Origin: Pseudomonas fluorescens
Lineage (GTDB): Bacteria; Pseudomonadota; Gammaproteobacteria; Pseudomonadales; Pseudomonadaceae
DNA: 64,000 nucleotides
Direction of reading: 5' to 3'
Assembly (NCBI RefSeq): GCF_902497895.1
Contig: NZ_CABVHQ010000021.1
Coordinates: 1-64,000, forward strand
Shown: positions 1-64,000 of the stretch, one piece after another
Layout of the letters: every line of letters starts with the position of its first letter
Numbering within the stretch: position 1 is the stretch's first letter
Position numbers and translations under genes: made by a program
Notes under the pieces: generated by a model
The model's input: the letters and a program-made list of their open reading frames with translations, nothing else
Told to the model about the DNA's origin: nothing
The model's database searches: none

Positions 1-2
1 TA

Positions 3-153
3 CCTGTGGCGAGGGGGCTTGCCCCCGCTGGGTCGCGAAGCGGCCCTAAAACCGGCAATCGCGGTTTTCCAGGTAGAACGCATCCGCCGGTTTTACGACT
101 GCTGCGCAGCCGAGCGGGGCGGTGCGGCGTTCCGACAAGCCCCCTCGCCACAG
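3..153. repeat. REP-like inverted repeat, copy 1
   Basis: A palindromic arrangement opens with GTGGCGAGGGGGCTTGCCCC and closes with its near inverse ending in CTCGCCACAG. A closely similar copy lies at 9465-9634 after uraA, with the same internal blocks (GGGTCGCGAAGCGGCC near the left arm, ACGACTGCTGCGCAGCC near the right arm). This is typical of interspersed REP/REPIN elements in the P. fluorescens group. The short ORF that spans it is not a gene. Confidence 0.8.
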
Positions 154-280
154 TATTCGGCAGCCCTTAAAAGATGCGTAGATACCTATGCCCTCTGGGG
201 AGAGGGCTAGGGTGAGGGGTGGATTTCAAGCCAGGCAAACAATCTGAAGCGTTCCTCGCATTGATGCTGATCAGCCCTGC

Positions 281-649
281 CTACACCTTCACCGCACACT
301 CCCGATCCATCATTCTTTCGACCAACAACAACCCCAACTCCATCAGGCTATAGATCGCCAGGGCGAGGTTGCGCTGTTTGCCTTCCAGATCATCGGAAAG
401 ATCCAGGGTCAGGGTGCTGGCTGAGCAGAAGGTTTCGTAGGTATGGGCCATCAAGGCTTCGGCGTTGATGTCCGGGGCGACGGTGAAGAATTGGGGTGGA
501 CGGTCGTCACTGGACGGCGGCTTGGGCGATGGCGGCGTCAGGTAGTGATCGAGGGCTCGGTGTGCGGCTTCGTGGAGTTTTCTTGAATCGAAGGCTTCGT
601 AGGGCGAAACGCTGAGGGTTTCGGGTGGGTTGGGAGTTACTTTAAACAT
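281..649 (-). CDS. DUF6124 (ex-DUF3077) family small protein
   Basis: A 122-aa protein of a small Pseudomonas-restricted family of unknown function. It opens MFKVTPNPPET, has a Pro/Ser-rich linker around residues 43-55 and a helical C-terminal half (ALAIYSLMELGLLLVE). The start at 649 is preceded by GGAGA eight bases upstream; a longer frame to 676 has no ribosome site. The family usually occurs in several copies per genome behind a conserved long leader, and such a leader is present here (650-960). No enzymatic motif is visible. Family assignment is from recalled sequence pattern. Confidence 0.75.
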   Translation of the reverse strand: MFKVTPNPPETLSVSPYEAFDSRKLHEAAHRALDHYLTPPSPKPPSSDDRPPQFFTVAPDINAEALMAHTYETFCSASTLTLDLSDDLEGKQRNLALAIYSLMELGLLLVERMMDRECAVKV

Positions 650-960
650 GGACAGTCTCCTTAATGGAGCTGCCACCGGCTCGCGACTAAACGAAGGGTG
701 GCAGCTGTACGCAGGTTAGTCGACCGGGGAGACGTGAAACCGGCGCGCCCGAAGGCGCCCTGCGCACAGCCACCATTGAGTACAGGGATGGGGAATACCT
801 GACTGTCTGGAGTGCAATGCACCTTCACGTAACCACGGGCGACTAAACCCGATCGCTGATGAGCAGCGACAGGAGAACCTTAGTGGCGTGGGACCTAGGT
901 GCACAAGCCGGCGAATTCTGGAGGATTTGTAGGCAGCGACGCAAGGCGTTGTAGTCAGTG
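650..960 (-). promoter_or_regulatory. Long structured 5' leader of the DUF6124 gene
   Basis: About 310 bases without a convincing gene lie upstream of the DUF6124 start. Read on the minus strand it can form several hairpins: a perfect 10-bp stem (668-677 with 697-706) just before the ribosome site, a GCGCC-UUCG-GGCGC tetraloop hairpin (745-758), and a 5-bp stem near 854-868. TTTAGTCGC occurs twice and its partner CGACTAA once, so alternative pairings are possible. I recall similar leaders ahead of other DUF6124/DUF3077 genes in Pseudomonas. A cis-regulatory RNA is inferred, not shown. Confidence 0.45.
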
Positions 961-998
961 AGACGTGACCCTCACGCCCCACGACCATGATTGCCGGC

Positions 999-1286
999 TC
1001 AGATCCAGGTACTGACCCACGACACCGCCAGTGCCAAGCCCAGGCAGGCGAAGCCGAAGCAGTAGAAAAACCGGTTCTTGCGCAGAGTCGCAACGTCCAG
1101 CAGCAGGATGGGCTGGTCGATGCTGCGCTTCTGGCTTTGCGCCTCGAGGTTGGCCAGGGTGCGTTGCTCTCGACGACGGGTCGCGTGCAGCAGCCAACCG
1201 CCAGGGCAGGCAAACAACAAGGCGAGGACGTTAATCAGTTTCGCCGGGTGGGCGTTGAACATGGACCAGATCAGTTGCAGTGACAT
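999..1286 (-). CDS. Small two-helix membrane protein, conserved hypothetical
   Basis: A 95-aa protein with two hydrophobic segments, one near residues 15-37 (NVLALLFACPGGWLLHAT region) and one at the C-terminus (FYCFGFACLGLALAVSWV). They are separated by a basic/polar stretch of about 35 residues, a typical small inner-membrane hairpin. The start at 1286 gives GAGG six bases upstream; ATGs at 1289 and further out are possible but worse placed. No function is recognised. It is transcribed away from the 1482 gene and toward the DUF6124 leader. Confidence 0.6.
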   Translation of the reverse strand: MSLQLIWSMFNAHPAKLINVLALLFACPGGWLLHATRRREQRTLANLEAQSQKRSIDQPILLLDVATLRKNRFFYCFGFACLGLALAVSWVSTWI

Positions 1287-1481
1287 CATCAACCTCGAGT
1301 AAAACATGCCATAGGGGCCATCAAACAAGCACCCGCGGCGCGGATTCTACCGAAAGCCCTGACGCATGCCCCGCCCTATTCGACCAAAGAGCGCGCGATT
1401 CGCCGATTAATTTACCCGGTCACGCTTTCGTCATCCAAACAAGCCAGTCTGTTGCCCCTCGATACCGACACGGAGTTTGTC

Positions 1482-1688
1482 ATGCTGCATGCAGAAAACC
1501 AGGATCGCCTTTATCTGATCTCCCCCAGCGATGAGCAGGAAGCTCTGATCGGAGGCTTGGCCTTCAACGTCCAGGACCGCCATTGGCTGGTGTATTGCGC
1601 CCTCGGTGGCCATCAGCATGCTGATCTGCCGGAGACCGATTTGCTGACCGGCGTCAGCATGCTCGACTTCTATGTCGAAGCCGCCTGA
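1482..1688 (+). CDS. Conserved hypothetical protein, 68 aa
   Basis: A small acidic soluble protein beginning MLHAENQDRLYLIS, without signal peptide or membrane segment. The ATG at 1482 has GGAG six bases upstream, which favours it over a TTG at 1452. A clear Rho-independent terminator follows at 1704, supporting a monocistronic unit. It looks like a short conserved Pseudomonas protein of unknown function; I cannot assign a family. Confidence 0.6.
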   Translation: MLHAENQDRLYLISPSDEQEALIGGLAFNVQDRHWLVYCALGGHQHADLPETDLLTGVSMLDFYVEAA

Positions 1689-1703
1689 ATTCATTCAGCC
1701 ATG

Positions 1704-1739
1704 AAAAAGCCCGGCTTCAGTGATGAAGTCGGGCTTTTT
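1704..1739 (+). terminator. Rho-independent terminator after the 1482 gene
   Basis: An AAAAAGCCCGGCTTC stem pairs with GAAGTCGGGCTTTTT across a six-base loop, with A/T tails on both sides so it may act in both directions. Confidence 0.85.
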
Positions 1740-1779
1740 CAGTTTGAGCAGCGTGCCGACAAGGGCGAAGATCAAAAGT

Positions 1780-1811
1780 CAAAAGATCGCAGCCTTCGGC
1801 AGCTCCTACAC
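1780..1811. repeat. REP element (single arm)
   Basis: The AAAAGATCGCAGCC...GCAGCTCCTACA motif matches the REP arms seen at 5324-5427 and 23079-23173. Here only one arm is present, just downstream of the yajG stop. Confidence 0.7.
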
Positions 1812-1821
1812 AAAGCCAACA

Positions 1822-2406
1822 TTATTGGCTGAGGATTTGACCAATGGTCGGGTCCTTGAACAGCCGGGTCAGGGCATCGCTCAACACATCGCTGACCAGC
1901 TTGGTGTTGGTTTCCTGGTTCGGCGCCATGCCGAAGCGCTGGTCCAGGGACGCGCCGTAACGGCCGCTGTAGCGACGGCTGGCATTCGACACATCGGAGC
2001 GGAAGGTCGCGCCGATAGTCGCTTCGGTCACGTACATGCCTTGTTTAGGCGACTGATACTTCAGCTCGACCAGGGTCACGGTCACTTGCGGAGCGTTCAG
2101 CGCATTCGGGCTTGGGGTGAAACCCAGCAGGCGCACGGCGGCTTCGGCCTGGGCTTGCAGTTTGGGCACGATGTCGGCGCTGGCGACGCTGATGGCGCTG
2201 GTTTCAGGGTACAGACCGCCACGGGTCCCCAAGGTTGGCGACGGACGACCGTCAACCACTTTCACCACCACCGGCTGGCCCTGGCCCACAGGGGCGAGCT
2301 GGGCCATGAGTTTCGGTTGCGGGCTGAGTTGTTGCGGGCTGTGGGCGCAGCCGACCAGCGTCAAGCTGGTCACAGTGATCAAACCGAACAACAGGCGTTG
2401 CAACAT
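1822..2406 (-). CDS. yajG: YajG-family lipoprotein
   Basis: A 194-aa predicted lipoprotein. The N-terminus is a signal peptide with lipobox LTLVGC, so Cys about 20 would be lipidated and retained in the envelope. The mature part (VKVVDGRPSPTLGTRGG, then a beta-rich domain) matches the YajG/DUF799-like family of putative lipoproteins of unknown role. Of two close ATGs (2412, 2406) the inner one is chosen because GGAG sits eight bases before it. It is monocistronic, ending against a REP arm and starting next to the MITE-like element at 2471. Confidence 0.8.
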   Translation of the reverse strand: MLQRLLFGLITVTSLTLVGCAHSPQQLSPQPKLMAQLAPVGQGQPVVVKVVDGRPSPTLGTRGGLYPETSAISVASADIVPKLQAQAEAAVRLLGFTPSPNALNAPQVTVTLVELKYQSPKQGMYVTEATIGATFRSDVSNASRRYSGRYGASLDQRFGMAPNQETNTKLVSDVLSDALTRLFKDPTIGQILSQ

Positions 2407-2470
2407 GCTCATCTCTCCAGAATCAGGCACAAACAGGCGCGCAGTATAGCGGTGGGCCAGTGCTGTGAAC

Positions 2471-2630
2471 TAGTGGCCTGTACGGCTAGTTCGTTAGCTC
2501 AAATTCGGATGCCAGAAGTCCATAGCCAAGGCGCTGTGACGAGTCATAGCCCGCTATGGCGAGGAACAGCAACGCAGGATATGGGCTCGGCAACGAAGTT
2601 GACTAACAGAACTAGCCACACAGGCCACTA
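2471..2630. mobile_element. MITE-like palindromic element, 160 bp
   Basis: The ends are TAGTGGCCTG and CAGGCCACTA, a perfect 10-bp inverted match. The inverted repeats extend to about 32 bp with a few differences (TGGCCTGT..GGCTAGTTC..GTTAG on both arms). A smaller palindrome (CATAGC-CC-GCTATG) sits in the middle. There is no ORF, and the outer TA could be a TA target duplication. It occupies most of the 361-bp gap between yajG and the 2768 gene; the rest of that gap shows nothing recognisable. Confidence 0.55.
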
Positions 2631-2767
2631 CCCTTACGCAACACTTGCTCAAATGTCTGACCCGGGCGTTGCGGGCGGGTTCCTGTCACACAGCCGTCAC
2701 AGCTTTTACATCGGTGTGTCATGCCTGGCTGGCAATCTTCAGTCAGTCATCCAGCAGGTACTTCGCC

Positions 2768-3001
2768 ATGCGCTTTCTCTGGTCCTTGTTCACTCCACGC
2801 CGGCAATACCGCAGCTTTGCCTTGCTCGACCGCAAGGGTTGCTGTCAGGCATTGCGGCAGTGCCACCTGGCGCCGATCGGCGACGGCTGGGTCGAAATTG
2901 AAGAAATCCGCCTCAATTGGTTGCAGCGACCACTGCCTGCCAACGCCCGGATCAACCCGCGCATTCCCCGCTCACCAGCGCAATTCGCGTTGACCAGCTG
3001 A
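2768..3001 (+). CDS. Conserved hypothetical protein, 77 aa, basic
   Basis: A small basic protein starting MRFLWSLFTPRRQYRSF, with a two-cysteine stretch (GCCQALRQC) and the conserved-looking block DGWVEIEEIRLNWL. It resembles a short pseudomonad protein of unknown function. The chosen ATG is the first that excludes a nonconserved N-terminal run; its ribosome site (AGG) is weak. No domain or operon partner is recognised. Confidence 0.5.
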   Translation: MRFLWSLFTPRRQYRSFALLDRKGCCQALRQCHLAPIGDGWVEIEEIRLNWLQRPLPANARINPRIPRSPAQFALTS

Positions 3002-3741
3002 CCAAACGGCTAATAAAAGTCATTTAACAAGACCATTTCTGTGCATTTCTTCGCTACAATCTTGCCCCGATTATAAGGACGTCTCCTGATCGGGCCTCGC
3101 AGCATCGCTAATGCGCTTGCATTAGCTCCCCGCATTGCCCACAGAGAGCCGCCCACACAGATCGAGTGAAGCTGGCGCGCTTGCTGTTTATCCTGCAAAC
3201 CACCACTTTTCGCGAATCTGCCAGAGCTGCCATTGCGCTCGGCCACTGAGTTTTTTGCCCGTTTTGCCGGTCATGTATCCCATGACGGCATTGATCCTCG
3301 GGCCCGGTGCCAGGCTGGGGCAGCCCTTTTTTGAGGTTCACGTCTTCAAAAGAGCGTGAAAAAACGGTTTTCACAACTTCACAAGAGTGTGGCGAGCAAA
3401 TGAATAGTTTTGCGTCTGAAAATGCACTATTAGCGTCTACAACAGCCCAACTACACGGGGCCGAGCACTCCTCAAGAACTGGAGCCTGAAGCCTGTCCGC
3501 TACGGATTTGGTTGCACAAACGGACGTCTTGACCATAAGTCGAATTGCCTGCGGCGCGCTAAAGTGAGTTCATACAAACTTTAGGCCGGTTGGTAGCGTC
3601 CGTCGAAGTTGCAAAAAATTGCGAAGATTCGGACATGGCGATCCTGGCCATGGGTGACCTGGGGCTTTATTTGAAGCATGCCCCGTAACTCCTGGCAGCT
3701 ATGCCGTCAATTTGGTGCTGCAGATTTTGGAGACGCGTTAA
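3002..3741 (+). promoter_or_regulatory. 740-bp intergenic leader upstream of mqo
   Basis: No convincing gene is seen here. The longer frames overlap each other on both strands and lack ribosome sites. One 29-codon frame (3400-3489, MNSFASENALLAS...) starts with ATG after GGCGAGCAA and could be a leader ORF. The stretch must hold the mqo promoter, but I cannot place a convincing -35/-10 pair. A long untranslated leader is possible. Confidence 0.35.
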
Positions 3742-5250
3742 ATGGCGCATAACGAAGCAGTCGACGTGGTATTGGTTGGGGCGGGCATCATGAGTGCCAC
3801 CCTCGCTGTACTGCTCAAAGAGCTCGACCCCGCGATCAAGCTGGAAGTCGTCGAGCTGATGGATTCGGGTGCCGCGGAGAGTTCCAACCCGTGGAATAAC
3901 GCCGGTACCGGTCACGCCGGGCTGTGTGAGCTGAACTACACGCCACAGGCCGCGGACGGCTCCGTCGATATCAAGAAAGCCGTGCACATCAACACCCAGT
4001 TCGAGGTGTCGAAGCAGTTTTGGTCCTATCTGACCAAAAAAAGCACCTTCGGCTCCTCGAAAACCTTCATCGCCCCGGTGCCGCACCTGAGCTTTGTGCA
4101 GGGTGAGGACGGCGTTTCGTTCCTGAAAAAGCGCTTCGAGAAGCTGCATAGGCATCACGCCTTCGCGGACATGGAATACACCGAAGACAAGGCAAAAATG
4201 GCGGAGTGGATGCCATTGATGATGCCGGGGCGTCCGGCTGACGAAATCGTCGCCGCCACCCGCGTGATCAATGGGACCGACGTCAACTTCGGCAACCTGA
4301 CCAACCAGTTGCTCCAGCACCTGACCAGCGCACCCGATGCCCAGGTCAAGTACTGCAAGCGTGTCACCGGCCTCAAGCGTAACAACGGCGGCTGGACCGT
4401 CAGCATCAAGGACGTGAATACCGGCAACTCCCGTGATGTCGACGCCAAGTTCGTCTTCCTCGGTGCCGGTGGGGCTGCGCTGCCATTGCTGCAAGCCTCG
4501 GGTATCGAAGAAAGCAAAGGCTTCGGCGGTTTCCCGATCAGTGGCCAATGGCTGCGTTGCGACAACCCGGAAGTGGTCAAGCACCACCAGGCCAAGGTGT
4601 ACAGCCAGGCTGCGGTAGGTTCGCCACCGATGTCGGTGCCGCACCTGGACACCCGTGTCGTCGATGGCAAGAAGTCCCTGCTGTTCGGACCTTACGCCGG
4701 CTTCACCACCAAGTTCCTCAAGCACGGCTCGTTCATGGACCTGCCGATGTCGGTTCGCGCCGGCAACATCGGCCCGATGCTGGCCGTGGCCAAAAACAAC
4801 ATGGACCTGACCAAGTACCTGGTCAGCGAAGTGATGCAGTCGATGGAACAACGTCTGGAATCGCTGCGTCGCTTCTACCCTGAAGCCAAGGCTGAAGACT
4901 GGCGCCTGGAAGTGGCCGGTCAGCGCGTGCAGATCATCAAGAAGGATCCGAAGAAAGGCGGCGTTCTGCAGTTCGGTACCGAACTGGTTGCATCCAAGGA
5001 CGGTTCGCTGGCCGCCCTGCTCGGTGCCTCGCCGGGTGCCTCGGTGACCGTTTCGATCATGCTTGAGTTGATCGAACGTTGCTTCCCGGAAAAAACCAAA
5101 GGCGTTTGGGCGACCAAACTCAAGGAAATCTTCCCGGCTCGGGAAAAGGTCCTGGAAACCGACGCTGCGCTGTACCGCAAACTCAATACGCAGAACAATC
5201 TCAGCCTGGAACTGGTTGAGCCAAGCAGCGAGACCCAAAGCTACGCTTGA
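3742..5250 (+). CDS. mqo: Malate:quinone oxidoreductase
   Basis: A 502-aa membrane-associated FAD enzyme of the TCA cycle that oxidises malate to oxaloacetate and passes electrons to quinone. The N-terminal dinucleotide-binding fold ([20 protein letters not shown], residues 7-26) is followed by the family blocks [20 protein letters not shown] and ISGQWLRC, and length is normal for Mqo. GGAG lies nine bases before the ATG. It is single-gene, closed by a strong terminator. The context matches the mqo copy next to PA4642 in P. aeruginosa. Confidence 0.97.
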
Positions 5251-5263
5251 AGTCTTCGCCCAT

Positions 5264-5303
5264 AAAAAACGCCCCGTTCTCCTTGAGAGCGGGGCGTTTT
5301 TTT
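5264..5303 (+). terminator. Terminator of mqo
   Basis: A GC-rich stem (ACGCCCCG with CGGGGCGT plus inner pairs) is flanked by A6 and T7 runs, giving a strong, possibly bidirectional, intrinsic terminator. Confidence 0.9.
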
Positions 5304-5323
5304 AGATCTTCGCCGACCATAAG

Positions 5324-5427
5324 AAAAAGATCGCAGCCTGCGGCAGCTCCTACGCCGACCGAGTACACCCGCGATGTTGGGCGTGCATGCAACCCCCTGT
5401 AGGAGCTGCCGCAGGCTGCGATCTTTT
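5324..5427. repeat. REPIN (two inverted REP arms)
   Basis: AAAAGATCGCAGCCTGCGGC and its exact inverse form the outer arms, including CAGCTCCTAC/GTAGGAGCTG, with about 45 bases between them. It lies between convergent mqo and the PA4642-family gene. Confidence 0.85.
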
Positions 5428-5440
5428 GATCTTGCTTCTG

Positions 5441-5728
5441 TCAGCCGCGAGCCTTGTTGATCAACTCGATGTATTCGTCGGCATGACGCTGATCCTGGAT
5501 CAATGCGACAAAATCCTTGCCCTGCTCGTCCTTGCCATTCAAGTCGTAACCGGCTTCGACAAAGAACCCCAGAAAGCGCTCGAAATCGTCGATACGCAGG
5601 CCACGGTAGGCCTTGATCAGTTTGTGCAGGGACGGCGATGTGGCGTCAACCGGTTCGAAATCGAGGAACAATTTGATCTGCGCATCGCCGATCTCGTCAC
5701 CAATCACTTGTTTCTTATCTTTACGCAT
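5441..5728 (-). CDS. PA4642 family protein
   Basis: A 95-aa soluble, charged protein (MRKDKKQVIGDEIGDAQ) with a helical composition typical of the PA4642 family of uncharacterised gammaproteobacterial proteins. The C-terminal part (GYDLNGKDEQGKDFVALIQ) resembles family members I recall. The neighbour order mqo - PA4642 - PA4643 - WbuC - hpt is conserved with P. aeruginosa, supporting the call. Function unknown. Confidence 0.85.
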   Translation of the reverse strand: MRKDKKQVIGDEIGDAQIKLFLDFEPVDATSPSLHKLIKAYRGLRIDDFERFLGFFVEAGYDLNGKDEQGKDFVALIQDQRHADEYIELINKARG

Positions 5729-5791
5729 TGCCGACTCCAGCTCGCAGACGTTTCACGGGGCGGGCAGTTTACCCCCCGCCAGCCTCTGCGC

Positions 5792-6277
5792 TCAACGCGC
5801 GCGTACGGCCCCGGTGTGCAAATCGGCCCAGACATGCCCGTTGGCGTAGCTGAGGAACTGGCAATAGACCGTGTCATTGCGCAGCAGATCGATGATCACC
5901 CGGTACTGGGCCATCGGGTAATACAGGGTCAAGGTCCTGGTTTTTTCGTCGAACACCGGCTTCTTCAGGCTTTTACTTTCGCCATCGAAATTGACCAGCA
6001 CCTGATTGATTGCTGCGCCCTTGTTCAGCGGCTTGCCCTTCAAACGGATCAACACCGGTGACGTCACCGGGATCGGCTGCTGATTGGATTGACGCTGGCT
6101 GCCGACCACCACCGAGTATTCGGTGACCTGCAGCAGCTGCTGGTGCTCAGGCTGAGTGTCACGCAGGGTCAGATCGTCTGGCGGCAGGAACTGCCCGTGC
6201 ATCGGCGCTGGCGCGGCCGCCAGCGGCAGGCAGAGTGTCAGTAACACAGCAGCGCAACTGCGAATCAAAAGGTTCAT
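5792..6277 (-). CDS. Secreted hypothetical protein (PA4643-like)
   Basis: A 161-aa protein with a cleavable signal peptide (NLLIRSCAAVLLTLCLPLAAA, cleavage near residue 22). The periplasmic domain is beta-rich, with TEYSVVVGSQRQSN and a repeated hydrophobic/charged pattern. The start at 6277 has GGAG six bases upstream; the longer open frame to 6694 overlaps the WbuC gene and is not used. Position matches PA4643. No catalytic motif is seen. Confidence 0.75.
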   Translation of the reverse strand: MNLLIRSCAAVLLTLCLPLAAAPAPMHGQFLPPDDLTLRDTQPEHQQLLQVTEYSVVVGSQRQSNQQPIPVTSPVLIRLKGKPLNKGAAINQVLVNFDGESKSLKKPVFDEKTRTLTLYYPMAQYRVIIDLLRNDTVYCQFLSYANGHVWADLHTGAVRAR

Positions 6278-6330
6278 GACAGGCTCCGGACACATGGCCG
6301 AGCACTCTAGCATGGGGCACAGCGCAGCAA

Positions 6331-6804
6331 TCAATCGAACTGCGCGCGCATCCAGGCCTGATATTCGGCCACACCTGTCTCGCCTTCGCGCGGCGCCCAA
6401 TGCGCCAGCTCGCCTTCGCCTACCGGCCGGTAAGGTCCGGATTTGCATTCGAACATCAGGCTGTCGGCTTCCAGCACGACCAGGCCGTGGAACACCCCTG
6501 GCGGCAAGTCCACGCCCGGGCAATCGCCGCCCGCCTGTAACACGCGCTTGCTCAGTACCTGACCCGACTCGTCGAAAATCAGCAGGCCGAGGCGGCCTTT
6601 GAGGACCAGCAGGGTTTCGGCCTTGTCGGCACTCAGGTGCCGATGGGGCGGGATGTAGGTGGAAGGTTGCAAGCCCACCGCCATCCGGTGGCACGGCTCT
6701 TCCATCTGGTGGAAGTTGTGGTGCTGCCGGCCACGGGGGTTGGCCGCGGCTTTCTCGGCCAGTTCACTGAATAAAGATTGGTCGAGAAAGCTCGGGGTTG
6801 CCAT
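6331..6804 (-). CDS. WbuC-family cupin metalloprotein
   Basis: A 157-aa single-domain cupin. Metal-binding histidines are visible in IPPHRHLSADKAET (first cupin motif) and the second motif is PPGVFHGLVV. WbuC proteins are often found in polysaccharide loci, but this copy sits in a conserved housekeeping position (PA4644) directly before hpt, with three bases between the two genes, so co-transcription with hpt is likely. Substrate unknown. Confidence 0.85.
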   Translation of the reverse strand: MATPSFLDQSLFSELAEKAAANPRGRQHHNFHQMEEPCHRMAVGLQPSTYIPPHRHLSADKAETLLVLKGRLGLLIFDESGQVLSKRVLQAGGDCPGVDLPPGVFHGLVVLEADSLMFECKSGPYRPVGEGELAHWAPREGETGVAEYQAWMRAQFD

Positions 6805-6807
6805 GTC

Positions 6808-7365
6808 TTACATTCCTTTGACGGCGAAAATGCCGTTCGCATTGCGCCAGTAGCCTTTGTAGTCCATGCCGTAGCCGAAAATGTAGCGGTCGATGCACGG
6901 CAGGCCGACGAAGTCTGCTTTCAGATCAGGGCGAGCCTTGCGGTCGTGATCCTTGTCGATCAGCACGGCGGTGTGCACCGCACGGGCGCCGGCGTGTTTG
7001 CAGAAGTCGATGATCGCGCCCAGGGTATGACCTTCATCGAGGATGTCGTCGATGATCAGTACGTCACGGTCAATGAACGAAACTTCCGGCTTGGCTTTCC
7101 AGAACAGGTCGCCGCCGCTGGTTTCATTGCGGTAGCGGGTCGCGTGCAGGTAGGACGCTTCCAGCGGGAAGTTCAAATGGGTCAGCAGTTTGCCGGTGAA
7201 AATCAGCCCTCCGTTCATCACGCAGAAAACCACTGGATTGCGCTCGGCCAGTTGATCGTTGATTTGTGCACCGACACGGGCGATGGCCGCCTCGACTTCA
7301 GCTTCGGTGTACAGGCAGTCAGCCTCTCGCATGATTTGACGGATATGCTCGAGATCAGCGGACAT
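6808..7365 (-). CDS. hpt: Hypoxanthine-guanine phosphoribosyltransferase
   Basis: A 185-aa cytoplasmic purine-salvage enzyme that converts hypoxanthine or guanine plus PRPP to IMP or GMP. The PRPP-binding loop LIIDDILDEGHTL and the upstream VVFCVMNGGLIF are clear. The start at 7365 has GGAGA at good spacing; the open frame extends to 7434 without support. It is divergently transcribed from upp, so the 166-bp gap must carry both promoters. Confidence 0.95.
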   Translation of the reverse strand: MSADLEHIRQIMREADCLYTEAEVEAAIARVGAQINDQLAERNPVVFCVMNGGLIFTGKLLTHLNFPLEASYLHATRYRNETSGGDLFWKAKPEVSFIDRDVLIIDDILDEGHTLGAIIDFCKHAGARAVHTAVLIDKDHDRKARPDLKADFVGLPCIDRYIFGYGMDYKGYWRNANGIFAVKGM

Positions 7366-7531
7366 GGCGCTCTCCAGGGGGGTGGCGGATTCGGAAAAGC
7401 GGGCAAAGGTACGCATCCGGCGCAGCCAGATCAAGCCTTTGTGGACTAACGTACAGCATGTCTATAGGACAACACCCTCGGATAGATTAATCTAGGCCGG
7501 TTTTTTTTGCCCGCCGCCGGAGCCATTCCCC

Positions 7532-8170
7532 ATGCCCATCCGTGAGATCCGCCATCCGCTGATCCGCCACAAGCTCGGCCTTATGCGCCGCGCCGACATT
7601 AGCACGAAGAACTTCCGTGAGCTCGCTCAGGAAGTCGGTGCCCTGCTCACCTACGAGGCAACCAAAGACCTGCCACTCGAGAGTTACGACATCGAGGGTT
7701 GGGCCGGTACCGTGTCCGTTGAAAAAATCGCCGGCAAGAAAATTACCGTGGTGCCGATCCTGCGCGCCGGCATCGGCATGCTTGAAGGTGTGCTCAGCCT
7801 GATTCCGGGCGCCAAGGTCAGCGCCGTGGGCGTGGCCCGCAACGAGGAAACCCTGGAAGCCCATACCTACCTGGAGAAACTGGTTCCGGAAATCGACGAA
7901 CGCCTGGCCATGATCATCGATCCGATGCTCGCCACTGGCGGTTCGATGGTCGCCACCATTGATTTGCTGAAAAAGGCCGGCTGCAAGGATATCCGCGCCA
8001 TGGTACTGGTCGCCGCTCCCGAAGGCATCGCTGCCGTCGACAAAGCTCACCCGGACGTGACCATCTACACCGCGTCCATCGATGAGCGCCTGAACGAACA
8101 CGGTTACATCATTCCTGGCCTGGGTGATGCCGGCGACAAGATTTTCGGTACCAAGCAGAAGGACGCGTGA
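7532..8170 (+). CDS. upp: Uracil phosphoribosyltransferase
   Basis: A 212-aa pyrimidine-salvage enzyme making UMP from uracil and PRPP. PRPP loop [13 protein letters not shown] and the uracil-binding C-terminal block ([16 protein letters not shown]) are present, and length is standard. GGAG precedes the ATG. It forms an operon with the uracil permease that follows after two bases, a standard salvage pair. Confidence 0.97.
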
Positions 8171-8172
8171 GC

Positions 8173-9447
8173 ATGCGGGACGAGTTCAACGACCCGCTCT
8201 GGCGCACGATTTTATCGGGTGCGCAGATGCTGTTCGTGGCGTTTGGCGCGTTGGTGTTGATGCCGCTGATTACCGGCCTCGACCCCAACGTCGCGCTGTT
8301 CACGGCGGGCCTGGGGACTCTGCTGTTTCAACTGGTCACCGGGCGTCAGGTGCCGGTGTTCCTGGCTTCGAGCTTTGCCTTCATTACCCCGATCATTCTC
8401 GCCAAGGGCCAGTTCGGCCTCGCTGCGACGATGGGTGGAGTGATGGCGGCCGGTTTCGTTTATACCTTTCTGGGCCTGGCGGTGAAGATCAAGGGCACCG
8501 GTTTCATCGACCGCCTGCTGCCACCCGTGGTGATCGGCCCGGTGATTATCTCCATCGGCCTGGCCATGGCGCCGATTGCCGCCAATATGGCGATGGGCAA
8601 GGCCGGCGACGGCACTGAGCTGATCCCCTACCAGACCGCCATGCTGATCTCGATGCCGGCGCTGCTGACCACCTTGATCGTCGCCGTCTTCGGCAAAGGG
8701 ATTTTCCGCCTGGTGCCGATCATTTCCGGGGTGCTGGTGGGTTTCGGCATGGCGTTCTTCTTCGGTGTGGTCGATACCGCGAAGATTGCCGCTGCACCAT
8801 GGTTCGCGCTCCCGCACTTCACCGCTCCGGAGTTCAACTGGCAGGCGATTCTGTTTATCGTTCCGGTGGCGCTGGCGCCAGCCATCGAGCATATCGGTGG
8901 GGTGATCGCGGTCGGTAGCGTGACGGGGCGTGATTACCTGAAGAAACCCGGTCTGCACCGCACCCTGTTTGGCGATGGCATCGCCACCACCGCTGCCGGA
9001 CTGCTCGGCGGCCCACCCAACACCACCTATGCCGAAGTGACTGGCGCGGTGATGCTGACCAAGAACTACAACCCGAAAATCATGACATGGGCGGCGATTT
9101 TCGCCATCAGCCTGGCGTTTGTCGGCAAGTTCGGTGCACTGCTGCAGAGCATTCCAGTGCCGGTAATGGGTGGGATTCTCTGTCTGTTGTTCGGCTCGAT
9201 CGCCGCGGTGGGGATGAACACCATGATTCGCCACAAAATCGATCTGGGCGAAGCGCGCAATCTGGTGATTGTGTCGGTGACCCTGGTGTTCGGGATTGGC
9301 GGCGTGCTGGTGGGTACCGGGACTGGCCCGGATGACTTCGGCCTCAAAGGCATCGCCTTGTGCGCGGTGGTGGCGATCGGCCTGAATCTGCTGCTGCCCG
9401 GCAATGACAGCTGGAAGCACAAGAAGGCGGATGAGTCGTTGCTGTAA
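8173..9447 (+). CDS. uraA: Uracil permease, NCS2 family
   Basis: A 424-aa inner-membrane uracil:proton symporter with about 14 hydrophobic segments. The family glutamate lies in ALAPAIEHIGG, followed by the GGPPNTTYAE block typical of NCS2 carriers. The ATG at 8173 is chosen because GAAGGA lies nine bases before it; a GTG at 8167 overlapping the upp stop is too close. It supplies substrate to Upp. Confidence 0.95.
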   Translation: MRDEFNDPLWRTILSGAQMLFVAFGALVLMPLITGLDPNVALFTAGLGTLLFQLVTGRQVPVFLASSFAFITPIILAKGQFGLAATMGGVMAAGFVYTFLGLAVKIKGTGFIDRLLPPVVIGPVIISIGLAMAPIAANMAMGKAGDGTELIPYQTAMLISMPALLTTLIVAVFGKGIFRLVPIISGVLVGFGMAFFFGVVDTAKIAAAPWFALPHFTAPEFNWQAILFIVPVALAPAIEHIGGVIAVGSVTGRDYLKKPGLHRTLFGDGIATTAAGLLGGPPNTTYAEVTGAVMLTKNYNPKIMTWAAIFAISLAFVGKFGALLQSIPVPVMGGILCLLFGSIAAVGMNTMIRHKIDLGEARNLVIVSVTLVFGIGGVLVGTGTGPDDFGLKGIALCAVVAIGLNLLLPGNDSWKHKKADESLL

Positions 9448-9464
9448 CTGACCCAAGCAGGTCC

Positions 9465-9634
9465 CCTGTGGCAGGGGGCTTGCTGTGGCGAGGGGGCTTG
9501 CCCCCGCTGGGTCGCGAAGCGGCCCTAAAACCTGCAATCACATTTCGTCAGGCACACCGCAACCACTGGTTTTACGACTGCTGCGCAGCCGAACGGGGCG
9601 ATGCTGCGTTCCGACAAGCCCTCCTCACCACAGG
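9465..9634. repeat. REP-like inverted repeat, copy 2
   Basis: Near-identical arms to the element at 3-153 (GTGGCGAGGGGGCTTGCCCC, ACGACTGCTGCGCAGCCGAA). An extra partial arm duplicated at its left edge (CTGTGGCAGGGGGCTTG) is unique to this copy. It separates convergent uraA and hemH. Confidence 0.8.
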
Positions 9635-9642
9635 TTCTGTAT

Positions 9643-10665
9643 TTACAAGGCTCTCGGCGCCCGCTCGCACAGCGTATTCAACGCCACCGCCCACTCGGGG
9701 TTGTCATTCAGACAGGGCACCAGTATTAACTCCTCGCCCCCCGCTTCACGGAACTGCTCACGCCCGCGATCACCAATCTCTTCCAGGGTCTCGATGCAGT
9801 CGGCGACGAAAGCCGGGCACATCACCAGAATCTTCTTCACGCCTTGCGCTGCCAGCTCCTCGAGTCGCGCTTCGGTGTAGGGTTCGATCCATTTCGCCCG
9901 GCCCAGCCGCGACTGGAACGATACCGACCACTTATCCTCTGGCAACCCCAGGCGCTCGGCAAAGGCCCGGGCCGTTCGCAGGCACTGGCCGCGATAACAG
10001 GTCGCGACGACCTCTGGCGGTGCATCGCGACAGCAATCGGCCCCGCCGTCGAAACTATGACCGGGATTGAGCTTCTTCAGATGCCGTTCCGGCAGGCCAT
10101 GGAAACTCAGCAGCAGGTGATCGAAATCCTGCTGCAGATGCGGCTTGGCACTGGCCACTAACGCGTCCAGGTATTCCGGCTGGTCATAGAACGGCCGCAG
10201 CAGCGAAAACTGAATATCCAGCTGCTTTCCCCGTATCACCCGCTTGACCTCTTCGATCACCGTGGTCACGGTGCTGTCGGCAAACTGCGGGTAGAGCGGC
10301 GCTATGGTGACTTTCTTGTAGCCTTGGGCGGCCAGACGGGTGAGCGTCGACTCAATCGACGGCTCGCCGTAACGCATCGCCAGCTCCACTGGGCCCTGAG
10401 TCCATTGCTCAGTCATTGCCTGCTGCAGACGCCGGCTGAGAACCACCAGCGGCGAGCCCTCCTCCCACCAGATCGATGCGTAGGCATGGGCCGACTGCTC
10501 AGGGCGCTTGATCAGAATCAGCGAGACCAGCAAACGCCGCACCGGCCAAGGCAAGTCGATGACGTATGGGTCCATCAGAAATTGATTGAGATAGCTACGT
10601 ACGTCCGCCACCGAAGTGGAGGCCGGCGAACCCAGGTTGACCAGGAGCAACGCGTGATCGGTCAT
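9643..10665 (-). CDS. hemH: Ferrochelatase
   Basis: A 340-aa enzyme of the last step of haem synthesis, inserting Fe2+ into protoporphyrin IX. The active-site block [12 protein letters not shown] holds the catalytic histidine, and [14 protein letters not shown] holds the conserved glutamate region. The start at 10665 follows AGGA by six bases. It lies 11 bases after the TIGR01777 epimerase gene, as in P. aeruginosa PA4655-PA4656, so the two probably form an operon. Confidence 0.96.
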
Positions 10666-10676
10666 GCAACGTCCTT

Positions 10677-11579
10677 TCAAAGGCGGCTGGATAAATCGTC
10701 CAGAGCCGCACGTAAATCAGTGAACTGAAAAGTAAAACCGGCCGCCAACAAACGCGTCGGCGTGGCCCGCTGGCCCCCCAGCAGCAACAGTGACAACTCA
10801 CCCAGGCCAACCCGCAAAACCAGGGTCGGCACCGGCACTATCGCCGGTCGGTGCAATACGCTGCCCAGGGTCTTGGCAAACTCGCGATTGCGCACCGGCT
10901 GGGGCGCGCAGGCATTATAAGGACCGCGTGCGTCTTTCTGATTCAGAAGAAAATCAATCAGGGCGATTTGATCCTTGATATGAATCCACGGCATCCATTG
11001 CCGACCATTGCCGATAGGCCCGCCCAGCCCGAGTTTGAAGGGTATTAACAGCCGCGACAAAAAGCCGCCCTCGGCGGCCAGCACCAGCCCGGTACGAATC
11101 AGCACCACGCGGATGCCCATGGCCTCGGCGCGTTGCGCGGTTTCCTCCCAGGCAATGCACAGCTGGCTGGCGAAATCTTCATTGATCGGCGGCGATTCCT
11201 CGGTCAGCTCACGCTCGCCACCATCGCCATACCAGCCCACCGCCGAACCGGAAATCAGCAGCTGTGGTTTTTGTTCACGGCTACCAAGCCAGGCGAGCAG
11301 GGTTTCAGTCAGGCTGATCCGGCTGCTCCAGAGCAACGCCTTGCGCTTGTGGGTCCAGGGTCGACTGGCAATAGGTGCACCGGCGAGATTGATCACCGCG
11401 TCGACCGGCTCGCTGCCAAACTCTTCGAGGCGGCCGATTCCGCGAACCTGGGTCCCGCAGAGTTTGGCCACCTGATCCGGTCGACGACTCCATACAGTCA
11501 AGCGATGACCTTGAGTCAACCAGTGTTGGCAGAGCTGACGTCCTATCAAACCAGTACCGCCGGTCAGCAATATGTGCAT
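10677..11579 (-). CDS. TIGR01777 family (YfcH/SDR39U1-like) epimerase
   Basis: A 300-aa atypical extended SDR. The N-terminal NAD(P)-binding motif is [13 protein letters not shown] (residues 4-16), followed by [16 protein letters not shown] and [10 protein letters not shown], family hallmarks. The C-terminal DUF1731-like region ends [11 protein letters not shown]. Substrate unknown. GAGGA lies upstream of the ATG. It is the first gene of a probable two-gene unit with hemH and runs divergently from the renalase-like gene. Confidence 0.9.
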
Positions 11580-11718
11580 GACAACTTCCTCGCGTGGCGT
11601 TTTACCCTGTCCACTAGTCTATTTTTATAAGCAGGGAGCTTTTGAATCGGGCAGGCTCTATGGTTAACAATAGGACAACCTACCTGGAACAGCTTGCAAG
11701 ACCACGCACGCAAAAAGC

Positions 11719-11742
11719 TATACCAAAAAACAATATTGTACA
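11719..11742 (+). promoter_or_regulatory. PplR/LitR-type operator and promoter of the renalase-like gene
   Basis: TATACC-N12-TGTACA matches, with one mismatch, the direct repeat T(G/A)TACA-N12-TGTA(C/T)A that I recall as the PplR1 footprint consensus in P. putida. A further TGTACA half-site lies at 11764-11769. A promoter TTGTAC (11736-11741), 17-bp spacer, TAGTCT (11759-11764) would overlap the right half-site, as expected for repression relieved by light. Binding is inferred from motif and neighbourhood. Confidence 0.6.
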
Positions 11743-11761
11743 GGTTTAAACCACGGCGTAG

Positions 11762-12775
<1,014 letters not shown>

Positions 12776-12798
12776 AGCGCATCAACCCGAACAAATTG

Positions 12799-12820
12799 CT
12801 GCTGTCGAAATGGACAGCAG
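12799..12820 (+). terminator. Hairpin after the renalase-like gene (weak terminator candidate)
   Basis: CTGCTGTC and GACAGCAG form a perfect 8-bp stem with a six-base loop 23 bases after the stop codon, but no T-run follows, so intrinsic termination is uncertain. Confidence 0.3.
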
Positions 12821-12916
12821 CCCGCCCGCAAAACCCCGAAAAAACATTTTCCAGTGACCGAACCGTTCCTCGATGAGGAAGGCACGGTAATGGAATTGAA
12901 TCCCTCTAAAAAAACC

Positions 12917-12990
12917 TATACAAATAATTTGACTTGTACACTCTTGAATCTATGATGCATTGAAGTTGTACGGGTAAAGATATCTGTACA
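12917..12990 (+). promoter_or_regulatory. Two PplR/LitR-type operators and promoter of the photolyase operon
   Basis: Site 1 (12917-12940) is TATACA-N12-TGTACA, a perfect match to the recalled PplR1 consensus. Site 2 (12967-12990) is TGTACG-N12-TGTACA, with one mismatch. A promoter TTGACT (12929-12934), 16-bp spacer, TATGAT (12951-12956) has site 1 over its -35 and site 2 at the expected transcription start. This spacing suggests autorepression by the MerR-family regulator encoded in the same operon. Confidence 0.7.
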
Positions 12991-13011
12991 GGTATAGATC
13001 AGAGGCCCCTC

Positions 13012-13977
13012 ATGTCCGGTGACGTTACTGCGACCCGACCGAAAATCGCTATCAGCGCCTGCCTGATGGGCGCCGAAGTCCGTTACAACGGTGGGCACAA
13101 GCAATCGCACCTGTGCAGTCGCACCCTGACAGATTATTTCGACTGCATTGCGGTCTGCCCGGAAGTCGCTATCGGCCTCGGTATTCCTCGCGAGCCGATC
13201 CGCCTGGTGGGTAATCCGCAGCACCCGGAGGCCATCGGCACGGTTCATCACGAGCTCAACGTCACTCAACCCTTGGTTGATTACGCTGCAAAAATGGCCG
13301 GCGAACTGCATGACATCTGCGGCTACATCTTCATGCAGAAGTCGCCCTCCTGTGGCCTGCACCGGGTCAAGGTCTACCAGGACAACGGCATGCCGATTGA
13401 TGGCGGCGGTCGCGGGATCTATGCCCGGACGTTTTGCGCGCTGCATCCTGACCTGCCGGTAGAAGAAGACGGCCGCCTGAATGATCCGGTACTGCGGGAA
13501 AACTTTCTGACTCGGGTTTTCGCCTATGCCGCCTGGCAGCAGCTGCTCAAGGAGGGTTTGAGCCGCCGCCGACTGACCGAATTTCATTCGCGCTACAAAT
13601 ACCTGCTCATGGCCCATAACCCGGTGCAATACAAAACCCTGGGCAACTTGCTCGGTCACATGGGCAAATCCGACCCCGCCCTGCTCGGTCCACGGTATTT
13701 CAGCGAGCTGATGGCGGCGCTGAAAAAATGTGCCACCCGCCGTACCCACACCAATGTTCTGCAACACCTCAGTGGCTACCTCAAGCAAACCATCAGCGCT
13801 GAAGACAAGCAGGAAATGCAGCAGGTCATCCGCCAGTACCTTCGCGGCATCGTACCGTTGGTGGTGCCCTTGACGCTGCTCAAGCACCACCTGCGACTGC
13901 ACCCCGATCCGTATGTCGCGCAGCAGGTATACCTGCAACCGCACCCGGAAAACCTCAGCCTGCGCAATGCGATCTAG
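13012..13977 (+). CDS. DUF523-DUF1722 fusion protein (TudS-like plus YbgA-like)
   Basis: A 321-aa two-domain protein. Residues 10-160 are DUF523, the thiouracil desulfidase (TudS) family. The three cluster cysteines expected for a [4Fe-4S] site are at C17 (SACLMG), C49 (VCPE) and C114 (SPSCG). Residues 200-310 are the helical DUF1722 (YbgA) domain. It is the first gene after a double PplR-type operator and three bases before the MerR regulator, so it is the leading gene of the light-responsive operon. A role in repairing thiolated or photodamaged bases is inference. Confidence 0.88.
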   Translation: MSGDVTATRPKIAISACLMGAEVRYNGGHKQSHLCSRTLTDYFDCIAVCPEVAIGLGIPREPIRLVGNPQHPEAIGTVHHELNVTQPLVDYAAKMAGELHDICGYIFMQKSPSCGLHRVKVYQDNGMPIDGGGRGIYARTFCALHPDLPVEEDGRLNDPVLRENFLTRVFAYAAWQQLLKEGLSRRRLTEFHSRYKYLLMAHNPVQYKTLGNLLGHMGKSDPALLGPRYFSELMAALKKCATRRTHTNVLQHLSGYLKQTISAEDKQEMQQVIRQYLRGIVPLVVPLTLLKHHLRLHPDPYVAQQVYLQPHPENLSLRNAI

Positions 13978-13980
13978 TCC

Positions 13981-14919
13981 ATGACCCAGCCCGACACTCC
14001 CGCCAACGACGAGCCCGGGGCCGACTTCCAACAGGCGCTGGAAGACGGCTGGCTGCCGATTCGCGAAGTTGCCCGCCAGACCGGCGTCAATGCGGTCACC
14101 TTGCGGGCCTGGGAGCGTCGCTATGGCTTGATCGTGCCGCAACGCACACCCAAAGGGCACCGGTTGTTCTCCAGCGAACATGTGCAGCGCATTTTGATGA
14201 TCCTCACCTGGCTCAACCGCGGCGTTACGGTCAGTCAGGTCAAGCAACTGCTGGACTCTGCGCAGGCATCCGTCGAACCTGCCGACAACGATTGGCAGAC
14301 CTTGCGCCGCAGCCTGCTGCAGGCGATCAGCCAGTTGGCCGAGCGCCAGATCGACGACGCCTTCAACCAGGCCATGTCACTCTACCCGCCGCGAACCTTG
14401 TGCGAACAACTGCTGATGCCGCTGCTGGCCGACCTCGAGCAGCGTTGGCAGGGCCAGTTCGGCACGCAAATGGAACGGGTGTTTTTCTATTCCTGGCTGC
14501 GCAGCAAGTTCGGCGCGCGGATCTACCATAACAATCGCCAGTTACGCACAGCGCCGCTGCTGCTGATCAACCACTCGGACCTGCCGCTGGAGCCCTATCT
14601 GTGGCTTACCGCCTGGCTGGTGAGCAGCGCCGATTGTCCCGTGGAAGTCTTCGACTGGCCGCTGCCCGCTGGCGAACTGGCGTTAGCCGTCGATCACTTG
14701 CAAGCCCGTGGCGTACTGCTTTATTCGAGCAAAGCGATAAATTTGAGCCAACTGGCGAAACTTCTGAATAGCGTCAGTTGCCCAAAAATCATTGCCGGAC
14801 CAACGGTGTGCATTCACTACCCCGAGCTGGCCGTGAAAACCGCAGAAATAGCTGACTTGTTCCTGGCCGAAGATCCTTTGTCGGCTCACCAAGGACTGGT
14901 TCAACGTGGGCTTATTTAA
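13981..14919 (+). CDS. MerR-family regulator, class II LitR/PplR-like
   Basis: A 312-aa regulator. The N-terminal winged helix carries the MerR motif (IREVARQTGVNAVTLRAWERRYG, split around residues 27-49) and SVSQV-like helix. The C-terminal 220 residues resemble the B12-binding half of CarH/LitR proteins, but no DxHxxG cobalamin-ligand motif is visible, which marks class II members. In P. putida such regulators act with separate LOV photoreceptors to control phr and neighbours. It is co-transcribed with photolyase. No LOV gene is present in this window. Confidence 0.85.
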   Translation: MTQPDTPANDEPGADFQQALEDGWLPIREVARQTGVNAVTLRAWERRYGLIVPQRTPKGHRLFSSEHVQRILMILTWLNRGVTVSQVKQLLDSAQASVEPADNDWQTLRRSLLQAISQLAERQIDDAFNQAMSLYPPRTLCEQLLMPLLADLEQRWQGQFGTQMERVFFYSWLRSKFGARIYHNNRQLRTAPLLLINHSDLPLEPYLWLTAWLVSSADCPVEVFDWPLPAGELALAVDHLQARGVLLYSSKAINLSQLAKLLNSVSCPKIIAGPTVCIHYPELAVKTAEIADLFLAEDPLSAHQGLVQRGLI

Positions 14920-14937
14920 GGTTTTTCTGGAATGACC

Positions 14938-16383
14938 ATGCACTTGATCTGGCTGCGCAGCGATCTGCGCGTACATGACAACACTGCCCTCTCGGCCGCA
15001 GCGGCGAGCGGCCCGACGGTAGCGGTGTATGTGCTGAGTCCGAAGCAATGGCTGGCCCACGACGACGCTCCGTGCAAGGTCGACTTCTGGCTGCGCAATC
15101 TGCATGAATTGAGCAAAGCCCTGGGTGAACTGAATATCCCCTTGCTGATTCGCCATGCCAGTACCTGGGAACAGGTGCCATTGGTAGTGCTCGAGCTATG
15201 CCGGCAACACGGGATCGAAGCGGTTCACGCCAACGAGGAATACGGCATTCATGAAAGCCAGCGTGATGTGGCCGTCGATAAAGTACTGCAGGCCCATGGC
15301 ATCGGCTTTCACCGTTACCTCGATCAATTGCTGTTCAAGCCTGGCAGCGTGCTGAGCAAGACCGGCAGCTATTTCCAGGTCTTCAGCCAGTTCCGCAAAA
15401 TCTGCTACGCCCGCCTGCACAGTGCGCTCCCACGCCTGATCAGCGCGCCCAACGTCCAGTTGCCGCCGGCCATCAGCAGCGATCCGGTGCCATCCGGGGT
15501 AGCAGGCTTCGCGCCTCCCGGCGAGACCTTGCGCCAGCTCTGGTCTGCGGGTGAAACCGAGGCACGGCGGCGCCTGGAGAGTTTTGCCGAGCAGCAGATT
15601 GACTACTACAAAAGCGAGCGGGACTTTCCGGCCAAGCCTGGCACCAGCCAATTGTCCGCGTATCTGGCCGCAGGAGTGATCTCGCCACGCCAGTGCTTGC
15701 ACGCCGCCTTGCACAGCAACCAGGGTGAGTTTGAAAGCGGAAATGAAGGCGCCGTGACCTGGATCAATGAGCTGCTCTGGCGCGAGTTCTATAAACATAT
15801 TCTGGTGGGTTACCCCAGAGTTTCCCGGCACCGCGCATTTCGCCCGGAAACCGAAGCCCTGGCCTGGCGCGATGCCCCTGATGAGCTGGCCGCCTGGCAG
15901 CAGGGACGGACCGGCTTGCCCATCATCGACGCAGCCATGCGCCAATTGCTGGAAACCGGCTGGATGCACAACCGGTTGCGGATGGTCGTGGCGATGTTTC
16001 TGACCAAGAACCTGCTGATCGACTGGCGTGAAGGCGAGCGTTTTTTCATGCGCCACCTGATTGACGGCGATCTGGCAGCCAACAACGGCGGCTGGCAATG
16101 GAGTTCGTCCACCGGCACCGATTCGGCGCCGTACTTCCGTATTTTCAACCCGCTGAGCCAGTCGGAAAAGTTCGATGCGCAAGGGCTGTTCATCAAGCAC
16201 TGGCTGCCGGAACTGACCGAACTGAACAACAAAGATATCCACAACCCGGCTGCCAGGGGTGGGTTATTCGGCGCGCCCGACTACCCACCGCCGATGGTCG
16301 ATCTGAACCAGTCTCGTCAACGGGCACTGACCGCGTTCAAGAGTCTGCCGTCGCGACAGGCTGTGGGAGCCGGGCATGAATGA
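14938..16383 (+). CDS. phrB: Deoxyribodipyrimidine photolyase
   Basis: A 481-aa DNA repair flavoenzyme that splits cyclobutane pyrimidine dimers using blue light. The N-terminal antenna domain starts HLIWLRSDLRVHDNTAL. The FAD-binding domain includes TGLPIIDAAMRQLLETGWMH and ANNGGWQWSSSTGTD, with the NPLSQSEKFD signature. The inner ATG (14938) is used because GGA lies six bases before it and homologues start at this point; 14932 is the alternative. It is the third gene of the operon led by the DUF523 protein. Confidence 0.95.
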   Translation: MHLIWLRSDLRVHDNTALSAAAASGPTVAVYVLSPKQWLAHDDAPCKVDFWLRNLHELSKALGELNIPLLIRHASTWEQVPLVVLELCRQHGIEAVHANEEYGIHESQRDVAVDKVLQAHGIGFHRYLDQLLFKPGSVLSKTGSYFQVFSQFRKICYARLHSALPRLISAPNVQLPPAISSDPVPSGVAGFAPPGETLRQLWSAGETEARRRLESFAEQQIDYYKSERDFPAKPGTSQLSAYLAAGVISPRQCLHAALHSNQGEFESGNEGAVTWINELLWREFYKHILVGYPRVSRHRAFRPETEALAWRDAPDELAAWQQGRTGLPIIDAAMRQLLETGWMHNRLRMVVAMFLTKNLLIDWREGERFFMRHLIDGDLAANNGGWQWSSSTGTDSAPYFRIFNPLSQSEKFDAQGLFIKHWLPELTELNNKDIHNPAARGGLFGAPDYPPPMVDLNQSRQRALTAFKSLPSRQAVGAGHE

Positions 16384-16401
16384 TTTTGAAAGGAGAATGG
16401 G

Positions 16402-17112
16402 ATGAGGCGTACACCTCCACGTCGTATCTGGTTGACCGGCGCCGCCAGCGGAATCGGCGCCGCGCTGGCCGAGGAACTGCTCAAGTCAGGGGCGCACCTT
16501 GCCCTCAGTGCACGTGCTGTTGCACCACTGCAAGCGCTGTCCATGCGTTTTCCGGGGCAGGTGCTGTTGGTCCCTGGCGACCTCACCAACAGCCAGCAGG
16601 TGCGGGAGATCAGTGAACGCATCAGCGAGGCCTGGGGCTCGCTCGACAGTTTGATCCTCAATGCCGGCACCTGTGAATACGTCGATGCCAGGCAGCACGA
16701 TAGCTCAATCATCGAACATGTGGTGCGCACCAACCTACTGGCCAGCAGTTATTGCATCGAAGCCTCCCTGCCCCTGTTACGGGCCGGGAACAAACCGCAT
16801 CTGGTGGGCATCGCCAGCTCAGTGACCTGGCTGCAGCTGCCGCAAACTGCCGATAATGGCGCTTGCAATACCGGCCTGCGCTCGCTGTTCGAATCGCTGC
16901 GCATCGATCTGGCACCGCAAGGTATTGATGTCACCGTACTGAGCCCGGGCTTCATCGATACTCCCTTTATTGATGAAAATGACTTGCCCATGCCGCAAAA
17001 CTGGCCGCTGGACAAGGCCGCACGACATGTTCTCGAGGAAATCCGGAGTCGCCCGCCGAAAATCGCTTTTGCGGCCTTGAGCATGGCCGGGTTCTGGCCG
17101 CTGCCGAAGTAG
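16402..17112 (+). CDS. SDR-family protein lacking the catalytic Tyr/Lys
   Basis: A 236-aa short-chain dehydrogenase fold. The cofactor motif TGAASGIG (12-19), NAG (87-89) and active-site serine (IASS, 139-140) are present. The catalytic YxxxK, expected 12-13 residues after the serine, reads N152-G-A-C-N156, so both Tyr and Lys are gone while the following helix (LRSLFESLRIDL) aligns normally. No frameshift is evident. AAGGAG precedes the ATG and the gene is 18 bases after phrB, so it belongs to the photolyase operon. It may bind NAD(P) without dehydrogenase activity. Confidence 0.85.
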   Translation: MRRTPPRRIWLTGAASGIGAALAEELLKSGAHLALSARAVAPLQALSMRFPGQVLLVPGDLTNSQQVREISERISEAWGSLDSLILNAGTCEYVDARQHDSSIIEHVVRTNLLASSYCIEASLPLLRAGNKPHLVGIASSVTWLQLPQTADNGACNTGLRSLFESLRIDLAPQGIDVTVLSPGFIDTPFIDENDLPMPQNWPLDKAARHVLEEIRSRPPKIAFAALSMAGFWPLPK

Positions 17113-17202
17113 CCGCAGCGCTGATCGGCAAGCACAGGGCGTGTGACTGCGTCCGTCAGGCCTTTCACACAACAGTGGCTCACTGCCTTACACTGCATGG
17201 CT

Positions 17203-17508
17203 ATGACCACTATTCCCCTCATCGAGATCGCCGAACCGGCCGTCACCTGCTCCACATGCGCGGCCTGCTGCTGCCAACTGGAAGTCATGCTGATCACCGA
17301 CACCGGCGTGCCCGAACGTTTTATCGACACGGACGATTGGGGTGGGGAAGTCATGCTGCGCCTGGATGACGGCTGGTGCGCCGCACTGGATCGCAACAGC
17401 ATGATGTGCACCATCTACGAGAAACGCCCGCTGATCTGTCGGGAGTTCGAGATGGGCGCGCCAGAATGCATCAACGAACGCCTGGGGATTGCGACGGCGT
17501 ATCGCTGA
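17203..17508 (+). CDS. YkgJ-family cysteine cluster protein
   Basis: About 101 aa. The cysteine-rich CSTCAACCCQLEV block near the N-terminus and the downstream GWCAALD / MCTIYEKRPLICREFEMG motifs are the YkgJ/UPF0153 hallmarks of a putative Zn or Fe-S binding protein. The start is uncertain (17197 and 17203 both ATG); neither has a strong ribosome site. It follows the SDR gene by 90 bases and may be part of the same unit. Confidence 0.82.
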   Translation: MTTIPLIEIAEPAVTCSTCAACCCQLEVMLITDTGVPERFIDTDDWGGEVMLRLDDGWCAALDRNSMMCTIYEKRPLICREFEMGAPECINERLGIATAYR

Positions 17509-17530
17509 AGTCAAAGTTACCCGAGTACCA

Positions 17531-17622
17531 ATGTGGGAGCGAGCTTGCTCGCGATAGCGCTTCAACATTCAGCACTGTGTTGTCAGTCCATCCGTCATCG
17601 CGAGCAAGCTCGCTCCCACATT
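17531..17622. repeat. REPIN, second sequence type
   Basis: ATGTGGGAGCGAGCTTGCTC and its inverse GAGCAAGCTCGCTCCCACAT enclose about 45 bases between convergent ykgJ-like and pagL genes. It differs from the GATCGCAG-type REPs elsewhere in the window and matches the common P. fluorescens GTGGGAGC family. Confidence 0.85.
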
Positions 17623-17628
17623 AAGAGC

Positions 17629-18147
17629 TTACAACGCCATTGTGTAATGCAGCGCGTAACTTTCTATACCGTCGTTAGGGCTGGTGAAACCGGCGTTTGA
17701 GTAGTGTGTCGCGCGAACACCAACCTCATGCCCACCGGCAAAGCGCAGGCCGAAACCGATGCGATCTTCGAACTGGAAGGCCGACCCCAGGTTTTTGCTC
17801 TCCACCTCGGTTTCGGCAAACAGCGCAATGCCCACGCCTAATTCGATATAAGGTTTGACGGTTTCACCGGCGAATTCATACACAAATACCGGCGAAAACG
17901 ACAGGCTGTGATTACTGGAGGTTTTGTCACCATCCCAAAAGGTGTAGGCACCGTCCCAGTAGCCCGTCAGACGGCCGACACTACTCTGTAGCCAACTCTT
18001 GTCCCAATCGAACTGCATTCCCAGGCGGTAGGTCATCGTCGACTCGCCGGTCTGGCCCACTGCGAACTCGACGCCCGCAGCCTGTGCCGAAAAGCTGTGC
18101 CCCAGCATGGCGACCGCAATGACGGCCAGACAAAATAGTCGTTTCAT
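17629..18147 (-). CDS. pagL: Lipid A 3-O-deacylase PagL
   Basis: A 172-aa outer-membrane beta-barrel enzyme that removes the 3-linked acyl chain of lipid A. It has a signal peptide (residues 1-26, ending SAQA) and the catalytic set H148-x-S150 (ATHYSN) with E162 (GIESYALHY). The start at 18147 has AAGGA eight bases upstream, better than an ATG nine bases further out. Position between the photolyase operon and murI matches P. aeruginosa PA4661. Confidence 0.9.
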   Translation of the reverse strand: MKRLFCLAVIAVAMLGHSFSAQAAGVEFAVGQTGESTMTYRLGMQFDWDKSWLQSSVGRLTGYWDGAYTFWDGDKTSSNHSLSFSPVFVYEFAGETVKPYIELGVGIALFAETEVESKNLGSAFQFEDRIGFGLRFAGGHEVGVRATHYSNAGFTSPNDGIESYALHYTMAL

Positions 18148-18265
18148 GAGAAACATCCTTTCACGAACGTTTTTTATATTGTTCTTGTACTACTCAACAG
18201 ACTAGCTATAGAAGTCGCCGCTCACGCAGAAGTTCAGCGCTTTTGAGGGTTGTTCCAAGGTTTTT

Positions 18266-19057
18266 TTACAAAAGGAAGTCTTGCACCACGCCAGACCCAC
18301 TCCATAGCAGAGGCAGGATATTTCGCAAGTGCTCGGGACTGGCACTGGTCCAGAATTGCGCTTGGCGGGATGGGCCACGGGCGAGCAATTCACGCGCGGT
18401 CAGCAAGCGTTGAAGTTGCCGGGCAACAGCGGCACCGGTATCGATCAGGCTGATATCGTCGGCGATCATCTGCTTGAGCAACGGTTTGAGGAAGGGATAG
18501 TGGGTGCAGCCGAGAATGATAGTGTCGCACCCTGCGGCCAGCAGTGGTTCGAGGTAACTGTGCAACAACTGACGCAAGGCCGGACTGTGCAGGTCACCCG
18601 TTTCAATCAGCTCAACCAGCCCCGGGCACGGTTGAGTGATGACCCGCACATCGGTGGCAAAACGGTCGAGCAAGGCAGCGAACTTGGCGCTCTGCAAGGT
18701 CCCGGTGGTCGCCAGCACGCCGACCACGCCACTGCGGGTCGCTGCGGCTGCCGGCTTGACCGCTGGCTCCATGCCGACGATGGGCCACTGCGGGTAATCG
18801 CGACGCAGGTCGGCAACGCCCGCCACCGTTGCCGTGTTGCAGGCCAACACCAATGCCTTGGCGCCCCGTTGTGCAAAGAACTCGGCCATTACGCTACAGC
18901 GCTGACGAATGAATTCCGGGGTCTTTTCACCGTAGGGAATATTGCCGCAATCGGCGACGTACAGCAGCGACTCATTGGGCAGCAAACGCTGGATTTCCCC
19001 CAGCACCGACAGCCCGCCGACACCGGAGTCGAACACGCCGATCGGCGCTTCACGCAT
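18266..19057 (-). CDS. murI: Glutamate racemase
   Basis: A 263-aa cytoplasmic enzyme giving D-glutamate for peptidoglycan. The two catalytic cysteines sit in LACNTAT and LGCTHYP, and [12 protein letters not shown] is the N-terminal signature. The start at 19057 overlaps the moeB stop by eight bases; the frame extending to 19129 lies inside moeB and is not used. Translational coupling with moeB is likely. Confidence 0.95.
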
Positions 19058-19805
19058 GTTTGGGTCCACAGACGCTGCAGCCTGGATCACGTTTGACGCG
19101 CAATTCGCGAAAACGCGTACCCAAGGCATCGATCAACAGCAACCGACCCACTAGCGGCTCGCCAAAACCGACCAGCAGTTTCAACGCCTCAAGGGCTTGC
19201 AGGCTCCCGACCAGGCCCACCAGCGGACCCAGCACTCCGGCTTCGCTGCAGGTCAGTTCGGCCTCGCTGCCGTGCCCGTACAGGCAGTGGTAGCAAGGAC
19301 TTTCGGGGCGACGCGGGTCAAACACCGAAAGCTGCCCTTCCAGGCGAATCGCTGCGCCGCTGACCAAGGGTTTGCCGGCCAGCACACAGGCGGCATTGAC
19401 CGCTTCGCGGGTCGAGAAATTATCGGAACAATCGAGAACCAGATCGACAGTGGCCACGACCGCGGCCAGAGAATTTTCATCCAGGGCTGCGCGATGGGCG
19501 ATCAGCTGGATCTCGGGATTGATTGCCGTCAGGCGATGAATCGCCGAGTCGACCTTACTCAGGCCAACGCTGTCGGTGTCATGAATGATCTGCCGTTGCA
19601 GGTTGGTCAGGTCGACGCTGTCGAAATCCGCCAGATGCAGCTCGCCGACCCCCGCCGCCGCCAGGTACAAGGCCACTGGCGAACCGAGACCACCCAGACC
19701 GACGATCAACACACGACTGTTCTTCAGGCGCAGCTGACCGTCAATGTCGACGTGTTGCAACAGAATCTGCCGGCTATAGCGCAATAGCTCTTGATCATTC
19801 AGCAC
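19050..19805 (-). CDS. moeB: Molybdopterin-synthase adenylyltransferase
   Basis: A 251-aa E1-like ThiF-family enzyme that adenylates the MoaD C-terminus in molybdopterin synthesis. The ATP-binding [20 protein letters not shown] and two CxxC pairs (CYHC, CSVC) for zinc are present. The start is the GTG at 19805, seven bases inside the end of prmC, with AGGG eight bases upstream and agreement with the P. aeruginosa start ([13 protein letters not shown]). It is part of the hemA-prfA-prmC-moeB-murI operon. Confidence 0.94.
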
Positions 19806-20629
19806 GGCAGGCACCCTAGGCTGATGCGTTCATGGCCGCCCAGGTCCAGGCGACTGTGGACCTGTTCAAAGCCCTGAGTCAGCAGCAGATCACGCACCGC
19901 AACCGCCTGATCGTAGCCGTGCTCAAGCATCAACCAGCCGCCGGCTTCAAGGTGTTGCGGTGCCTCGGCGATGATCAAGCGCAGATCATCCAGCCCGTCG
20001 GAACCGGCCACCAACGCACTGGCTGGCTCGAAACGCACGTCGCCTGCCACCAGATGCGGATCGGCATCGGCAATGTAGGGCGGATTACTGATAATCAGCT
20101 GATAACGATGACCTGTCAGCGCGCTGAACCAATGGCTGCTCAGGACCGTCGCGTTGTGCAAATGCAGACGCTGGCGATTGCGCTCGGCCAGAGCCACGGC
20201 TTCGAGCACCCGATCCACCGCTGTGACATGCCAGGCCGGACGCTCGCTGGCCAGGGCCAGGGCGATCGCGCCGCTGCCGGTGCCCAGGTCGAGGACCTTG
20301 GCGGGCGTTGCCGGTAACAATTCCAGCGCGGCCTCCACCAGCAGCTCGGTGTCCGGCCGCGGGATCAGCGTATGGGGTGCGACCTCCAGGTCGAGCTTCC
20401 AGAAACCCTGCTGACCGAGGATGTAGGCCACCGGCTCGCCACTGCGGCGGCGCTGCAAATAGCCGGCAAAGGTCTGCGCGGCTTCGCTGCTGACAATCCG
20501 TTCTGGCCAAGTGTGCAGAAAGCTGCGGGACTTGCCCAGGGCGGCCGCCAGCAACAACTCGGCATCCAGCCGGGCCGTGGGCGAATCAGGCAGGTCGGCA
20601 GCGCGCAACAGGCTGGCAATAATCGTCAT
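19799..20629 (-). CDS. prmC: Release factor glutamine methyltransferase
   Basis: A 276-aa SAM-dependent enzyme that methylates the GGQ glutamine of release factors. SAM motif VLDLGTGSGAIALALA and the substrate motif NPPY (ISNPPYIAD) are clear. Its start directly abuts the prfA stop, matching its role of modifying the product of the gene before it, and its end overlaps moeB. Confidence 0.96.
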   Translation of the reverse strand: MTIIASLLRAADLPDSPTARLDAELLLAAALGKSRSFLHTWPERIVSSEAAQTFAGYLQRRRSGEPVAYILGQQGFWKLDLEVAPHTLIPRPDTELLVEAALELLPATPAKVLDLGTGSGAIALALASERPAWHVTAVDRVLEAVALAERNRQRLHLHNATVLSSHWFSALTGHRYQLIISNPPYIADADPHLVAGDVRFEPASALVAGSDGLDDLRLIIAEAPQHLEAGGWLMLEHGYDQAVAVRDLLLTQGFEQVHSRLDLGGHERISLGCLPC

Positions 20630-21712
20630 TTACTCACCTATTGCTGCCAGTTGATCCGCTTGAAACTCGGCCAGCAATGGTTCGATTACCGCATCGACGC
20701 CACCCGCGAGAATTTCATCGAGGGAATACAGGGTCAGGTTGACCCGGTGATCGGTCACCCGGCCCTGAGCGAAGTTATAGGTGCGGATCCGCTCGGAGCG
20801 ATCCCCCGAACCCACCAGCAACTTGCGCTCGCTGGCGATGGCATTGGCCGCGGCGCTGGTCTGCTGGTCGTTCAACTTGGCCGACAGCCAGGACATGGCC
20901 CGTGCGCGGTTCTTGTGCTGGGAACGCTCTTCCTGACACTCGACCACGATCCCCGAAGGCAGGTGAGTGATACGGATCGCCGAGTCGGTCTTGTTGACGT
21001 GCTGGCCACCGGCACCCGAGGAGCGATAGGTATCGACCCGCAGATCCGCCGAGTTGATCTCGATCGCTTCCTGTTCATCCGGCTCAGGCAGTACCGCCAC
21101 GGTACAGGCCGAGGTGTGGATACGGCCCTGGGATTCAGTGGCCGGAACCCGTTGCACACGATGGGCACCGGATTCGAATTTCAGCTTGCCGTAGACGTTG
21201 TCGCCTTCGACTCGGGCAATGACTTCTTTATAGCCACCGTGCTCGCCGATGTTCTCCGAGAGAATTTCCACCTTCCAGCCGCGACGCTCGGCGTAGCGCG
21301 AATACATGCGGAACAGATCGCCGGAAAAAATCGCCGCCTCGTCGCCACCGGTGCCGGCACGAATCTCGAGGAACACGTTGCGCCCGTCATTGGGATCCTT
21401 GGGCAACAGCATGCGTTGCAGATCGCCTTCGAGCTCGATCAGCCGCTCTTTGGCTTCGCGCACTTCCTCCACGGCCATCTCACGCATGTCCGGATCGCTG
21501 TCCTTGAGCAACGCCTGGGCGCCTTCGAGGTCGGCCTGGACCTTGAGCAGCTGGCTGTAGGTGCTGACAATCGGTTCAACTTCCGCGTATTCCTTGGAAT
21601 AGGTGCGAAATTTGTGCTGATCGGAAATGACTTCGCCATCGCCGAGCAAGGCGGTCAGTTCCTCGAAACGGTCCTGGAGGATGTCCAGCTTATTGAGCAG
21701 TGACGCTTTCAT
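20630..21712 (-). CDS. prfA: Peptide chain release factor 1
   Basis: A 360-aa factor that recognises UAA/UAG. The GGQ catalytic loop ([17 protein letters not shown]) is present, with the codon-recognition PxT tripeptide as PAT in [10 protein letters not shown]. Length is standard. Its ATG overlaps the hemA stop by four bases (ATGA), so translation is coupled. Confidence 0.97.
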
Positions 21713-22998
21713 TGCGGTTTTTTATCCGAAGGGCTATCCGAAGGGCCCTCACCGAGGGCAAAAAGTTCCTGGGCCATGGCCAGGGCATCGAGGCGGCCTT
21801 CGGCAGTCAGCTTTTTCAACTGCACGCTCGGGGCATGCAGCAATTTATTGGTCAGGCCGCGGGCCAATTGCACCAGCACGTCTTCGGCGTTGCCGCCATT
21901 GGCGAGCATGCGCTGGGCCTTGAGCAGCTCTTCATCACGCAGGCGTTCGCTCTGCTGGCGGTAGGCCTTGAGCACATCCACCGCTGCCAGTTCACGCAGG
22001 CGCACCATGAAGTCGTCGGCGCCGATGGAGACCATCTCTTCAGCCGCTTGCGCAGCGCCCTGACGGCTCTTGAGGTTTTCGGCGACCACTTCGTGAAGAT
22101 CGTCGACGCTGTACAGGTAAACGTCGTCCAGTTCGCCGACTTCCGGCTCGATATCGCGGGGTACAGCGATGTCGACCATGAAGATTGGTTTGTGCTTGCG
22201 CAGCTTCAATGCACTCTCGACCGCGCCCTTGCCGAGAATCGGCAACTGGCTGGCGGTGGAGCTGATGACGATATCGCTGCGCACCAGTTCTGCGGGAATA
22301 TCCGAGAGCAGCACCGCGTGGGCACCGAACTGCTCAGCCAGAATGCTCGCGCGCTCCAGGGTCCGATTGGCCACCACTATGCGCCTGACGCCCAGCTCAT
22401 GCAGGTGCCGGGCGACCAGGGTGATGGTTTCGCCGGCACCGATCAACAGCGCCTGGCTGCGTTGCAAGTCACTGAAAATCTGCTTGGCCAGGCTGACGGC
22501 GGCAAAGGCCACCGACACCGGGTTTTCACCAATGGCGGTGTCGGTGCGCACCTGTTTGGCCGCGTTGAACGTAGCCTGGAACAAGCGTCCGAGCAGCGGC
22601 CCGATGGTGCCGGCCTCGCGTGCCACGGCATAGGCCGACTTCATCTGACCGAGAATCTGCGGCTCGCCGAGCACCAGCGAATCCAGCCCCGAGGCCACCC
22701 GCATCATGTGACGAACTGCCGCATCATCTTCATGCACATAAGCGCTGGCGCGCAGCTCGTCGACGTTCAAATGGTGATAATCGGCCAGCCAGCGCAGCAC
22801 GGAGTCAGACGAAAGGTGATCCTGTTCTATATACAGTTCACTGCGATTGCAGGTGGAGAGGATCGCAGCTTCGCGGCTGTCGGTGAGGCGGCAGAGCTGC
22901 TGCAAGGCCTCAACCAACTGCTCAGGGGTAAAGGCCACGCGCTCGCGGACGTCTACTGAAGCAGTCTTGTGGTTAATACCGAGTGCAAGGAAGGCCAT
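21709..22998 (-). CDS. hemA: Glutamyl-tRNA reductase
   Basis: A 429-aa NADPH enzyme that starts the C5 pathway of tetrapyrrole synthesis by reducing glutamyl-tRNA to glutamate semialdehyde. The catalytic cysteine lies in [11 protein letters not shown]; the NADPH domain includes [16 protein letters not shown]. It is the first gene of the hemA-prfA-prmC-moeB-murI operon and runs divergently from the TPR lipoprotein gene across a REPIN. Confidence 0.97.
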
Positions 22999-23078
22999 TC
23001 AAGGTCGCTGATGATATCGAGAAGCCGACAATTGTCCTACTTCGCCAGATCCAGAACAACCACTGCCGCACCGAATCC

Positions 23079-23173
23079 CCTGTAGGAGCTGCCAAAGGCT
23101 GCGATCTGTTGGCATTTTAAGGCCCTTCGAAGATCCAGATCGAAAGATCGCAGGCTCCGCCAGCTCCTACATA
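23079..23173. repeat. REPIN between hemA and the TPR lipoprotein gene
   Basis: CCTGTAGGAGCTGCC...GGCTGCGATC and GATCGCAGGCTCCGCCAGCTCCTAC form inverted arms of the same REP type as 5324-5427, slightly diverged. It sits between two divergent start codons, unusual because such elements mostly lie after genes. Confidence 0.75.
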
Positions 23174-23239
23174 AAGCGTTCAAACGTCTGTCAATATGAA
23201 TTGCCTGGCCCCGGTTATGTTTGACCGAAGGCTTGTGTC

Positions 23240-25003
23240 ATGATGATCCGACCGCAGGTTAGTCGTCCTCCTTCTTATATGAATAGATCTTCCACGTTGC
23301 TCCTCGCTTTTGTCTTGCTCGGCGGCTGCCAGGCCTTGGTACCCGTGTCACCAGACAGTACGCCGCCGGTTGAAGACAGCATGCCGGCGCCTGAAAAGCC
23401 CAAGGTCTACAGTTCGTTCAGCGAAGACACAATCTTCAGCCTGCTGAGCGCGGAACTGGCTGGCCAGCGCAATCGTTACGACATTGCCCTGGACAACTAC
23501 GTGACCCAGGCCATCAATACTCAGGATCCCGGGATCTCCGAGCGGGCCTTTCGCATCGCCGAATACCTGGGCGCCGATCAGGCCGCGCTGGATACCGCGC
23601 TGATCTGGGCGAAAAACGCCCCGGACGACCTGGAGGCACAACGCGCGGCGGCCATTCAGCTAGCACGTAGCGGGCGCTACGACGACTCCATGGTCTATAT
23701 GGAGAAAGTCCTGCAAGGCAAAGGCGACACTCATTTCGACTTTCTCGCCTTGTCTGCCGCGGATACCGATCAAGAAACCCGCAACGGTCTGATGAAAAGT
23801 TTTGACCGTTTGTTGCAGAAATACCCGAACAACGGTCAGTTGATCTTCGGCAAGGCCTTGATGCTGCAACAGGACGGTGATTCCGAGGGCGCATTGAGCC
23901 TGCTCGAAGACAATCCGCCGGAAGAAGGCGAGGTCGCGCCGCTGCTGCTGCGTGCACGCCTGCTGCAAGCGTTGAATCGCGGACCGGAAGCCCTGCCACT
24001 GCTGGAAAAAAGCATCCGCAAGTATCCGGACGACAAACGCCTGCGCCTGACCTACGCGCGCATGCTGGTCGAGCAGGACCGCATGGACGACGCCAAGGTC
24101 GAATTCTCCAGCCTGGTCCAGCAATACCCGGAAGATGACGATTTGCGTTACTCCCTGGCCCTGGTCTGCCTGGAAGCCAAGGTCTGGGAAGAGGCCAAGG
24201 GCTATCTGGAAGACTTGGTCGCCCGGGAAAGCCACGTCGATTCGGCGCACCTGAACCTCGGGCGGATCGCCGAAGAGCGCAACGACCCGCAAGGCGCGCT
24301 GATCGAATACGCCAAGGTCGGCCCGGGCAATGACTACCTGCCGGCGCAACTGCGCCAGGCCGACATTCTGATCAGCCACGGTCGCACCAATGAGGCCCAA
24401 AGCCGTCTGACCTCTGCCCGCGATACTCAGCCCGATTACGCGATTCAGTTGTACCTGATCGAAGCCGAGACCCTGTCAGCCAACAAGCAGGGCAATCTAG
24501 CCTGGAAAGTCCTGCAACAAGCCTTGCAGCAATACCCGGACGATCTGAACCTGCTGTATACCCGCGCCATGCAGGCGGAGAAGCGCAACGACCTGGCACA
24601 GATGGAAAAAGACCTGCGCCTGATCATCCAGCGTGATCCGGACAACGCCATGGCATTGAACGCCCTGGGCTACACCTTGTCCGACCGTACGACGCGTTAT
24701 GCCGAGGCCAAGGCGCTGATCGAGCAGGCTCATCAGCTGACTCCGGAAGATCCGGCGGTACTCGACAGCCTCGGCTGGGTGAATTTCCGCCTGGGCAATC
24801 TCGATGAGGCCGAACGTCTTCTGCGTCAGGCCCTTGAGCGCTTCCCCGATCAGGAAGTCGCCGCGCACCTGGGTGAAGTCCTGTGGGCCAACGGTAAACA
24901 ACGCGAAGCCAGGCAAATCTGGGGCAAGTTCCTCAAGGATCAGCCCGACAGCCCTATTCTGCGCAGCACCATCAAGCGCCTGACCGGTTCCGAGACTCTT
25001 TAA
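23240..25003 (+). CDS. TPR-repeat outer-envelope lipoprotein (PA4667-like)
   Basis: A 587-aa lipoprotein: signal sequence with lipobox LLGGC (Cys30 from this start), a Pro-rich linker, then about a dozen tetratricopeptide repeats, clearest in the C-terminal third ([34 protein letters not shown]). A scaffold role in the envelope is likely. Start choice: AAGG eight bases before 23240 favours it, while the ATG at 23279 would give a more typical lipoprotein signal. It is directly followed by lolB, as in PA4667-PA4668. Confidence 0.9.
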
Positions 25004-25007
25004 GATT

Positions 25008-25640
25008 ATGTTTTTGCGCCACGTTATCGTATTCAGCTTCATTGCCCTGCTCGCCGGTTGCGCAGGCCTGGGCCCCCGCGAGTCTGTGGAGGGGCATGGC
25101 AACGCCGCGCAATGGCGCATACACAAACAGCAACTGAGCAGCCTCGATGGCTGGCAGATCAGCGGCAAGGTCGGCATTCGCGCCCCGAAAGATTCGGGCA
25201 GCGGTACCTTGTTCTGGCTGCAACGTCAGGATTACTACGACATCCGCCTGTCCGGCCCGCTGGGTCGCGGAGCAGCACGCCTGACCGGTCGCCCCGGCCA
25301 GGTATCACTGGAAGTCGCCAACCAGGGACGCTATGAAGCACCCACACCCGAAGCCCTGCTGGAAGAGCAACTGGGCTGGAAGCTGCCGGTCTCGCATCTG
25401 GTCTGGTGGGTCCGCGGCCTTCCCGCGCCTGACAGCAGAAGCCGTCTGAACCTCGATGCCAACAGCCGCCTGGCCAACCTCGACCAGGATGGCTGGAAGG
25501 TCGAATACCTGAGCTACGCGCAACAGAGCGGCTTCTGGCTGCCCGAGCGGATCAAGCTGCACGGCCCCGACCTCGACGTCACGCTGGTGATCAAGGACTG
25601 GCAACCGCGCAAGCTGGGGCAACTCGGGGCAATGAAATGA
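25008..25640 (+). CDS. lolB: Outer-membrane lipoprotein LolB
   Basis: A 210-aa lipoprotein receptor that takes lipoproteins from LolA and inserts them in the outer membrane. Lipobox LLAGC, then the LolB fold with [12 protein letters not shown] and [18 protein letters not shown]. It starts four bases after the TPR gene and its end overlaps ispE by four bases, so the three genes form one operon. Confidence 0.95.
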
Positions 25641-26488
25641 CGGCAACCCGCCTGACTTTGCCCGCTCCGGCAAAACTCAACCTGATGCTGCACATCCTCG
25701 GTCGCCGCGAAGACGGCTATCACGAACTGCAAACGCTGTTTCAGTTTCTCGATTACGCCGATGAACTGACCTTTGCCGTTCGCGATGATGGCGTCATCAG
25801 GTTGCACACTGAATTCGAAGGCGTCCCCCACGACAGCAATCTGATCGTGCGCGCGGCAAAAAAACTTCAGGAACAATCCGGCTCCACGCTTGGAATCGAT
25901 ATCTGGATCGAAAAAATCCTGCCCATGGGCGGCGGAATCGGTGGCGGCAGTTCCAATGCAGCGACCACCCTGCTCGGCCTCAATCATCTTTGGCAACTGG
26001 GCTGGGATGAAGATCGACTGGCCGCCCTGGGCCTGACACTAGGCGCCGACGTCCCGGTTTTCGTGCGTGGACACGCCGCTTTTGCTGAGGGCGTCGGGGA
26101 AAAACTCACCCCTGTAGACCCCGAAGAACCGTGGTATCTCGTGCTGGTGCCGCAAGTCTCTGTAAGTACAGCAGAAATTTTTTCAGATCCGTTGTTGACA
26201 CGTAACTCTTCTCCCATTAAAGTGCGCCCCGTTCCCAAGGGAAACAGTCGAAATGACTGCTTACCGGTTGTAGCAAGGCGTTACCCAGATGTACGTAACG
26301 CTTTGAATTTGTTAGGTAAATTTACCGAAGCAAAATTAACCGGCACTGGAAGTTGTGTGTTTGGGGGCTTCCCAAGCAAAGCTGAAGCTGATAAAGTCTC
26401 GGCCCTTCTTACAGAGACCCTTACAGGGTTTGTAGCAAAGGGAAGCAACGTTTCGATGTTGCATCGCAAGCTGCAAAGTCTGCTCTAA
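25637..26488 (+). CDS. ispE: 4-diphosphocytidyl-2-C-methyl-D-erythritol kinase
   Basis: A 283-aa GHMP-kinase of the MEP isoprenoid pathway. ATP-binding [15 protein letters not shown] (residues 94-108) and the C-terminal [12 protein letters not shown] motif are intact. The first half has GC-rich Pseudomonas codon use; from about 26160 the gene becomes AT-rich with rare codons while protein similarity continues. That part contains a good sigma-70-type promoter (26195-26223), which may explain the shift. Confidence 0.95.
26195..26223 (+). promoter_or_regulatory. Promoter inside ispE, reading toward tRNA-Gln and prs
   Basis: TTGACA (26195-26200), exactly 17 bases, then TAAAGT (26218-26223): a perfect -35 and a good -10 in the AT-rich end of ispE. 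The next gene on the strand is tRNA-Gln at 26526, so this may drive tRNA-Gln-prs with a leader of about 295 bases. Activity is inferred from the match only. Confidence 0.55.
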
Positions 26489-26525
26489 AAGGAACCGAGT
26501 GCTGGGCACTCGTTGCAACAGATAC

Positions 26526-26600
26526 AGGGGCGTCGCCAAGCGGTAAGGCAGCAGGTTTTGATCCTGCCATGCGTTGGTTCGAATCCAGCCGCCCCTGCCA
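26526..26600 (+). tRNA. tRNA-Gln (anticodon TTG)
   Basis: A 75-base cloverleaf. Acceptor arms AGGGGCG/CGCCCCT, anticodon stem GCAGG/CCTGC with loop TTTTGAT giving TTG, T-arm GGTTCGAATCC, discriminator G and encoded CCA. It lies between ispE and prs, as in other pseudomonads. Confidence 0.97.
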
Positions 26601-26646
26601 TTTTCTAATACTCATCCAGGTTACCCTCAGCCTTCAGGTACTGCGC

Positions 26647-27588
26647 GTGTCCAAGATGATGGTCTTTACGGGGAATGCTAACCCCGATCTGGCTCGGCGT
26701 GTTGTACGTCAGCTGCATATCCCTCTCGGTGACATCTCTGTCGGTAAATTCTCCGACGGCGAAATTACCGCCGAGATCAATGAAAACGTCCGCGGTAAAG
26801 ATGTCTTCATTATTCAGCCGACTTGCGCTCCGACCAACGATAACCTGATGGAACTCGTCGTGATGGCTGATGCCTTCCGCCGCTCCTCAGCGACTCGAAT
26901 CACAGCTGTAATCCCCTACTTTGGTTATGCCCGTCAGGATCGCCGTCCGCGTTCCGCACGTGTGGCTATCAGCGCGAAAGTCGTCGCTGACATGCTTACC
27001 GTAGTCGGCATCGATCGTGTTCTCACGGTTGATCTGCATGCTGACCAGATCCAGGGATTCTTCGATATTCCGGTAGATAACATCTACGGCTCCCCCGTTC
27101 TGGTGGATGACATCGAAGACCAACGCTTCGAAAACCTGATGATCGTGTCCCCGGACATTGGCGGCGTCGTGCGTGCACGTGCAGTTGCCAAATCCCTGGG
27201 CGTGGATCTCGGGATCATCGACAAGCGCCGTGAGAAAGCCAATCACTCTGAAGTGATGCATATCATCGGTGATGTCGAAGGGCGTACCTGTATTCTGGTC
27301 GATGACATGGTCGATACCGCAGGCACCTTGTGCCACGCGGCAAAAGCCTTGAAAGAGCACGGTGCAGCAAAAGTCTTTGCCTACTGCACACACCCTGTGC
27401 TGTCGGGCCGGGCGATCGAGAACATCGAGAACTCAATGCTGGACGAACTGGTGGTGACCAACACCATCCCGTTGTCCGCTGCTGCTCAAGCCTGTTCGCG
27501 TATCCGTCAACTGGATATCGCACCGGTAGTTGCCGAAGCGGTCCGCCGCATCAGCAACGAAGAATCGATCAGCGCGATGTTCCGTTAA
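26647..27588 (+). CDS. prs: Ribose-phosphate pyrophosphokinase
   Basis: A 313-aa PRPP synthase, supplying PRPP to Hpt and Upp among others. ATP/PRPP motifs [17 protein letters not shown] and [14 protein letters not shown] are conserved. The start is the GTG at 26647 ([15 protein letters not shown]), matching P. aeruginosa; the longer open frame begins inside the tRNA. A strong terminator follows. Confidence 0.97.
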
Positions 27589-27618
27589 GGGTCAAACCTT
27601 GGCTGCATCCCGCCGACG

Positions 27619-27661
27619 AAAAGCGCCCCGCCCCAACAGTCTGTTGGGGCGGGGCTTTTTT
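27619..27661 (+). terminator. Terminator of prs
   Basis: GCCCCGCCCCAACAG pairs with CTGTTGGGGCGGGGC, followed by T6: a 15-bp stem and strong intrinsic terminator. Confidence 0.92.
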
Positions 27662-27726
27662 GCCCATATCGCCTTTAGCGCTGGTCGCAACCGCTGGGGC
27701 GAATGTGGTTATTTTGGAGATACAAC

Positions 27727-28332
27727 ATGAACGATTTTACTCTGAATGCTGAAGTGCGTTCCGACCTGGGGAAAGGTGCGAGCCGCCGCCTGCGTCGTCT
27801 CGCAAGCCTGGTTCCAGCTGTAGTTTACGGTGGCGAAAAAGCCCCTGAATCCATCAGCATGCTGGCCAAAGAAGTTGCCAAACTGCTCGAAAACGAAGCG
27901 GCTTACAGCCACATCATCGAGCTGAACGTTGGCGGCACCAAGCAAAACGTAATCATCAAAGCTCTGCAACGTCACCCGGCCAAAGGCCACGTGATGCACG
28001 CTGACTTCGTACGCGTTGTAGCTGGCCAGAAACTGACCGCTATCGTGCCTGTACACTTCGTTGGTGAAGAAGCCCCGATCAAGAAAGGCGGCGAAGTTTC
28101 GCACGTTGTTTCCGAGATCGAAGTTTCCTGCTTGCCGAAAGACCTGCCTGAATTCATCGAAGTCGACCTGGCTGAAATGGAAGTCGGCTCGATCATTCAC
28201 CTGTCTGACCTCAAAGCCCCTAAAGGCGTTGAGTTTGTTGCTCTGGCTCACGGTAACGACCTGGCTGTTGCCAACGTTCACGCTCCACGTGTTGCTCCAG
28301 AAGAAGCTGCTGAAGAAGGCGCTGCAGAGTAA
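27727..28332 (+). CDS. rplY: 50S ribosomal protein L25/general stress protein Ctc
   Basis: A 201-aa long-form L25 that binds 5S rRNA. The N-terminal L25 domain begins [23 protein letters not shown]; the C-terminal TL5-like domain follows, ending in an acidic Ala/Glu tail. GGAGA precedes the ATG. Codon use is strongly biased toward preferred codons, as expected for a highly expressed ribosomal gene. Confidence 0.96.
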
Positions 28333-28501
28333 TTTCACTCTGTACGCCGGAGTGACTGGAAACATCGCGGACTAGAGCGTAGCGAGAAAGCGGGCGAGAA
28401 CGCGGAGTTTACATAATGGTAAATGAGCACTTTTCGTCCACTTTCGCCGCACCATCTGCTTGCGGCGACGTTATCCACCACTCCTAGGAAGGGCCCCTAT
28501 C

Positions 28502-29086
28502 GTGACTGCCATCAAACTGATCGTTGGCCTGGGAAATCCAGGCGCTGAATACGAACAGACCCGGCATAACGCAGGGGCCCTTTTTGTTGAGCGCATCGCG
28601 CAAGCACAGGGCATCAACCTGGTGGCCGATCGCAAATATTTCGGCCTGACCGGGCGCTTCTCGCACCAGGGTCAGGATATTCGTCTGTTGATTCCCACCA
28701 CCTACATGAACCGCAGCGGCCAGGCCGTAGCGGCACTCGCCGGCTTTTTTCGCATAAAGCCGGAAGAGATACTGGTGGCGCACGACGAACTCGACCTGCC
28801 ACCCGGCGTTGCCAAGCTCAAACAAGGCGGCGGCCATGGCGGTCACAACGGGTTGCGCGACATTATCGCGCAGCTGGGCAATCAGAATACCTTTCACCGC
28901 TTGCGGCTTGGCATTGGCCACCCGGGCGTTGCCAGTATGGTTTCAAATTTTGTCCTGGGTCGTGCGCCACGCGCCGAACAGGAAAAACTCGATGCCAGCA
29001 TCGATTTTGCCCTCGGCGTGCTGCCGGATATCTTCGCCGGGGAATGGAACCGCGCGATGAAAAACCTGCACAGCCAGAAGGCCTGA
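28502..29086 (+). CDS. pth: Peptidyl-tRNA hydrolase
   Basis: A 194-aa enzyme that recycles peptidyl-tRNA. The active-site histidine is in TRHNAG, with [10 protein letters not shown] before it and [12 protein letters not shown] after. The start is the GTG at 28502 preceded by GGAAGGG. The 169-bp gap after rplY has no gene and probably its own promoter. Confidence 0.96.
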
Positions 29087-29109
29087 CTCTAACTCCTCGG
29101 GGAAACACC

Positions 29110-30209
29110 ATGGGATTCAATTGCGGCATCGTCGGCCTGCCTAACGTCGGCAAGTCCACCCTGTTCAACGCCCTGACCAAATCCGGTATCGCGGCCGAGA
29201 ACTTCCCCTTCTGTACCATCGAACCGAACACCGGTATCGTGCCGATGCCGGACAAGCGTCTGGACGCGTTGGCGGCTATCGTCAATCCCAAGCGCGTGCT
29301 GCCGACCACCATGGAATTCGTCGACATCGCCGGGCTGGTTGCCGGAGCCTCGAAAGGTGAAGGCCTGGGCAACAAGTTCCTGGCCAACATCCGCGAAACC
29401 GATGCCATCGCCCACGTGGTCCGCTGCTTCGAAGACGAGAACGTGATCCACGTCTCCAATAGCGTCGACCCGAAACGCGACATCGAAATCATCGACCTCG
29501 AGCTGATCTTCGCCGACCTCGACAGCTGCGAAAAGCAACTGCAGAAAGTCACCCGCAATGCCAAGGGCGGTGACAAGGACGCAGTCGTCCAGAAAGGCCT
29601 GCTGGAGCAGTTGATCGCTCACTTCACCATCGGCAAGCCTGCGCGCAGCCTGATGAAGAGCATGAACGCCGACGAGAAGGCAGTGATCCGCGGTTTCCAC
29701 CTGCTGACCACCAAACCTGTGATGTACATCGCCAACGTCGCTGAAGACGGCTTCGAAAACAATCCGCTGCTGGACGTGGTCAAGGCCATTGCCGAAGAAG
29801 AAGGCGCGATCGTGGTGCCGGTCTGCAACAAGATCGAAGCGGAAATCGCCGAACTCGACGACGGTGAAGAAAAAGACATGTTCCTCGAGGCCCTGGGCCT
29901 CGAGGAACCCGGCCTGAACCGCATGATCCGCGCCGCTACGAGATGCTGCACCTGCAGACCTACTTCACCGCCGGTGTCGAAGAAGTCCGCGCCTGGACCG
30001 TAAAAGTCGGTGCTACCGCACCACAAGCGGCCGGCGTGATCCACACCGACTTCGAAAAAGGCTTCATCCGCGCCGAAGTCATCGCCTACAACGACTTCAT
30101 TCAGTACAAGGGCGAAGCCGGTACCAAAGAAGCCGGTAAGTGGCGCCTGGAAGGCAAGGATTACATCGTCAAGGATGGCGACGTGATGCACTTCCGTTTC
30201 AACGTGTAA
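29110..30209 (+). pseudogene. ychF: ychF (redox-regulated ATPase) with a one-base frameshift
   Basis: An Obg-family ATPase of 366 aa when intact. Frame 1 from ATG 29110 carries [14 protein letters not shown] and continues to GLNRMIRA. At about 29934 the expected GCC-GGC-TAC reads GCC-GCT-AC, one G short, after which the correct TGS-domain sequence ([22 protein letters not shown]...) runs in the next frame to the stop at 30209. Restoring one base gives exactly 366 codons plus stop, the normal length. Either a true recent mutation or a sequencing/assembly error. If real, the product loses its last ~90 residues and gains about 25 foreign ones. Confidence 0.9.
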
Positions 30210-30244
30210 CAGTGACCGTGGATTTACACGGATCTCGATAGACG

Positions 30245-30282
30245 AAAAATCCCCGTAATCACTCGCTGATACGGGGATTTTT
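30245..30282 (+). terminator. Terminator of ychF
   Basis: AAAAATCCCCGTA and TACGGGGATTTTT form a 13-bp stem with A and T tails. It marks the end of the conserved housekeeping block; accessory genes begin after it. Confidence 0.9.
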
Positions 30283-30415
30283 GCGTCTTGGGATCACCCT
30301 CCTCCGCCATTACGATCTGAGATATTGCTGGGTACGCTACCGGGTATGACGTCTGAAGCCGGTTTAAGAAACCGGGTGTGGCGGGAGCAAAAGCGTGAAC
30401 GCACCATAACGAGAA

Positions 30416-31528
30416 TTAGCTTGGATTTACGTCCTGATTGAACACGGCGGCATCAGTGCGTTTAAACTTGATGCGCCTGGTCCATGCGATTGCGGGGCGT
30501 TCGACAAGCATGTATGCGATGGCTGCGAATACGATGCAGGCCGCCACTGCAAGGATAGTAGCTAGTACGTCCGAAGCAATGCCAGTCGGCATTAAACGCC
30601 GGAAAAGGCGCATGAAAGTACCAATCACTGGTGAATGGAATAAATACAGGCTGTAGGAAATCAAGCCAATCTTTTGCACAGGATAGCTGGACAAGAAACC
30701 AAGAGTGGCGGAGCTGATAACCAGAAAACAAAACGAAAGACCCGTCAATCCGACAGCAACTGTAAATGAATTTTTGCTTGCAACACCGATGAGGAGAACT
30801 AATGCGCAGTACCCAACGGCAATATATCGGCTTTGCTTCGTGCCTGTAAGGGTCTGAGCACACAGAACCCCTGCCATGAAGCTGAACCAGAACGCGATAA
30901 ATCCACCCTGCCAACCTATCGAATGAATAAGCCCGGTGGGCCAAAGTAGCGCCAATAATGCACTGACCCAAATCGAAACACTTCGCATTTGTAAAGCCTC
31001 GCCGCCTCTGGCTTGATCGGCTAGCCAAAGTAGCACGGCAAATGCGATGTAAAACTGCACCTCGATACAAAGTGTCCAGAACACCGTTATGATGTTTTCG
31101 ATGCCAAGGAAACCTTGAAGAAACATCAAGTGTCCGAGAATGTCCGTGATACTGGGAATTTCAATCTCGTTCTGCCCAGACATATGTTTTACGGCAATCA
31201 CCAACACACCAAGTGCAACGGCGACATAGTATGGAGGGGCAAGGCGCACCAAACGGCGCGCGACAAAATTCGCAGCGTTCGCAGTGTTCATCGGCACGAG
31301 AAATGTTGTAGCCGCCATGACGATTCCGCTTAATACGAAAAAGACAGGCACGCCCAAATGACCAGCGTCAAAGACTATATATCTCAACCAGTCCGGAATT
31401 GCTGCCAAGAGGGTTGGAATGTGATTTCCCTCGGATAAATGAAACAGAACCACCCAAAGGGCTGCAAAGCATCGTAATGCGTCAACCAGGGCGAGGCGAT
31501 GTTTATTGTCAGTGGTGACTCCACTCAT
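30416..31528 (-). CDS. Acyltransferase-3 (OafA/YrhL) family membrane protein
   Basis: A 370-aa polytopic inner-membrane protein of the family that O-acetylates or succinylates polysaccharides. The first helix has the family RxxAxxxVxxxH-type pattern (DALRCFAALWVVLFHLSEG) and the second the FFVLSGIVM signature; RRLVRLAPPYY and ISYSLYLFHSP follow. About ten helices. It is 51 bases downstream of the A-T-acyltransferase fusion gene and likely co-transcribed. A hairpin (30359-30375) without T-run lies after it. Probably decorates the EPS made by this island. Confidence 0.9.
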   Translation of the reverse strand: MSGVTTDNKHRLALVDALRCFAALWVVLFHLSEGNHIPTLLAAIPDWLRYIVFDAGHLGVPVFFVLSGIVMAATTFLVPMNTANAANFVARRLVRLAPPYYVAVALGVLVIAVKHMSGQNEIEIPSITDILGHLMFLQGFLGIENIITVFWTLCIEVQFYIAFAVLLWLADQARGGEALQMRSVSIWVSALLALLWPTGLIHSIGWQGGFIAFWFSFMAGVLCAQTLTGTKQSRYIAVGYCALVLLIGVASKNSFTVAVGLTGLSFCFLVISSATLGFLSSYPVQKIGLISYSLYLFHSPVIGTFMRLFRRLMPTGIASDVLATILAVAACIVFAAIAYMLVERPAIAWTRRIKFKRTDAAVFNQDVNPS

Positions 31529-31579
31529 TCCTGTCTCTCCTTCCTCTTGCTACAGATGTCGATCGGGAATAATCACAGG

Positions 31580-34411
31580 TCACGCCACTCGCTCAATCCT
31601 ATCCGAACTGCTCCTTTTCCCTCCTCCATTCCAGCGCATTACAACAATTCGAACGCCCTTGTTCCAGGCGTAACCAACCCCAATGCCACCGGCTATGGCA
31701 ATGGCTACCGCGAGCGCCGGCTCGTCATAGATGTGACGGGCCAGGGACTTAAACTGAAAATGCGTCAAATAAATATACAACGTTGACGACGCTATTAATG
31801 CAAGTCCCCGCGCGATAATGGCGGGTACGGGAATAGACCTGATCCAAATCACCGCGAGAACGGCAGGCACGGTTATATCAATATTTTCCCTCATGTCGAA
31901 TCCGGGCAATTCACGCCCGAAGACTGCTAGAATATCTTGCCCGCCCATCATAATGATAGCAACCGCACTGACGACCAACTTCTGGATTCTTGAATTGGCA
32001 TAGTGAATTGCCATTCCGAGCACCATGATCGCAAGATAGTGTTGTGGCACTCTGTTATAGAGCGCTGTAGCATCAAACAAATACTTACTCATTAGAATGT
32101 CAGCCACTACCAATACGCATGACACAATGACAAGATAACGAAACGGGTTCGACTTTATTATTTTTCTGACGCGCTCGAACGACAGGGCGAACCCAATGAT
32201 TATTATCATTTGCAAGAGAACTTCAATGTACCAATAGGCAAAGCCACCTGCGAGATACGGTGAAAACCAATTCGAAATCAGCAATAATGTTTGCCAATGA
32301 ATCCTGTCAAACAGCGTTTGAATCAACATAGTGTAGAGTATTGTCGGTGCCGCGATACTGATAATGGATTTGACAAGCGTACGCACGTTGCCGCGTTCAT
32401 TTATGGCTTGAAGTTGAAATCTTGCCAGGCTGATTCCGGACACTACAAACAATACCGTCGTCTCGCCTGAAACTGGCCATTTTGAAAAAAGGTGAAAATG
32501 GCCGACAACAATAAACAGTATAGATATTACCCGTAAAAATACCGGAATCTCCATTGCCCGAATTGACAACGTTGAAGACGTGGCTTTATTGGTTAGCTCA
32601 CAAAGTTCACGTATTGGTGTTATCTCCCATTGATCTGGCAGATGCCCAATAAGTTCTTCAAGTACCATTGAAGCCTGAACAAACGAGAGTGAATCCCCAC
32701 CCAGCTCCACGAACGATAAATTTGCATCGATGTGCGTGACTTCGAGTATTTCAGACCATGCATCCGCCAGCTTGAGCGCGAGCGGCGATAGATCCTGGCT
32801 CGAATTGACTGATGCCTCATCCGTGTTACCGACAATCGGAGGCAGCGCCCGCTTATCAATCTTTCCATTCGGTGTAAGTGCAATAGTGTCCAGAAAAACG
32901 AACAACGCCGGCACCATATACTCAGGGAGTTCATTGCTGATATGTTCACGCAATTCAACAGATGAAACAGGCTTTGTTGAAACGCAATAAGCAACCAGCC
33001 TTACGCTCGAACGCTCATTGACGCCCAAAACAACGCACTGCCTGATCCGCGGATGTCGTGATATTGCGCCTTCGATTTCAGTGAGTTCAATTCGATGGCC
33101 GCGAATCTTGACCTGATTATCGCCGCGCCCTAGAAAGCTGACACTGCCATCTGAAAGATAAGTGCCAAGGTCGCCGGTTCTATAACAAATGTCGTTCTCG
33201 ACATGGGTAAATGGATTGGCCACAAACTTGTCCCGGGTTTGCGCTATGTCACTCCAGTAACCCAGCGACAAATAGGGACTGCGTATAAGAATTTCTCCGA
33301 CCTCTCCTTCGCATACCAACTGATTAGCGTCATCCACGACCAGCAGTTGTGCACCTTCAATTCCTTTCCCAAGCGGAATTTTGGTATTATCGGCTTCAGG
33401 GTCGACATGATGGTAAGCCATTGCCTGCGGAGTTTCCGTCGTGCCGTAAAAGTTTACGCTAACGGCATTGGGTGCAACAACACGCATTTGTTCGTATAGC
33501 GTACTGCTTAATGCATCTCCGCCCCAAAACAGATAGCGCAGATCGTTGAATCTTAGTCCATTAAGTTTTGCTCCAGTTTCAATAAGTTTTCCCAGTGGGG
33601 GTGTAAGGTGAATAATGGATATTCCATGTTTATGTATCCACGCCACCAAAGCTGAAGGATCTATGACAGTCGACTGTGCAGGAATGATAACTTTTGCACC
33701 CATGGAGAGAGGCGTAAATACGTCCCTGTATACAGGGTCATGACCAAGCCCGGAAAGCAAGGAAAAGCAATCGTTTTTTGATAACGAATGACGCTGGGTA
33801 TGCCACTCGATAAAATGCACCAGAGGCGCATGATTTGTCACAATCCCCTTCGGTTCGCCGGTGCTGCCCGATGTGAATGTGATATATGCTGGATTACAAG
33901 GGTTAACTTCTGGCAAAGTCTTTTGATCAAAGGCGAACTCATGCAGTGATTCGGTGGGAATTTCCGGGACTCTAACGATCTGTGGATAAGAACTCTCTGC
34001 CCCTGGCTCAAGATGCTCGAGATTGAGGTCGGCTGTAGCCTCACCGCATAGCAGAACAAAGGAAGGCTGAAGCGCTCGAATGATTTGCCCTACGCGCGCA
34101 GGTGGATATGCAATGTCGGCAACTGTGAACGTCAATCCGGCACGCGAGGCGCCGAGCATTGCATAGACCAACCCTGCACAGCGACTCGAAACAATAACAA
34201 CCCGGTCGGATTCGGTAGCGCCATTTCCTATCAAGAAGGAAGCAATGCCCCGGCTTATCTCTTCAAGCTGACGATAGCTACACGTCGCGTCTTGAGAGAT
34301 TACCGCAATTGCATCAGGCGAGCGTCTCGCATGTTGTAAGAAGTCCATGAATATCGGACGTTCGACACAATATTCCAGGTGAAGCGTTGGGTTTGGGCGG
34401 GCATCCTGCAT
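31580..34411 (-). CDS. Adenylation-carrier-membrane acyltransferase fusion (NRPS-like)
   Basis: A 943-aa three-part protein. Residues 20-520: adenylation domain with P-loop FTSGSTGEPKG (178-188), GHDPVYRD (223-230), YGTTET (322-327), YRTGDLG (410-416) and PNGKIDKR (514-521). Residues 545-610: carrier domain with phosphopantetheine site LGGDSLSF (S574). Residues 622-930: about ten hydrophobic helices resembling acyltransferase-3, with H638 in helix 1 and FVVSG (655-659). The A domain most resembles that of Lys2 aminoadipate reductase. Inference: it activates an amino or carboxylic acid, loads it on the carrier and hands it to the membrane domain for transfer to a polysaccharide, like DltA-DltC-DltB in one chain. 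Substrate unknown. AT-rich compared with the core genes. Confidence 0.85.
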   Translation of the reverse strand: MQDARPNPTLHLEYCVERPIFMDFLQHARRSPDAIAVISQDATCSYRQLEEISRGIASFLIGNGATESDRVVIVSSRCAGLVYAMLGASRAGLTFTVADIAYPPARVGQIIRALQPSFVLLCGEATADLNLEHLEPGAESSYPQIVRVPEIPTESLHEFAFDQKTLPEVNPCNPAYITFTSGSTGEPKGIVTNHAPLVHFIEWHTQRHSLSKNDCFSLLSGLGHDPVYRDVFTPLSMGAKVIIPAQSTVIDPSALVAWIHKHGISIIHLTPPLGKLIETGAKLNGLRFNDLRYLFWGGDALSSTLYEQMRVVAPNAVSVNFYGTTETPQAMAYHHVDPEADNTKIPLGKGIEGAQLLVVDDANQLVCEGEVGEILIRSPYLSLGYWSDIAQTRDKFVANPFTHVENDICYRTGDLGTYLSDGSVSFLGRGDNQVKIRGHRIELTEIEGAISRHPRIRQCVVLGVNERSSVRLVAYCVSTKPVSSVELREHISNELPEYMVPALFVFLDTIALTPNGKIDKRALPPIVGNTDEASVNSSQDLSPLALKLADAWSEILEVTHIDANLSFVELGGDSLSFVQASMVLEELIGHLPDQWEITPIRELCELTNKATSSTLSIRAMEIPVFLRVISILFIVVGHFHLFSKWPVSGETTVLFVVSGISLARFQLQAINERGNVRTLVKSIISIAAPTILYTMLIQTLFDRIHWQTLLLISNWFSPYLAGGFAYWYIEVLLQMIIIIGFALSFERVRKIIKSNPFRYLVIVSCVLVVADILMSKYLFDATALYNRVPQHYLAIMVLGMAIHYANSRIQKLVVSAVAIIMMGGQDILAVFGRELPGFDMRENIDITVPAVLAVIWIRSIPVPAIIARGLALIASSTLYIYLTHFQFKSLARHIYDEPALAVAIAIAGGIGVGYAWNKGVRIVVMRWNGGGKRSSSDRIERVA

Positions 34412-34677
34412 GTTGTTTGTATACTCCGCATGATCTATACGAGGTTAACGTCGTGACCCGAAAATCCTGATTGAGATGACGCAGAATTTCTCGGTCGCCG
34501 AGGCACAAAAATGCAGCGTAGTTCCGCGGAACTTCCTAGCGAAGAACATGGAGCGTTGAGACCCATTGAGTGGTTCAGGCCGAGTGATTGAACGTTAGTG
34601 CAGAGTTGGCGGCGGCGCCAGCGCGAGTCCGGAAATGGGGACAGATTTATTTTTCTTCAGTGGCCGCTGCGGGTCGA
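34412..34677. other. Non-coding stretch upstream of the fusion gene
   Basis: No gene seen. It must contain the promoter of the 34411 minus-strand gene. GGGGACAGATTTATTT near 34637 resembles sequence often found beside transposase genes in Pseudomonas, consistent with an insertion-scarred border. Confidence 0.35.
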
Positions 34678-34832
34678 AGCTGTGTGAAAACGTTTTAGAG
34701 AAGGTTTGACAGTCAGAAAAACAACGAACATCGCGTTCCTACGCAAATTTCAGGTCTGCCCATGACCCAACCGTTTGTAGTCTTCACGTAGCAACGCAGA
34801 CTTCAAAGCGATGCCTGCGTTTCCACACAGCC
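34678..34832. mobile_element. Internally deleted IS remnant with inverted ends
   Basis: AGCTGTGTGAAAACG at the left and CGTTTCCACACAGCCT at the right form imperfect inverted repeats about 155 bp apart, with no ORF between. Ends of the type GGCTGTGTGAAAACG occur in several Pseudomonas insertion sequences, so this may be a collapsed copy. The family is not assigned. Confidence 0.45.
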
Positions 34833-34869
34833 TGGGTCGATTCCGGCCGGTCGCGACTGTTCACCAGCG

Positions 34870-35112
34870 TCGAGCGCTGGCCTTGGCGGTCGTCCAACAC
34901 TGCCACGACAATGCCGCAGCAGAACGCTTCTTCAAGCTGCTGAAACGGGAGCGGATCAGGCGCAATATCCAGGCACCCGGCAGGAAGCTCGCGGTGACGT
35001 GTTCGATTCCATCGAGATATTTTGCAACCCAAAACGCCGGCACGGGCTCAACAACCAGCTATCCCCGGTAGAGGTTGAAAAGCGACATTTATTGAGCTTG
35101 GAAAGTGTCTAG
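34870..35112 (+). pseudogene. IS3-family transposase OrfB remnant
   Basis: Only the C-terminal end of a DDE integrase-type transposase remains. One frame reads CHDNAAAERFFKLLKRERIRR, the conserved region after the catalytic Glu. After a frameshift near 34975 another frame gives QEARGDVFDSIEIFCNPKRR then HGLNNQLSPVEVEKR up to the TAG at 35110. The upstream part of the element is missing. It directly follows the inverted-end remnant. Confidence 0.75.
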
Positions 35113-35289
35113 AAAATCCGGGGTGATTCAGTGACTGATTGCATAGTGCTGCTACAGTAATAGTACACGTCGAGTAAAAGCCAGAGGTGGATTGACGCTA
35201 CCCGTCTTGGGGCGCCTGGCGTGAGCTGTGAAGCGTGGCTAAAAATGACTGATCGATCGCAGAGGAGCTCCTGGATGAATGGCGTGCTA

Positions 35290-35980
35290 GTGAAACCCAC
35301 GTCGAAGTGAGTCCAGGGCTGGGTGATCATGGGTGGTCTTATCACGCGTATGAGTAGCTTGCCGGTGACGTCAACGCTCTCTAGCGAGGATAGTTTTGAA
35401 GTGAATCGCGCCATCATTGAGTGTGAGGGGCCTAAGCAGATGGTTTATTCCTGGTTCCAACGGCGTAGTCGGTGCTTTGGCTCGCAATCGCAGGGATGGT
35501 GCTTTGGTGAGCAGCTGGGGGACTGGAAAAAACAGTTCGGTTTGCTGAACAAGGTTGTTGATCATGATCCTCAGCATCTTGAAGTCCAGGTAAAATTGGG
35601 GCGCATGCCGCTGGCTGCCGGTCGATTGGACCAGGCTCTTGCCCCGAGTGATACTGATACCATGAAGTTGGATGCTGTTACTCCGTTGTGCAACATCGGC
35701 ATCTTCAGGCTTTGCGAGTGCGGGGATGTTGCCTCAAATCTACGCGAGACTTTAAGAGTGTTCCAGCATATGGGTGAGAATCTTTCCTTGGTTCTTTTAT
35801 CGTTTCGCTGGAGCGCCAGACGTGGATCTATAGCGAAGCTTATCCAGGGGGTTATTATGGAAACAAGAGTCCATTGCGAATGGGTCTGCGAGACTTTTAT
35901 TTGCTCGCCAGTGTGTTGCTGGCACCAGGAGAGCTGTCAATGTGATGCGTATGATTGAAGCTGCGATGCACCGCTGAGGG
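35290..35980 (+). pseudogene. Degraded EPS-locus genes (EpsI-like and TPR-like fragments)
   Basis: A decayed stretch with an open frame (35323-35958) that has no ribosome site and shifts between themes. Residues around 26-48 read VNRAIIECEGPKQMVYSWFQ then RRSR, resembling the VNR...YYWFQQRGR end of exosortase-associated EpsI proteins. Next comes a TPR-like piece (LLNKVVDHDPQHLEVQVKLG). Further on another frame gives YGNKSPLRMGLRDFYLLASV then LLAPGELSM before a stop. I read these as fragments of several genes joined by deletions. Identity is moderate to low; decay itself is clear. Confidence 0.45.
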
Positions 35981-36071
35981 CTGATCAGTTAATAAATAAT
36001 CCTGTTTTTATTACCTTTTTTGTTGGCTGGCAGGTAAGCGTTTTGGCGTCTCAATTCAATGAGGTCTGATT

Positions 36072-37496
36072 ATGATATTCGAGCCCAGCAGTAGCCGTTC
36101 CATACTCCAGCGACGAAGCAGTACCAGTAACGCTATTCAGGCCGGTCTCGACTTTGTTGCTGTAACAGGCGTCGCGTGGTATTTGATCGATTATCATATC
36201 GGCTTTATAACGCCGGATTATGTCATCATGCTCCTGTTGCTACTTGGGGCGTTGGCCATCGTGTACGACCATTATGCCATTTACCGAAGCAATGTAGGAT
36301 TTGCCGTCAAAGCCTTTAAACTTTTCAAGGCGTGGTCTGCCACTTTTGGTTTTCTCGTTGTCATGGCCTTTCTTACCAAACAAAGCGAACAGTACTCGCG
36401 CTTATTGGTGGGGCAGTTATTTGTTGTTGGATATTTCGCTCAGTTGCTTTTGCACCTCGCGATACGCGAAGTGCAGAAGAAATTCTTGACCCACCCAGCT
36501 CACTTGGAAAACGCTCTTATTATTGGCTCAGGGGGGCTGGCTAACTTCCTTCACAAAAAAATAAGCAATAATCCCTGGCTAGGTGAACGGGTGGTCGGTT
36601 GTGTATTGATTGGGGCGGACGATGATCAGGGCAAGGAGGGCTCAGAAAGCGCGCAGCGTTTGTCGATACTGGGCAATATCTCCGACCTCGATGAATTAGT
36701 TGTGCGACATTCCATTCGTACAGTATATTTCGTTACGCCTCTGGATGGCTCGGAAATCATTAAGGATGTTTACTTAAAACTGCTTGATAAGCACATTAGT
36801 ATTAATTGGGTACCTGACATTTTTTCTCTGCGATTAATCAATCACAGCGTTCGTGAAATTGCCGGTATTCCCGTGCTGACCTTGTCTGAAACTCCGCTGA
36901 TGGGGATGCGTCTGTTTCTGAAGAATCTTGAGGACAAGGTCTTGGCCTTTCTCATCTTGCTTTTTGCGGCGCCATTGCTGATGGCTATAGCGATTGCCAT
37001 CAAGATCGATAGCCCTGGGCCGGTGTTCTTTCGACAGAAGCGCATGGGGTGGAGTGGGGGAGTTTTTCGTATCTGGAAGTTCAGAAGCATGGTCGTCCAT
37101 CAGCTAGAAGACGGCGTCGTCAAGCAGGCAGAAAAGAATGATCCGCGCAAGACCAGGGTTGGAGCCTTTATTCGGCGAACTAGCCTGGATGAGCTACCAC
37201 AGTTGTTCAATGTTTTAATGGGGGAAATGTCCCTGGTGGGGCCGCGCCCGCACGCTATTCAACACGATGCGCAGTACTCGCACGGCATCGCAGACTACTT
37301 TGCGCGTCACAATATCAAGCCAGGCATCACAGGCCTGGCTCAGGTGCGTGGCTTTCGCGGTGAAACGAGAGATATAGAGCAGATGGCTCAGCGTGTTGAG
37401 TCTGACATTGAGTACATCAACAACTGGTCGCTCTGGCTCGATTTCGTCATTCTGCTGCGAACGCTGCTTGCCTTCACCGGCAAGCGTGCCTACTAG
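36072..37496 (+). CDS. wcaJ: Undecaprenyl-phosphate glucose phosphotransferase (WcaJ/EpsB-type)
   Basis: A 474-aa priming transferase that starts EPS repeat-unit assembly by moving a hexose-1-phosphate to undecaprenyl phosphate. Four N-terminal helices (25-130), a CoA-binding-like fold ([15 protein letters not shown]), a fifth membrane segment ([20 protein letters not shown]), then the catalytic sugar-transferase domain with [29 protein letters not shown] and LVGPRPH. GAGG lies seven bases before the ATG. It stands alone, between decayed regions, away from the main EPS operons, but no other priming enzyme is present. Confidence 0.93.
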
Positions 37497-37758
37497 CCAG
37501 CCTTTTGAGTGCCGGGGCGATCTCAAGCTCCGAGGGATCGCCTACAGTTGTTCAGCCTGTTCGGGCTGACCAAGCTAGTGTTGGTCAAGCGGGATTTGCA
37601 CGCGTGGCGGGGTAAATCTGCCTGTAATATGGAATTGCCCGGTTAATCGGTTAAAGAGGCTGAAACCAGCTTGGGAAAAGCAAAATAAGGTCGTCGGACT
37701 GATGGCATTGGCTTGAAGGTGGTGCACCGCGCGAACCGGTGAAGTGTTCAGCGCCTCT

Positions 37759-38064
37759 CTATAACGGAAATAGATCTAGAGTACGCGCAACTTCATCGGG
37801 GTCGATACTAAAACCATCTCCCTCTTGGGTACCGACCACAAACCCAAAATGTTGGTGATCGCGATCCGTTAGATATTTGAAAAAACAGAGGAAACGATTA
37901 GGAGGCTGCAAAATCAGCAGCGAACCACTTGACTGAAGTACATTAACACCATGTATGAGACGACTCCCCTCAATCCCCCCCACGGTTCTTGCCCCAGCGC
38001 AGGTCGCCACGATGGTCGGAACATCAGTTGTCGCAGGATCGAGAATGTGAAAACCTGGAAACAA
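37759..38064 (-). pseudogene. GT61-type glycosyltransferase, C-terminal stub
   Basis: A 101-codon frame whose sequence (DPATTDVPTIVATCAGARTV then GGIEGSRLIHG; later LLILQPPNRF, FGFVVGTQEGDGFSIDPDEV) resembles the C-terminal third of DUF563/GT61 glycosyltransferases. The N-terminal two thirds are missing; upstream DNA does not continue the frame. The final residues, FSIDPDEVARTLDLFPL, closely match the tail encoded at 63945-64000. The 37497-37758 gap next to it shows no gene. Confidence 0.55.
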
Positions 38065-38132
38065 GTGGTTATACAGAAATACCGTTCATGGCTAAACACG
38101 TAAAACTGTATTTTTTCAAATTAGAAACCTAT

Positions 38133-39275
38133 TCAGTTGGATGGGATACTTTCCATGATGGGGGGCGACTTCAGATGAGCATAGCGGCTACGTAAGGTTT
38201 CGAGAAGCATCTCTCCAGGCTTTTTGGCACAATGGAGATATATTTTGAATAGTCCACCAAAACCCATTTCACGGTATCGACTCGCGACTTCCTCATCACT
38301 CGGCCCGTCCGGCAGCCCAAGATGAAGTGTCAAATTTTTGCCTTCAACAGCAAATAGAGGTGTCTCCCAAAGAAATTGAGCGGCGCCCACTTTAGGCAGT
38401 CGAACAAACATATAACCGTGGTTACCCAGCGTATCAACATCACCTCCGCGTCTTCTTTTCCACTCAAGAAGTCCATCGTCCGGGCGTGCCAGACAAGACC
38501 CGATATCATAATAGTCAAAACCATTTTCTATCGCCCACTCAAGTGCCATGAAGGTGGTGATTGAGTTGATTTCGCGTAGCCTTTTAGTATCTGAAAACAC
38601 AGCTTCAGGATAGCCGAAACGGATTGTGCTCCAGTAGCGCTTTCCTGCACGGGTAATTACGCACCCAAGATGGCATGCCACAACCTCGCCCTCCAACAGT
38701 ACTAGATCGAGTCGACCGGAAATTTTTGCCACCCTTTGAACCTCATGCAATTCAATTTGAGAGGCGGCTGTGCCATGCCTTGCTGTGGCATAAGGTTGAA
38801 GCATTTCTCGATCTGCACTTTCAATCTCGTCATCACTCAGCGCCTGTTTCATACGGTAGCGTAGTCGGTTCTTGCGTAGATTCCGACGTAACTCGGTATT
38901 GTATTTCGCTGTGATCTCATCGATTGATCTACTCAGCGGCACGATAGCACTTAGACACTGAGGCACATACAATGCACCCAGGGTTGGCATTTCACTGACA
39001 AATACCGTCCGGCTTGGTTTATCCAGTTCCAATTTGCTGTCAGCCACTTGAAATTCCGCACCCATGATAACCTTCACCAATTCCCGCTGTGCTTTCCTGC
39101 CGACATAGAGGATGTCGTAAGGACTATCTTTGCGCAGTCTGAATCTGGCGATTTCCCAGCGCCAAAAACACGCTCGTCCAAATATGTCTCGTAGCCAAGC
39201 GGCAGCTTTTCTTAGCTCAAATCGTATTGAAGGAGATATGAGTTTACGAATCAGTGTTGCTACAGATTCTTTCAT
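38133..39275 (-). CDS. GNAT/FemAB-like acyltransferase
   Basis: A 380-aa cytoplasmic protein with the double-GNAT organisation of BioF2/FemAB-like proteins: basic motif RRNLRKNRLRY, then LVLLEGEVVACHLGCVI, and YDIGSCLARPDDGLLEWKRRRGG, typical of this group. FemAB-like proteins are regular members of exosortase-type EPS loci, which fits the other PEP-CTERM-like parts here. Donor and acceptor unknown. It is an isolated minus-strand gene in an AT-rich region. Confidence 0.75.
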   Translation of the reverse strand: MKESVATLIRKLISPSIRFELRKAAAWLRDIFGRACFWRWEIARFRLRKDSPYDILYVGRKAQRELVKVIMGAEFQVADSKLELDKPSRTVFVSEMPTLGALYVPQCLSAIVPLSRSIDEITAKYNTELRRNLRKNRLRYRMKQALSDDEIESADREMLQPYATARHGTAASQIELHEVQRVAKISGRLDLVLLEGEVVACHLGCVITRAGKRYWSTIRFGYPEAVFSDTKRLREINSITTFMALEWAIENGFDYYDIGSCLARPDDGLLEWKRRRGGDVDTLGNHGYMFVRLPKVGAAQFLWETPLFAVEGKNLTLHLGLPDGPSDEEVASRYREMGFGGLFKIYLHCAKKPGEMLLETLRSRYAHLKSPPIMESIPSN

Positions 39276-40303
39276 TTGTTTATTAGCCAGGGAGAGGTTA
39301 TTTGAGATTGCAAATCAACGAAATAAATGCACGCAGTTGAAGTTCGATAGCCAAGCACGTTTTTCAAGGGCTGTAGCAAGCCATAGTTCGCGCACATATA
39401 TAGTCCCCCATTTTGAATTCACATTAAACGTTCTTTCTTGCGAAAAATTCGCAATCCTCTCCATAGAATCAAGATTGCTTGGCAACATCCAGTAACGCGC
39501 CCTTCACCCAGATCGAGTAAAGATGCTACTTCGGCGTTTTGCAAGGTAGTTGCCGCATCAGCCGTGTTTTTTATGCCCTCATTTTCAGCGCCGGTTGCTC
39601 CCTCTCCGGGTTGAGTTTGACGGCATCGATGGGGTGCCAATTCCGGATCGCGTCTAACCAGCGATGCGAGTGTTCAATATGAGCTTGCTGGTACAACGCA
39701 TGATGCTTGGTCAGCACCTCTTGATTCTCGCCGCGATGTCGCTGCGCCAGGGTTACGAAGCGGCTATGGCGGTAGCAGCTGCCTTGAAAGACATGACGGA
39801 CACCTGATCGCGGCCCAAAGAACACAAAATGGGGTGAGTTTTACTCGGACTCGATGCAATCGAGGCAAACGTGAGCAGATTGCAGCGTTGGGTAGGCCGC
39901 GGCTGTAGCCCTGAATCCTCACTGTGCATTCTTCGAGTGCTGGCCAGGCGCTGATAGACCCCGACGGGGCTATCCCTCTCGATCCGCCCGCATGCCGTTT
40001 CACGCTGAGCGGAAAGGCCAAAGGCGATGCGGGCTTATGGTGCCCCTGATCCTTGAGGCCGTCCTGTTGCGGGCTAATGCCGCCAAATCCTGAAGCTATT
40101 TCCGGCGGATAGAGTCCACTTGATTTATGACTGACTTGTTTATTGTGACGTTATTTTGACGGATCTGACCTGATTTTCTATTTTTATCTATGGCGATGAC
40201 GGACTATTGACGTAATAGCCATGTGCCTACTATGCTCACTTTAACCTGATAAAAATTCTTTCATCCAACAAAAGAATATTCCTCTGTGCAGGGAGCGGTG
40301 TTT
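39276..40303. other. Intergenic stretch with an IS remnant, otherwise unassigned
   Basis: Apart from the IS3-family fragment at 39571-39790 I find no gene. The open frames at 39764-40021 and nearby have no ribosome site and no recognisable protein. Around 40130-40270 the DNA is AT-rich and probably holds the promoter of the 40304 gene. Confidence 0.4.
39571..39790 (-). pseudogene. IS3-family transposase C-terminal remnant
   Basis: The minus-strand frame reads SRFVTLAQRHRGENQEVLTK then HHALYQQA and IRNWHPIDAVKLNPER. This is the C-terminal pattern of IS3-group OrfB transposases (FVTPEQRHxGxD...ALYxxA...NWxPxxxVxLNPE). The catalytic core and the N-terminal half are absent. Confidence 0.65.
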
Positions 40304-40792
40304 ATGCATAAGACACGTTTCATTAAATCCACTTTGTTGTTAATACTCCTGAATGGTGCGTCTGCTTTTAGTGCTCAGGCGGCCAGTTTGGCCTATGACT
40401 CTAGTTGCATGAGCAACTCTGGCAAAAAGTCAGGGGCTCAACTCGGCATGCTGATAGAAGAGCACGCGGGTGGCGCGCTGTTTACTTTAAAAAACAGCCT
40501 TGGCGTGCCTTTGTCGATCAGCGATATCTACTTCGATTCCGATGATGGCCAACCTGCCCTATTTAGCAGTATTGCTTATCATTCTGACTCGGGGGTGGGT
40601 GTTTCCTTCGACAGCCAAGCTGCACTGGCAAATCTTCCAGGTGTTGGACCGCATGTCCAAGGTATAGGCCTGGCTGGGACAGCCGATTCTTATATCAAGC
40701 AACAGAGTGCTGTACCGCTTCCTGCGGCAGCATGGTTATTTTCTTCCGCGTTGTTTGGTTTTATTGTGTTCGCCAATCGACGGAAAGTGTAG
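40304..40792 (+). CDS. PEP-CTERM-like protein with VPLPA-type sorting signal
   Basis: A 162-aa exported protein. An N-terminal signal peptide (1-26, ending SAQA) is followed by a Ser/Gly-rich mature region of about 110 residues. The C-terminus is a complete tripartite sorting tail: VPLPA (137-141), hydrophobic segment (142-157) and RRK (159-161). Such tails are cut by exosortases of EPS-linked systems. The ATG at 40304 has GGAG eight bases upstream. No exosortase gene is in this window. It is convergent with the EPS glycosyltransferase operon. Confidence 0.8.
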   Translation: MHKTRFIKSTLLLILLNGASAFSAQAASLAYDSSCMSNSGKKSGAQLGMLIEEHAGGALFTLKNSLGVPLSISDIYFDSDDGQPALFSSIAYHSDSGVGVSFDSQAALANLPGVGPHVQGIGLAGTADSYIKQQSAVPLPAAAWLFSSALFGFIVFANRRKV

Positions 40793-40910
40793 GTGGTGAT
40801 TTCGTACAGCACCTCCTTCATGGTCGGATCGCTGCATACTCGGTGTCGGCGAAGGTCATCTGCTTCATGGGAAACTCGTGCAACGGGATCGCTGTATTTC
40901 ACCAGTTTCC

Positions 40911-41651
40911 CTAAACAGGCGCATCTCTGCAGATCAGCATGCGCAACAAGAACATTGGATTACCAACCACATAGCGACTGAATAATCGCTTTGGCTCACT
41001 CATCAACCTGAATACCCACTCACAACCGAGACGACGCACCCATTGCGGAGCCCGAGTAACCTTGCCGCCGAGAAAATCCAGGATCGCCCCGCCGCACACT
41101 ATCAGACAGGGCACGCCGCTGGCAGCCAGCCTGGCAGCAACGGCTTCTTGCTTGGGCATGCCCATGCCCAGCACAACCAATTCTGGCTGCAGTTGCCGGG
41201 CAAGGTTTATGTAGGCATCCACCTCAGCAAAACCATGGTGAGCAGAAACTACATTTACCGCAAATAGCGCTTCGCTACGCTGCACCGCATTCGCTAGAAA
41301 GGGCTCTTCAGTACCCCAGAAAGCCACGCGCCGGCCCTTGAACGCGGCCAATAATTTTGGGATAAAATCCGTGCCATTCATATTTAGACCCGGCACTAAG
41401 CCGAACCGGCGAAACAGGATGGCCATGCCGGAACCATCCCGTAATAACACGTCGGCAGCCGACAGCGAGTTATAGTAATCGGCGTTGCCCGCCACCAGGT
41501 TCATGGCATGGGCATTGACGAATCCAAGCACTGTCGCCGTCTCAGGCTTGGATAAAGCATCAATCAATCCTTGTTCATCACCGAGATCACTGACCACCCT
41601 GAGTTTCTGGATAATCGTTTGCCAGTTGTGCTGCCAAGTAAAAGCGCGCAT
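40911..41651 (-). CDS. WecG/TagA/CpsF-family glycosyltransferase
   Basis: A 246-aa GT26 enzyme that adds a sugar (classically N-acetylmannosamine or its uronate) to a lipid-linked intermediate. Motifs: FVNAHAMNLV, DGSGMAILFRRFG, GMGMPKQEAVAARL and CGGAILDFLGGKVTRAPQWV. It is the last gene of the minus-strand EPS operon; its ATG overlaps the preceding stop (TAATG). Confidence 0.92.
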   Translation of the reverse strand: MRAFTWQHNWQTIIQKLRVVSDLGDEQGLIDALSKPETATVLGFVNAHAMNLVAGNADYYNSLSAADVLLRDGSGMAILFRRFGLVPGLNMNGTDFIPKLLAAFKGRRVAFWGTEEPFLANAVQRSEALFAVNVVSAHHGFAEVDAYINLARQLQPELVVLGMGMPKQEAVAARLAASGVPCLIVCGGAILDFLGGKVTRAPQWVRRLGCEWVFRLMSEPKRLFSRYVVGNPMFLLRMLICRDAPV

Positions 41652-42838
41652 TAGCTGTCATCTCGCTTCGAACGCACCCACTCAACCTGGCGCTTAAGCA
41701 AAAAGCCTAGATACAGGGGTATTTTCTTCACCGCGTAGAACGGCGCATATAACAAGGCTGAAAAAGAGATCATCCCGCGACCAAATTGACTCCACGCCAG
41801 CAAGACAGTCACATTCAATATTACCACCCCGGCAGAAGCGATCAATGCTGGAGCCAAAGCTGCGCACAGCATAAATACCAACCATGACAGACTAAAAACA
41901 GCCCCTAACGCTAAAGCCAATAAGGCCAACGGAGGGACCAATAAATCCAGCGTCATAGCCAGGAGGTTCCAGTTACGCCGGCCAATCGACTCTGCAAACA
42001 ACTTTGGCGCATCACCAAGGATGACCCCTAGATGACCATGTTCCCAGCGCGTACGCTGGGTGCTCAAGCCTTCATCACTGCGCGGAAAATAGCTGGTCAC
42101 CAGAGCATCAGGGCAAAACAAAGGCGGTTTGCCGTTGCGGCAGAAATCGAAGCCCATCTTCAAATCTTCGACGATGTGGCCACTGGCTAAATCGATCAAA
42201 GCCAGATCCCGCCAGGCGAAAGCCATTCCCGTGCCCATTAACTGACAGGGCAAACCAAGCCGAGCCCAACCTCGCGGCCGAACCAGATTCTTCAGACACC
42301 ATGCAAACTCAGCAAGCCTCACTTTCAGCCCGGCACCTGCTGGAGCACGCATTAAATTAAGTGCTTGCGTTGGCCGCCCTGAGTCGATGCAACACATTGC
42401 CAAACGCTCAATAGAGCCCTCACCCACCTGGCAATCGGCATCGACAATGATCATGACGTCCGGCGCAACGCCCGCCAGATGACGCACCCCAAAGTCCAGC
42501 GCATAACCCTTGCCACCCTGCTGATTATTGCTGCGTTCCACCACCTCGGCGCCCGCCGTGCGGGCCAGCGCGGCCGTGTCGTCAGAACAGTTGTCCGCCA
42601 CCACCAACAGGCGATCGCCCTCTAGCAGCTGCGGCCGAATGCTATTTAGCGTCGCGATTATGATCGAGGATTCATTGTGTGCCGGCACCAACACCGCGAC
42701 CCGCGGACGTAATCCTTGCGCCGACGGGAGTGACCTCGCAGGCAGGCAGGCCAGCAGCACCTGCACAAACAGCACCAACACCGGCAAGCAGATGAGTACC
42801 AGGAGTGCGCTGAGCAGCCAATTAAGTAACGTGATCAT
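41651..42838 (-). CDS. Membrane-bound family 2 glycosyltransferase
   Basis: A 395-aa GT2 enzyme. One N-terminal helix, GT-A domain with VAVLVPAHNES, DNCSDDT, IVDADCQ and the QRTRWEHGH (Q/RxxRW) motif, then three or four C-terminal helices. This topology matches processive or polyprenol-linked GT2 enzymes such as those of cellulose or hyaluronan type, though length suggests single-sugar transfer. Overlaps both neighbours (TAATG and 4 bp). Confidence 0.9.
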   Translation of the reverse strand: MITLLNWLLSALLVLICLPVLVLFVQVLLACLPARSLPSAQGLRPRVAVLVPAHNESSIIIATLNSIRPQLLEGDRLLVVADNCSDDTAALARTAGAEVVERSNNQQGGKGYALDFGVRHLAGVAPDVMIIVDADCQVGEGSIERLAMCCIDSGRPTQALNLMRAPAGAGLKVRLAEFAWCLKNLVRPRGWARLGLPCQLMGTGMAFAWRDLALIDLASGHIVEDLKMGFDFCRNGKPPLFCPDALVTSYFPRSDEGLSTQRTRWEHGHLGVILGDAPKLFAESIGRRNWNLLAMTLDLLVPPLALLALALGAVFSLSWLVFMLCAALAPALIASAGVVILNVTVLLAWSQFGRGMISFSALLYAPFYAVKKIPLYLGFLLKRQVEWVRSKRDDS

Positions 42839-44037
42839 GCTTGCGCCCTAAATAAGTTAGCCAACTTGGCCGCTTCGGTATCGATATCGTGTCGCTCCAG
42901 CACTCGCTGATAAGCCGCCTCGCCCATCCGCTGCAAAACCTCGGCAGGTTGCGCGAGGCAGTCCGCCAGCGCCGCCGCCAACTCATCCACCGCTCCAGCG
43001 GGGAACAACCAACCGTTCTCACCCTGACGCACTAACTCGGGAATGCCCGCCACACAGGTCGTCAGCACTGGCCGACGCAAGGCCATGGCTTCCATGATTA
43101 CCACCGGCAAGCCCTCGGCGAAGCTCGGCAACACCAGGGCGCGCGCCGCAAGAATTTCCACCCGCACCTGCTCGCTGCTAATCCAGCCGGTAATTCGTAC
43201 CCGCGCCTGCAAGCCATGCAGGGCAATCAGGGCTTCGATTTCCGCACGCATTTCCCCATCGCCGGCCAGCACTATCTCGAACGCCACGGCTTGCGCTGCC
43301 AGGATGCGGGCAGCCTCAAGCAACAACAGTTGGCCCTTTTGCTCACACAAGCGACCCACGCAAACCAACCGCGGCACGGACGGCACGGCAACTGCCGGCA
43401 CATCGTGAAACGCCAGCTCCAGGCCGCAATGCACCACCTTTACCTTTGCCCAGTGCGCATGCGCCACCCAGCGAAACAGCTGGCTGCGCCCATAAGAGCT
43501 GATAGCCGCGACAAAAGCCGCACGCCGGACTTTCTCGCCCAAATGAATAAACTGCGGTTTGTCGAATTCTTCCGGGCCATGCACGGTAAAACTGTACGTT
43601 GGCCCGCCGAGTGCGTTGGCCAGCATCACCACCTCGGTTGAGTTAGTGCCGAAATGCGCATGCACATGCTCGGCGCCGAACGCCTGCAACCAAGGCAGCA
43701 AGCGGCACGCCTCGGACAAATAGATCAAATGGTACGGCCACGGGCGATCGGCACGCAGGCCCATGCGCAGCGCCAGCCGCAGCGCCGAAAAAAAGCGTCG
43801 CGGCTGGGCGCGCAGCACCTGTAGCACAGGCACTAACAGCCCTTTGACTCCGCCCTGCAACACATAACAGGTTTTATTGCGTTCGGACACGTCCTCGGCA
43901 TCCACCAACTCAGCGTCCCAGCCACGCAGAGCAATGCGCTGCACCGCAAAGCCCTGACGCTCTAACGCCAAAATCTCGCGACGAATGAAGCTATGGCTGA
44001 CCTTGGGGTATTGATTGATGAAATAAGCGATACGCAT
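42835..44037 (-). CDS. Family 4 glycosyltransferase
   Basis: A 400-aa retaining GT-B enzyme. The acceptor half has VHAHFGTNSTEV, the donor half VCVGRLCEQKGQ and the EX7E region PSFAEGLPVVIMEAMALRRPV. Probably transfers one sugar of the repeat unit on the cytoplasmic face. It overlaps the GT2 gene by four bases and is GC-rich compared with genes at the island's left end. Confidence 0.93.
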   Translation of the reverse strand: MRIAYFINQYPKVSHSFIRREILALERQGFAVQRIALRGWDAELVDAEDVSERNKTCYVLQGGVKGLLVPVLQVLRAQPRRFFSALRLALRMGLRADRPWPYHLIYLSEACRLLPWLQAFGAEHVHAHFGTNSTEVVMLANALGGPTYSFTVHGPEEFDKPQFIHLGEKVRRAAFVAAISSYGRSQLFRWVAHAHWAKVKVVHCGLELAFHDVPAVAVPSVPRLVCVGRLCEQKGQLLLLEAARILAAQAVAFEIVLAGDGEMRAEIEALIALHGLQARVRITGWISSEQVRVEILAARALVLPSFAEGLPVVIMEAMALRRPVLTTCVAGIPELVRQGENGWLFPAGAVDELAAALADCLAQPAEVLQRMGEAAYQRVLERHDIDTEAAKLANLFRAQA

Positions 44038-44071
44038 AGGAACCAGGCTTAGATGTCGTTGCGGTGAATTA

Positions 44072-44275
44072 TTACTGTAGGTACTCCCACAGCAGTGCAG
44101 TTATCAGGAGCGTCAACAAGCACCACGGCGTTTGCTCCGCCCCGACCTCACTATAGACCAAACCAAATGCCTTGCAGACTCGCAACCTCTCAGAAGGCCA
44201 AATAAAAAACGGTACGAAAGGCATACTCTCTCTATAATCAAATATCGACCTGATGAGTGCTTGTATTCGCTGCAT
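44072..44275 (-). CDS. Small membrane protein, 67 aa, unknown
   Basis: A short frame with a good ribosome site (GAGG five bases before ATG 44275). It starts inside the last 38 bases of the DUF535 gene, suggesting coupling. The sequence has FVPFFIWPSERLR in the middle and ends with one hydrophobic helix (WCLLTLLITALLWEYLQ). I do not recognise a family. Its place between DUF535 and GT4 genes suggests an accessory EPS role, if expressed. Confidence 0.45.
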   Translation of the reverse strand: MQRIQALIRSIFDYRESMPFVPFFIWPSERLRVCKAFGLVYSEVGAEQTPWCLLTLLITALLWEYLQ

Positions 44276-45185
44276 GACTGCCTCTTAATACCCTGTCTGT
44301 TTTTTTAAAAACATCATCAAGAAGCTCATAACGCCTGCGGTACATGGCGCGTTTTTTTGAAGGAATATCATCAAGCGCCTTCTTGGACAGGGCCATGGGA
44401 ATTTCAAAAAAGTCTTCGCGCTCTGACGGAATCGCTCCATGCTCCAACCATATGACATCATAATTAGCCGCCAGGTCTTGAGCTTTTTGAGCCCCAAAAT
44501 ACGGATGACGATGATGACGATATCCATCCCCTATTGCATAAATCTTTTCAACACCCACATTTCTTGCAATATATTTAATAGCTTCGATCAGAAAACTTCT
44601 TGGCCGCAGGCCTTCAAAATCTTTTGTCAGCCCTCTATAAATATCCAAAGACCTGTCACTCTCCACGCCTTTGTGTATCCCTTGAACTGCACCGATAAAA
44701 ATACATAACTCAACCTCCGTACGACACAAGGTAAAGGCTATTGATGCAATACGTAAATCACCCTGAAACAAATTCAGCACCAACTCTCCTTCCCGCATAA
44801 ACCATACCGGACGGTCCAGAACCAAGGAACAACCAACAGAGCACGCCGACAGGTCACTCAACATCAAGCTGTCATTTCGTCCCAGAAGTAATAAACGCGG
44901 ACAGCTTTTTGTGACCACTTCGTAATGCGAGGCCAAGACACTAAGTCTGTCCTGAGATCTCCAGCACCTACTGATGTACGGCCAATGAACAACACCAAGA
45001 CAATCACTTCCCAACTGCTCAAAACGGGTCTTGCCCAAGGCATTGGTCATACGCCACAAAAACAACTTGAGCTCGGACCAGTTTCTTGCCATTAAAATGA
45101 GCAATCTAAGTTTGTTATTCAACGCTCTAAAAGAATACCCTGCATGCAAAAAAAACGCGCTTCTTAATATCAGCCGATAATTCAT
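44238..45185 (-). CDS. DUF535 (VirK/YbjX-like) protein
   Basis: A 315-aa protein of the DUF535 family. Recognisable core: FIGAVQGIHKG, GLRPRSFLIEAIKYIARNVG, KIYAIGDGYRHHRHPYFG and YDVIWLEHG. VirK-type proteins are linked to envelope and virulence functions but have no known enzymatic activity. AT-rich relative to both neighbours, so possibly acquired separately. Eight bases after the GT2 gene. Confidence 0.85.
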   Translation of the reverse strand: MNYRLILRSAFFLHAGYSFRALNNKLRLLILMARNWSELKLFLWRMTNALGKTRFEQLGSDCLGVVHWPYISRCWRSQDRLSVLASHYEVVTKSCPRLLLLGRNDSLMLSDLSACSVGCSLVLDRPVWFMREGELVLNLFQGDLRIASIAFTLCRTEVELCIFIGAVQGIHKGVESDRSLDIYRGLTKDFEGLRPRSFLIEAIKYIARNVGVEKIYAIGDGYRHHRHPYFGAQKAQDLAANYDVIWLEHGAIPSEREDFFEIPMALSKKALDDIPSKKRAMYRRRYELLDDVFKKTDRVLRGSHAANTSTHQVDI

Positions 45186-45192
45186 AGTCGTC

Positions 45193-46179
45193 TCACTTGT
45201 ATTCGATCAACACCGTCTTGCCGGCGCCGAATCTGTTCAACAGAAACTTGACTTGCCCGAGCATCTCGGGAAATTTTCCCAGCACCAGAAAGAAAGCCTG
45301 CAGCCAGTTTTCGCGCGCTGATCTATCGCCCCGGCGAGCCAAGCGCACCACCTGGAGTGGATAGACCAGCAGCAGAAGCAGCCCAAACCATCCCAGCATC
45401 AAACTCGCGATAATAGTCGCCAGCGGGACACCCAAGCCCCAGAGCCAAGCACGGCGCGACTCACGTAGCCAATGTTGCTCCGGTGCGGCCCCATGCAAAA
45501 ATGCGCCCTCGGCAAAGGCATGGCCACCACGCAGGGTACGCTGCCACCATTGGCCGAATCGGGTCATGGCCGCATCGTGCAAGGTCATTTCCTCAACCAG
45601 ACGCCAGACCTTCCATCCAGACGCACGCAGACGCACACACAACTCAGGCTCTTCCCCGGCAATAAGATCCGCTCGAAACCCGGACACTGCGGCGAAGGCG
45701 TCAGCCCGCATCAGCGCATCGCCACCACAAGCCTTGGCCTCACCTATCGGCGTATCCCATTCGAGATCACACAGCAAGTTATAAATCGAGCGCTGTGGAA
45801 AACGTTCCCGGCGCCGTCCACAGACCACCGCAACCGTAGGCTGCGCATCAAGAAAGGCTTGTGCCTGGGGCAGCCAGCCACTGACAACCTCGCAATCACC
45901 ATCGACAAACTGCACATAACGCATCGCCGGTAGCAAGCGTTGCGCGCTGGCAAACCCTTCATTGCGCGCGCGCGCAGCCGTAAAGGGAACCGCCATGTCC
46001 AACTCGACCACCTCGACCCCAAGCCTCTGTGCCATCTGCACTGAACCGTCCGTTGATCCAGAGTCGACATAAACAACCTTCTCTGCCGCACCGACCAGCG
46101 TAGCCAGGCAACGCTCAAGCCGTAGGCCTTCATTGCGACCAATAACAACGACCCCAATACCAGTGGCCTTGGGGTTCAT
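45193..46179 (-). CDS. Family 2 glycosyltransferase with C-terminal helices
   Basis: A 328-aa GT2 enzyme. GT-A motifs VVVIGRNEGLRLERCL, YVDSGSTDGS and FVDGDCE, then EPELCVRLRASGWKVWRL. A helical pair lies near residues 235-270. The start at 46179 overlaps the acetyltransferase stop (ATGA) and has AAGG eight bases upstream; an ATG six bases earlier is too close to it. Confidence 0.92.
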   Translation of the reverse strand: MNPKATGIGVVVIGRNEGLRLERCLATLVGAAEKVVYVDSGSTDGSVQMAQRLGVEVVELDMAVPFTAARARNEGFASAQRLLPAMRYVQFVDGDCEVVSGWLPQAQAFLDAQPTVAVVCGRRRERFPQRSIYNLLCDLEWDTPIGEAKACGGDALMRADAFAAVSGFRADLIAGEEPELCVRLRASGWKVWRLVEEMTLHDAAMTRFGQWWQRTLRGGHAFAEGAFLHGAAPEQHWLRESRRAWLWGLGVPLATIIASLMLGWFGLLLLLVYPLQVVRLARRGDRSARENWLQAFFLVLGKFPEMLGQVKFLLNRFGAGKTVLIEYK

Positions 46180-46700
46180 GAGCATTCCCTTGCTTCTGCG
46201 CGCTGCCTCTTCTTGATAGTCGCAGGCACGCCCACTGCCACCGAGTCGTCCGGTACATCTGTCAGCACCACGGCATTGGCACCAATCACGACATTGTTAC
46301 CAATGCGGATATTGCCCAGCACCTTGGCCCCTGCACCGATATCAACATTGTTACCCATCACCGGGGCACTCGGCTCATCCACATTCTTTAGCCCCACGAC
46401 CACGCCATTGCGGACACGGCAATCATCGCCGAACTGCGCATAACCACTGATCACGATACCGCCGAAATGATCAATGACGAAGTTGCGCCCGATCACCACC
46501 TCGCACGGCAGCTCGACACCCGTCACGATCTGGACCAATTTGAAGAGTACTTTGTATATAAAGGAGAGCAACTTGCGCAACAATGCTGGGCGCACACCGT
46601 AGCGCCAGCGCCCAAAGCGATAAACCAGCATCACCCAGAACCCCTGAGCAGCCCAATCACCAGCGTGTGCACGCAAGTCCGCACGTATATTTTCGAACAT
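46176..46700 (-). CDS. Serine O-acetyltransferase-like hexapeptide acyltransferase
   Basis: A 174-aa left-handed beta-helix protein. Hexapeptide repeats run through VIGRNFVIDHFGGIVISGYA to GAGAKVLGNIRIGNNVVIGANAV, ending VPDDSVAVGVPATI. In sugar clusters such proteins acetylate nucleotide sugars or EPS precursors rather than serine. It is coupled to the GT2 gene on its 3' side by a four-base overlap. Confidence 0.88.
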   Translation of the reverse strand: MFENIRADLRAHAGDWAAQGFWVMLVYRFGRWRYGVRPALLRKLLSFIYKVLFKLVQIVTGVELPCEVVIGRNFVIDHFGGIVISGYAQFGDDCRVRNGVVVGLKNVDEPSAPVMGNNVDIGAGAKVLGNIRIGNNVVIGANAVVLTDVPDDSVAVGVPATIKKRQRAEARECS

Positions 46701-46708
46701 AAGTTGAC

Positions 46709-47665
46709 CTACCGTGTTGGTTGGCTAGCGAATTTGGTATCGCGCAGCAACGCCCAGGTATCACGAGCATGCTGCCAACACGCCCCTATGGCGGCCCAGC
46801 CGCGGCCTTTCAATAGAGCCTTGAGCGCCAGAATCAGATCACCCATGCTCACCAGTAACATATGTGAGGCCAAACCAAGTAGACCGTGGTGCTTGCGGAA
46901 GTACAAAAGCTCGCTTTCGATTTGTAACGTGGTTATCTGTCGACTGACCACATTGAGTTCGACAACCGACTTGGCACTTTCACCGCCGATATGCACCACC
47001 GTGGTATGCGGGTAGTAAACCACCTTCCACCCGGCCTGTTTAACGCGTTTACAGTGATCGACCTCCTCGTAGTAAAGAAAGTAGCGCGGATCGAACAAGC
47101 CAATCTGGTCGATTACTTCACGGCGGATCAGGTAATAGCACCCAGGCAACCAGTCGCACTCACGCACCGAGGCATGATCCCAGGCCATGTCGTCGACCAT
47201 TTTCACCCCAGGGAAAAAGCGCCCGAGCCCTGTACGCGCGACAAAGACATTCAACGGAGTCGGAAAATAGCGACAGGAGGGCTGCAAATCACCCTCTCGC
47301 CCAACCAACCGAACGCCGAGGACACCGCAATCAGGGTGAGCCTCCATGTAGTCGAGGGTCTTGCTCAGGGTATCGGCAGCAACGAAGGCATCGGTATTGA
47401 GGAGCAACGCGTACTTGCCCTGCAGGTGTTCAACCAGTTGATTGTTGGCACGACCAAAACCAACATTATTTTCATTGGCAAGCAGAAATGCCTCTGGACA
47501 AACCGTTGCCAGGCACTCCAGCGAGTTATCGACAGAGGCATTGTCCACCACTAAATAGCGCGTTCGATCCGCAGTAGTTGACTCGTGCAATGCGTTAAAC
47601 ATGGGCTGCAGCAGAGTCGCTGTATTGTAGTTAACTACCAGTACATCAAGGGGTGCACTAATCAT
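46709..47665 (-). CDS. Family 2 glycosyltransferase (rhamnosyltransferase-like)
   Basis: A 318-aa GT2 enzyme with VLVVNYNTATLL, VDNASVDNSLE, LLLNTDAF and FLYYEEVDHCKRVKQAGWKVVYYP, the pattern of WbbL/RfbF-type enzymes that often transfer rhamnose. No C-terminal membrane domain apart from one weak helix (HMLLVSMGDLILALKALL). Confidence 0.9.
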   Translation of the reverse strand: MISAPLDVLVVNYNTATLLQPMFNALHESTTADRTRYLVVDNASVDNSLECLATVCPEAFLLANENNVGFGRANNQLVEHLQGKYALLLNTDAFVAADTLSKTLDYMEAHPDCGVLGVRLVGREGDLQPSCRYFPTPLNVFVARTGLGRFFPGVKMVDDMAWDHASVRECDWLPGCYYLIRREVIDQIGLFDPRYFLYYEEVDHCKRVKQAGWKVVYYPHTTVVHIGGESAKSVVELNVVSRQITTLQIESELLYFRKHHGLLGLASHMLLVSMGDLILALKALLKGRGWAAIGACWQHARDTWALLRDTKFASQPTR

Positions 47666-47758
47666 TAGATTGCCCCCCCCAAAAGTGCTGAACTCTCATT
47701 GCCGAATTACAAAATAATTTATAAATCAACATCATTCAAGCTCCGCTTCAAATGACCG

Positions 47759-48850
47759 CTATTCAGCCGAACTCCTCACACACGCATTATTAAGCGCCGT
47801 TTCAAATAATTTTGCAGAGTTCTCCCAAGAACTTGAAGCCACTGTTTGACATGCCCTCTCTGAAACCGCACGCCACCCCAGCTCGTCTAAAGTCAATAGC
47901 CGTTCAACACCACGGGCCAAGGCGACAGCATCATCAATATCGGCCAGCACGCCGTTCTTAAAGCAAGATATTGCTTCTAACGGCCAACCCGTACGCGTTG
48001 AAACTACCGGCGCCCTACATGCCATCGCTTCCATCGCCGTTAAATTAAAGCCTTCACTCCGGCTTGCTGCGAGCCAGACATCACATTGCGCATATAAATC
48101 TCGAATACGATCTTGATCGGGAGAAAGATAAAATTCAAAATTCGCTGGCAGCTTGAAAAAACCACTAGGAGGGGCATTTCCAAAGACTATAACTCGAAGT
48201 TTTGAAAATTTCTTCTCGAGCAAAGAAACTACCTGAAGCGCAACATCAAGCCCCTTAAATGGCGCTTCATGATATAAAAACCCGATGGTTGGGCAACGCT
48301 GTTTTCCCCTCGGCGCGGAAAAGAATTGCTGATGATCGACACTATTCCCCACCACGCTAACATCAGAGTCGCCATACTCCACGCTCATGACATCAGCCAA
48401 CCACTTCGAAATGGTTATCTTATGCAAAGGCATTTTATACGTCGCCATAACCCTATCCACCGGGCAATCAGGAAACACTTCATGCCCCTGCACAAAATAC
48501 ACTTTTACACCCTTGGCCTGACCTAGAGAACTCACCCACTCAGCCGTTTCCCACCAGGTTGCAATTACAACATCTGCATCTGGAACATCCGAATCCAAAA
48601 CAGGCCTGTATCTTTCTATCACCCGGTGATCAAGACCAAGACCATCTAAATGAGATGGACTTTTCTCGCTTATCGGCCACCCCTCACCCGTGATAAAACT
48701 TCTCATCTTCCTATGTAGCGGAACAGGAGATGCAGGCGGGGAAACGAGTGTCACATCATGCCCCATTTCAGACAATGCCTTAGCGTAAATTGCAACGACG
48801 CGAATCCCTCCAGACAGGCCCACCACCGGCAACACAAAAGTCACTTTCAT
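47759..48850 (-). CDS. Family 4 glycosyltransferase
   Basis: A 363-aa GT-B enzyme. FVLPVVGLSGGIRVVAIYAK at the N-terminus, YFVQGHEVFPDCP in the acceptor half, and EGFNLTAMEAMACRAPVVSTRTGW as the EX7E donor motif. Lower GC than the next gene. Gaps of about 90-120 bases on both sides may mark independent acquisition. Confidence 0.9.
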   Translation of the reverse strand: MKVTFVLPVVGLSGGIRVVAIYAKALSEMGHDVTLVSPPASPVPLHRKMRSFITGEGWPISEKSPSHLDGLGLDHRVIERYRPVLDSDVPDADVVIATWWETAEWVSSLGQAKGVKVYFVQGHEVFPDCPVDRVMATYKMPLHKITISKWLADVMSVEYGDSDVSVVGNSVDHQQFFSAPRGKQRCPTIGFLYHEAPFKGLDVALQVVSLLEKKFSKLRVIVFGNAPPSGFFKLPANFEFYLSPDQDRIRDLYAQCDVWLAASRSEGFNLTAMEAMACRAPVVSTRTGWPLEAISCFKNGVLADIDDAVALARGVERLLTLDELGWRAVSERACQTVASSSWENSAKLFETALNNACVRSSAE

Positions 48851-48969
48851 TAGACCACCTCCAAACTCCCTGAAAACAAGCCAACTACCTTGCTATCCAA
48901 CTACCTCCAGACGAACATCAAACAGGAAAAACCACTACTCCACCACACCAAGGCAGCCTCTCAAAAACA

Positions 48970-50415
48970 CTAACTTATATTATTATTCAAATGTTCAGCC
49001 AACCTCAGAGCCAACTGAAGGATAGGCATGGTGGGATTGCTGGCACCGCCTGTAGCAAAAACACTACTTCCAGCGACGTAAAGATTTTCAGTGCCGAACA
49101 CTTTGCAGTTTTCGTCGACCACCCCAAACTCGGGCGCAGTCGCCATCCGCGTGGTCCCCATATGATGAGCATGGGGACTCACTTTCAGTGGCAAAGAGAT
49201 GTCATACACGCTCTCATCCAACTTGACGAAGCCAAGCCCTGTTTCGGCAAAACGCTTTGCCACTTCGAGCCCTATGGCCTTAATGGTGTGCCTGTCCTCA
49301 GGGCTTAGTTCCCAATTGATGTTGACCTTGCCCATCCCTAATTCATCCCGTTCTTCGAGCAACGAGATGCGGCTTTTCTGGTTGGGAAACTGTTCAATCA
49401 ACGTGCCAATTACCCCATCCCCCGGACAATTGAACTTGGCAATAAAATCGATCTTATGCGCCCCGCCTATTTCACAGGTGAGATTCTCGAAAAAGCTCTT
49501 GATTGCGGCGGTTCGCCCATAGGTTTTCACTTCGGACACCAGCGAAGCAGACACATTCCCCTTACCTGACCAGTGCTCCTTCACAAATGCATCGGTAGTG
49601 AAGAACTGTCGAGGCTCTCTACTCTGCCCCTCACTCAGAATGAAGGTACCCATATCGATATTCAGGTGTTCCATGAAACAACGACCGACGAAACCATCCC
49701 TGCTTACGATACCGCCAGCTACCAGGGACTCACTGTTGAGCAGTTGCCTGGCATTCTCGATCGCGCCCGTCGCCAGAATGAAGTATTTTGCTCTGACTCT
49801 TTCTCGGAGCCGGTCGTAATCAGACACTACTACAGCCGCTATGCGGCCGGTCTTGTTATCAAACTCAAGATCGACGCAGTTGCAATTGATGAAGACATCA
49901 AGCCCCTCGGTCTCGCGAAGATCCTTGGCATATTTTTGTGCAAATCGCGTCGGCGGACTGAGCAAGAAACGATCAGCTTCAAATTCGCCGCCGCGCAAAG
50001 CAGCATTAATGGTCTTGAAGCCCGACTCCAGCGGAAGATCCAAAATATCCATGGCCCCCGGCAGATTACGCTCGATCTCGGAAAACGCTATGGGCCAACC
50101 GGGCAAGCTACCGGGAGGGGGCACGGTAAAGTCGGATGGCTCGAAGGGTCGGCAACGCCCGGCCCAGTGATTGGAGGTGCCGCCAAGAAAGCGCAAGCGC
50201 GTTGTCTCAACGTAGGCATTGAGGCCTGACGATGAGCACTTGTAGAGAGTTTGCGAGCGCTGCGAATATTCGTGCCCGCCCCCCTCGGCAAGCATCACGC
50301 GCCAACCATACCCGGCCAAACGCAACGCCAGCGTGATGCCGGCCGGCCCACCCCCTATGATGCAGAAGTCATATAGTTCGCGGAGCTCTTTCTGTGACTG
50401 GTAATCTTTTATCAT
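48970..50415 (-). CDS. GMC-family FAD oxidoreductase
   Basis: A 481-aa flavoprotein of the GMC superfamily. FAD-binding FCIIGGGPAGITLALRLAGY near the N-terminus, then FLGGTSNHWAGRCRPFEPSDF, and the C-terminal catalytic block HHMGTTRMATAPEFGVVDEN with SSVFATGGASNPT. The start at 50415 is used; the frame runs further into the small Tat gene upstream. It probably oxidises a sugar or alcohol. Its neighbour with a Tat signal suggests a periplasmic two-subunit enzyme in which the small subunit carries the folded GMC subunit out. Confidence 0.88.
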   Translation of the reverse strand: MIKDYQSQKELRELYDFCIIGGGPAGITLALRLAGYGWRVMLAEGGGHEYSQRSQTLYKCSSSGLNAYVETTRLRFLGGTSNHWAGRCRPFEPSDFTVPPPGSLPGWPIAFSEIERNLPGAMDILDLPLESGFKTINAALRGGEFEADRFLLSPPTRFAQKYAKDLRETEGLDVFINCNCVDLEFDNKTGRIAAVVVSDYDRLRERVRAKYFILATGAIENARQLLNSESLVAGGIVSRDGFVGRCFMEHLNIDMGTFILSEGQSREPRQFFTTDAFVKEHWSGKGNVSASLVSEVKTYGRTAAIKSFFENLTCEIGGAHKIDFIAKFNCPGDGVIGTLIEQFPNQKSRISLLEERDELGMGKVNINWELSPEDRHTIKAIGLEVAKRFAETGLGFVKLDESVYDISLPLKVSPHAHHMGTTRMATAPEFGVVDENCKVFGTENLYVAGSSVFATGGASNPTMPILQLALRLAEHLNNNIS

Positions 50416-50423
50416 GCTCGCGT

Positions 50424-50606
50424 TTACCGAAAATGCTGGGCAGGCAACACCCACCCATTGATAACAACAAACTCGGATTTAACAGCAGAAGGCCGGGCAA
50501 CGACTCTGGAAAATCCAAAGGTCAGCCCCCCCACACTCAATAGGGCGCACGCCCGGAGAAGGCCTCTGCGACCAATCAAAGAGGTATTCAAATCAAGTTC
50601 ACTCAC
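50424..50606 (-). CDS. Small twin-arginine signal protein paired with the GMC oxidoreductase
   Basis: A 60-aa protein. Start is GTG 50606 with GGAG nine bases upstream. The N-terminus is a Tat-type signal (SLIGRRGLLRACALLSVGG), followed by about 25 residues ending INGWVLPAQHF. The stop lies nine bases before the GMC start. Small Tat-signal subunits beside GMC dehydrogenases act as hitchhiker partners for export; this one is much shorter than known gamma subunits. Confidence 0.65.
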   Translation of the reverse strand: MSELDLNTSLIGRRGLLRACALLSVGGLTFGFSRVVARPSAVKSEFVVINGWVLPAQHFR

Positions 50607-50648
50607 GATTCAAAGCTCCACGACGTTGAACAAGAGACAGAGATCAAA

Positions 50649-52025
50649 TCAAAGCCATTTGGCAAGGCTCAACACTAACGCTCCACACAAAGCCCCTACC
50701 CCCAACATGGGCAGCACCACCAATTCACGCTTGATATCGAACAGACCCACTTGACAATTGACATACACAATCAGGACAAGCGTAGGAAGCGCATGCAGGG
50801 CAACCCCCCAAATCGCATAATTCACCCCGCCAATAGCCAGCAACAGAGGCACTAGCACCCATAACGAGATAATGCGAATAATGTTATCCATGGCTTGGTA
50901 CTTTGTTAGCCCCAAGGCCAGCCAAACTTGATGCGCCACCGTGAAACGTAATATGAAAAAAGAAAGTGAAAGAATGGCCATCATGGGTCCGGCAGCGGCA
51001 TAACGCTCATCGTACATCCAGCCAATGATGAGTGGACTGATGGTCAGGAACAGTCCGCAGACAAACAGCAAGGCAAGATCGACAATCAATCTAATGCGGT
51101 AATACAAAGCGCGGAGCCGCGCGGTGTCATTACTCCTTGCGGCCTCGCTGAAGGCCGGCAGGGCCACGGCCCCGGCCAACTTTTGCACTCCGGTTTGAAC
51201 AGCCCCCAGAATCAGTACGGCAATGGAGTAGACCCCCAGTTCGGTGGCCGACATGCTGCCGCCGAACCAGATGCGATCACCATACATGGCCAATACTCCC
51301 ACTGCCGAAGACAACAGTATCCAACGGCCGAAGACGACTAACTCTTTGAGCGCAGCGCGGTCCCACTGTAGACGGTTGGGCGGGCCCTGAAACCAGAGAT
51401 GCCCAAGAACAGTACCGACCATAGCCGAGACCAGACCTGCAGCCACCAGCGACCAGATAGACCTGGTGAAGTAACCGATGCCGAGCATCACCAGCAGGCC
51501 GGCAAGCTGGGCCGCAAACTCGGCGAGCACCACTTTCTTTTGCTGGAAAGCGCGAACTGCCACGTCGATTTTAGTCGACTGGAAACCATAGATGATCGCG
51601 GAGAAACCGGTAAAGGCCAACACGAGCGGCAACTCCGGTGCGGCATAGGTGGAACTGGCCGACCACAGATTGATGACTTGCGCAAACCAGGCGGAGCCCG
51701 CGATCAGAAGCGTCGAAGCAAAAAGGACAACGCCACGCAGGATCTGCACCGTCCAGGCAGTATTGAGAAACACCGGATCGTCGCCACGCGGGCTCTGGAT
51801 AATGTTCTGGCGCAAACCGACATCGGAAAGCAAGTGGAGAACCACCGAAACGGTGGTGGCGATGACCATGATGCCGAACATTTCCGGCATCAGCAGGCGG
51901 GCCATTATCAGGTTGCCGCCCAAGCGAATTGCTTGAGACGCAACAAGGGCACTCAGATTCCATGCCACAGCAAATATCGCTCGCCTGCGAAGGCTCAACG
52001 ATGGCGATAATTCAATTGAAGGCAT
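50649..52025 (-). CDS. wzx: Oligosaccharide flippase (Wzx/PST family)
   Basis: A 458-aa polytopic protein with 12-14 helices. The N-terminal region (AIRLGGNLIMARLLMPEMFGIMVIA) and LRQNIIQSP block are typical of lipopolysaccharide-type flippases. It should move lipid-linked repeat units to the periplasmic face. The inner ATG (52025) is chosen because AGGGG is eight bases upstream. First gene of the long minus-strand operon ending at 40911, and divergent from wzy. Confidence 0.92.
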   Translation of the reverse strand: MPSIELSPSLSLRRRAIFAVAWNLSALVASQAIRLGGNLIMARLLMPEMFGIMVIATTVSVVLHLLSDVGLRQNIIQSPRGDDPVFLNTAWTVQILRGVVLFASTLLIAGSAWFAQVINLWSASSTYAAPELPLVLAFTGFSAIIYGFQSTKIDVAVRAFQQKKVVLAEFAAQLAGLLVMLGIGYFTRSIWSLVAAGLVSAMVGTVLGHLWFQGPPNRLQWDRAALKELVVFGRWILLSSAVGVLAMYGDRIWFGGSMSATELGVYSIAVLILGAVQTGVQKLAGAVALPAFSEAARSNDTARLRALYYRIRLIVDLALLFVCGLFLTISPLIIGWMYDERYAAAGPMMAILSLSFFILRFTVAHQVWLALGLTKYQAMDNIIRIISLWVLVPLLLAIGGVNYAIWGVALHALPTLVLIVYVNCQVGLFDIKRELVVLPMLGVGALCGALVLSLAKWL

Positions 52026-52117
52026 AACATCGACCCCTGACTCCATGGCATGCAAGTGACTATAGCCTCAATTGGAAATGCCACTAGCCGTCACTCACCA
52101 ATGAATAAGAACAACCC

Positions 52118-53644
52118 ATGCCTGAGCACTTTCGCGCGTTAATCGTCATTCTGGTTCTTGCCGGCGTCGTTTTTGCCTTTGCACGCCGCCCAGCAGCAGA
52201 CCTGATCCCGTCCAGCGACTTCACTCGCCGCCGCGATCTGTGGTTCGCATTGACGCTACTGGCCTTTGTCTCGCACAGTTTCTGGGTGTATGCGGGCATT
52301 ACCGCTATCATTTTGACCGTCGCACGACAACGCGAACGCAACCCCATGGCGCTGTTTTTCCTTCTGCTGTTTCTCATCCCACCGGCCCCGGCGCAGATTC
52401 CCGGCTTCGGCCTGATGAACTATTTTTTTGCACTTGACCATATTCGCCTGCTCACATTGTGTGTGTTGTTACCGGTTTTTTTCACGCTATGCAGGCGAGC
52501 AAGCACACTGACGTTCGGACGCTCCTGGCCTGACAAACTGCTAGCGGCCTACCTCTTGCTGGCGAGCGTGCTTTACCTGCGCGAAACCACGCTGACCGAC
52601 ACTTTGCGCCAGACGCTCTACCTGTTCATCGACGTTTTTTTGCCTTACTACGTCGCCAGCCGGGCACTGAAGGAACTCAGCGACTTCAAGGACGCTCTGT
52701 TGGGCTTTGTACTCGCCGCCATGGTGCTGGCGCTTATTGGTCTCGTCGAATTTGCCCACCATTGGCTGCTGTACAGCGCGCTGATCAGCGCCCTGGGCAT
52801 GAACTGGGAAATGTCCGGCTACTTGAGCCGTGGTGGCTCACTACGCGCCAGCGTCACCACCGGCCAGGCAATTGCACTGGGTTACGTCATCAGCGTGGCC
52901 ATCGGCTTTTATCTGTTCCTGCGCGAGAGTGTACGCAGCCGACTGCAGCGACGCCTCGGCGCCCTCTTGCTGGCCGCCGGCCTGTTTGCACCGCTGTCGC
53001 GTGGCCCCTGGATCGGTGCTGCCACCATCATCGCCGTGTTCATCGCCACCGGCCGTAGCGCCTTCAAACGCCTGATACTGCTGGCGCTCGCCGGAGTGCT
53101 CGCCCTTCCCTTGCTGGCCATCGTGCCCGGCGGGCAAAAAGTGCTTGAGCTGCTGCCGTTCATCGGCACGCTGGAAACAGAGAACATCACGTACCGGCAG
53201 CGCTTGATTGACAATGCAGTGATCGTCATCCAGCGCAACCCCTGGCTGGGTTCTTTCGATTACCGCAACACGCCTGAAATGCAGTCCATGATTCAGGGCC
53301 AGGGCATCATCGATATCGTGAATACCTATATCGGCTTGGCGCTGAATATCGGCCTGATCGGATTGACGCTATTCGTGGGTTTTTTCGCCACTGTGCTGCT
53401 CGGCATCCGCACGGCGATGCGTTCGTTCCCCAACAAAGACGATGAGGCACGCCGACTCGGACGTGCGCTGTTCGCGACACTGGCCGGGATACTGGTGATC
53501 ATCTTTACCGTTAGCAGTATCACGGTAATCCCCGTGGTGTATTGGTCGGTGGCTGGACTGGGCGTGGCCTATGCTCAGATGGCGCGCAGGCTCAGGCACA
53601 CTGAGACTGCAAGCATTGCGAGTGTCAACCTTCAACCCCGGTAA
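52118..53644 (+). CDS. O-antigen ligase/polymerase (Wzy/WaaL) family protein
   Basis: A 508-aa membrane protein with about 12 helices and a large periplasmic loop. The family glycine/arginine features LRASVTTGQAIALGYVISVA and LSRGPWIGA, followed by NPWLGS, are those of the O-antigen ligase/polymerase domain. In this setting it most likely polymerises EPS repeat units. It is coupled to the hydrolase gene by a TAATG overlap. Confidence 0.9.
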   Translation: MPEHFRALIVILVLAGVVFAFARRPAADLIPSSDFTRRRDLWFALTLLAFVSHSFWVYAGITAIILTVARQRERNPMALFFLLLFLIPPAPAQIPGFGLMNYFFALDHIRLLTLCVLLPVFFTLCRRASTLTFGRSWPDKLLAAYLLLASVLYLRETTLTDTLRQTLYLFIDVFLPYYVASRALKELSDFKDALLGFVLAAMVLALIGLVEFAHHWLLYSALISALGMNWEMSGYLSRGGSLRASVTTGQAIALGYVISVAIGFYLFLRESVRSRLQRRLGALLLAAGLFAPLSRGPWIGAATIIAVFIATGRSAFKRLILLALAGVLALPLLAIVPGGQKVLELLPFIGTLETENITYRQRLIDNAVIVIQRNPWLGSFDYRNTPEMQSMIQGQGIIDIVNTYIGLALNIGLIGLTLFVGFFATVLLGIRTAMRSFPNKDDEARRLGRALFATLAGILVIIFTVSSITVIPVVYWSVAGLGVAYAQMARRLRHTETASIASVNLQPR

Positions 53645-56334
53645 TGCTCATGGCCACTTTTTTTCGCCGCACCCAGATGCTGCTCTTGGCTCTCCTGTCC
53701 CTTGCTATTTGGCCTTTTAGTACCTGGGCGTCGGACTGGGTCGCCAGCGTGGATGAGCACAGCGGCCTGCCAATGCTGGTGCGCGGCGGCAGCCCTGTAG
53801 TTTCTTCTTCATTCACCTTTTGGGGAAGCGACTGGGCGTGGACGCCTTTTCCGACCGCATTCAAAGTGAACACCCCCTATAGTTACTCCCTGACAGGCCA
53901 GAACAAACCGCTGGATTTCGACTTGACTGCGCAGGTTCAGAAGGAAGACCAGCAGAAGTTGACTTGGAACTTTGCCCTGGATGCACACAGCATGAAGCCG
54001 GGCGTGATGGGCGGGGGCATCGTTTTCAAGTTCGATCCTGCCCTTTTCGCTGGAGAAATGGGTGAGCCGGTTTTGCTACCCGACAACCGCGGCTGGTCGT
54101 GGGGGAATGCACAAGGGAGACGCCTCGAAATGCGTTTTGAGCCTGCACTGGCGAGAGTGTACTTTGAACCAGGTGATAGATCTGAAGTGCGTGCTTTTTT
54201 CTACAAAAACACGATCAAACCCGGCCGCCAAAATTTCAAAGCCACCTTGAGCGTGTCTGGCGATGTGGAGCTCGGCCCAACCACTACCGAGCGCTTCGGG
54301 CTGGTGGACCCGAAGAGCTGGCCGAGTGACAAGCTCGACTGGAATACTTCGCCGGTCGATCTGTCCTTTCTTAACGCTCACGAAAGACCAGCCGGCAAGC
54401 GCGGCTTCGTCAAAGCATCCGGCGAGCAATTGCTATTCGCGGACAACACCCCGGCGCGCTTCTGGGGCACCAACCTGACGTCCTATACGCTGTTCCGCAC
54501 GCCAGACGATGTCATCAAGCAGCAGGCGAAACGCCTGTCGGCACTCGGTTTCAATCTCGTACGACTGCACCACCATGACTCCCCATGGGTGAGCCCAAAC
54601 ATCTTTCGCGACAGCAACCTCACACATAACACCCAGCAACTAAGCCCGGATTCGCTGAAAAAAATTGACTGGTGGATCAAGTGCCTGAAAGACGAGGGCA
54701 TTTACGTATGGCTCGATATGCACGTCGAGCGAGCCCTCACTGCAAACGACAACATCTATGGCTTCGATGAAATGCCAAAAAATGACCATAACAACGCCGA
54801 CCTCAAGGGCTATGCGTATGTAAATATCACCATTCAGCAGGCGATGAAGCGCTTTACCGAAGCCTATTTGACCCATGTAAACACCTATACCGGCCTCGCC
54901 TATAAAGACGATCCGGCGATCGCCGCCGTACTGATCACCAACGAAAACGACGTCACCCAGCACTTTGGCAACGTCCTATTGCCAGACAAACAAGTGTCAA
55001 AGCACAACCAGGTCTACATGGCCGAGGCCGAGGCCTTTGCCAGACAGCACAATCTATCCACAAGCCAAACCTGGCGCTCTTGGGAGCCTGGCCCCGCCAA
55101 GCTGTTCCTTAACGATCTGGAGCGACGTTTCAACGTAGACATGATTCAGCACCTACGTAAATTAGGCGTGAGGGTACCCATCGCCACGACCAGTAGCTGG
55201 GGCGGCGATGGCCTAAGCTCCCTGCCGGCCCTTACCGCCGGCGACCTGATCGATGTCCATAGCTACGGGGGCCTTGGGCAGCTAGAGAAAAACCCGCTTA
55301 CCAGCGACGGTTTACTGAACTGGATTGCTGCCGGCCAAGTCGCAGGCAAACCCCTGACCGTCACCGAGTGGAACATTGAACCCTTTCCGACACCCGACCG
55401 CCACTCGCTGCCACTCTACATGGCCGGCACCGCCAGCCACCAAGGCTGGGATGCGCTGATGCAATATGCCTACAGCCAGGAGCCGCTAACCGGCGGATGG
55501 ATAAATGCCGACAACTGGCACGCCTATAACGACCCTGCAATGCTGGCCACCCTGCCTGCCGCCGCCTTGCTTTATCGCCGCGCAGACGTTCGCGAAGCAA
55601 ACACGACCTATGTCTTCGCGCCGACGCCAAGCACTCTATTCAACCAACTTATAACACCGGCCAACGCTGCTCTACTGCGCACAGCCATGGAGAAAGGCAA
55701 GCTGCAAATCGCCATGCCACAGACGCCGGAACTGCCTTGGTTGCAACAGGGCATTATCTCGAGCAATGCTCAGGTGTTTCAGGACCCTGACCAGTCGCTG
55801 CTGGACGCCAATGCCAGCGAGTCCACGACAGACACTGGAGAGCTAAAGCGCAACTGGAAACAAGGCATCTACACCATTGATACGCCGCACACCCAGGCAG
55901 CAACCGGCTGGATCGGCGGCGAGTCGATCAGTCTTGGCAACATCCAGGTTCAAGTGAAGACCGCCAATGCCAGTGTGGTGGTACAAAGTCTGGACGACGC
56001 GCCTGTCGGCCGATCGCAGGATTTACTGATTTCACTGGGCACCCGCGCCATCCCCAAAGACGACGACAAAATACCTTTTTATGTTGAGCCCCTCGAAGGC
56101 ACGCTAACAATCCAGGCACCGCAAGGCTTGACACTTTTCACCCACGGCACCCTTGCGCAAACGAAGAAGTTGCCCGCCACCTACCTGGATGGACGCTATA
56201 CGATCAAGTTCGACGGCTTGCAGGCGTCTAATTGGTTATTTTTGAAAAAAAGCGTCCCGCAAGCTACAGCCTCAGGCGACGGACAGCCAAGCCCCGCCCG
56301 TACAGCATCATCCAGCGCACCGGCGACTCAATAA
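53644..56334 (+). CDS. Secreted glycoside hydrolase, GH-A clan (GH5-like)
   Basis: An 896-aa protein with a signal peptide (about 1-29). An N-terminal beta-sandwich of about 260 residues precedes a TIM-barrel. The barrel carries NLVRLHHHDSPW, acid/base E434 in LITNENDV and nucleophile E575 in LTVTEWNIEP, the positions expected in clan GH-A. A C-terminal beta-domain and a Pro/Ala/Ser tail follow. It probably trims or releases the polysaccharide in the periplasm, as PslG does for Psl, though not the same family. The start overlaps the wzy stop. Confidence 0.85.
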   Translation: MLMATFFRRTQMLLLALLSLAIWPFSTWASDWVASVDEHSGLPMLVRGGSPVVSSSFTFWGSDWAWTPFPTAFKVNTPYSYSLTGQNKPLDFDLTAQVQKEDQQKLTWNFALDAHSMKPGVMGGGIVFKFDPALFAGEMGEPVLLPDNRGWSWGNAQGRRLEMRFEPALARVYFEPGDRSEVRAFFYKNTIKPGRQNFKATLSVSGDVELGPTTTERFGLVDPKSWPSDKLDWNTSPVDLSFLNAHERPAGKRGFVKASGEQLLFADNTPARFWGTNLTSYTLFRTPDDVIKQQAKRLSALGFNLVRLHHHDSPWVSPNIFRDSNLTHNTQQLSPDSLKKIDWWIKCLKDEGIYVWLDMHVERALTANDNIYGFDEMPKNDHNNADLKGYAYVNITIQQAMKRFTEAYLTHVNTYTGLAYKDDPAIAAVLITNENDVTQHFGNVLLPDKQVSKHNQVYMAEAEAFARQHNLSTSQTWRSWEPGPAKLFLNDLERRFNVDMIQHLRKLGVRVPIATTSSWGGDGLSSLPALTAGDLIDVHSYGGLGQLEKNPLTSDGLLNWIAAGQVAGKPLTVTEWNIEPFPTPDRHSLPLYMAGTASHQGWDALMQYAYSQEPLTGGWINADNWHAYNDPAMLATLPAAALLYRRADVREANTTYVFAPTPSTLFNQLITPANAALLRTAMEKGKLQIAMPQTPELPWLQQGIISSNAQVFQDPDQSLLDANASESTTDTGELKRNWKQGIYTIDTPHTQAATGWIGGESISLGNIQVQVKTANASVVVQSLDDAPVGRSQDLLISLGTRAIPKDDDKIPFYVEPLEGTLTIQAPQGLTLFTHGTLAQTKKLPATYLDGRYTIKFDGLQASNWLFLKKSVPQATASGDGQPSPARTASSSAPATQ

Positions 56335-56422
56335 CTAACCTGTCTTTTTTAAAATAATGGTCAAGCGGATACGCTGACGTTCCAATCTGCGCTTACACAG
56401 CAACAGTTTCCAGGAGAGCAGG

Positions 56423-57400
56423 ATGAATTTTTTGGTTGTTGGCGGCGCAGGCTATATCGGCTCGCACATGGTTAAGCAGTTACTGCATGCAGATCACGAA
56501 GTGGTGGTGGCAGACAACTTTTCCACAGGCCACCGCAGCGCAGTGCCGGGCGGGAGATTGGTCGAACTGGACATAGCCGACGCGCAAGCCTTGGACGTCT
56601 TGTTTGCCGCACAACACTTTGATGGCGTGTTCCACTTCGCCTCATTTATACAGGTGGGCGAGTCCGTGACTGAGCCTGCCAAGTATTACCAAAATAACGT
56701 GGCCGCCACCCTGACGCTGTTACAGGCCATGGTGCGTGCGGGAGTTAAAAACTTCATTTTTTCCTCGACCGCCGCCGTCTACGGTAACCCGGTGTATGTA
56801 CCGATCGACGAGGAGCATCCCAAGGCCGCGATTAATCCTTATGGTCGCAGCAAGTGGATGGTGGAGCAGATGCTTGAAGATTTCGACCGCGCATACGGGC
56901 TGAAATCGGTCTGCCTGCGCTACTTTAACGCCGCCGGAGCAGACCCTGAAGGACAGTTAGGTGAACGCCATGAACCGGAAACCCACTTGCTGCCCCTGAT
57001 CCTGCAAGCCGCCTCCGGTCGGCGTCCAACCATCACCGTCTATGGCCGTGATTACGACACGCCTGACGGCACTTGCGTTCGCGACTACGTCCACGTTGTC
57101 GATCTCGTTGCAGCTCACGCACTTGCCGTGGATTATCTACTGGCAGGCGGTGCAAGCACGGCGTTTAACCTCGGTAACGGGCAAGGATTCTCAGTACAGC
57201 ACGTGATAGACATCGCGCGCCGCGTGACCGGCCAGGATATCGCCGTCAGCGAAGCACCACGTCGCGCTGGCGATCCACCACGCCTTGTGGCCGATCCCCG
57301 CAGGGCCAACACATTACTTGGCTGGCAACCGCAATTCGGTTCACTTGAACAGATAGTGGCGCACGCCTGGAGTTGGGAGCAGAAGCACCCTTGGCACTGA
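56423..57400 (+). CDS. galE: UDP-glucose 4-epimerase
   Basis: A 325-aa extended SDR. GGAGYIGSH at the N-terminus, catalytic YGRSK (Y-x3-K), and AINPYGRSKWMVEQML; the sugar-binding part includes VCLRYFNAAGADPEG. It supplies UDP-galactose (or the GlcNAc epimer) for the EPS. AGGAGAGCAGG precedes the ATG. Third gene of the wzy-hydrolase-galE unit and convergent with the kinase gene. Confidence 0.95.
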   Translation: MNFLVVGGAGYIGSHMVKQLLHADHEVVVADNFSTGHRSAVPGGRLVELDIADAQALDVLFAAQHFDGVFHFASFIQVGESVTEPAKYYQNNVAATLTLLQAMVRAGVKNFIFSSTAAVYGNPVYVPIDEEHPKAAINPYGRSKWMVEQMLEDFDRAYGLKSVCLRYFNAAGADPEGQLGERHEPETHLLPLILQAASGRRPTITVYGRDYDTPDGTCVRDYVHVVDLVAAHALAVDYLLAGGASTAFNLGNGQGFSVQHVIDIARRVTGQDIAVSEAPRRAGDPPRLVADPRRANTLLGWQPQFGSLEQIVAHAWSWEQKHPWH

Positions 57401-57444
57401 AAATCGGCACCAGCGAATAACGCCGAGCGCCTAAGGGTGACGCT

Positions 57445-58233
57445 CTAGTAGTAAGAGCGGTTTGGGGGCTCGGCCTTGTTCAGCACCGTGCCAATCAAAT
57501 TGGCTGTCCCCAGATGATGCAGGCTTTCCTCGATCTCTTTCTTGCTATTCATGCCGTTAGCGACCACAAGCAGAACGCAGTCGAATTTAGGCAAGACGGT
57601 AATCACATCATCCGAGCTCAACAACGGCGGCAAGTCGAAAATAACGATACGTGAGTTGTAGCGCTCGCGCAGATCAGTAATCAAATGGCTCACCGTGGGT
57701 GATGACAGCACCTCAGTGGAGAGAGGAATCGGTTCACGCGTCGGCAGGACCACAAAGCGCGGTAAGGTCGGGTTGACCAGAACCTCTTGCAACTCCGCTT
57801 CATCGGCCAGCAATTCATTGAGCGACTTTTCCATCGACAGACCCAGGCAGGCGCCCACTCTCGGACGACGCAAGTCGAAGTCCACCAGTAACGCTGTCTT
57901 GGTTGTGTGATGCGCGATACTCATTGCCAGGTTAATAGCCAACACCGTCTTGCCTGCCTCCGGAGTCGGAGAGGTGATGGCGAGCGTGCGCCAGCCATTT
58001 TCTTCCATGACTTTCAGAACTTGCGTACGCAGCAGATCGAAAGCCCCGCCCATTTTCGAATTCTTGTTGTAAGCCACAATGCGGTTGCGCTCGAGATGCT
58101 CTGGCCGCAAAGGTTCAACCTGGGTTTGAACATAACTGAGCGCATTCAGACTTGTAGACTGCGCCGTCGGTGTCATGGCTCTTGACGAGGTCTGTGGCTC
58201 GGATTTTTCGGTATCGGGCTTGATTATTTCCAT
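57445..58233 (-). CDS. CpsD/CapB-type tyrosine-kinase-like ATPase
   Basis: A 262-aa cytoplasmic P-loop protein. Walker A SPTPEAGKT (88-96), Walker A' ALLVDFDLRRPR and Walker B IVIFDLPPLL. BY-kinases control chain length with a membrane activator; here the activator is the adjacent Wzz/GNVR protein. The C-terminal tyrosine cluster is minimal (NRSYY), so autophosphorylation may be limited. It resembles the autokinase of exosortase-type EPS loci. 11 bases after the GNVR gene. Confidence 0.88.
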   Translation of the reverse strand: MEIIKPDTEKSEPQTSSRAMTPTAQSTSLNALSYVQTQVEPLRPEHLERNRIVAYNKNSKMGGAFDLLRTQVLKVMEENGWRTLAITSPTPEAGKTVLAINLAMSIAHHTTKTALLVDFDLRRPRVGACLGLSMEKSLNELLADEAELQEVLVNPTLPRFVVLPTREPIPLSTEVLSSPTVSHLITDLRERYNSRIVIFDLPPLLSSDDVITVLPKFDCVLLVVANGMNSKKEIEESLHHLGTANLIGTVLNKAEPPNRSYY

Positions 58234-58244
58234 GGCGATATTCC

Positions 58245-59810
58245 TTATGCAAACCGGCCCAGAGCTTTAAACATCAGAAGATCCAGAGGCATGTAGAGGA
58301 AGTGCATGAGCACCAAAAGGATCGCGATCATCGCGACACCACACACGATCAGCCGCGTTCGCCACTGCTTGCGGCGTGCCAGTTCAGCCTTGGTGTGAAT
58401 GTAAGGAATGGTAACCAATACACGTCTACCCAGCACACTGGCCAGGGCTTCAGCACCGCGCACACGCTGACTCATCATCTCGAGGAGCATCACCAGTGCG
58501 CCAGAGCCCAATGGGGCGAGAACAAAGCCCATGGCAACCACTTTTTTACGGTTTGGCCTCACCGGCTTTTCGGGCATCAGCGGCGACTCCAGAAGAACAA
58601 AACGCTCGGCTTTGTTTTCCTGTTCCAGGCTTTCTGAAATTTTCGCACTCATTTCCTTGGTGCGAATCTCCTCATATTTTTTACGCGCGTTTTCATGGTC
58701 ACGCATTAGCGTGACCAAGCCGCGCTCGACTTGCGGGGTCTCAATAATTTGCGTCTCGTAGGCTTCTATTTTGCTGAGTATTTCCTGCTTTTGATCGGTC
58801 AGCGACTTGATACGTGCTTGTGCGGCGGCGATCCGGGCCTGAGCCTTGGCAACGTCCAGACTGACCGGACTCGCTGCACCACGAGCGCCACCTTTGCCAG
58901 CCTCAAGTGCAGCAATTTTGCGTTTGACGGCACGCACGTCGGGGTGGGCTTGCGTATACAGCGACAGCAACCTGGTGTACTCCGCTTTGAGGCTACCCAG
59001 ATCCTGTGGTTTATCAGCTGCCGTACCGGGCGCTCCAGGCTTGGTCGCTAGCCCGGCATTCGCAGCGGAAAGCTCCAACTCATTGAAGCGCAACTCCTCA
59101 CGGGCTGCTTTGTAGTCACGGTCGACCTCTTTAAGCTCGGTTTCGGCGCGCGACAACATACTCATGCGCAGCTCCTGATGCTCGGGCAGCGCGTTGCTGT
59201 GTGCCTGCTTGAAGTCCGCCAACCGGTTCTCCAAGGCTTCCAGTTCCACCCTGAGCTTGTCCGCCTCCTGCGTCAGGAACTCTGTGGTTTCACTGGCGCG
59301 TTCGGTGCGCTGCTTGATGTTTTCATCCAGAAACAGCGTCACCAGCTCGTTGGCAACTTTGTTCGCAATCTCTGGCTGCCTGTGCTCAAAGGAAAGACGG
59401 AAAGCAATCGTCACCTCTCCGCGCCCCTTAACGGCAGCACTGACCAGGGAGACGGTAATCGCATTGCGCATTTCATCGATCTTCTCGGTAACGCTCAACT
59501 GCCTGCTTTGCGAAGCGAAAAGATTGTATTTGTCGATGATCCCTTCCAGATGCTCACGGGTCATCACGCGCTGGCGAATGACTTCGATGCGTTCATCGGC
59601 AAAGGTATTGTTGTTCGCCGCCACCAGGTCAGGCGAAATCTGCTGAGACTCGACCAGAATAGTGCCGGATGACTCATAGGTGGGCGGGAGAGAGAGCGCG
59701 ACCGCCACGCACACGCCAAGTATGACCGCGAAACTCAGAATCAACAGCAAGGCGCGGTGCTTGATGATAGCGATGTAGTCGTTGACCGACATTTCGTATT
59801 CAGAGGTCAT
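58245..59810 (-). CDS. Wzz/GNVR-domain polysaccharide chain-length protein
   Basis: A 521-aa inner-membrane polysaccharide co-polymerase. N-terminal helix (LLLILSFAVILGVCVAVAL), a long periplasmic coiled coil (about 150-400), the Pro-rich PLMPEKPVRPNRKK motif before the second helix, and an extra C-terminal helix near 485-505. This extended form resembles chain-length proteins of exosortase-associated EPS loci. The ATG at 59810 is used; a GTG three codons earlier is possible and neither has a clear ribosome site. Confidence 0.9.
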   Translation of the reverse strand: MTSEYEMSVNDYIAIIKHRALLLILSFAVILGVCVAVALSLPPTYESSGTILVESQQISPDLVAANNNTFADERIEVIRQRVMTREHLEGIIDKYNLFASQSRQLSVTEKIDEMRNAITVSLVSAAVKGRGEVTIAFRLSFEHRQPEIANKVANELVTLFLDENIKQRTERASETTEFLTQEADKLRVELEALENRLADFKQAHSNALPEHQELRMSMLSRAETELKEVDRDYKAAREELRFNELELSAANAGLATKPGAPGTAADKPQDLGSLKAEYTRLLSLYTQAHPDVRAVKRKIAALEAGKGGARGAASPVSLDVAKAQARIAAAQARIKSLTDQKQEILSKIEAYETQIIETPQVERGLVTLMRDHENARKKYEEIRTKEMSAKISESLEQENKAERFVLLESPLMPEKPVRPNRKKVVAMGFVLAPLGSGALVMLLEMMSQRVRGAEALASVLGRRVLVTIPYIHTKAELARRKQWRTRLIVCGVAMIAILLVLMHFLYMPLDLLMFKALGRFA

Positions 59811-59830
59811 AATTATCACAATGCTGAGTT

Positions 59831-60967
59831 TCAGAGACCGGGATAACTATAAATCAGGGTCAACCCGACGACATTTGCACTGGCATCCGGCAAGCCATCT
59901 TGCTGGCGTTCTTTGTACGTGTAGGATAGGCGCGCATTCCAAAAAGGCGAGAGCTCTTGACTAAACCAGGCACCTAAATTACGCAGGGTATTAGGCGTCT
60001 GCCCTTTAGAGTCTTGCCATGCGGCATCAAAACCGGTGCGTCGGGTCTCATCGATGGAATAACTCCATGTACCCCTCAGGCTATCAACCTCGACGAACCC
60101 GCCGTCCCCGCTGGCAACTGTACTGCGACCGGCGTCGATGCTTGCATCAAAACGCTCACCGGTATATTGCAACGCAAAACCGCCCTGGCCAGTGGGGTCG
60201 CTATCCGTACCGGAGACTTGATTGAGACCCGCGTAGACCGTCCCCTTAAGTTTCTCGGAGAGCTGGACATTCAAGCCAACCGTGGGAGTGTAGCTGTTCG
60301 AGGAAGCCACCGCAGATCCCTCCGGTTCATAGCGCCTCACGCCAAAACGGGTGAACAGCTCGACCCGCTCACTCCATGCATAGTTCCAGCTAAAGCGGGT
60401 CGCCAGCTCGTCATAGTTGATCAGTGAATCAATATCGTAAGTGACATGAGTGTAGTCAGTCTCGTTAACCAGGGTACTTCGCTCGCTGAGAGCAGAACGC
60501 CAGTTGGCGCCCAGCGAATAAAGCTTTTGCGTGCCATCGGGAGCAACCACGCCGGTTTCCTGAACCGCAGTGGAGAGCGTAGAGCTCTCTTCGTATCTCG
60601 CCGTGAGTCCAAAACCACCCGTTTCGGTCTCGCGCTGCCACCCTAACTTTAATCTGGGATCTTCACGGTCCGAAACGATGGACGTATCAGACGAACGCAC
60701 GACATTCAACCCGAGACCGAACTGGAACTCATCCTGCCCGGAAGTACCCACGAGGCTGTAATCGGGGGCGATGATGGTACGGGTCACCCCCTTCTCACCA
60801 CTGGTAAGAAGCAGTGGATTGCTGTCGTACTCGACAGTCGTAGGCAGCGCTATTGCCGATTGCCAAGTGGCAGCATAGGCCATGCCGGAATACGGCAGGC
60901 TCAGTATTGCAGTCGCAATACCGGTTGTTCGCAACAGAAGCAAGATAATCCCTAATGCATTGCGCAA
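59831..60967 (-). CDS. Outer-membrane beta-barrel protein of the EPS locus
   Basis: A 378-aa exported protein. N-terminal signal (about 1-32, ending AYA) and a mature part with alternating amphipathic strands (YSLGANWRSAL, LATRFSWNYAWSERVELFTRF, WNARLSYTYKERQ) ending YSYPGL. It resembles the outer-membrane proteins next to export genes in PEP-CTERM-type EPS loci and could be the exit channel. The only well-placed start is a TTG (60967), two bases after the export-gene stop; there is no in-frame ATG before the signal peptide. Confidence 0.75.
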   Translation of the reverse strand: MRNALGIILLLLRTTGIATAILSLPYSGMAYAATWQSAIALPTTVEYDSNPLLLTSGEKGVTRTIIAPDYSLVGTSGQDEFQFGLGLNVVRSSDTSIVSDREDPRLKLGWQRETETGGFGLTARYEESSTLSTAVQETGVVAPDGTQKLYSLGANWRSALSERSTLVNETDYTHVTYDIDSLINYDELATRFSWNYAWSERVELFTRFGVRRYEPEGSAVASSNSYTPTVGLNVQLSEKLKGTVYAGLNQVSGTDSDPTGQGGFALQYTGERFDASIDAGRSTVASGDGGFVEVDSLRGTWSYSIDETRRTGFDAAWQDSKGQTPNTLRNLGAWFSQELSPFWNARLSYTYKERQQDGLPDASANVVGLTLIYSYPGL

Positions 60968-60969
60968 TG

Positions 60970-61536
60970 TTATGGCACGATCAGCGTATCGCCGGCCTGC
61001 AGTTGAAAATTGGTGGACATGTCATCCCCGGACATCAAATCGTCGTAATGGACGGGCAAGATCTCTTGTTTAGCTCCATTGCGGCGCACGACCTTGATCT
61101 CATCCACTTTGGCGAATTTGTCGAACCCGCCCGAACCGCTCAATACTTGCAGCACTGCCGTTGGGCCTGACATCTGCACGGGGCCGGGCTTCAGCACTTT
61201 GCCCTGCACATAGACAAGATTGCCTGCAGTGCTCGTGATGACAACACTGACGTCCGGATTGGGATCGGATATGTATTTTTTAAGGCTGGCAGCGATTTTC
61301 TTCGCGACTGCAGTGGCATCGAGCCCCGCAACATCGATTTGCCCTGCCAGCGGGAAGGTAATGTTGCCGTCGGGAAGCACCTGCGCTTCCACATCTTTCA
61401 GTTTCTCATCGCCCCAAACGGAAACAGTAATGGAATCACCCGGATTTAGCCGGTAAGCCGCGGGTTTTTCGTCGGCACTGGTAACGCTGGGCAAGACCAC
61501 CAGCGCGCAGAGCACAGGTAATAACAAACGCAACAT
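60970..61536 (-). CDS. Polysaccharide export protein (Poly_export plus SLBB), Wza-like
   Basis: A 188-aa periplasmic protein with a signal peptide (1-20). The Poly_export domain starts YRLNPGDSITVSVWGDEKL and includes LPDGNITFPLAGQIDVAG; the SLBB domain follows (VYVQGKVLKPGPVQM), ending LQAGDTLIVP. It is half the size of E. coli Wza and lacks the C-terminal outer-membrane helix, like the short export proteins of exosortase-type loci. GGAGG lies seven bases before the ATG. First gene of the four-gene export operon. Confidence 0.92.
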   Translation of the reverse strand: MLRLLLPVLCALVVLPSVTSADEKPAAYRLNPGDSITVSVWGDEKLKDVEAQVLPDGNITFPLAGQIDVAGLDATAVAKKIAASLKKYISDPNPDVSVVITSTAGNLVYVQGKVLKPGPVQMSGPTAVLQVLSGSGGFDKFAKVDEIKVVRRNGAKQEILPVHYDDLMSGDDMSTNFQLQAGDTLIVP

Positions 61537-61800
61537 AGGGATCCCTCCGACTAAGTAGCAGGCAAGGAGTTTCACATAAAAACGGGGCGAAAGCACTCCC
61601 TCTCCTTTGACGCCAAAGAAACGATCAAACAGCAATCGCCTCGCGCTTCCTGGCGGCCAATTTCCGCCGATGCAACGCACCCGCAACCAGAAGGACAGCC
61701 CCGGGCAGCGGAACAGTGGCATCCAGGGAAACCTTGAAAAAGGCTTACCGTTTCTAGTGAAATACCGGTGAAACTCAACAATGGGCACAACTCAATTCAA
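61537..61800 (-). promoter_or_regulatory. Upstream region of the export operon
   Basis: About 260 bases before the Wza-like start with no intact gene. It contains the sorting-tail remnant listed at 61625-61744 and must hold the export-operon promoter; I cannot place convincing -35/-10 boxes. Confidence 0.4.
61625..61744 (-). pseudogene. C-terminal remnant of a second VPLP-type sorting-signal protein
   Basis: A 39-codon frame after a TAA, without start, ending at TGA. It encodes KVSLDATVPLPG followed by AVLLVAGAL, then HRRK and a basic tail. The VPLP motif, short hydrophobic run and arginines are the parts of a PEP-CTERM/VPLPA tail, but the hydrophobic segment is only about nine residues, shorter than a functional one. 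I read it as the decayed end of a gene whose body is deleted. Confidence 0.45.
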
Positions 61801-61801
61801 C

Positions 61802-61912
61802 TGTGTGGGCTTGCCCGCGAAGACGTCGTCTCAGCCAACAAATGTGCTGAACCTACAACCGCTTGCGCGGACAAGTCGGATCGCCGCAGCGCCGCTCCCA
61901 CAGGTATCGTGT
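61802..61912. repeat. REPIN-like imperfect inverted repeat
   Basis: CTGTGTGGGCTTGCCCGCGA at the left and GCGCCGCTCCCACAG at the right form imperfect inverted arms of the GTGGG(A/C)... REP type. It lies at the right edge of the EPS island beside the end of the MFS gene. Confidence 0.6.
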
Positions 61913-61935
61913 TTCACTGCAGATCTGCGGCAGCC

Positions 61936-63153
61936 TCACGCCTTCCTGGTTCTTGGCAGAAAGATCGCCAAGACCCCCAACAGCGGCAAGAACGAACACA
62001 GGAAGTACACGTATTCGATGCCATGAACATCCGCCAGATGCCCAAGCAGCGCCGCGCCAATCCCGCCAAAACCGAACATCAAGCCAAAGAATACTCCGGC
62101 GATCATCCCGACGTTACCCGGTACTAGTTCCTGAGCGTAGACCACAATGGCCGAAAATGCCGAAGCCAGGATGAAGCCGATCAGCACGCTCAGCACACTG
62201 GTCCAGAACAGGTCCACGTGCGGCAGCAACAAGGTGAACGGCGCCACGCCGAGGATCGAGAACCAGATCACCGCCTTGCGACCGATCCTGTCGCCAATCG
62301 GCCCGCCGAAGAAGGTCCCCGCCGCTACCGCGCCGAGAAACAGGAACAGATGCAGCTGCGAGCTGGCGACCGACAGGTCGAACTTCTCGATCAGGTAGAA
62401 CGTGAAATAGCTGGTAAGGCTGGACATATAGAAGTACTTGGAGAACACCAGCAGCCCGAGTACCACCAAGGCACTCAACACCCGCCCCTTGGACAATCCA
62501 TGGGTCGCCGCCTGGCCTTGCTTGAGTTTGAAAAGACTCAGGTGGTTGGCGTACCAGTGGCTGATGCGATAAAGCACGAACAACGCAAAGACGGCGAACA
62601 GCCCGAACCAGGCCACGTTGCCTTGACCGAACGGAATGATGATCGCTGCCGCCAGTAGCGGTCCGAACGCCGATCCAGCGTTACCGCCGACCTGGAAGGT
62701 CGATTGCGCCAGACCATAGCGCCCGCCGGACGCCAGTCGGGCGACCCGCGAAGCTTCCGGGTGAAAGGTCGAGGAGCCGATGCCAATCAACCCCGCCGCC
62801 AACAGAATCAATGCAAAGCTGCCCACCTGGGACATCATCAGGATCCCGATCAGTGTGCAGACCATGCCGGCCGGCAACAGAAACGGCTTGGGATGCCGAT
62901 CGGTGTAATACCCGACCCATGGCTGCAACAGCGAAGCGGTGAGCTGAAAGGTCAGCGTGATCAGGCCGACCTGAGTGAAGCTCAGCCCATAGTTGGCCTT
63001 GAGCATCGGATAGATCGACGGCAGCACCGACTGAATCAAATCATTGATCAAATGTGCGAGGGCCACGGCACCGATGATGCGCATGACCAGCGGGTTGGTT
63101 TGTGCGGCGGTAGAAGCCGGGGCCGCGGTGGTCTGAAGGTTACTGATAGCCAT
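61936..63153 (-). CDS. fsr: MFS transporter, fosmidomycin-resistance (Fsr) type
   Basis: A 405-aa inner-membrane carrier with 12 helices. HLINDLIQSVLPSIYPMLK and GYYTDRHPKPFLLPAG in the first half and the GIGSSTFHPEASRVARLASG block are characteristic of the Fsr subfamily of drug efflux pumps. The start at 63153 is used (MAISNLQTT); the frame runs upstream into an unlikely Cys-rich stretch. It looks like core genome, not part of the EPS island. Confidence 0.9.
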   Translation of the reverse strand: MAISNLQTTAAPASTAAQTNPLVMRIIGAVALAHLINDLIQSVLPSIYPMLKANYGLSFTQVGLITLTFQLTASLLQPWVGYYTDRHPKPFLLPAGMVCTLIGILMMSQVGSFALILLAAGLIGIGSSTFHPEASRVARLASGGRYGLAQSTFQVGGNAGSAFGPLLAAAIIIPFGQGNVAWFGLFAVFALFVLYRISHWYANHLSLFKLKQGQAATHGLSKGRVLSALVVLGLLVFSKYFYMSSLTSYFTFYLIEKFDLSVASSQLHLFLFLGAVAAGTFFGGPIGDRIGRKAVIWFSILGVAPFTLLLPHVDLFWTSVLSVLIGFILASAFSAIVVYAQELVPGNVGMIAGVFFGLMFGFGGIGAALLGHLADVHGIEYVYFLCSFLPLLGVLAIFLPRTRKA

Positions 63154-63232
63154 AAGAGTTTCCGTACAACAGATGGATGCGCACATGCAGGTGCGACAAT
63201 GTGCCATTTTTCAGTGCGGCAAAGCCATCCCC

Positions 63233-63619
63233 TTAGCCTGCTAACGACTTCAGTTTTGCTCCGCCGGGGAGATATCCGAACGCCATGGTCTGGATCTTGC
63301 CGTCTTTATCCGCTTCAGCGCGGGGGCCGTTGAAGAACAGGCCTGCACCGTCGATGAAGTCAGCGGTAATATTCAACAGGTCGATCAAGCGGCCGTGCGC
63401 CTGCTCGAAGGCGCGCGAGCGCAGCCGCCACCTTGGAGCCAGGGCAGCAAGGCGCTGAATGAGAATACCGGGAGGTTTCGCCTGAGTTGAGAAGCTGCCG
63501 GGCCGCAGCAAGAACACGCCCGCAGCGCTGCCAGTACCGTCTACCACCCACGCTGACCGAGGGTTTTCTATAAACAGTTGATAGTGTAGATAAATTTTCA
63601 ATAAAAACGCTTGACGCAT
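63233..63619 (-). CDS. Unrecognised ORF, possibly degraded
   Basis: A 128-codon frame with no good ribosome site. The C-terminal part (LLNITADFIDGAGLFFNGPR, then MAFGYLPGGAKLKSLAG) has protein-like composition; the middle (PRWRLRSRAFEQ) looks out of frame. It may be the end of a broken gene. The frame covers most of the 497-bp gap between the MFS gene and tRNA-Met, and its 5' end overlaps the tRNA promoter region. Confidence 0.3.
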   Translation of the reverse strand: MRQAFLLKIYLHYQLFIENPRSAWVVDGTGSAAGVFLLRPGSFSTQAKPPGILIQRLAALAPRWRLRSRAFEQAHGRLIDLLNITADFIDGAGLFFNGPRAEADKDGKIQTMAFGYLPGGAKLKSLAG

Positions 63620-63639
63620 TTCCGTTATCGGCGAATAAT
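63611..63639 (+). promoter_or_regulatory. Promoter of tRNA-Met
   Basis: TTGACG (63611-63616), 17-base spacer, AATAAT (63634-63639), twelve bases before the first base of the tRNA: well-placed sigma-70 boxes. Confidence 0.75.
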
Positions 63640-63650
63640 GCGCGCCACTT

Positions 63651-63727
63651 GGCTACATAGCTCAGTTGGTTAGAGCATAGCATTCATAATGCTGGGGTCC
63701 GGGGTTCAAGTCCCTGTGTAGCCACCA
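63651..63727 (+). tRNA. tRNA-Met (anticodon CAT, elongator type)
   Basis: A 77-base cloverleaf. Acceptor GGCTACA pairs with TGTAGCC, anticodon loop TTCATAA gives CAT, T-arm GGTTCAAGTCC, encoded CCA. The body resembles elongator tRNA-Met (GGCTAC...GTAGCCACCA), not initiator. In P. aeruginosa a tRNA-Met gene follows ychF directly, so the EPS island here appears inserted between the two. Confidence 0.95.
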
Positions 63728-63770
63728 AGTACCGATTCATAGATGTCTGCAGCAGTCTATAAATCACCTC

Positions 63771-63799
63771 AAGAAGCCCGCCTAGTGCGGGCTTTCTTG
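63771..63799 (+). terminator. Terminator downstream of tRNA-Met
   Basis: AAGAAGCCCGC pairs with GCGGGCTTTCTT across a five-base loop, an intrinsic terminator with a short T-containing tail. It lies 44 bases after the tRNA. The 63800-63944 stretch after it shows nothing further. Confidence 0.8.
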
Positions 63800-63944
63800 T
63801 GTCTGGAGCCTTCGCTTTGTCGCTCCATGTCCCCGGACAGCCCTCGCCACTCAATCCATCCGCCGCCCTATCGTAATGAGCGCGGCACTGACGCCTTTTT
63901 CAGCAGAATCGGGAAGTCTTTTTCAGACTTTCCCCAGGCAGCCG

Positions 63945-64000
63945 TCATGATGGGAACAGGTCCAGTGTGCGCTCAACCTCTTGAATGTCGATTTTGAAGC
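63945..64000 (-). CDS. Partial C-terminus, possibly a GT61-type glycosyltransferase
   Basis: Only the last 17 codons before a TGA are in the window: FKIDIQEVERTLDLFPS. This matches 12 of 17 residues of the end of the GT61 stub at 37759 (FSIDPDEVARTLDLFPL). The gene would enter from beyond the right edge on the minus strand. Short, so tentative. Confidence 0.4.
   Translation of the reverse strand, partial: FKIDIQEVERTLDLFPS

Follow-up and report, generated by a model that had tools for sequence, protein, structure and literature searches.

A fused adenylation, carrier and acyltransferase-3 protein from Pseudomonas fluorescens as a candidate carrier-fed membrane transferase

Acyltransferase-3 (AT3) proteins are described as users of acyl-CoA, and a carrier protein as the donor has been weighed and set aside in the part of a review cited here (PMC9558356). 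The AT3 domain is 10-helical in the portion cited of a second paper (PMC9833829), and the fusions named for AT3 proteins in the cited parts of both are those with SGNH and with alanine racemase, an adenylation-carrier-AT3 (A-PCP-AT3) arrangement not being among them (PMC9833829, PMC9558356). In the literature that was searched, with subscription papers outside its scope, no description of AMP-binding, PP-binding and AT3 domains in one protein was recognised. The protein analysed here has this arrangement and is encoded in a window (the whole stretch of DNA analysed) of 64,000 nucleotides from P. fluorescens.

Domain organisation and the adenylation domain

The gene and the features of its product are located as follows.

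31580..34411, (-) strand: fused A-PCP-AT3 gene, 943 aa with an ATG start, one ORF from 34411 to 31580
33254..34336, (-) strand: AMP-binding domain, residues 26-386 (Pfam, 226.4 bits, cut-off 29.9)
32861..33079, (-) strand: AMP-binding_C domain, residues 445-517, with the catalytic Lys 517 (Pfam, 45.5 bits, cut-off 24.5)
32648..32773, (-) strand: PP-binding (carrier) domain, residues 547-588 (Pfam, 24.6 bits, cut-off 20.8)
32690..32692, (-) strand: Ser 574, the predicted phosphopantetheine attachment site in LGGDSLSF (from the alignment)
31676..32536, (-) strand: Acyl_transf_3 (AT3, PF01757) membrane domain, residues 626-912 (Pfam, 35.7 bits, cut-off 31)
32498..32533, (-) strand: R-X10-H motif of TM1, Arg 627 to His 638 (from the sequence and the alignment)
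31760..31762, (-) strand: His 884 of the YLTH motif in the TM9 region (His in 56/56 fused rows)

The initial annotation had read adenylation, carrier and AT3 domains in a single 943-aa chain, and the domain search that it proposed confirmed this: AMP-binding, PP-binding and Acyl_transf_3 were all matched above their Pfam cut-offs, together with AMP-binding_C. The phosphopantetheine site LGGDSLSF was also correctly recognised, its serine being residue 574 of a chain in which the PP-binding profile scores above cut-off. The carrier serine is conserved in 52/52 aligned rows, PP-binding is above cut-off in four of six distant family members, and the genome holds one match to the PPTase family. Pfam matches to the protein at E up to 10 included no condensation or thioesterase domain and no MBOAT family, and a reductase domain was likewise missing from them. 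A scan for promoters and terminators gave a result near the shuffled expectation.

The adenylation domain matches the NCBIfam amino acid adenylation model TIGR01733 at 339.3 bits (cut-off 317.4), with Lys 517 as the A10 lysine. Its pocket code reads DPRHFGFQAK in all 42 Pseudomonas rows (42/42) and DMRHFGFQAK in Pseudorhodobacter, and Asp 225 occupies the amino-group position of the predicted pocket. The DPRH class of codes is tied to both alpha-aminoadipate (DPRHLALLAK) and Asn (DPRHVSLLAK) in the portion cited of PMC12283262. Naming a substrate from DPRHFGFQAK was tried and rejected; because after DPRH at best two of the ten code letters agree with either published code, no substrate was assigned. 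Many NRPS chains in the Protein Data Bank (PDB) match the adenylation domain, and none among the matches listed gave a clue to the substrate. Sare0718 was also set aside as a precedent, being a soluble stand-alone adenylation domain in the part of its description cited here (PMC3360062). Judged from the sequence, the adenylation domain of the Pseudomonas-type branch appears to activate a small acid, probably an alpha-amino acid. A second branch of the family, with members in Rhizobium and Rhodococcus, has a different activating domain, predicted to be of a non-alpha-amino-acid type. The aminoacylation proposed initially is suggested for the Pseudomonas-type branch only.

The membrane domain and its donor

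The Acyl_transf_3 match just clears the Pfam cut-off and covers profile positions 7-320 of 326. Among six distant members of the family, two score above this cut-off, one falls just below it and three are without a match. A profile-profile comparison of the fused AT3s with 31 canonical AT3s, in which the window's own row was without TM1 and the other rows contained it, gave a probability of 97.5 and a score of 93.7 over 283 columns, against 11.8-15.0 for five column shuffles and 25.5 for the reversed profile. Where the initial annotation counted ten membrane helices, a hydropathy scan found eight segments after residue 600. A sequence relative of the membrane part was not found in the PDB, where the best E value (0.51) is that of chance, and an AlphaFold2 model of the PCP-AT3 portion, built from 11 close rows, reached a pLDDT of 39, too low to support a fold search.

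Motif residues were counted in 56 fused rows, from which L106 and L133 (whose ORF was missed by a small seed profile), L024 and L099 (present in an earlier alignment) are absent. There were two control sets: 31 canonical AT3s, one per genome and leaning to high scorers, and 20 low scorers. The TM1 His, TM9 Tyr and TM9 His are invariant among the fused proteins (56/56), and the TM1 Arg of R-X10-H is present in 55/56, the remaining row having Lys. In contrast, the first Arg of the TM3 RxxR occurs in 0/56 fused rows against 31/31 canonical and 18/20 low-scoring controls; the TM2 Phe in 0/56 against 31/31 and 19/20; and D, E, N or Q at the TM1 Arg minus 3, the polar residue of DxxR, in 0/56 against 31/31 and 19/20. 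An RxxR motif before the TM3 Pro is likewise absent (0/56), and in a wider window it is found in 2/56 fused rows against 29/31 and 15/20. Because the TM3 RxxR is missing, the fused AT3s were filed as a divergent AT3 branch. One Lys or Arg remains near the start of TM3 in most fused rows. In the portion cited of PMC12423673, the acyl-CoA site includes all three positions that are changed in the fused rows: the first Arg of RxxR, the TM2 Phe and the DxxR polar residue.

The retention of the catalytic TM1 and TM9 positions, combined with the change at the acyl-CoA-site positions, argues that the donor is the attached carrier. We are moderately confident, from these sequence features, that the AT3 domain is fed by its own phosphopantetheine carrier, not by acyl-CoA, and moves an alpha-aminoacyl group to an extracytoplasmic acceptor. 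Several observations count against a carrier-fed transferase: the residual Lys or Arg of TM3, the two rows with RxxR, the dispensable DxxR Asp of OacB, a characterised AT3 (PMC12423673, in the part cited), and the general preference for acyl-CoA over ACP as AT3 donor in the section cited of the review (PMC9558356). To these is added a split relative, L157, in which A-PCP and AT3 are separate proteins. Its AT3 still has D-G-L-R as well as a stretch similar to R-x-x-R, so carrier use cannot be read strictly from the loss of these motifs.

Two other readings of the membrane domain were weighed. The AT3 could use acyl-CoA after all, with the aminoacyl-carrier as acceptor, so that an N-acyl amino acid or lipoamino acid is released. 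Both activities do lie in one chain, and every AT3 donor known to date is an acyl-CoA according to the part cited of PMC9558356; we nevertheless hold this reading to be quite improbable. It is precisely the acyl-CoA-site residues that are missing; the carrier and acyl-CoA would both be needed in the cytosol, although AT3s transfer outwards; and Pfam at E up to 10 gave neither a thioesterase nor a condensation domain. If the AT3 had degenerated and persisted as an anchor or permease, with the product made by the A-PCP portion and other enzymes, the missing AT3 signature residues would be accounted for, and the AT3 domain of VanT was once proposed as a transporter (PMC9558356, in the part cited). 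The near-complete conservation of the TM1 and TM9 residues, the persistence of the AT3 domain of the fused family across two phyla and the failure to find a conserved partner gene among 52 loci make such a loss of function very improbable. With the carrier covalently joined to an AT3 that has lost the CoA-site residues, the question of the AT3 donor becomes directly testable in one purified protein.

Family distribution and gene neighbourhood

Full-length relatives, 71-84% identical, occur in 10 named Pseudomonas genomes. The architecture was found in 34/398 genomes of the genus, each time as one open frame of 931-1359 aa, and relatives are also present in alphaproteobacteria and actinobacteria. 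The fusion is kept in 34/34 same-genus positives and 7/8 positives from other genera. In viral contigs, none of the 41 stretches that fitted a pattern codes for a relative. In a tree, the fused AT3s form one clade, split from the 31 canonical AT3s by a branch with SH-aLRT 100. Their activating domains, in contrast, fall in at least two distant ANL clades, which indicates that carrier and AT3 stayed as a fixed unit while the activator was exchanged. The single fused-AT3 clade, apart from canonical AT3s and with exchanged activating domains, is a new finding of this analysis. That the activator changes while carrier and AT3 stay together also counts in favour of a carrier-fed transferase.

Two neighbouring genes bear on the function that was first proposed.

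30416..31528, (-) strand: second AT3 gene, encoding a canonical stand-alone protein of 370 aa and lying 51 nt downstream of the fused gene (86.2 bits)
36072..37496, (+) strand: WcaJ-type undecaprenyl-phosphate glucose phosphotransferase at the edge of the EPS locus (TIGR03023, 466.1 bits, cut-off 410.75)

Both the adjoining second AT3 gene and the position at the edge of an EPS locus had been noted from the sequence, and the Pfam and TIGR03023 matches bear them out. The second AT3 gene is possibly an operon partner of the fused gene. It was also found next to one further relative, L016, and within 10 kb of that relative nothing else matched among the window proteins compared; a conserved operon partner was looked for across the compared loci and not found.

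If the enzyme belonged specifically to the adjacent EPS pathway and aminoacylated or acylated its polysaccharide, the position of the gene between an AT3 gene and WcaJ would be explained. This idea would also agree with the recurrence of the EPS locus beside one other relative, with the Bac_transf sugar transferase gene that adjoins the split relative L157, and with the EPS modification by AT3 proteins described in the part cited of PMC9558356. When neighbours were tabulated for the architecture, as initially proposed, the EPS-locus proteins recurred beside only one other relative, that of P. arsenicoxydans (L021 = L054), and the GNAT-like gene of the locus at a third (L086); in the rest of the 52 loci, EPS conservation is absent at the level examined. 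No neighbour family is common to more than 14/52 loci, which leaves the dedicated EPS-acylating route with a weak link. For 39 Pseudomonas loci, nearest-gene ORFs (150 of the 152 picked) were compared in two batches of 75, and the best-represented family reached at most 6/75 in either batch. The commonest neighbour families are non-glycan genes, and none of the 25 commonest families listed for the 39 loci is a glycosyltransferase family. The low G+C content of the fused gene (48.1% versus 55.9% for the window), together with its patchy presence, fits an inserted cargo gene. Membership of the EPS pathway is therefore unlikely. Since the relatives occur as lone genes in many bacteria, the fused protein is probably a portable surface-modifying enzyme and no dedicated part of the neighbouring locus.

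Proposed mechanism and comparison with known systems

In the mechanism that we propose, the adenylation domain would activate an alpha-amino acid in the cytosol with ATP and load it onto the phosphopantetheine of Ser 574. The AT3 N terminus is cytosolic and acyl-CoA spans the pore in the portion cited of PMC9833829. The carrier, which is directly joined to TM1, may dock at the cytosolic mouth of the pore, where its phosphopantetheine arm, the same as that of acyl-CoA, would offer the thioester to His 638, close to the outer face. An extracytoplasmic acceptor would then receive the aminoacyl group on a hydroxyl or an amine. Lone, scattered genes would be better matched by an acceptor that is widely available, such as an envelope glycan or lipid, than by a single specific EPS. 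With the non-alpha-amino-acid activator of the second branch, other acyl groups would be moved likewise. Whether an AT3 family has exchanged acyl-CoA for an attached carrier, the carrier-AT3 pair serving as a transfer cassette with varied acid activators in one-gene systems that travel as lone genes and put amino or other acids on extracytoplasmic molecules, is a proposal that we consider evenly balanced. If it is true, the AT3 repertoire would gain aminoacyl groups.

The membrane part resembles the AT3/TmAT superfamily (OafB, OatA, ExoZ, ExoH and others) in PF01757, the TM1 RX10H and the TM9 Tyr and His, and differs in the N-terminal A-PCP fusion and the altered acyl-CoA-site residues of TM1, TM2 and TM3. 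Poly-epsilon-lysine and poly-diaminopropionate (PDAP) synthetases likewise place A-PCP before membrane segments in one chain, and the fused protein could be a single-module polymerising synthetase of this type, whose membrane part joins amino acids into an exported polymer. However, in the part cited of PMC4668381 the published enzymes have six or seven membrane segments interspersed with three tandem soluble domains. In the fused protein, the membrane part lacks such domains and aligns with AT3 over its full length, and the protein ends there. To a polymerising synthetase we give very little credence. The activating portion is close to NRPS initiation modules and stand-alone A-PCP proteins, as TIGR01733 scores above cut-off and the nearest activators in the tree are the NRPS modules L002 and L003, but it lacks condensation, thioesterase and reductase domains and its chain ends in AT3. 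The pocket code of the aminoadipate reductase Lys2 begins DPRHF, as it does here, and an HDPxxRD stretch is shared; yet the Lys2 model TIGR03443 gives 339.4 bits against a cut-off of 1030.1, and the reductase domain is lacking.

The logic of adenylation, carrier and transferase is found as well in Vibrio AlmEFG, which transfers glycine to lipid A with separate proteins and a transferase from another family. The closest parallel drawn in the initial annotation, a Dlt-like logic with AT3 replacing MBOAT, is supported by the presence of the activation, tether and transfer domains in one chain. Like DltA, DltC and DltB, the fused enzyme would combine activation by ATP and tethering to a carrier with a multi-helix membrane part that carries the group across. 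In Dlt, the carrier DltC is separate and DltB is an MBOAT protein. The NCBIfam DltA models score 221-236 bits here against cut-offs of 476-560 (221.1 bits against 559.85 for the D-Ala-specific TIGR01734), and the amino-acid code differs. If carrier feeding is correct, evolution would have arrived independently at the Dlt logic of activating, tethering and pushing through the membrane, this time with the AT3 fold and within one portable gene.

Domain architecture and the membrane domain

Adenylation, carrier and Acyltransferase-3 (AT3) domains occur together in one chain of 943 residues, as the initial annotation had read it, and all of the Pfam domains score above their curated cut-offs. The NCBIfam amino acid adenylation domain also matches (339.3, cut-off 317.4).

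The fused gene, its domains and other features of the window
34411–31580, minus: fused A-PCP-AT3 gene, uninterrupted frame
Residues 26–386: AMP-binding
Residues 445–517: AMP-binding_C
Residues 547–588: PP-binding
Residues 626–912: Acyl_transf_3, modest score (35.7 bits, cut-off 31)
51 nt downstream of the fused gene: stand-alone AT3 gene
Upstream, opposite direction: WcaJ-type sugar transferase, first gene of the EPS locus
34412–36071, plus: 1.66-kb gap 5′ of the fused gene, carrying remnants, with a transposase-like stretch judged by eye
35323–35958, within the gap: ORF with a weak exosortase XrtD/EpsI match (TIGR04152, 21.9 bits, cut-off 400, E 7.8e-5); no PF09721 exosortase match in the window's own genome
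40286–40792, plus: small, apparently secreted protein whose tail resembles VPLPA-CTERM, below cut-off for EppA (62.7 bits, cut-off 90) and TIGR03370 (17.1, cut-off 25.35); no exosortase found in its genome
44238–45185, minus, within the EPS locus: DUF535 protein (223 bits)
48970–50454, minus, amid EPS genes: GMC-type oxidoreductase (GMC_oxred_C, 79.4 bits)
53644–56334, plus, EPS locus: large protein, marginal GH5 cellulase match (27.5 bits, cut-off 23.5)

Because the Pfam score of the membrane part is modest, fused AT3 domains (56) and canonical AT3s (31) were each made into a profile and the two profiles compared. The comparison gave a probability of 97.5 and a score of 93.7 over 283 aligned columns, whereas five column shuffles scored 11.8–15.0 and the reversed profile 25.5. 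R627-X10-H638 in TM1 aligns with the AT3 RX10H motif, and YLTH with the canonical YLxH of TM9. Of the ten membrane helices proposed earlier, hydropathy recovers eight of the ten expected segments; the AT3 features are borne out by the profile comparison. The predicted structure, made from 11 close rows only, has a mean pLDDT of 39. By profile, the fused protein belongs to the AT3 family, filed as a divergent branch because one defining motif, RxxR, is absent.

Distribution and genomic neighbourhood

Full-length relatives, 71–84% identical, occur in ten named Pseudomonas genomes. When genomes were surveyed with a carrier-AT3 profile built from 12 rows, 34 of 398 same-genus genomes matched (E up to 1e-30), and the open frames that hold these matches are all 931–1359 residues long. 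The phylum sample gave nine matching genomes out of 398, including the window's own; seven of the other eight matches lie in frames of 866–944 residues and one in a 342-residue frame. In this last case (genome G650, locus L157, 3295–6271) an A-PCP ORF overlaps a 338-residue AT3 ORF by 8 nt, most probably a natural split, although a sequencing frameshift may account for it. At a Rhizobium bangladeshense locus (L024, 11989–14600) the relative is annotated as adjacent AMP-binding and acyltransferase genes; it is one ORF in other Rhizobium copies.

The AT3 part also matches 86 plasmid records, and the hosts among the 60 listed include Rhizobium, Leisingera, Rhodococcus, Paracoccus, Mycolicibacterium and Arthrobacter. 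Five plasmid copies examined (L100–L104) are single ORFs of 814–895 residues; NCBI labels many such copies merely "AMP-binding protein". In six distant members Pfam finds AMP-binding in all six, PP-binding above cut-off in four and Acyl_transf_3 above cut-off in two. With the whole protein as query against the genomes of 57 relatives, only the A-PCP part matched among the matches listed, the window itself excepted.

The initial annotation tied the gene to exopolysaccharide, a link that the neighbours do not bear out. Among the neighbours at 52 loci, the families found most often are PAS/GGDEF-type regulators (14 loci, at varying distances and orientations) and LysR regulators (13 loci). FecI-FecR genes lie close to relatives at seven Pseudomonas loci; cyclase, YcaO and TfuA genes are common to three Rhizobium loci. 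The FecI-like sigma factor and FecR loci are L068, L075, L076, L078, L079, L082 and L083, most with a TonB-receptor-like gene nearby. The window's EPS proteins were found again beside one relative (L021, the same as L054), the second AT3 gene beside one other (L016), and the GNAT-like EPS gene is also present at L086. At 39 Pseudomonas loci, 150 nearest-gene ORFs were scanned in two batches of 75: every family accounts for at most 6 ORFs of a batch, and the 25 commonest families of each batch include no glycosyltransferase family. A scan of 37 of the 46 neighbours picked around the split pair and five further fused relatives found one Bac_transf sugar transferase, and it adjoins the split pair. 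G+C content is 48.1% in the fused gene and 49.2% in the second AT3 gene, as against 55.9% in the window and 59.2% in the adjoining ychF. Because of the varied neighbours and the lower G+C, the picture suggested is of a lone cargo gene that landed at different loci, EPS being one of several.

Activating domains and the donor site

In an AT3 tree made by a quick method and with several long branches, one branch (SH-aLRT 100) parts the 35 fused domains from the 31 canonical ones. A second tree, of 50 activating domains, places those of the Pseudomonas type among NRPS adenylation domains, grouped with the NRPS modules of L002 and L003 (support 100). Ten of the 11 other fused activators make their own distant clade (support 100); the one exception, L102, sits on a long branch in another part of the tree. 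Since the activators fall in distant clades and the fused AT3s on one side of their tree, the phylogenies indicate at least one replacement of the activating domain on a carrier-AT3 unit that remained intact. Such a swap is expected if the carrier supplies the acyl group to the AT3, although it is not proof of this.

Pocket letters were read at the GrsA positions, in rows that are not independent samples. The code is DPRHFGFQAK in 42 of 42 Pseudomonas rows and DMRHFGFQAK in Pseudorhodobacter; in eight other rows that include an activating domain, the code starts SYS or CYS, without Asp. The Asp of the code binds an α-amino group. Codes beginning DPRH have been linked to α-aminoadipate and Asn (PMC12283262). 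We infer that the Pseudomonas branch activates an α-amino acid, whose side chain may be polar, and that the other branch activates another acid. L002 and L003 belong to NRPSs of two other families from the same order; the window's activating domain is most closely related to their HDPxxRD adenylation domains (codes DPRHCGFQAK and DPRHLSCQIK), and the products of these NRPSs may reveal its substrate.

In AT3 proteins, conserved residues of TM1, TM2, TM3 and TM9 surround acyl-CoA (PMC12423673), and Arg14 (TM1) and Arg74 (TM3) contact the 3′-phosphate of CoA (PMC9833829). Residues were counted in 56 fused rows, 31 canonical AT3s and 20 low-scoring AT3s, the last added against a bias to typical ones.

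Residues in fused, canonical and low-scoring AT3 domains
TM1 Arg: 55/56 (1 Lys), 30/31, 19/20
TM1 His: 56/56, 30/31, 20/20
D/E/N/Q at TM1 Arg minus 3: 0/56, 31/31, 19/20
TM2 Phe: 0/56, 31/31, 19/20
First TM3 Arg: 0/56, 31/31, 18/20
RxxR near TM3: 0/56 (2/56 in a wider window), 29/31, 15/20
TM9 His: 56/56, 30/31, 17/20

On these counts in the three sets, the fused proteins keep the putative catalytic histidine and the TM1 arginine but not the TM2–TM3 part of the CoA site. Some observations speak against reading this as a plain loss of the site: most fused rows retain one basic residue at the start of TM3, the D and an RxxR-like stretch persist in the split AT3 of L157, and OacB can do without the Asp (PMC12423673).

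Proposed mechanism and comparison with known systems

The domain order, the conserved carrier Ser and AT3 His, the lone-gene context, the activator swap and the altered CoA-site residues are seen in the sequence. Most likely, the adenylation domain would activate an amino acid and load it onto Ser 574, and the carrier would dock at the cytosolic mouth of the AT3. The phosphopantetheine arm would then thread the AT3 pore, as acyl-CoA does, and the group would pass to an extracytoplasmic acceptor.

No description of the A-PCP-AT3 architecture was found in the literature searched; the fusions named in the consulted sections of two AT3 papers are with SGNH and alanine-racemase domains (PMC9833829, PMC9558356). 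The parts and the logic are known, and we did not find the arrangement, the donor mode or the spread of the family described. The Dlt-like logic proposed at first, with AT3 in place of MBOAT, holds as a likeness of working but not as membership, as the protein does not match the DltA models and has no MBOAT. Carrier proteins were set aside as AT3 donors, from the cases then known, in the consulted part of a review (PMC9558356), and a carrier-fed fused family would be an exception to that view.
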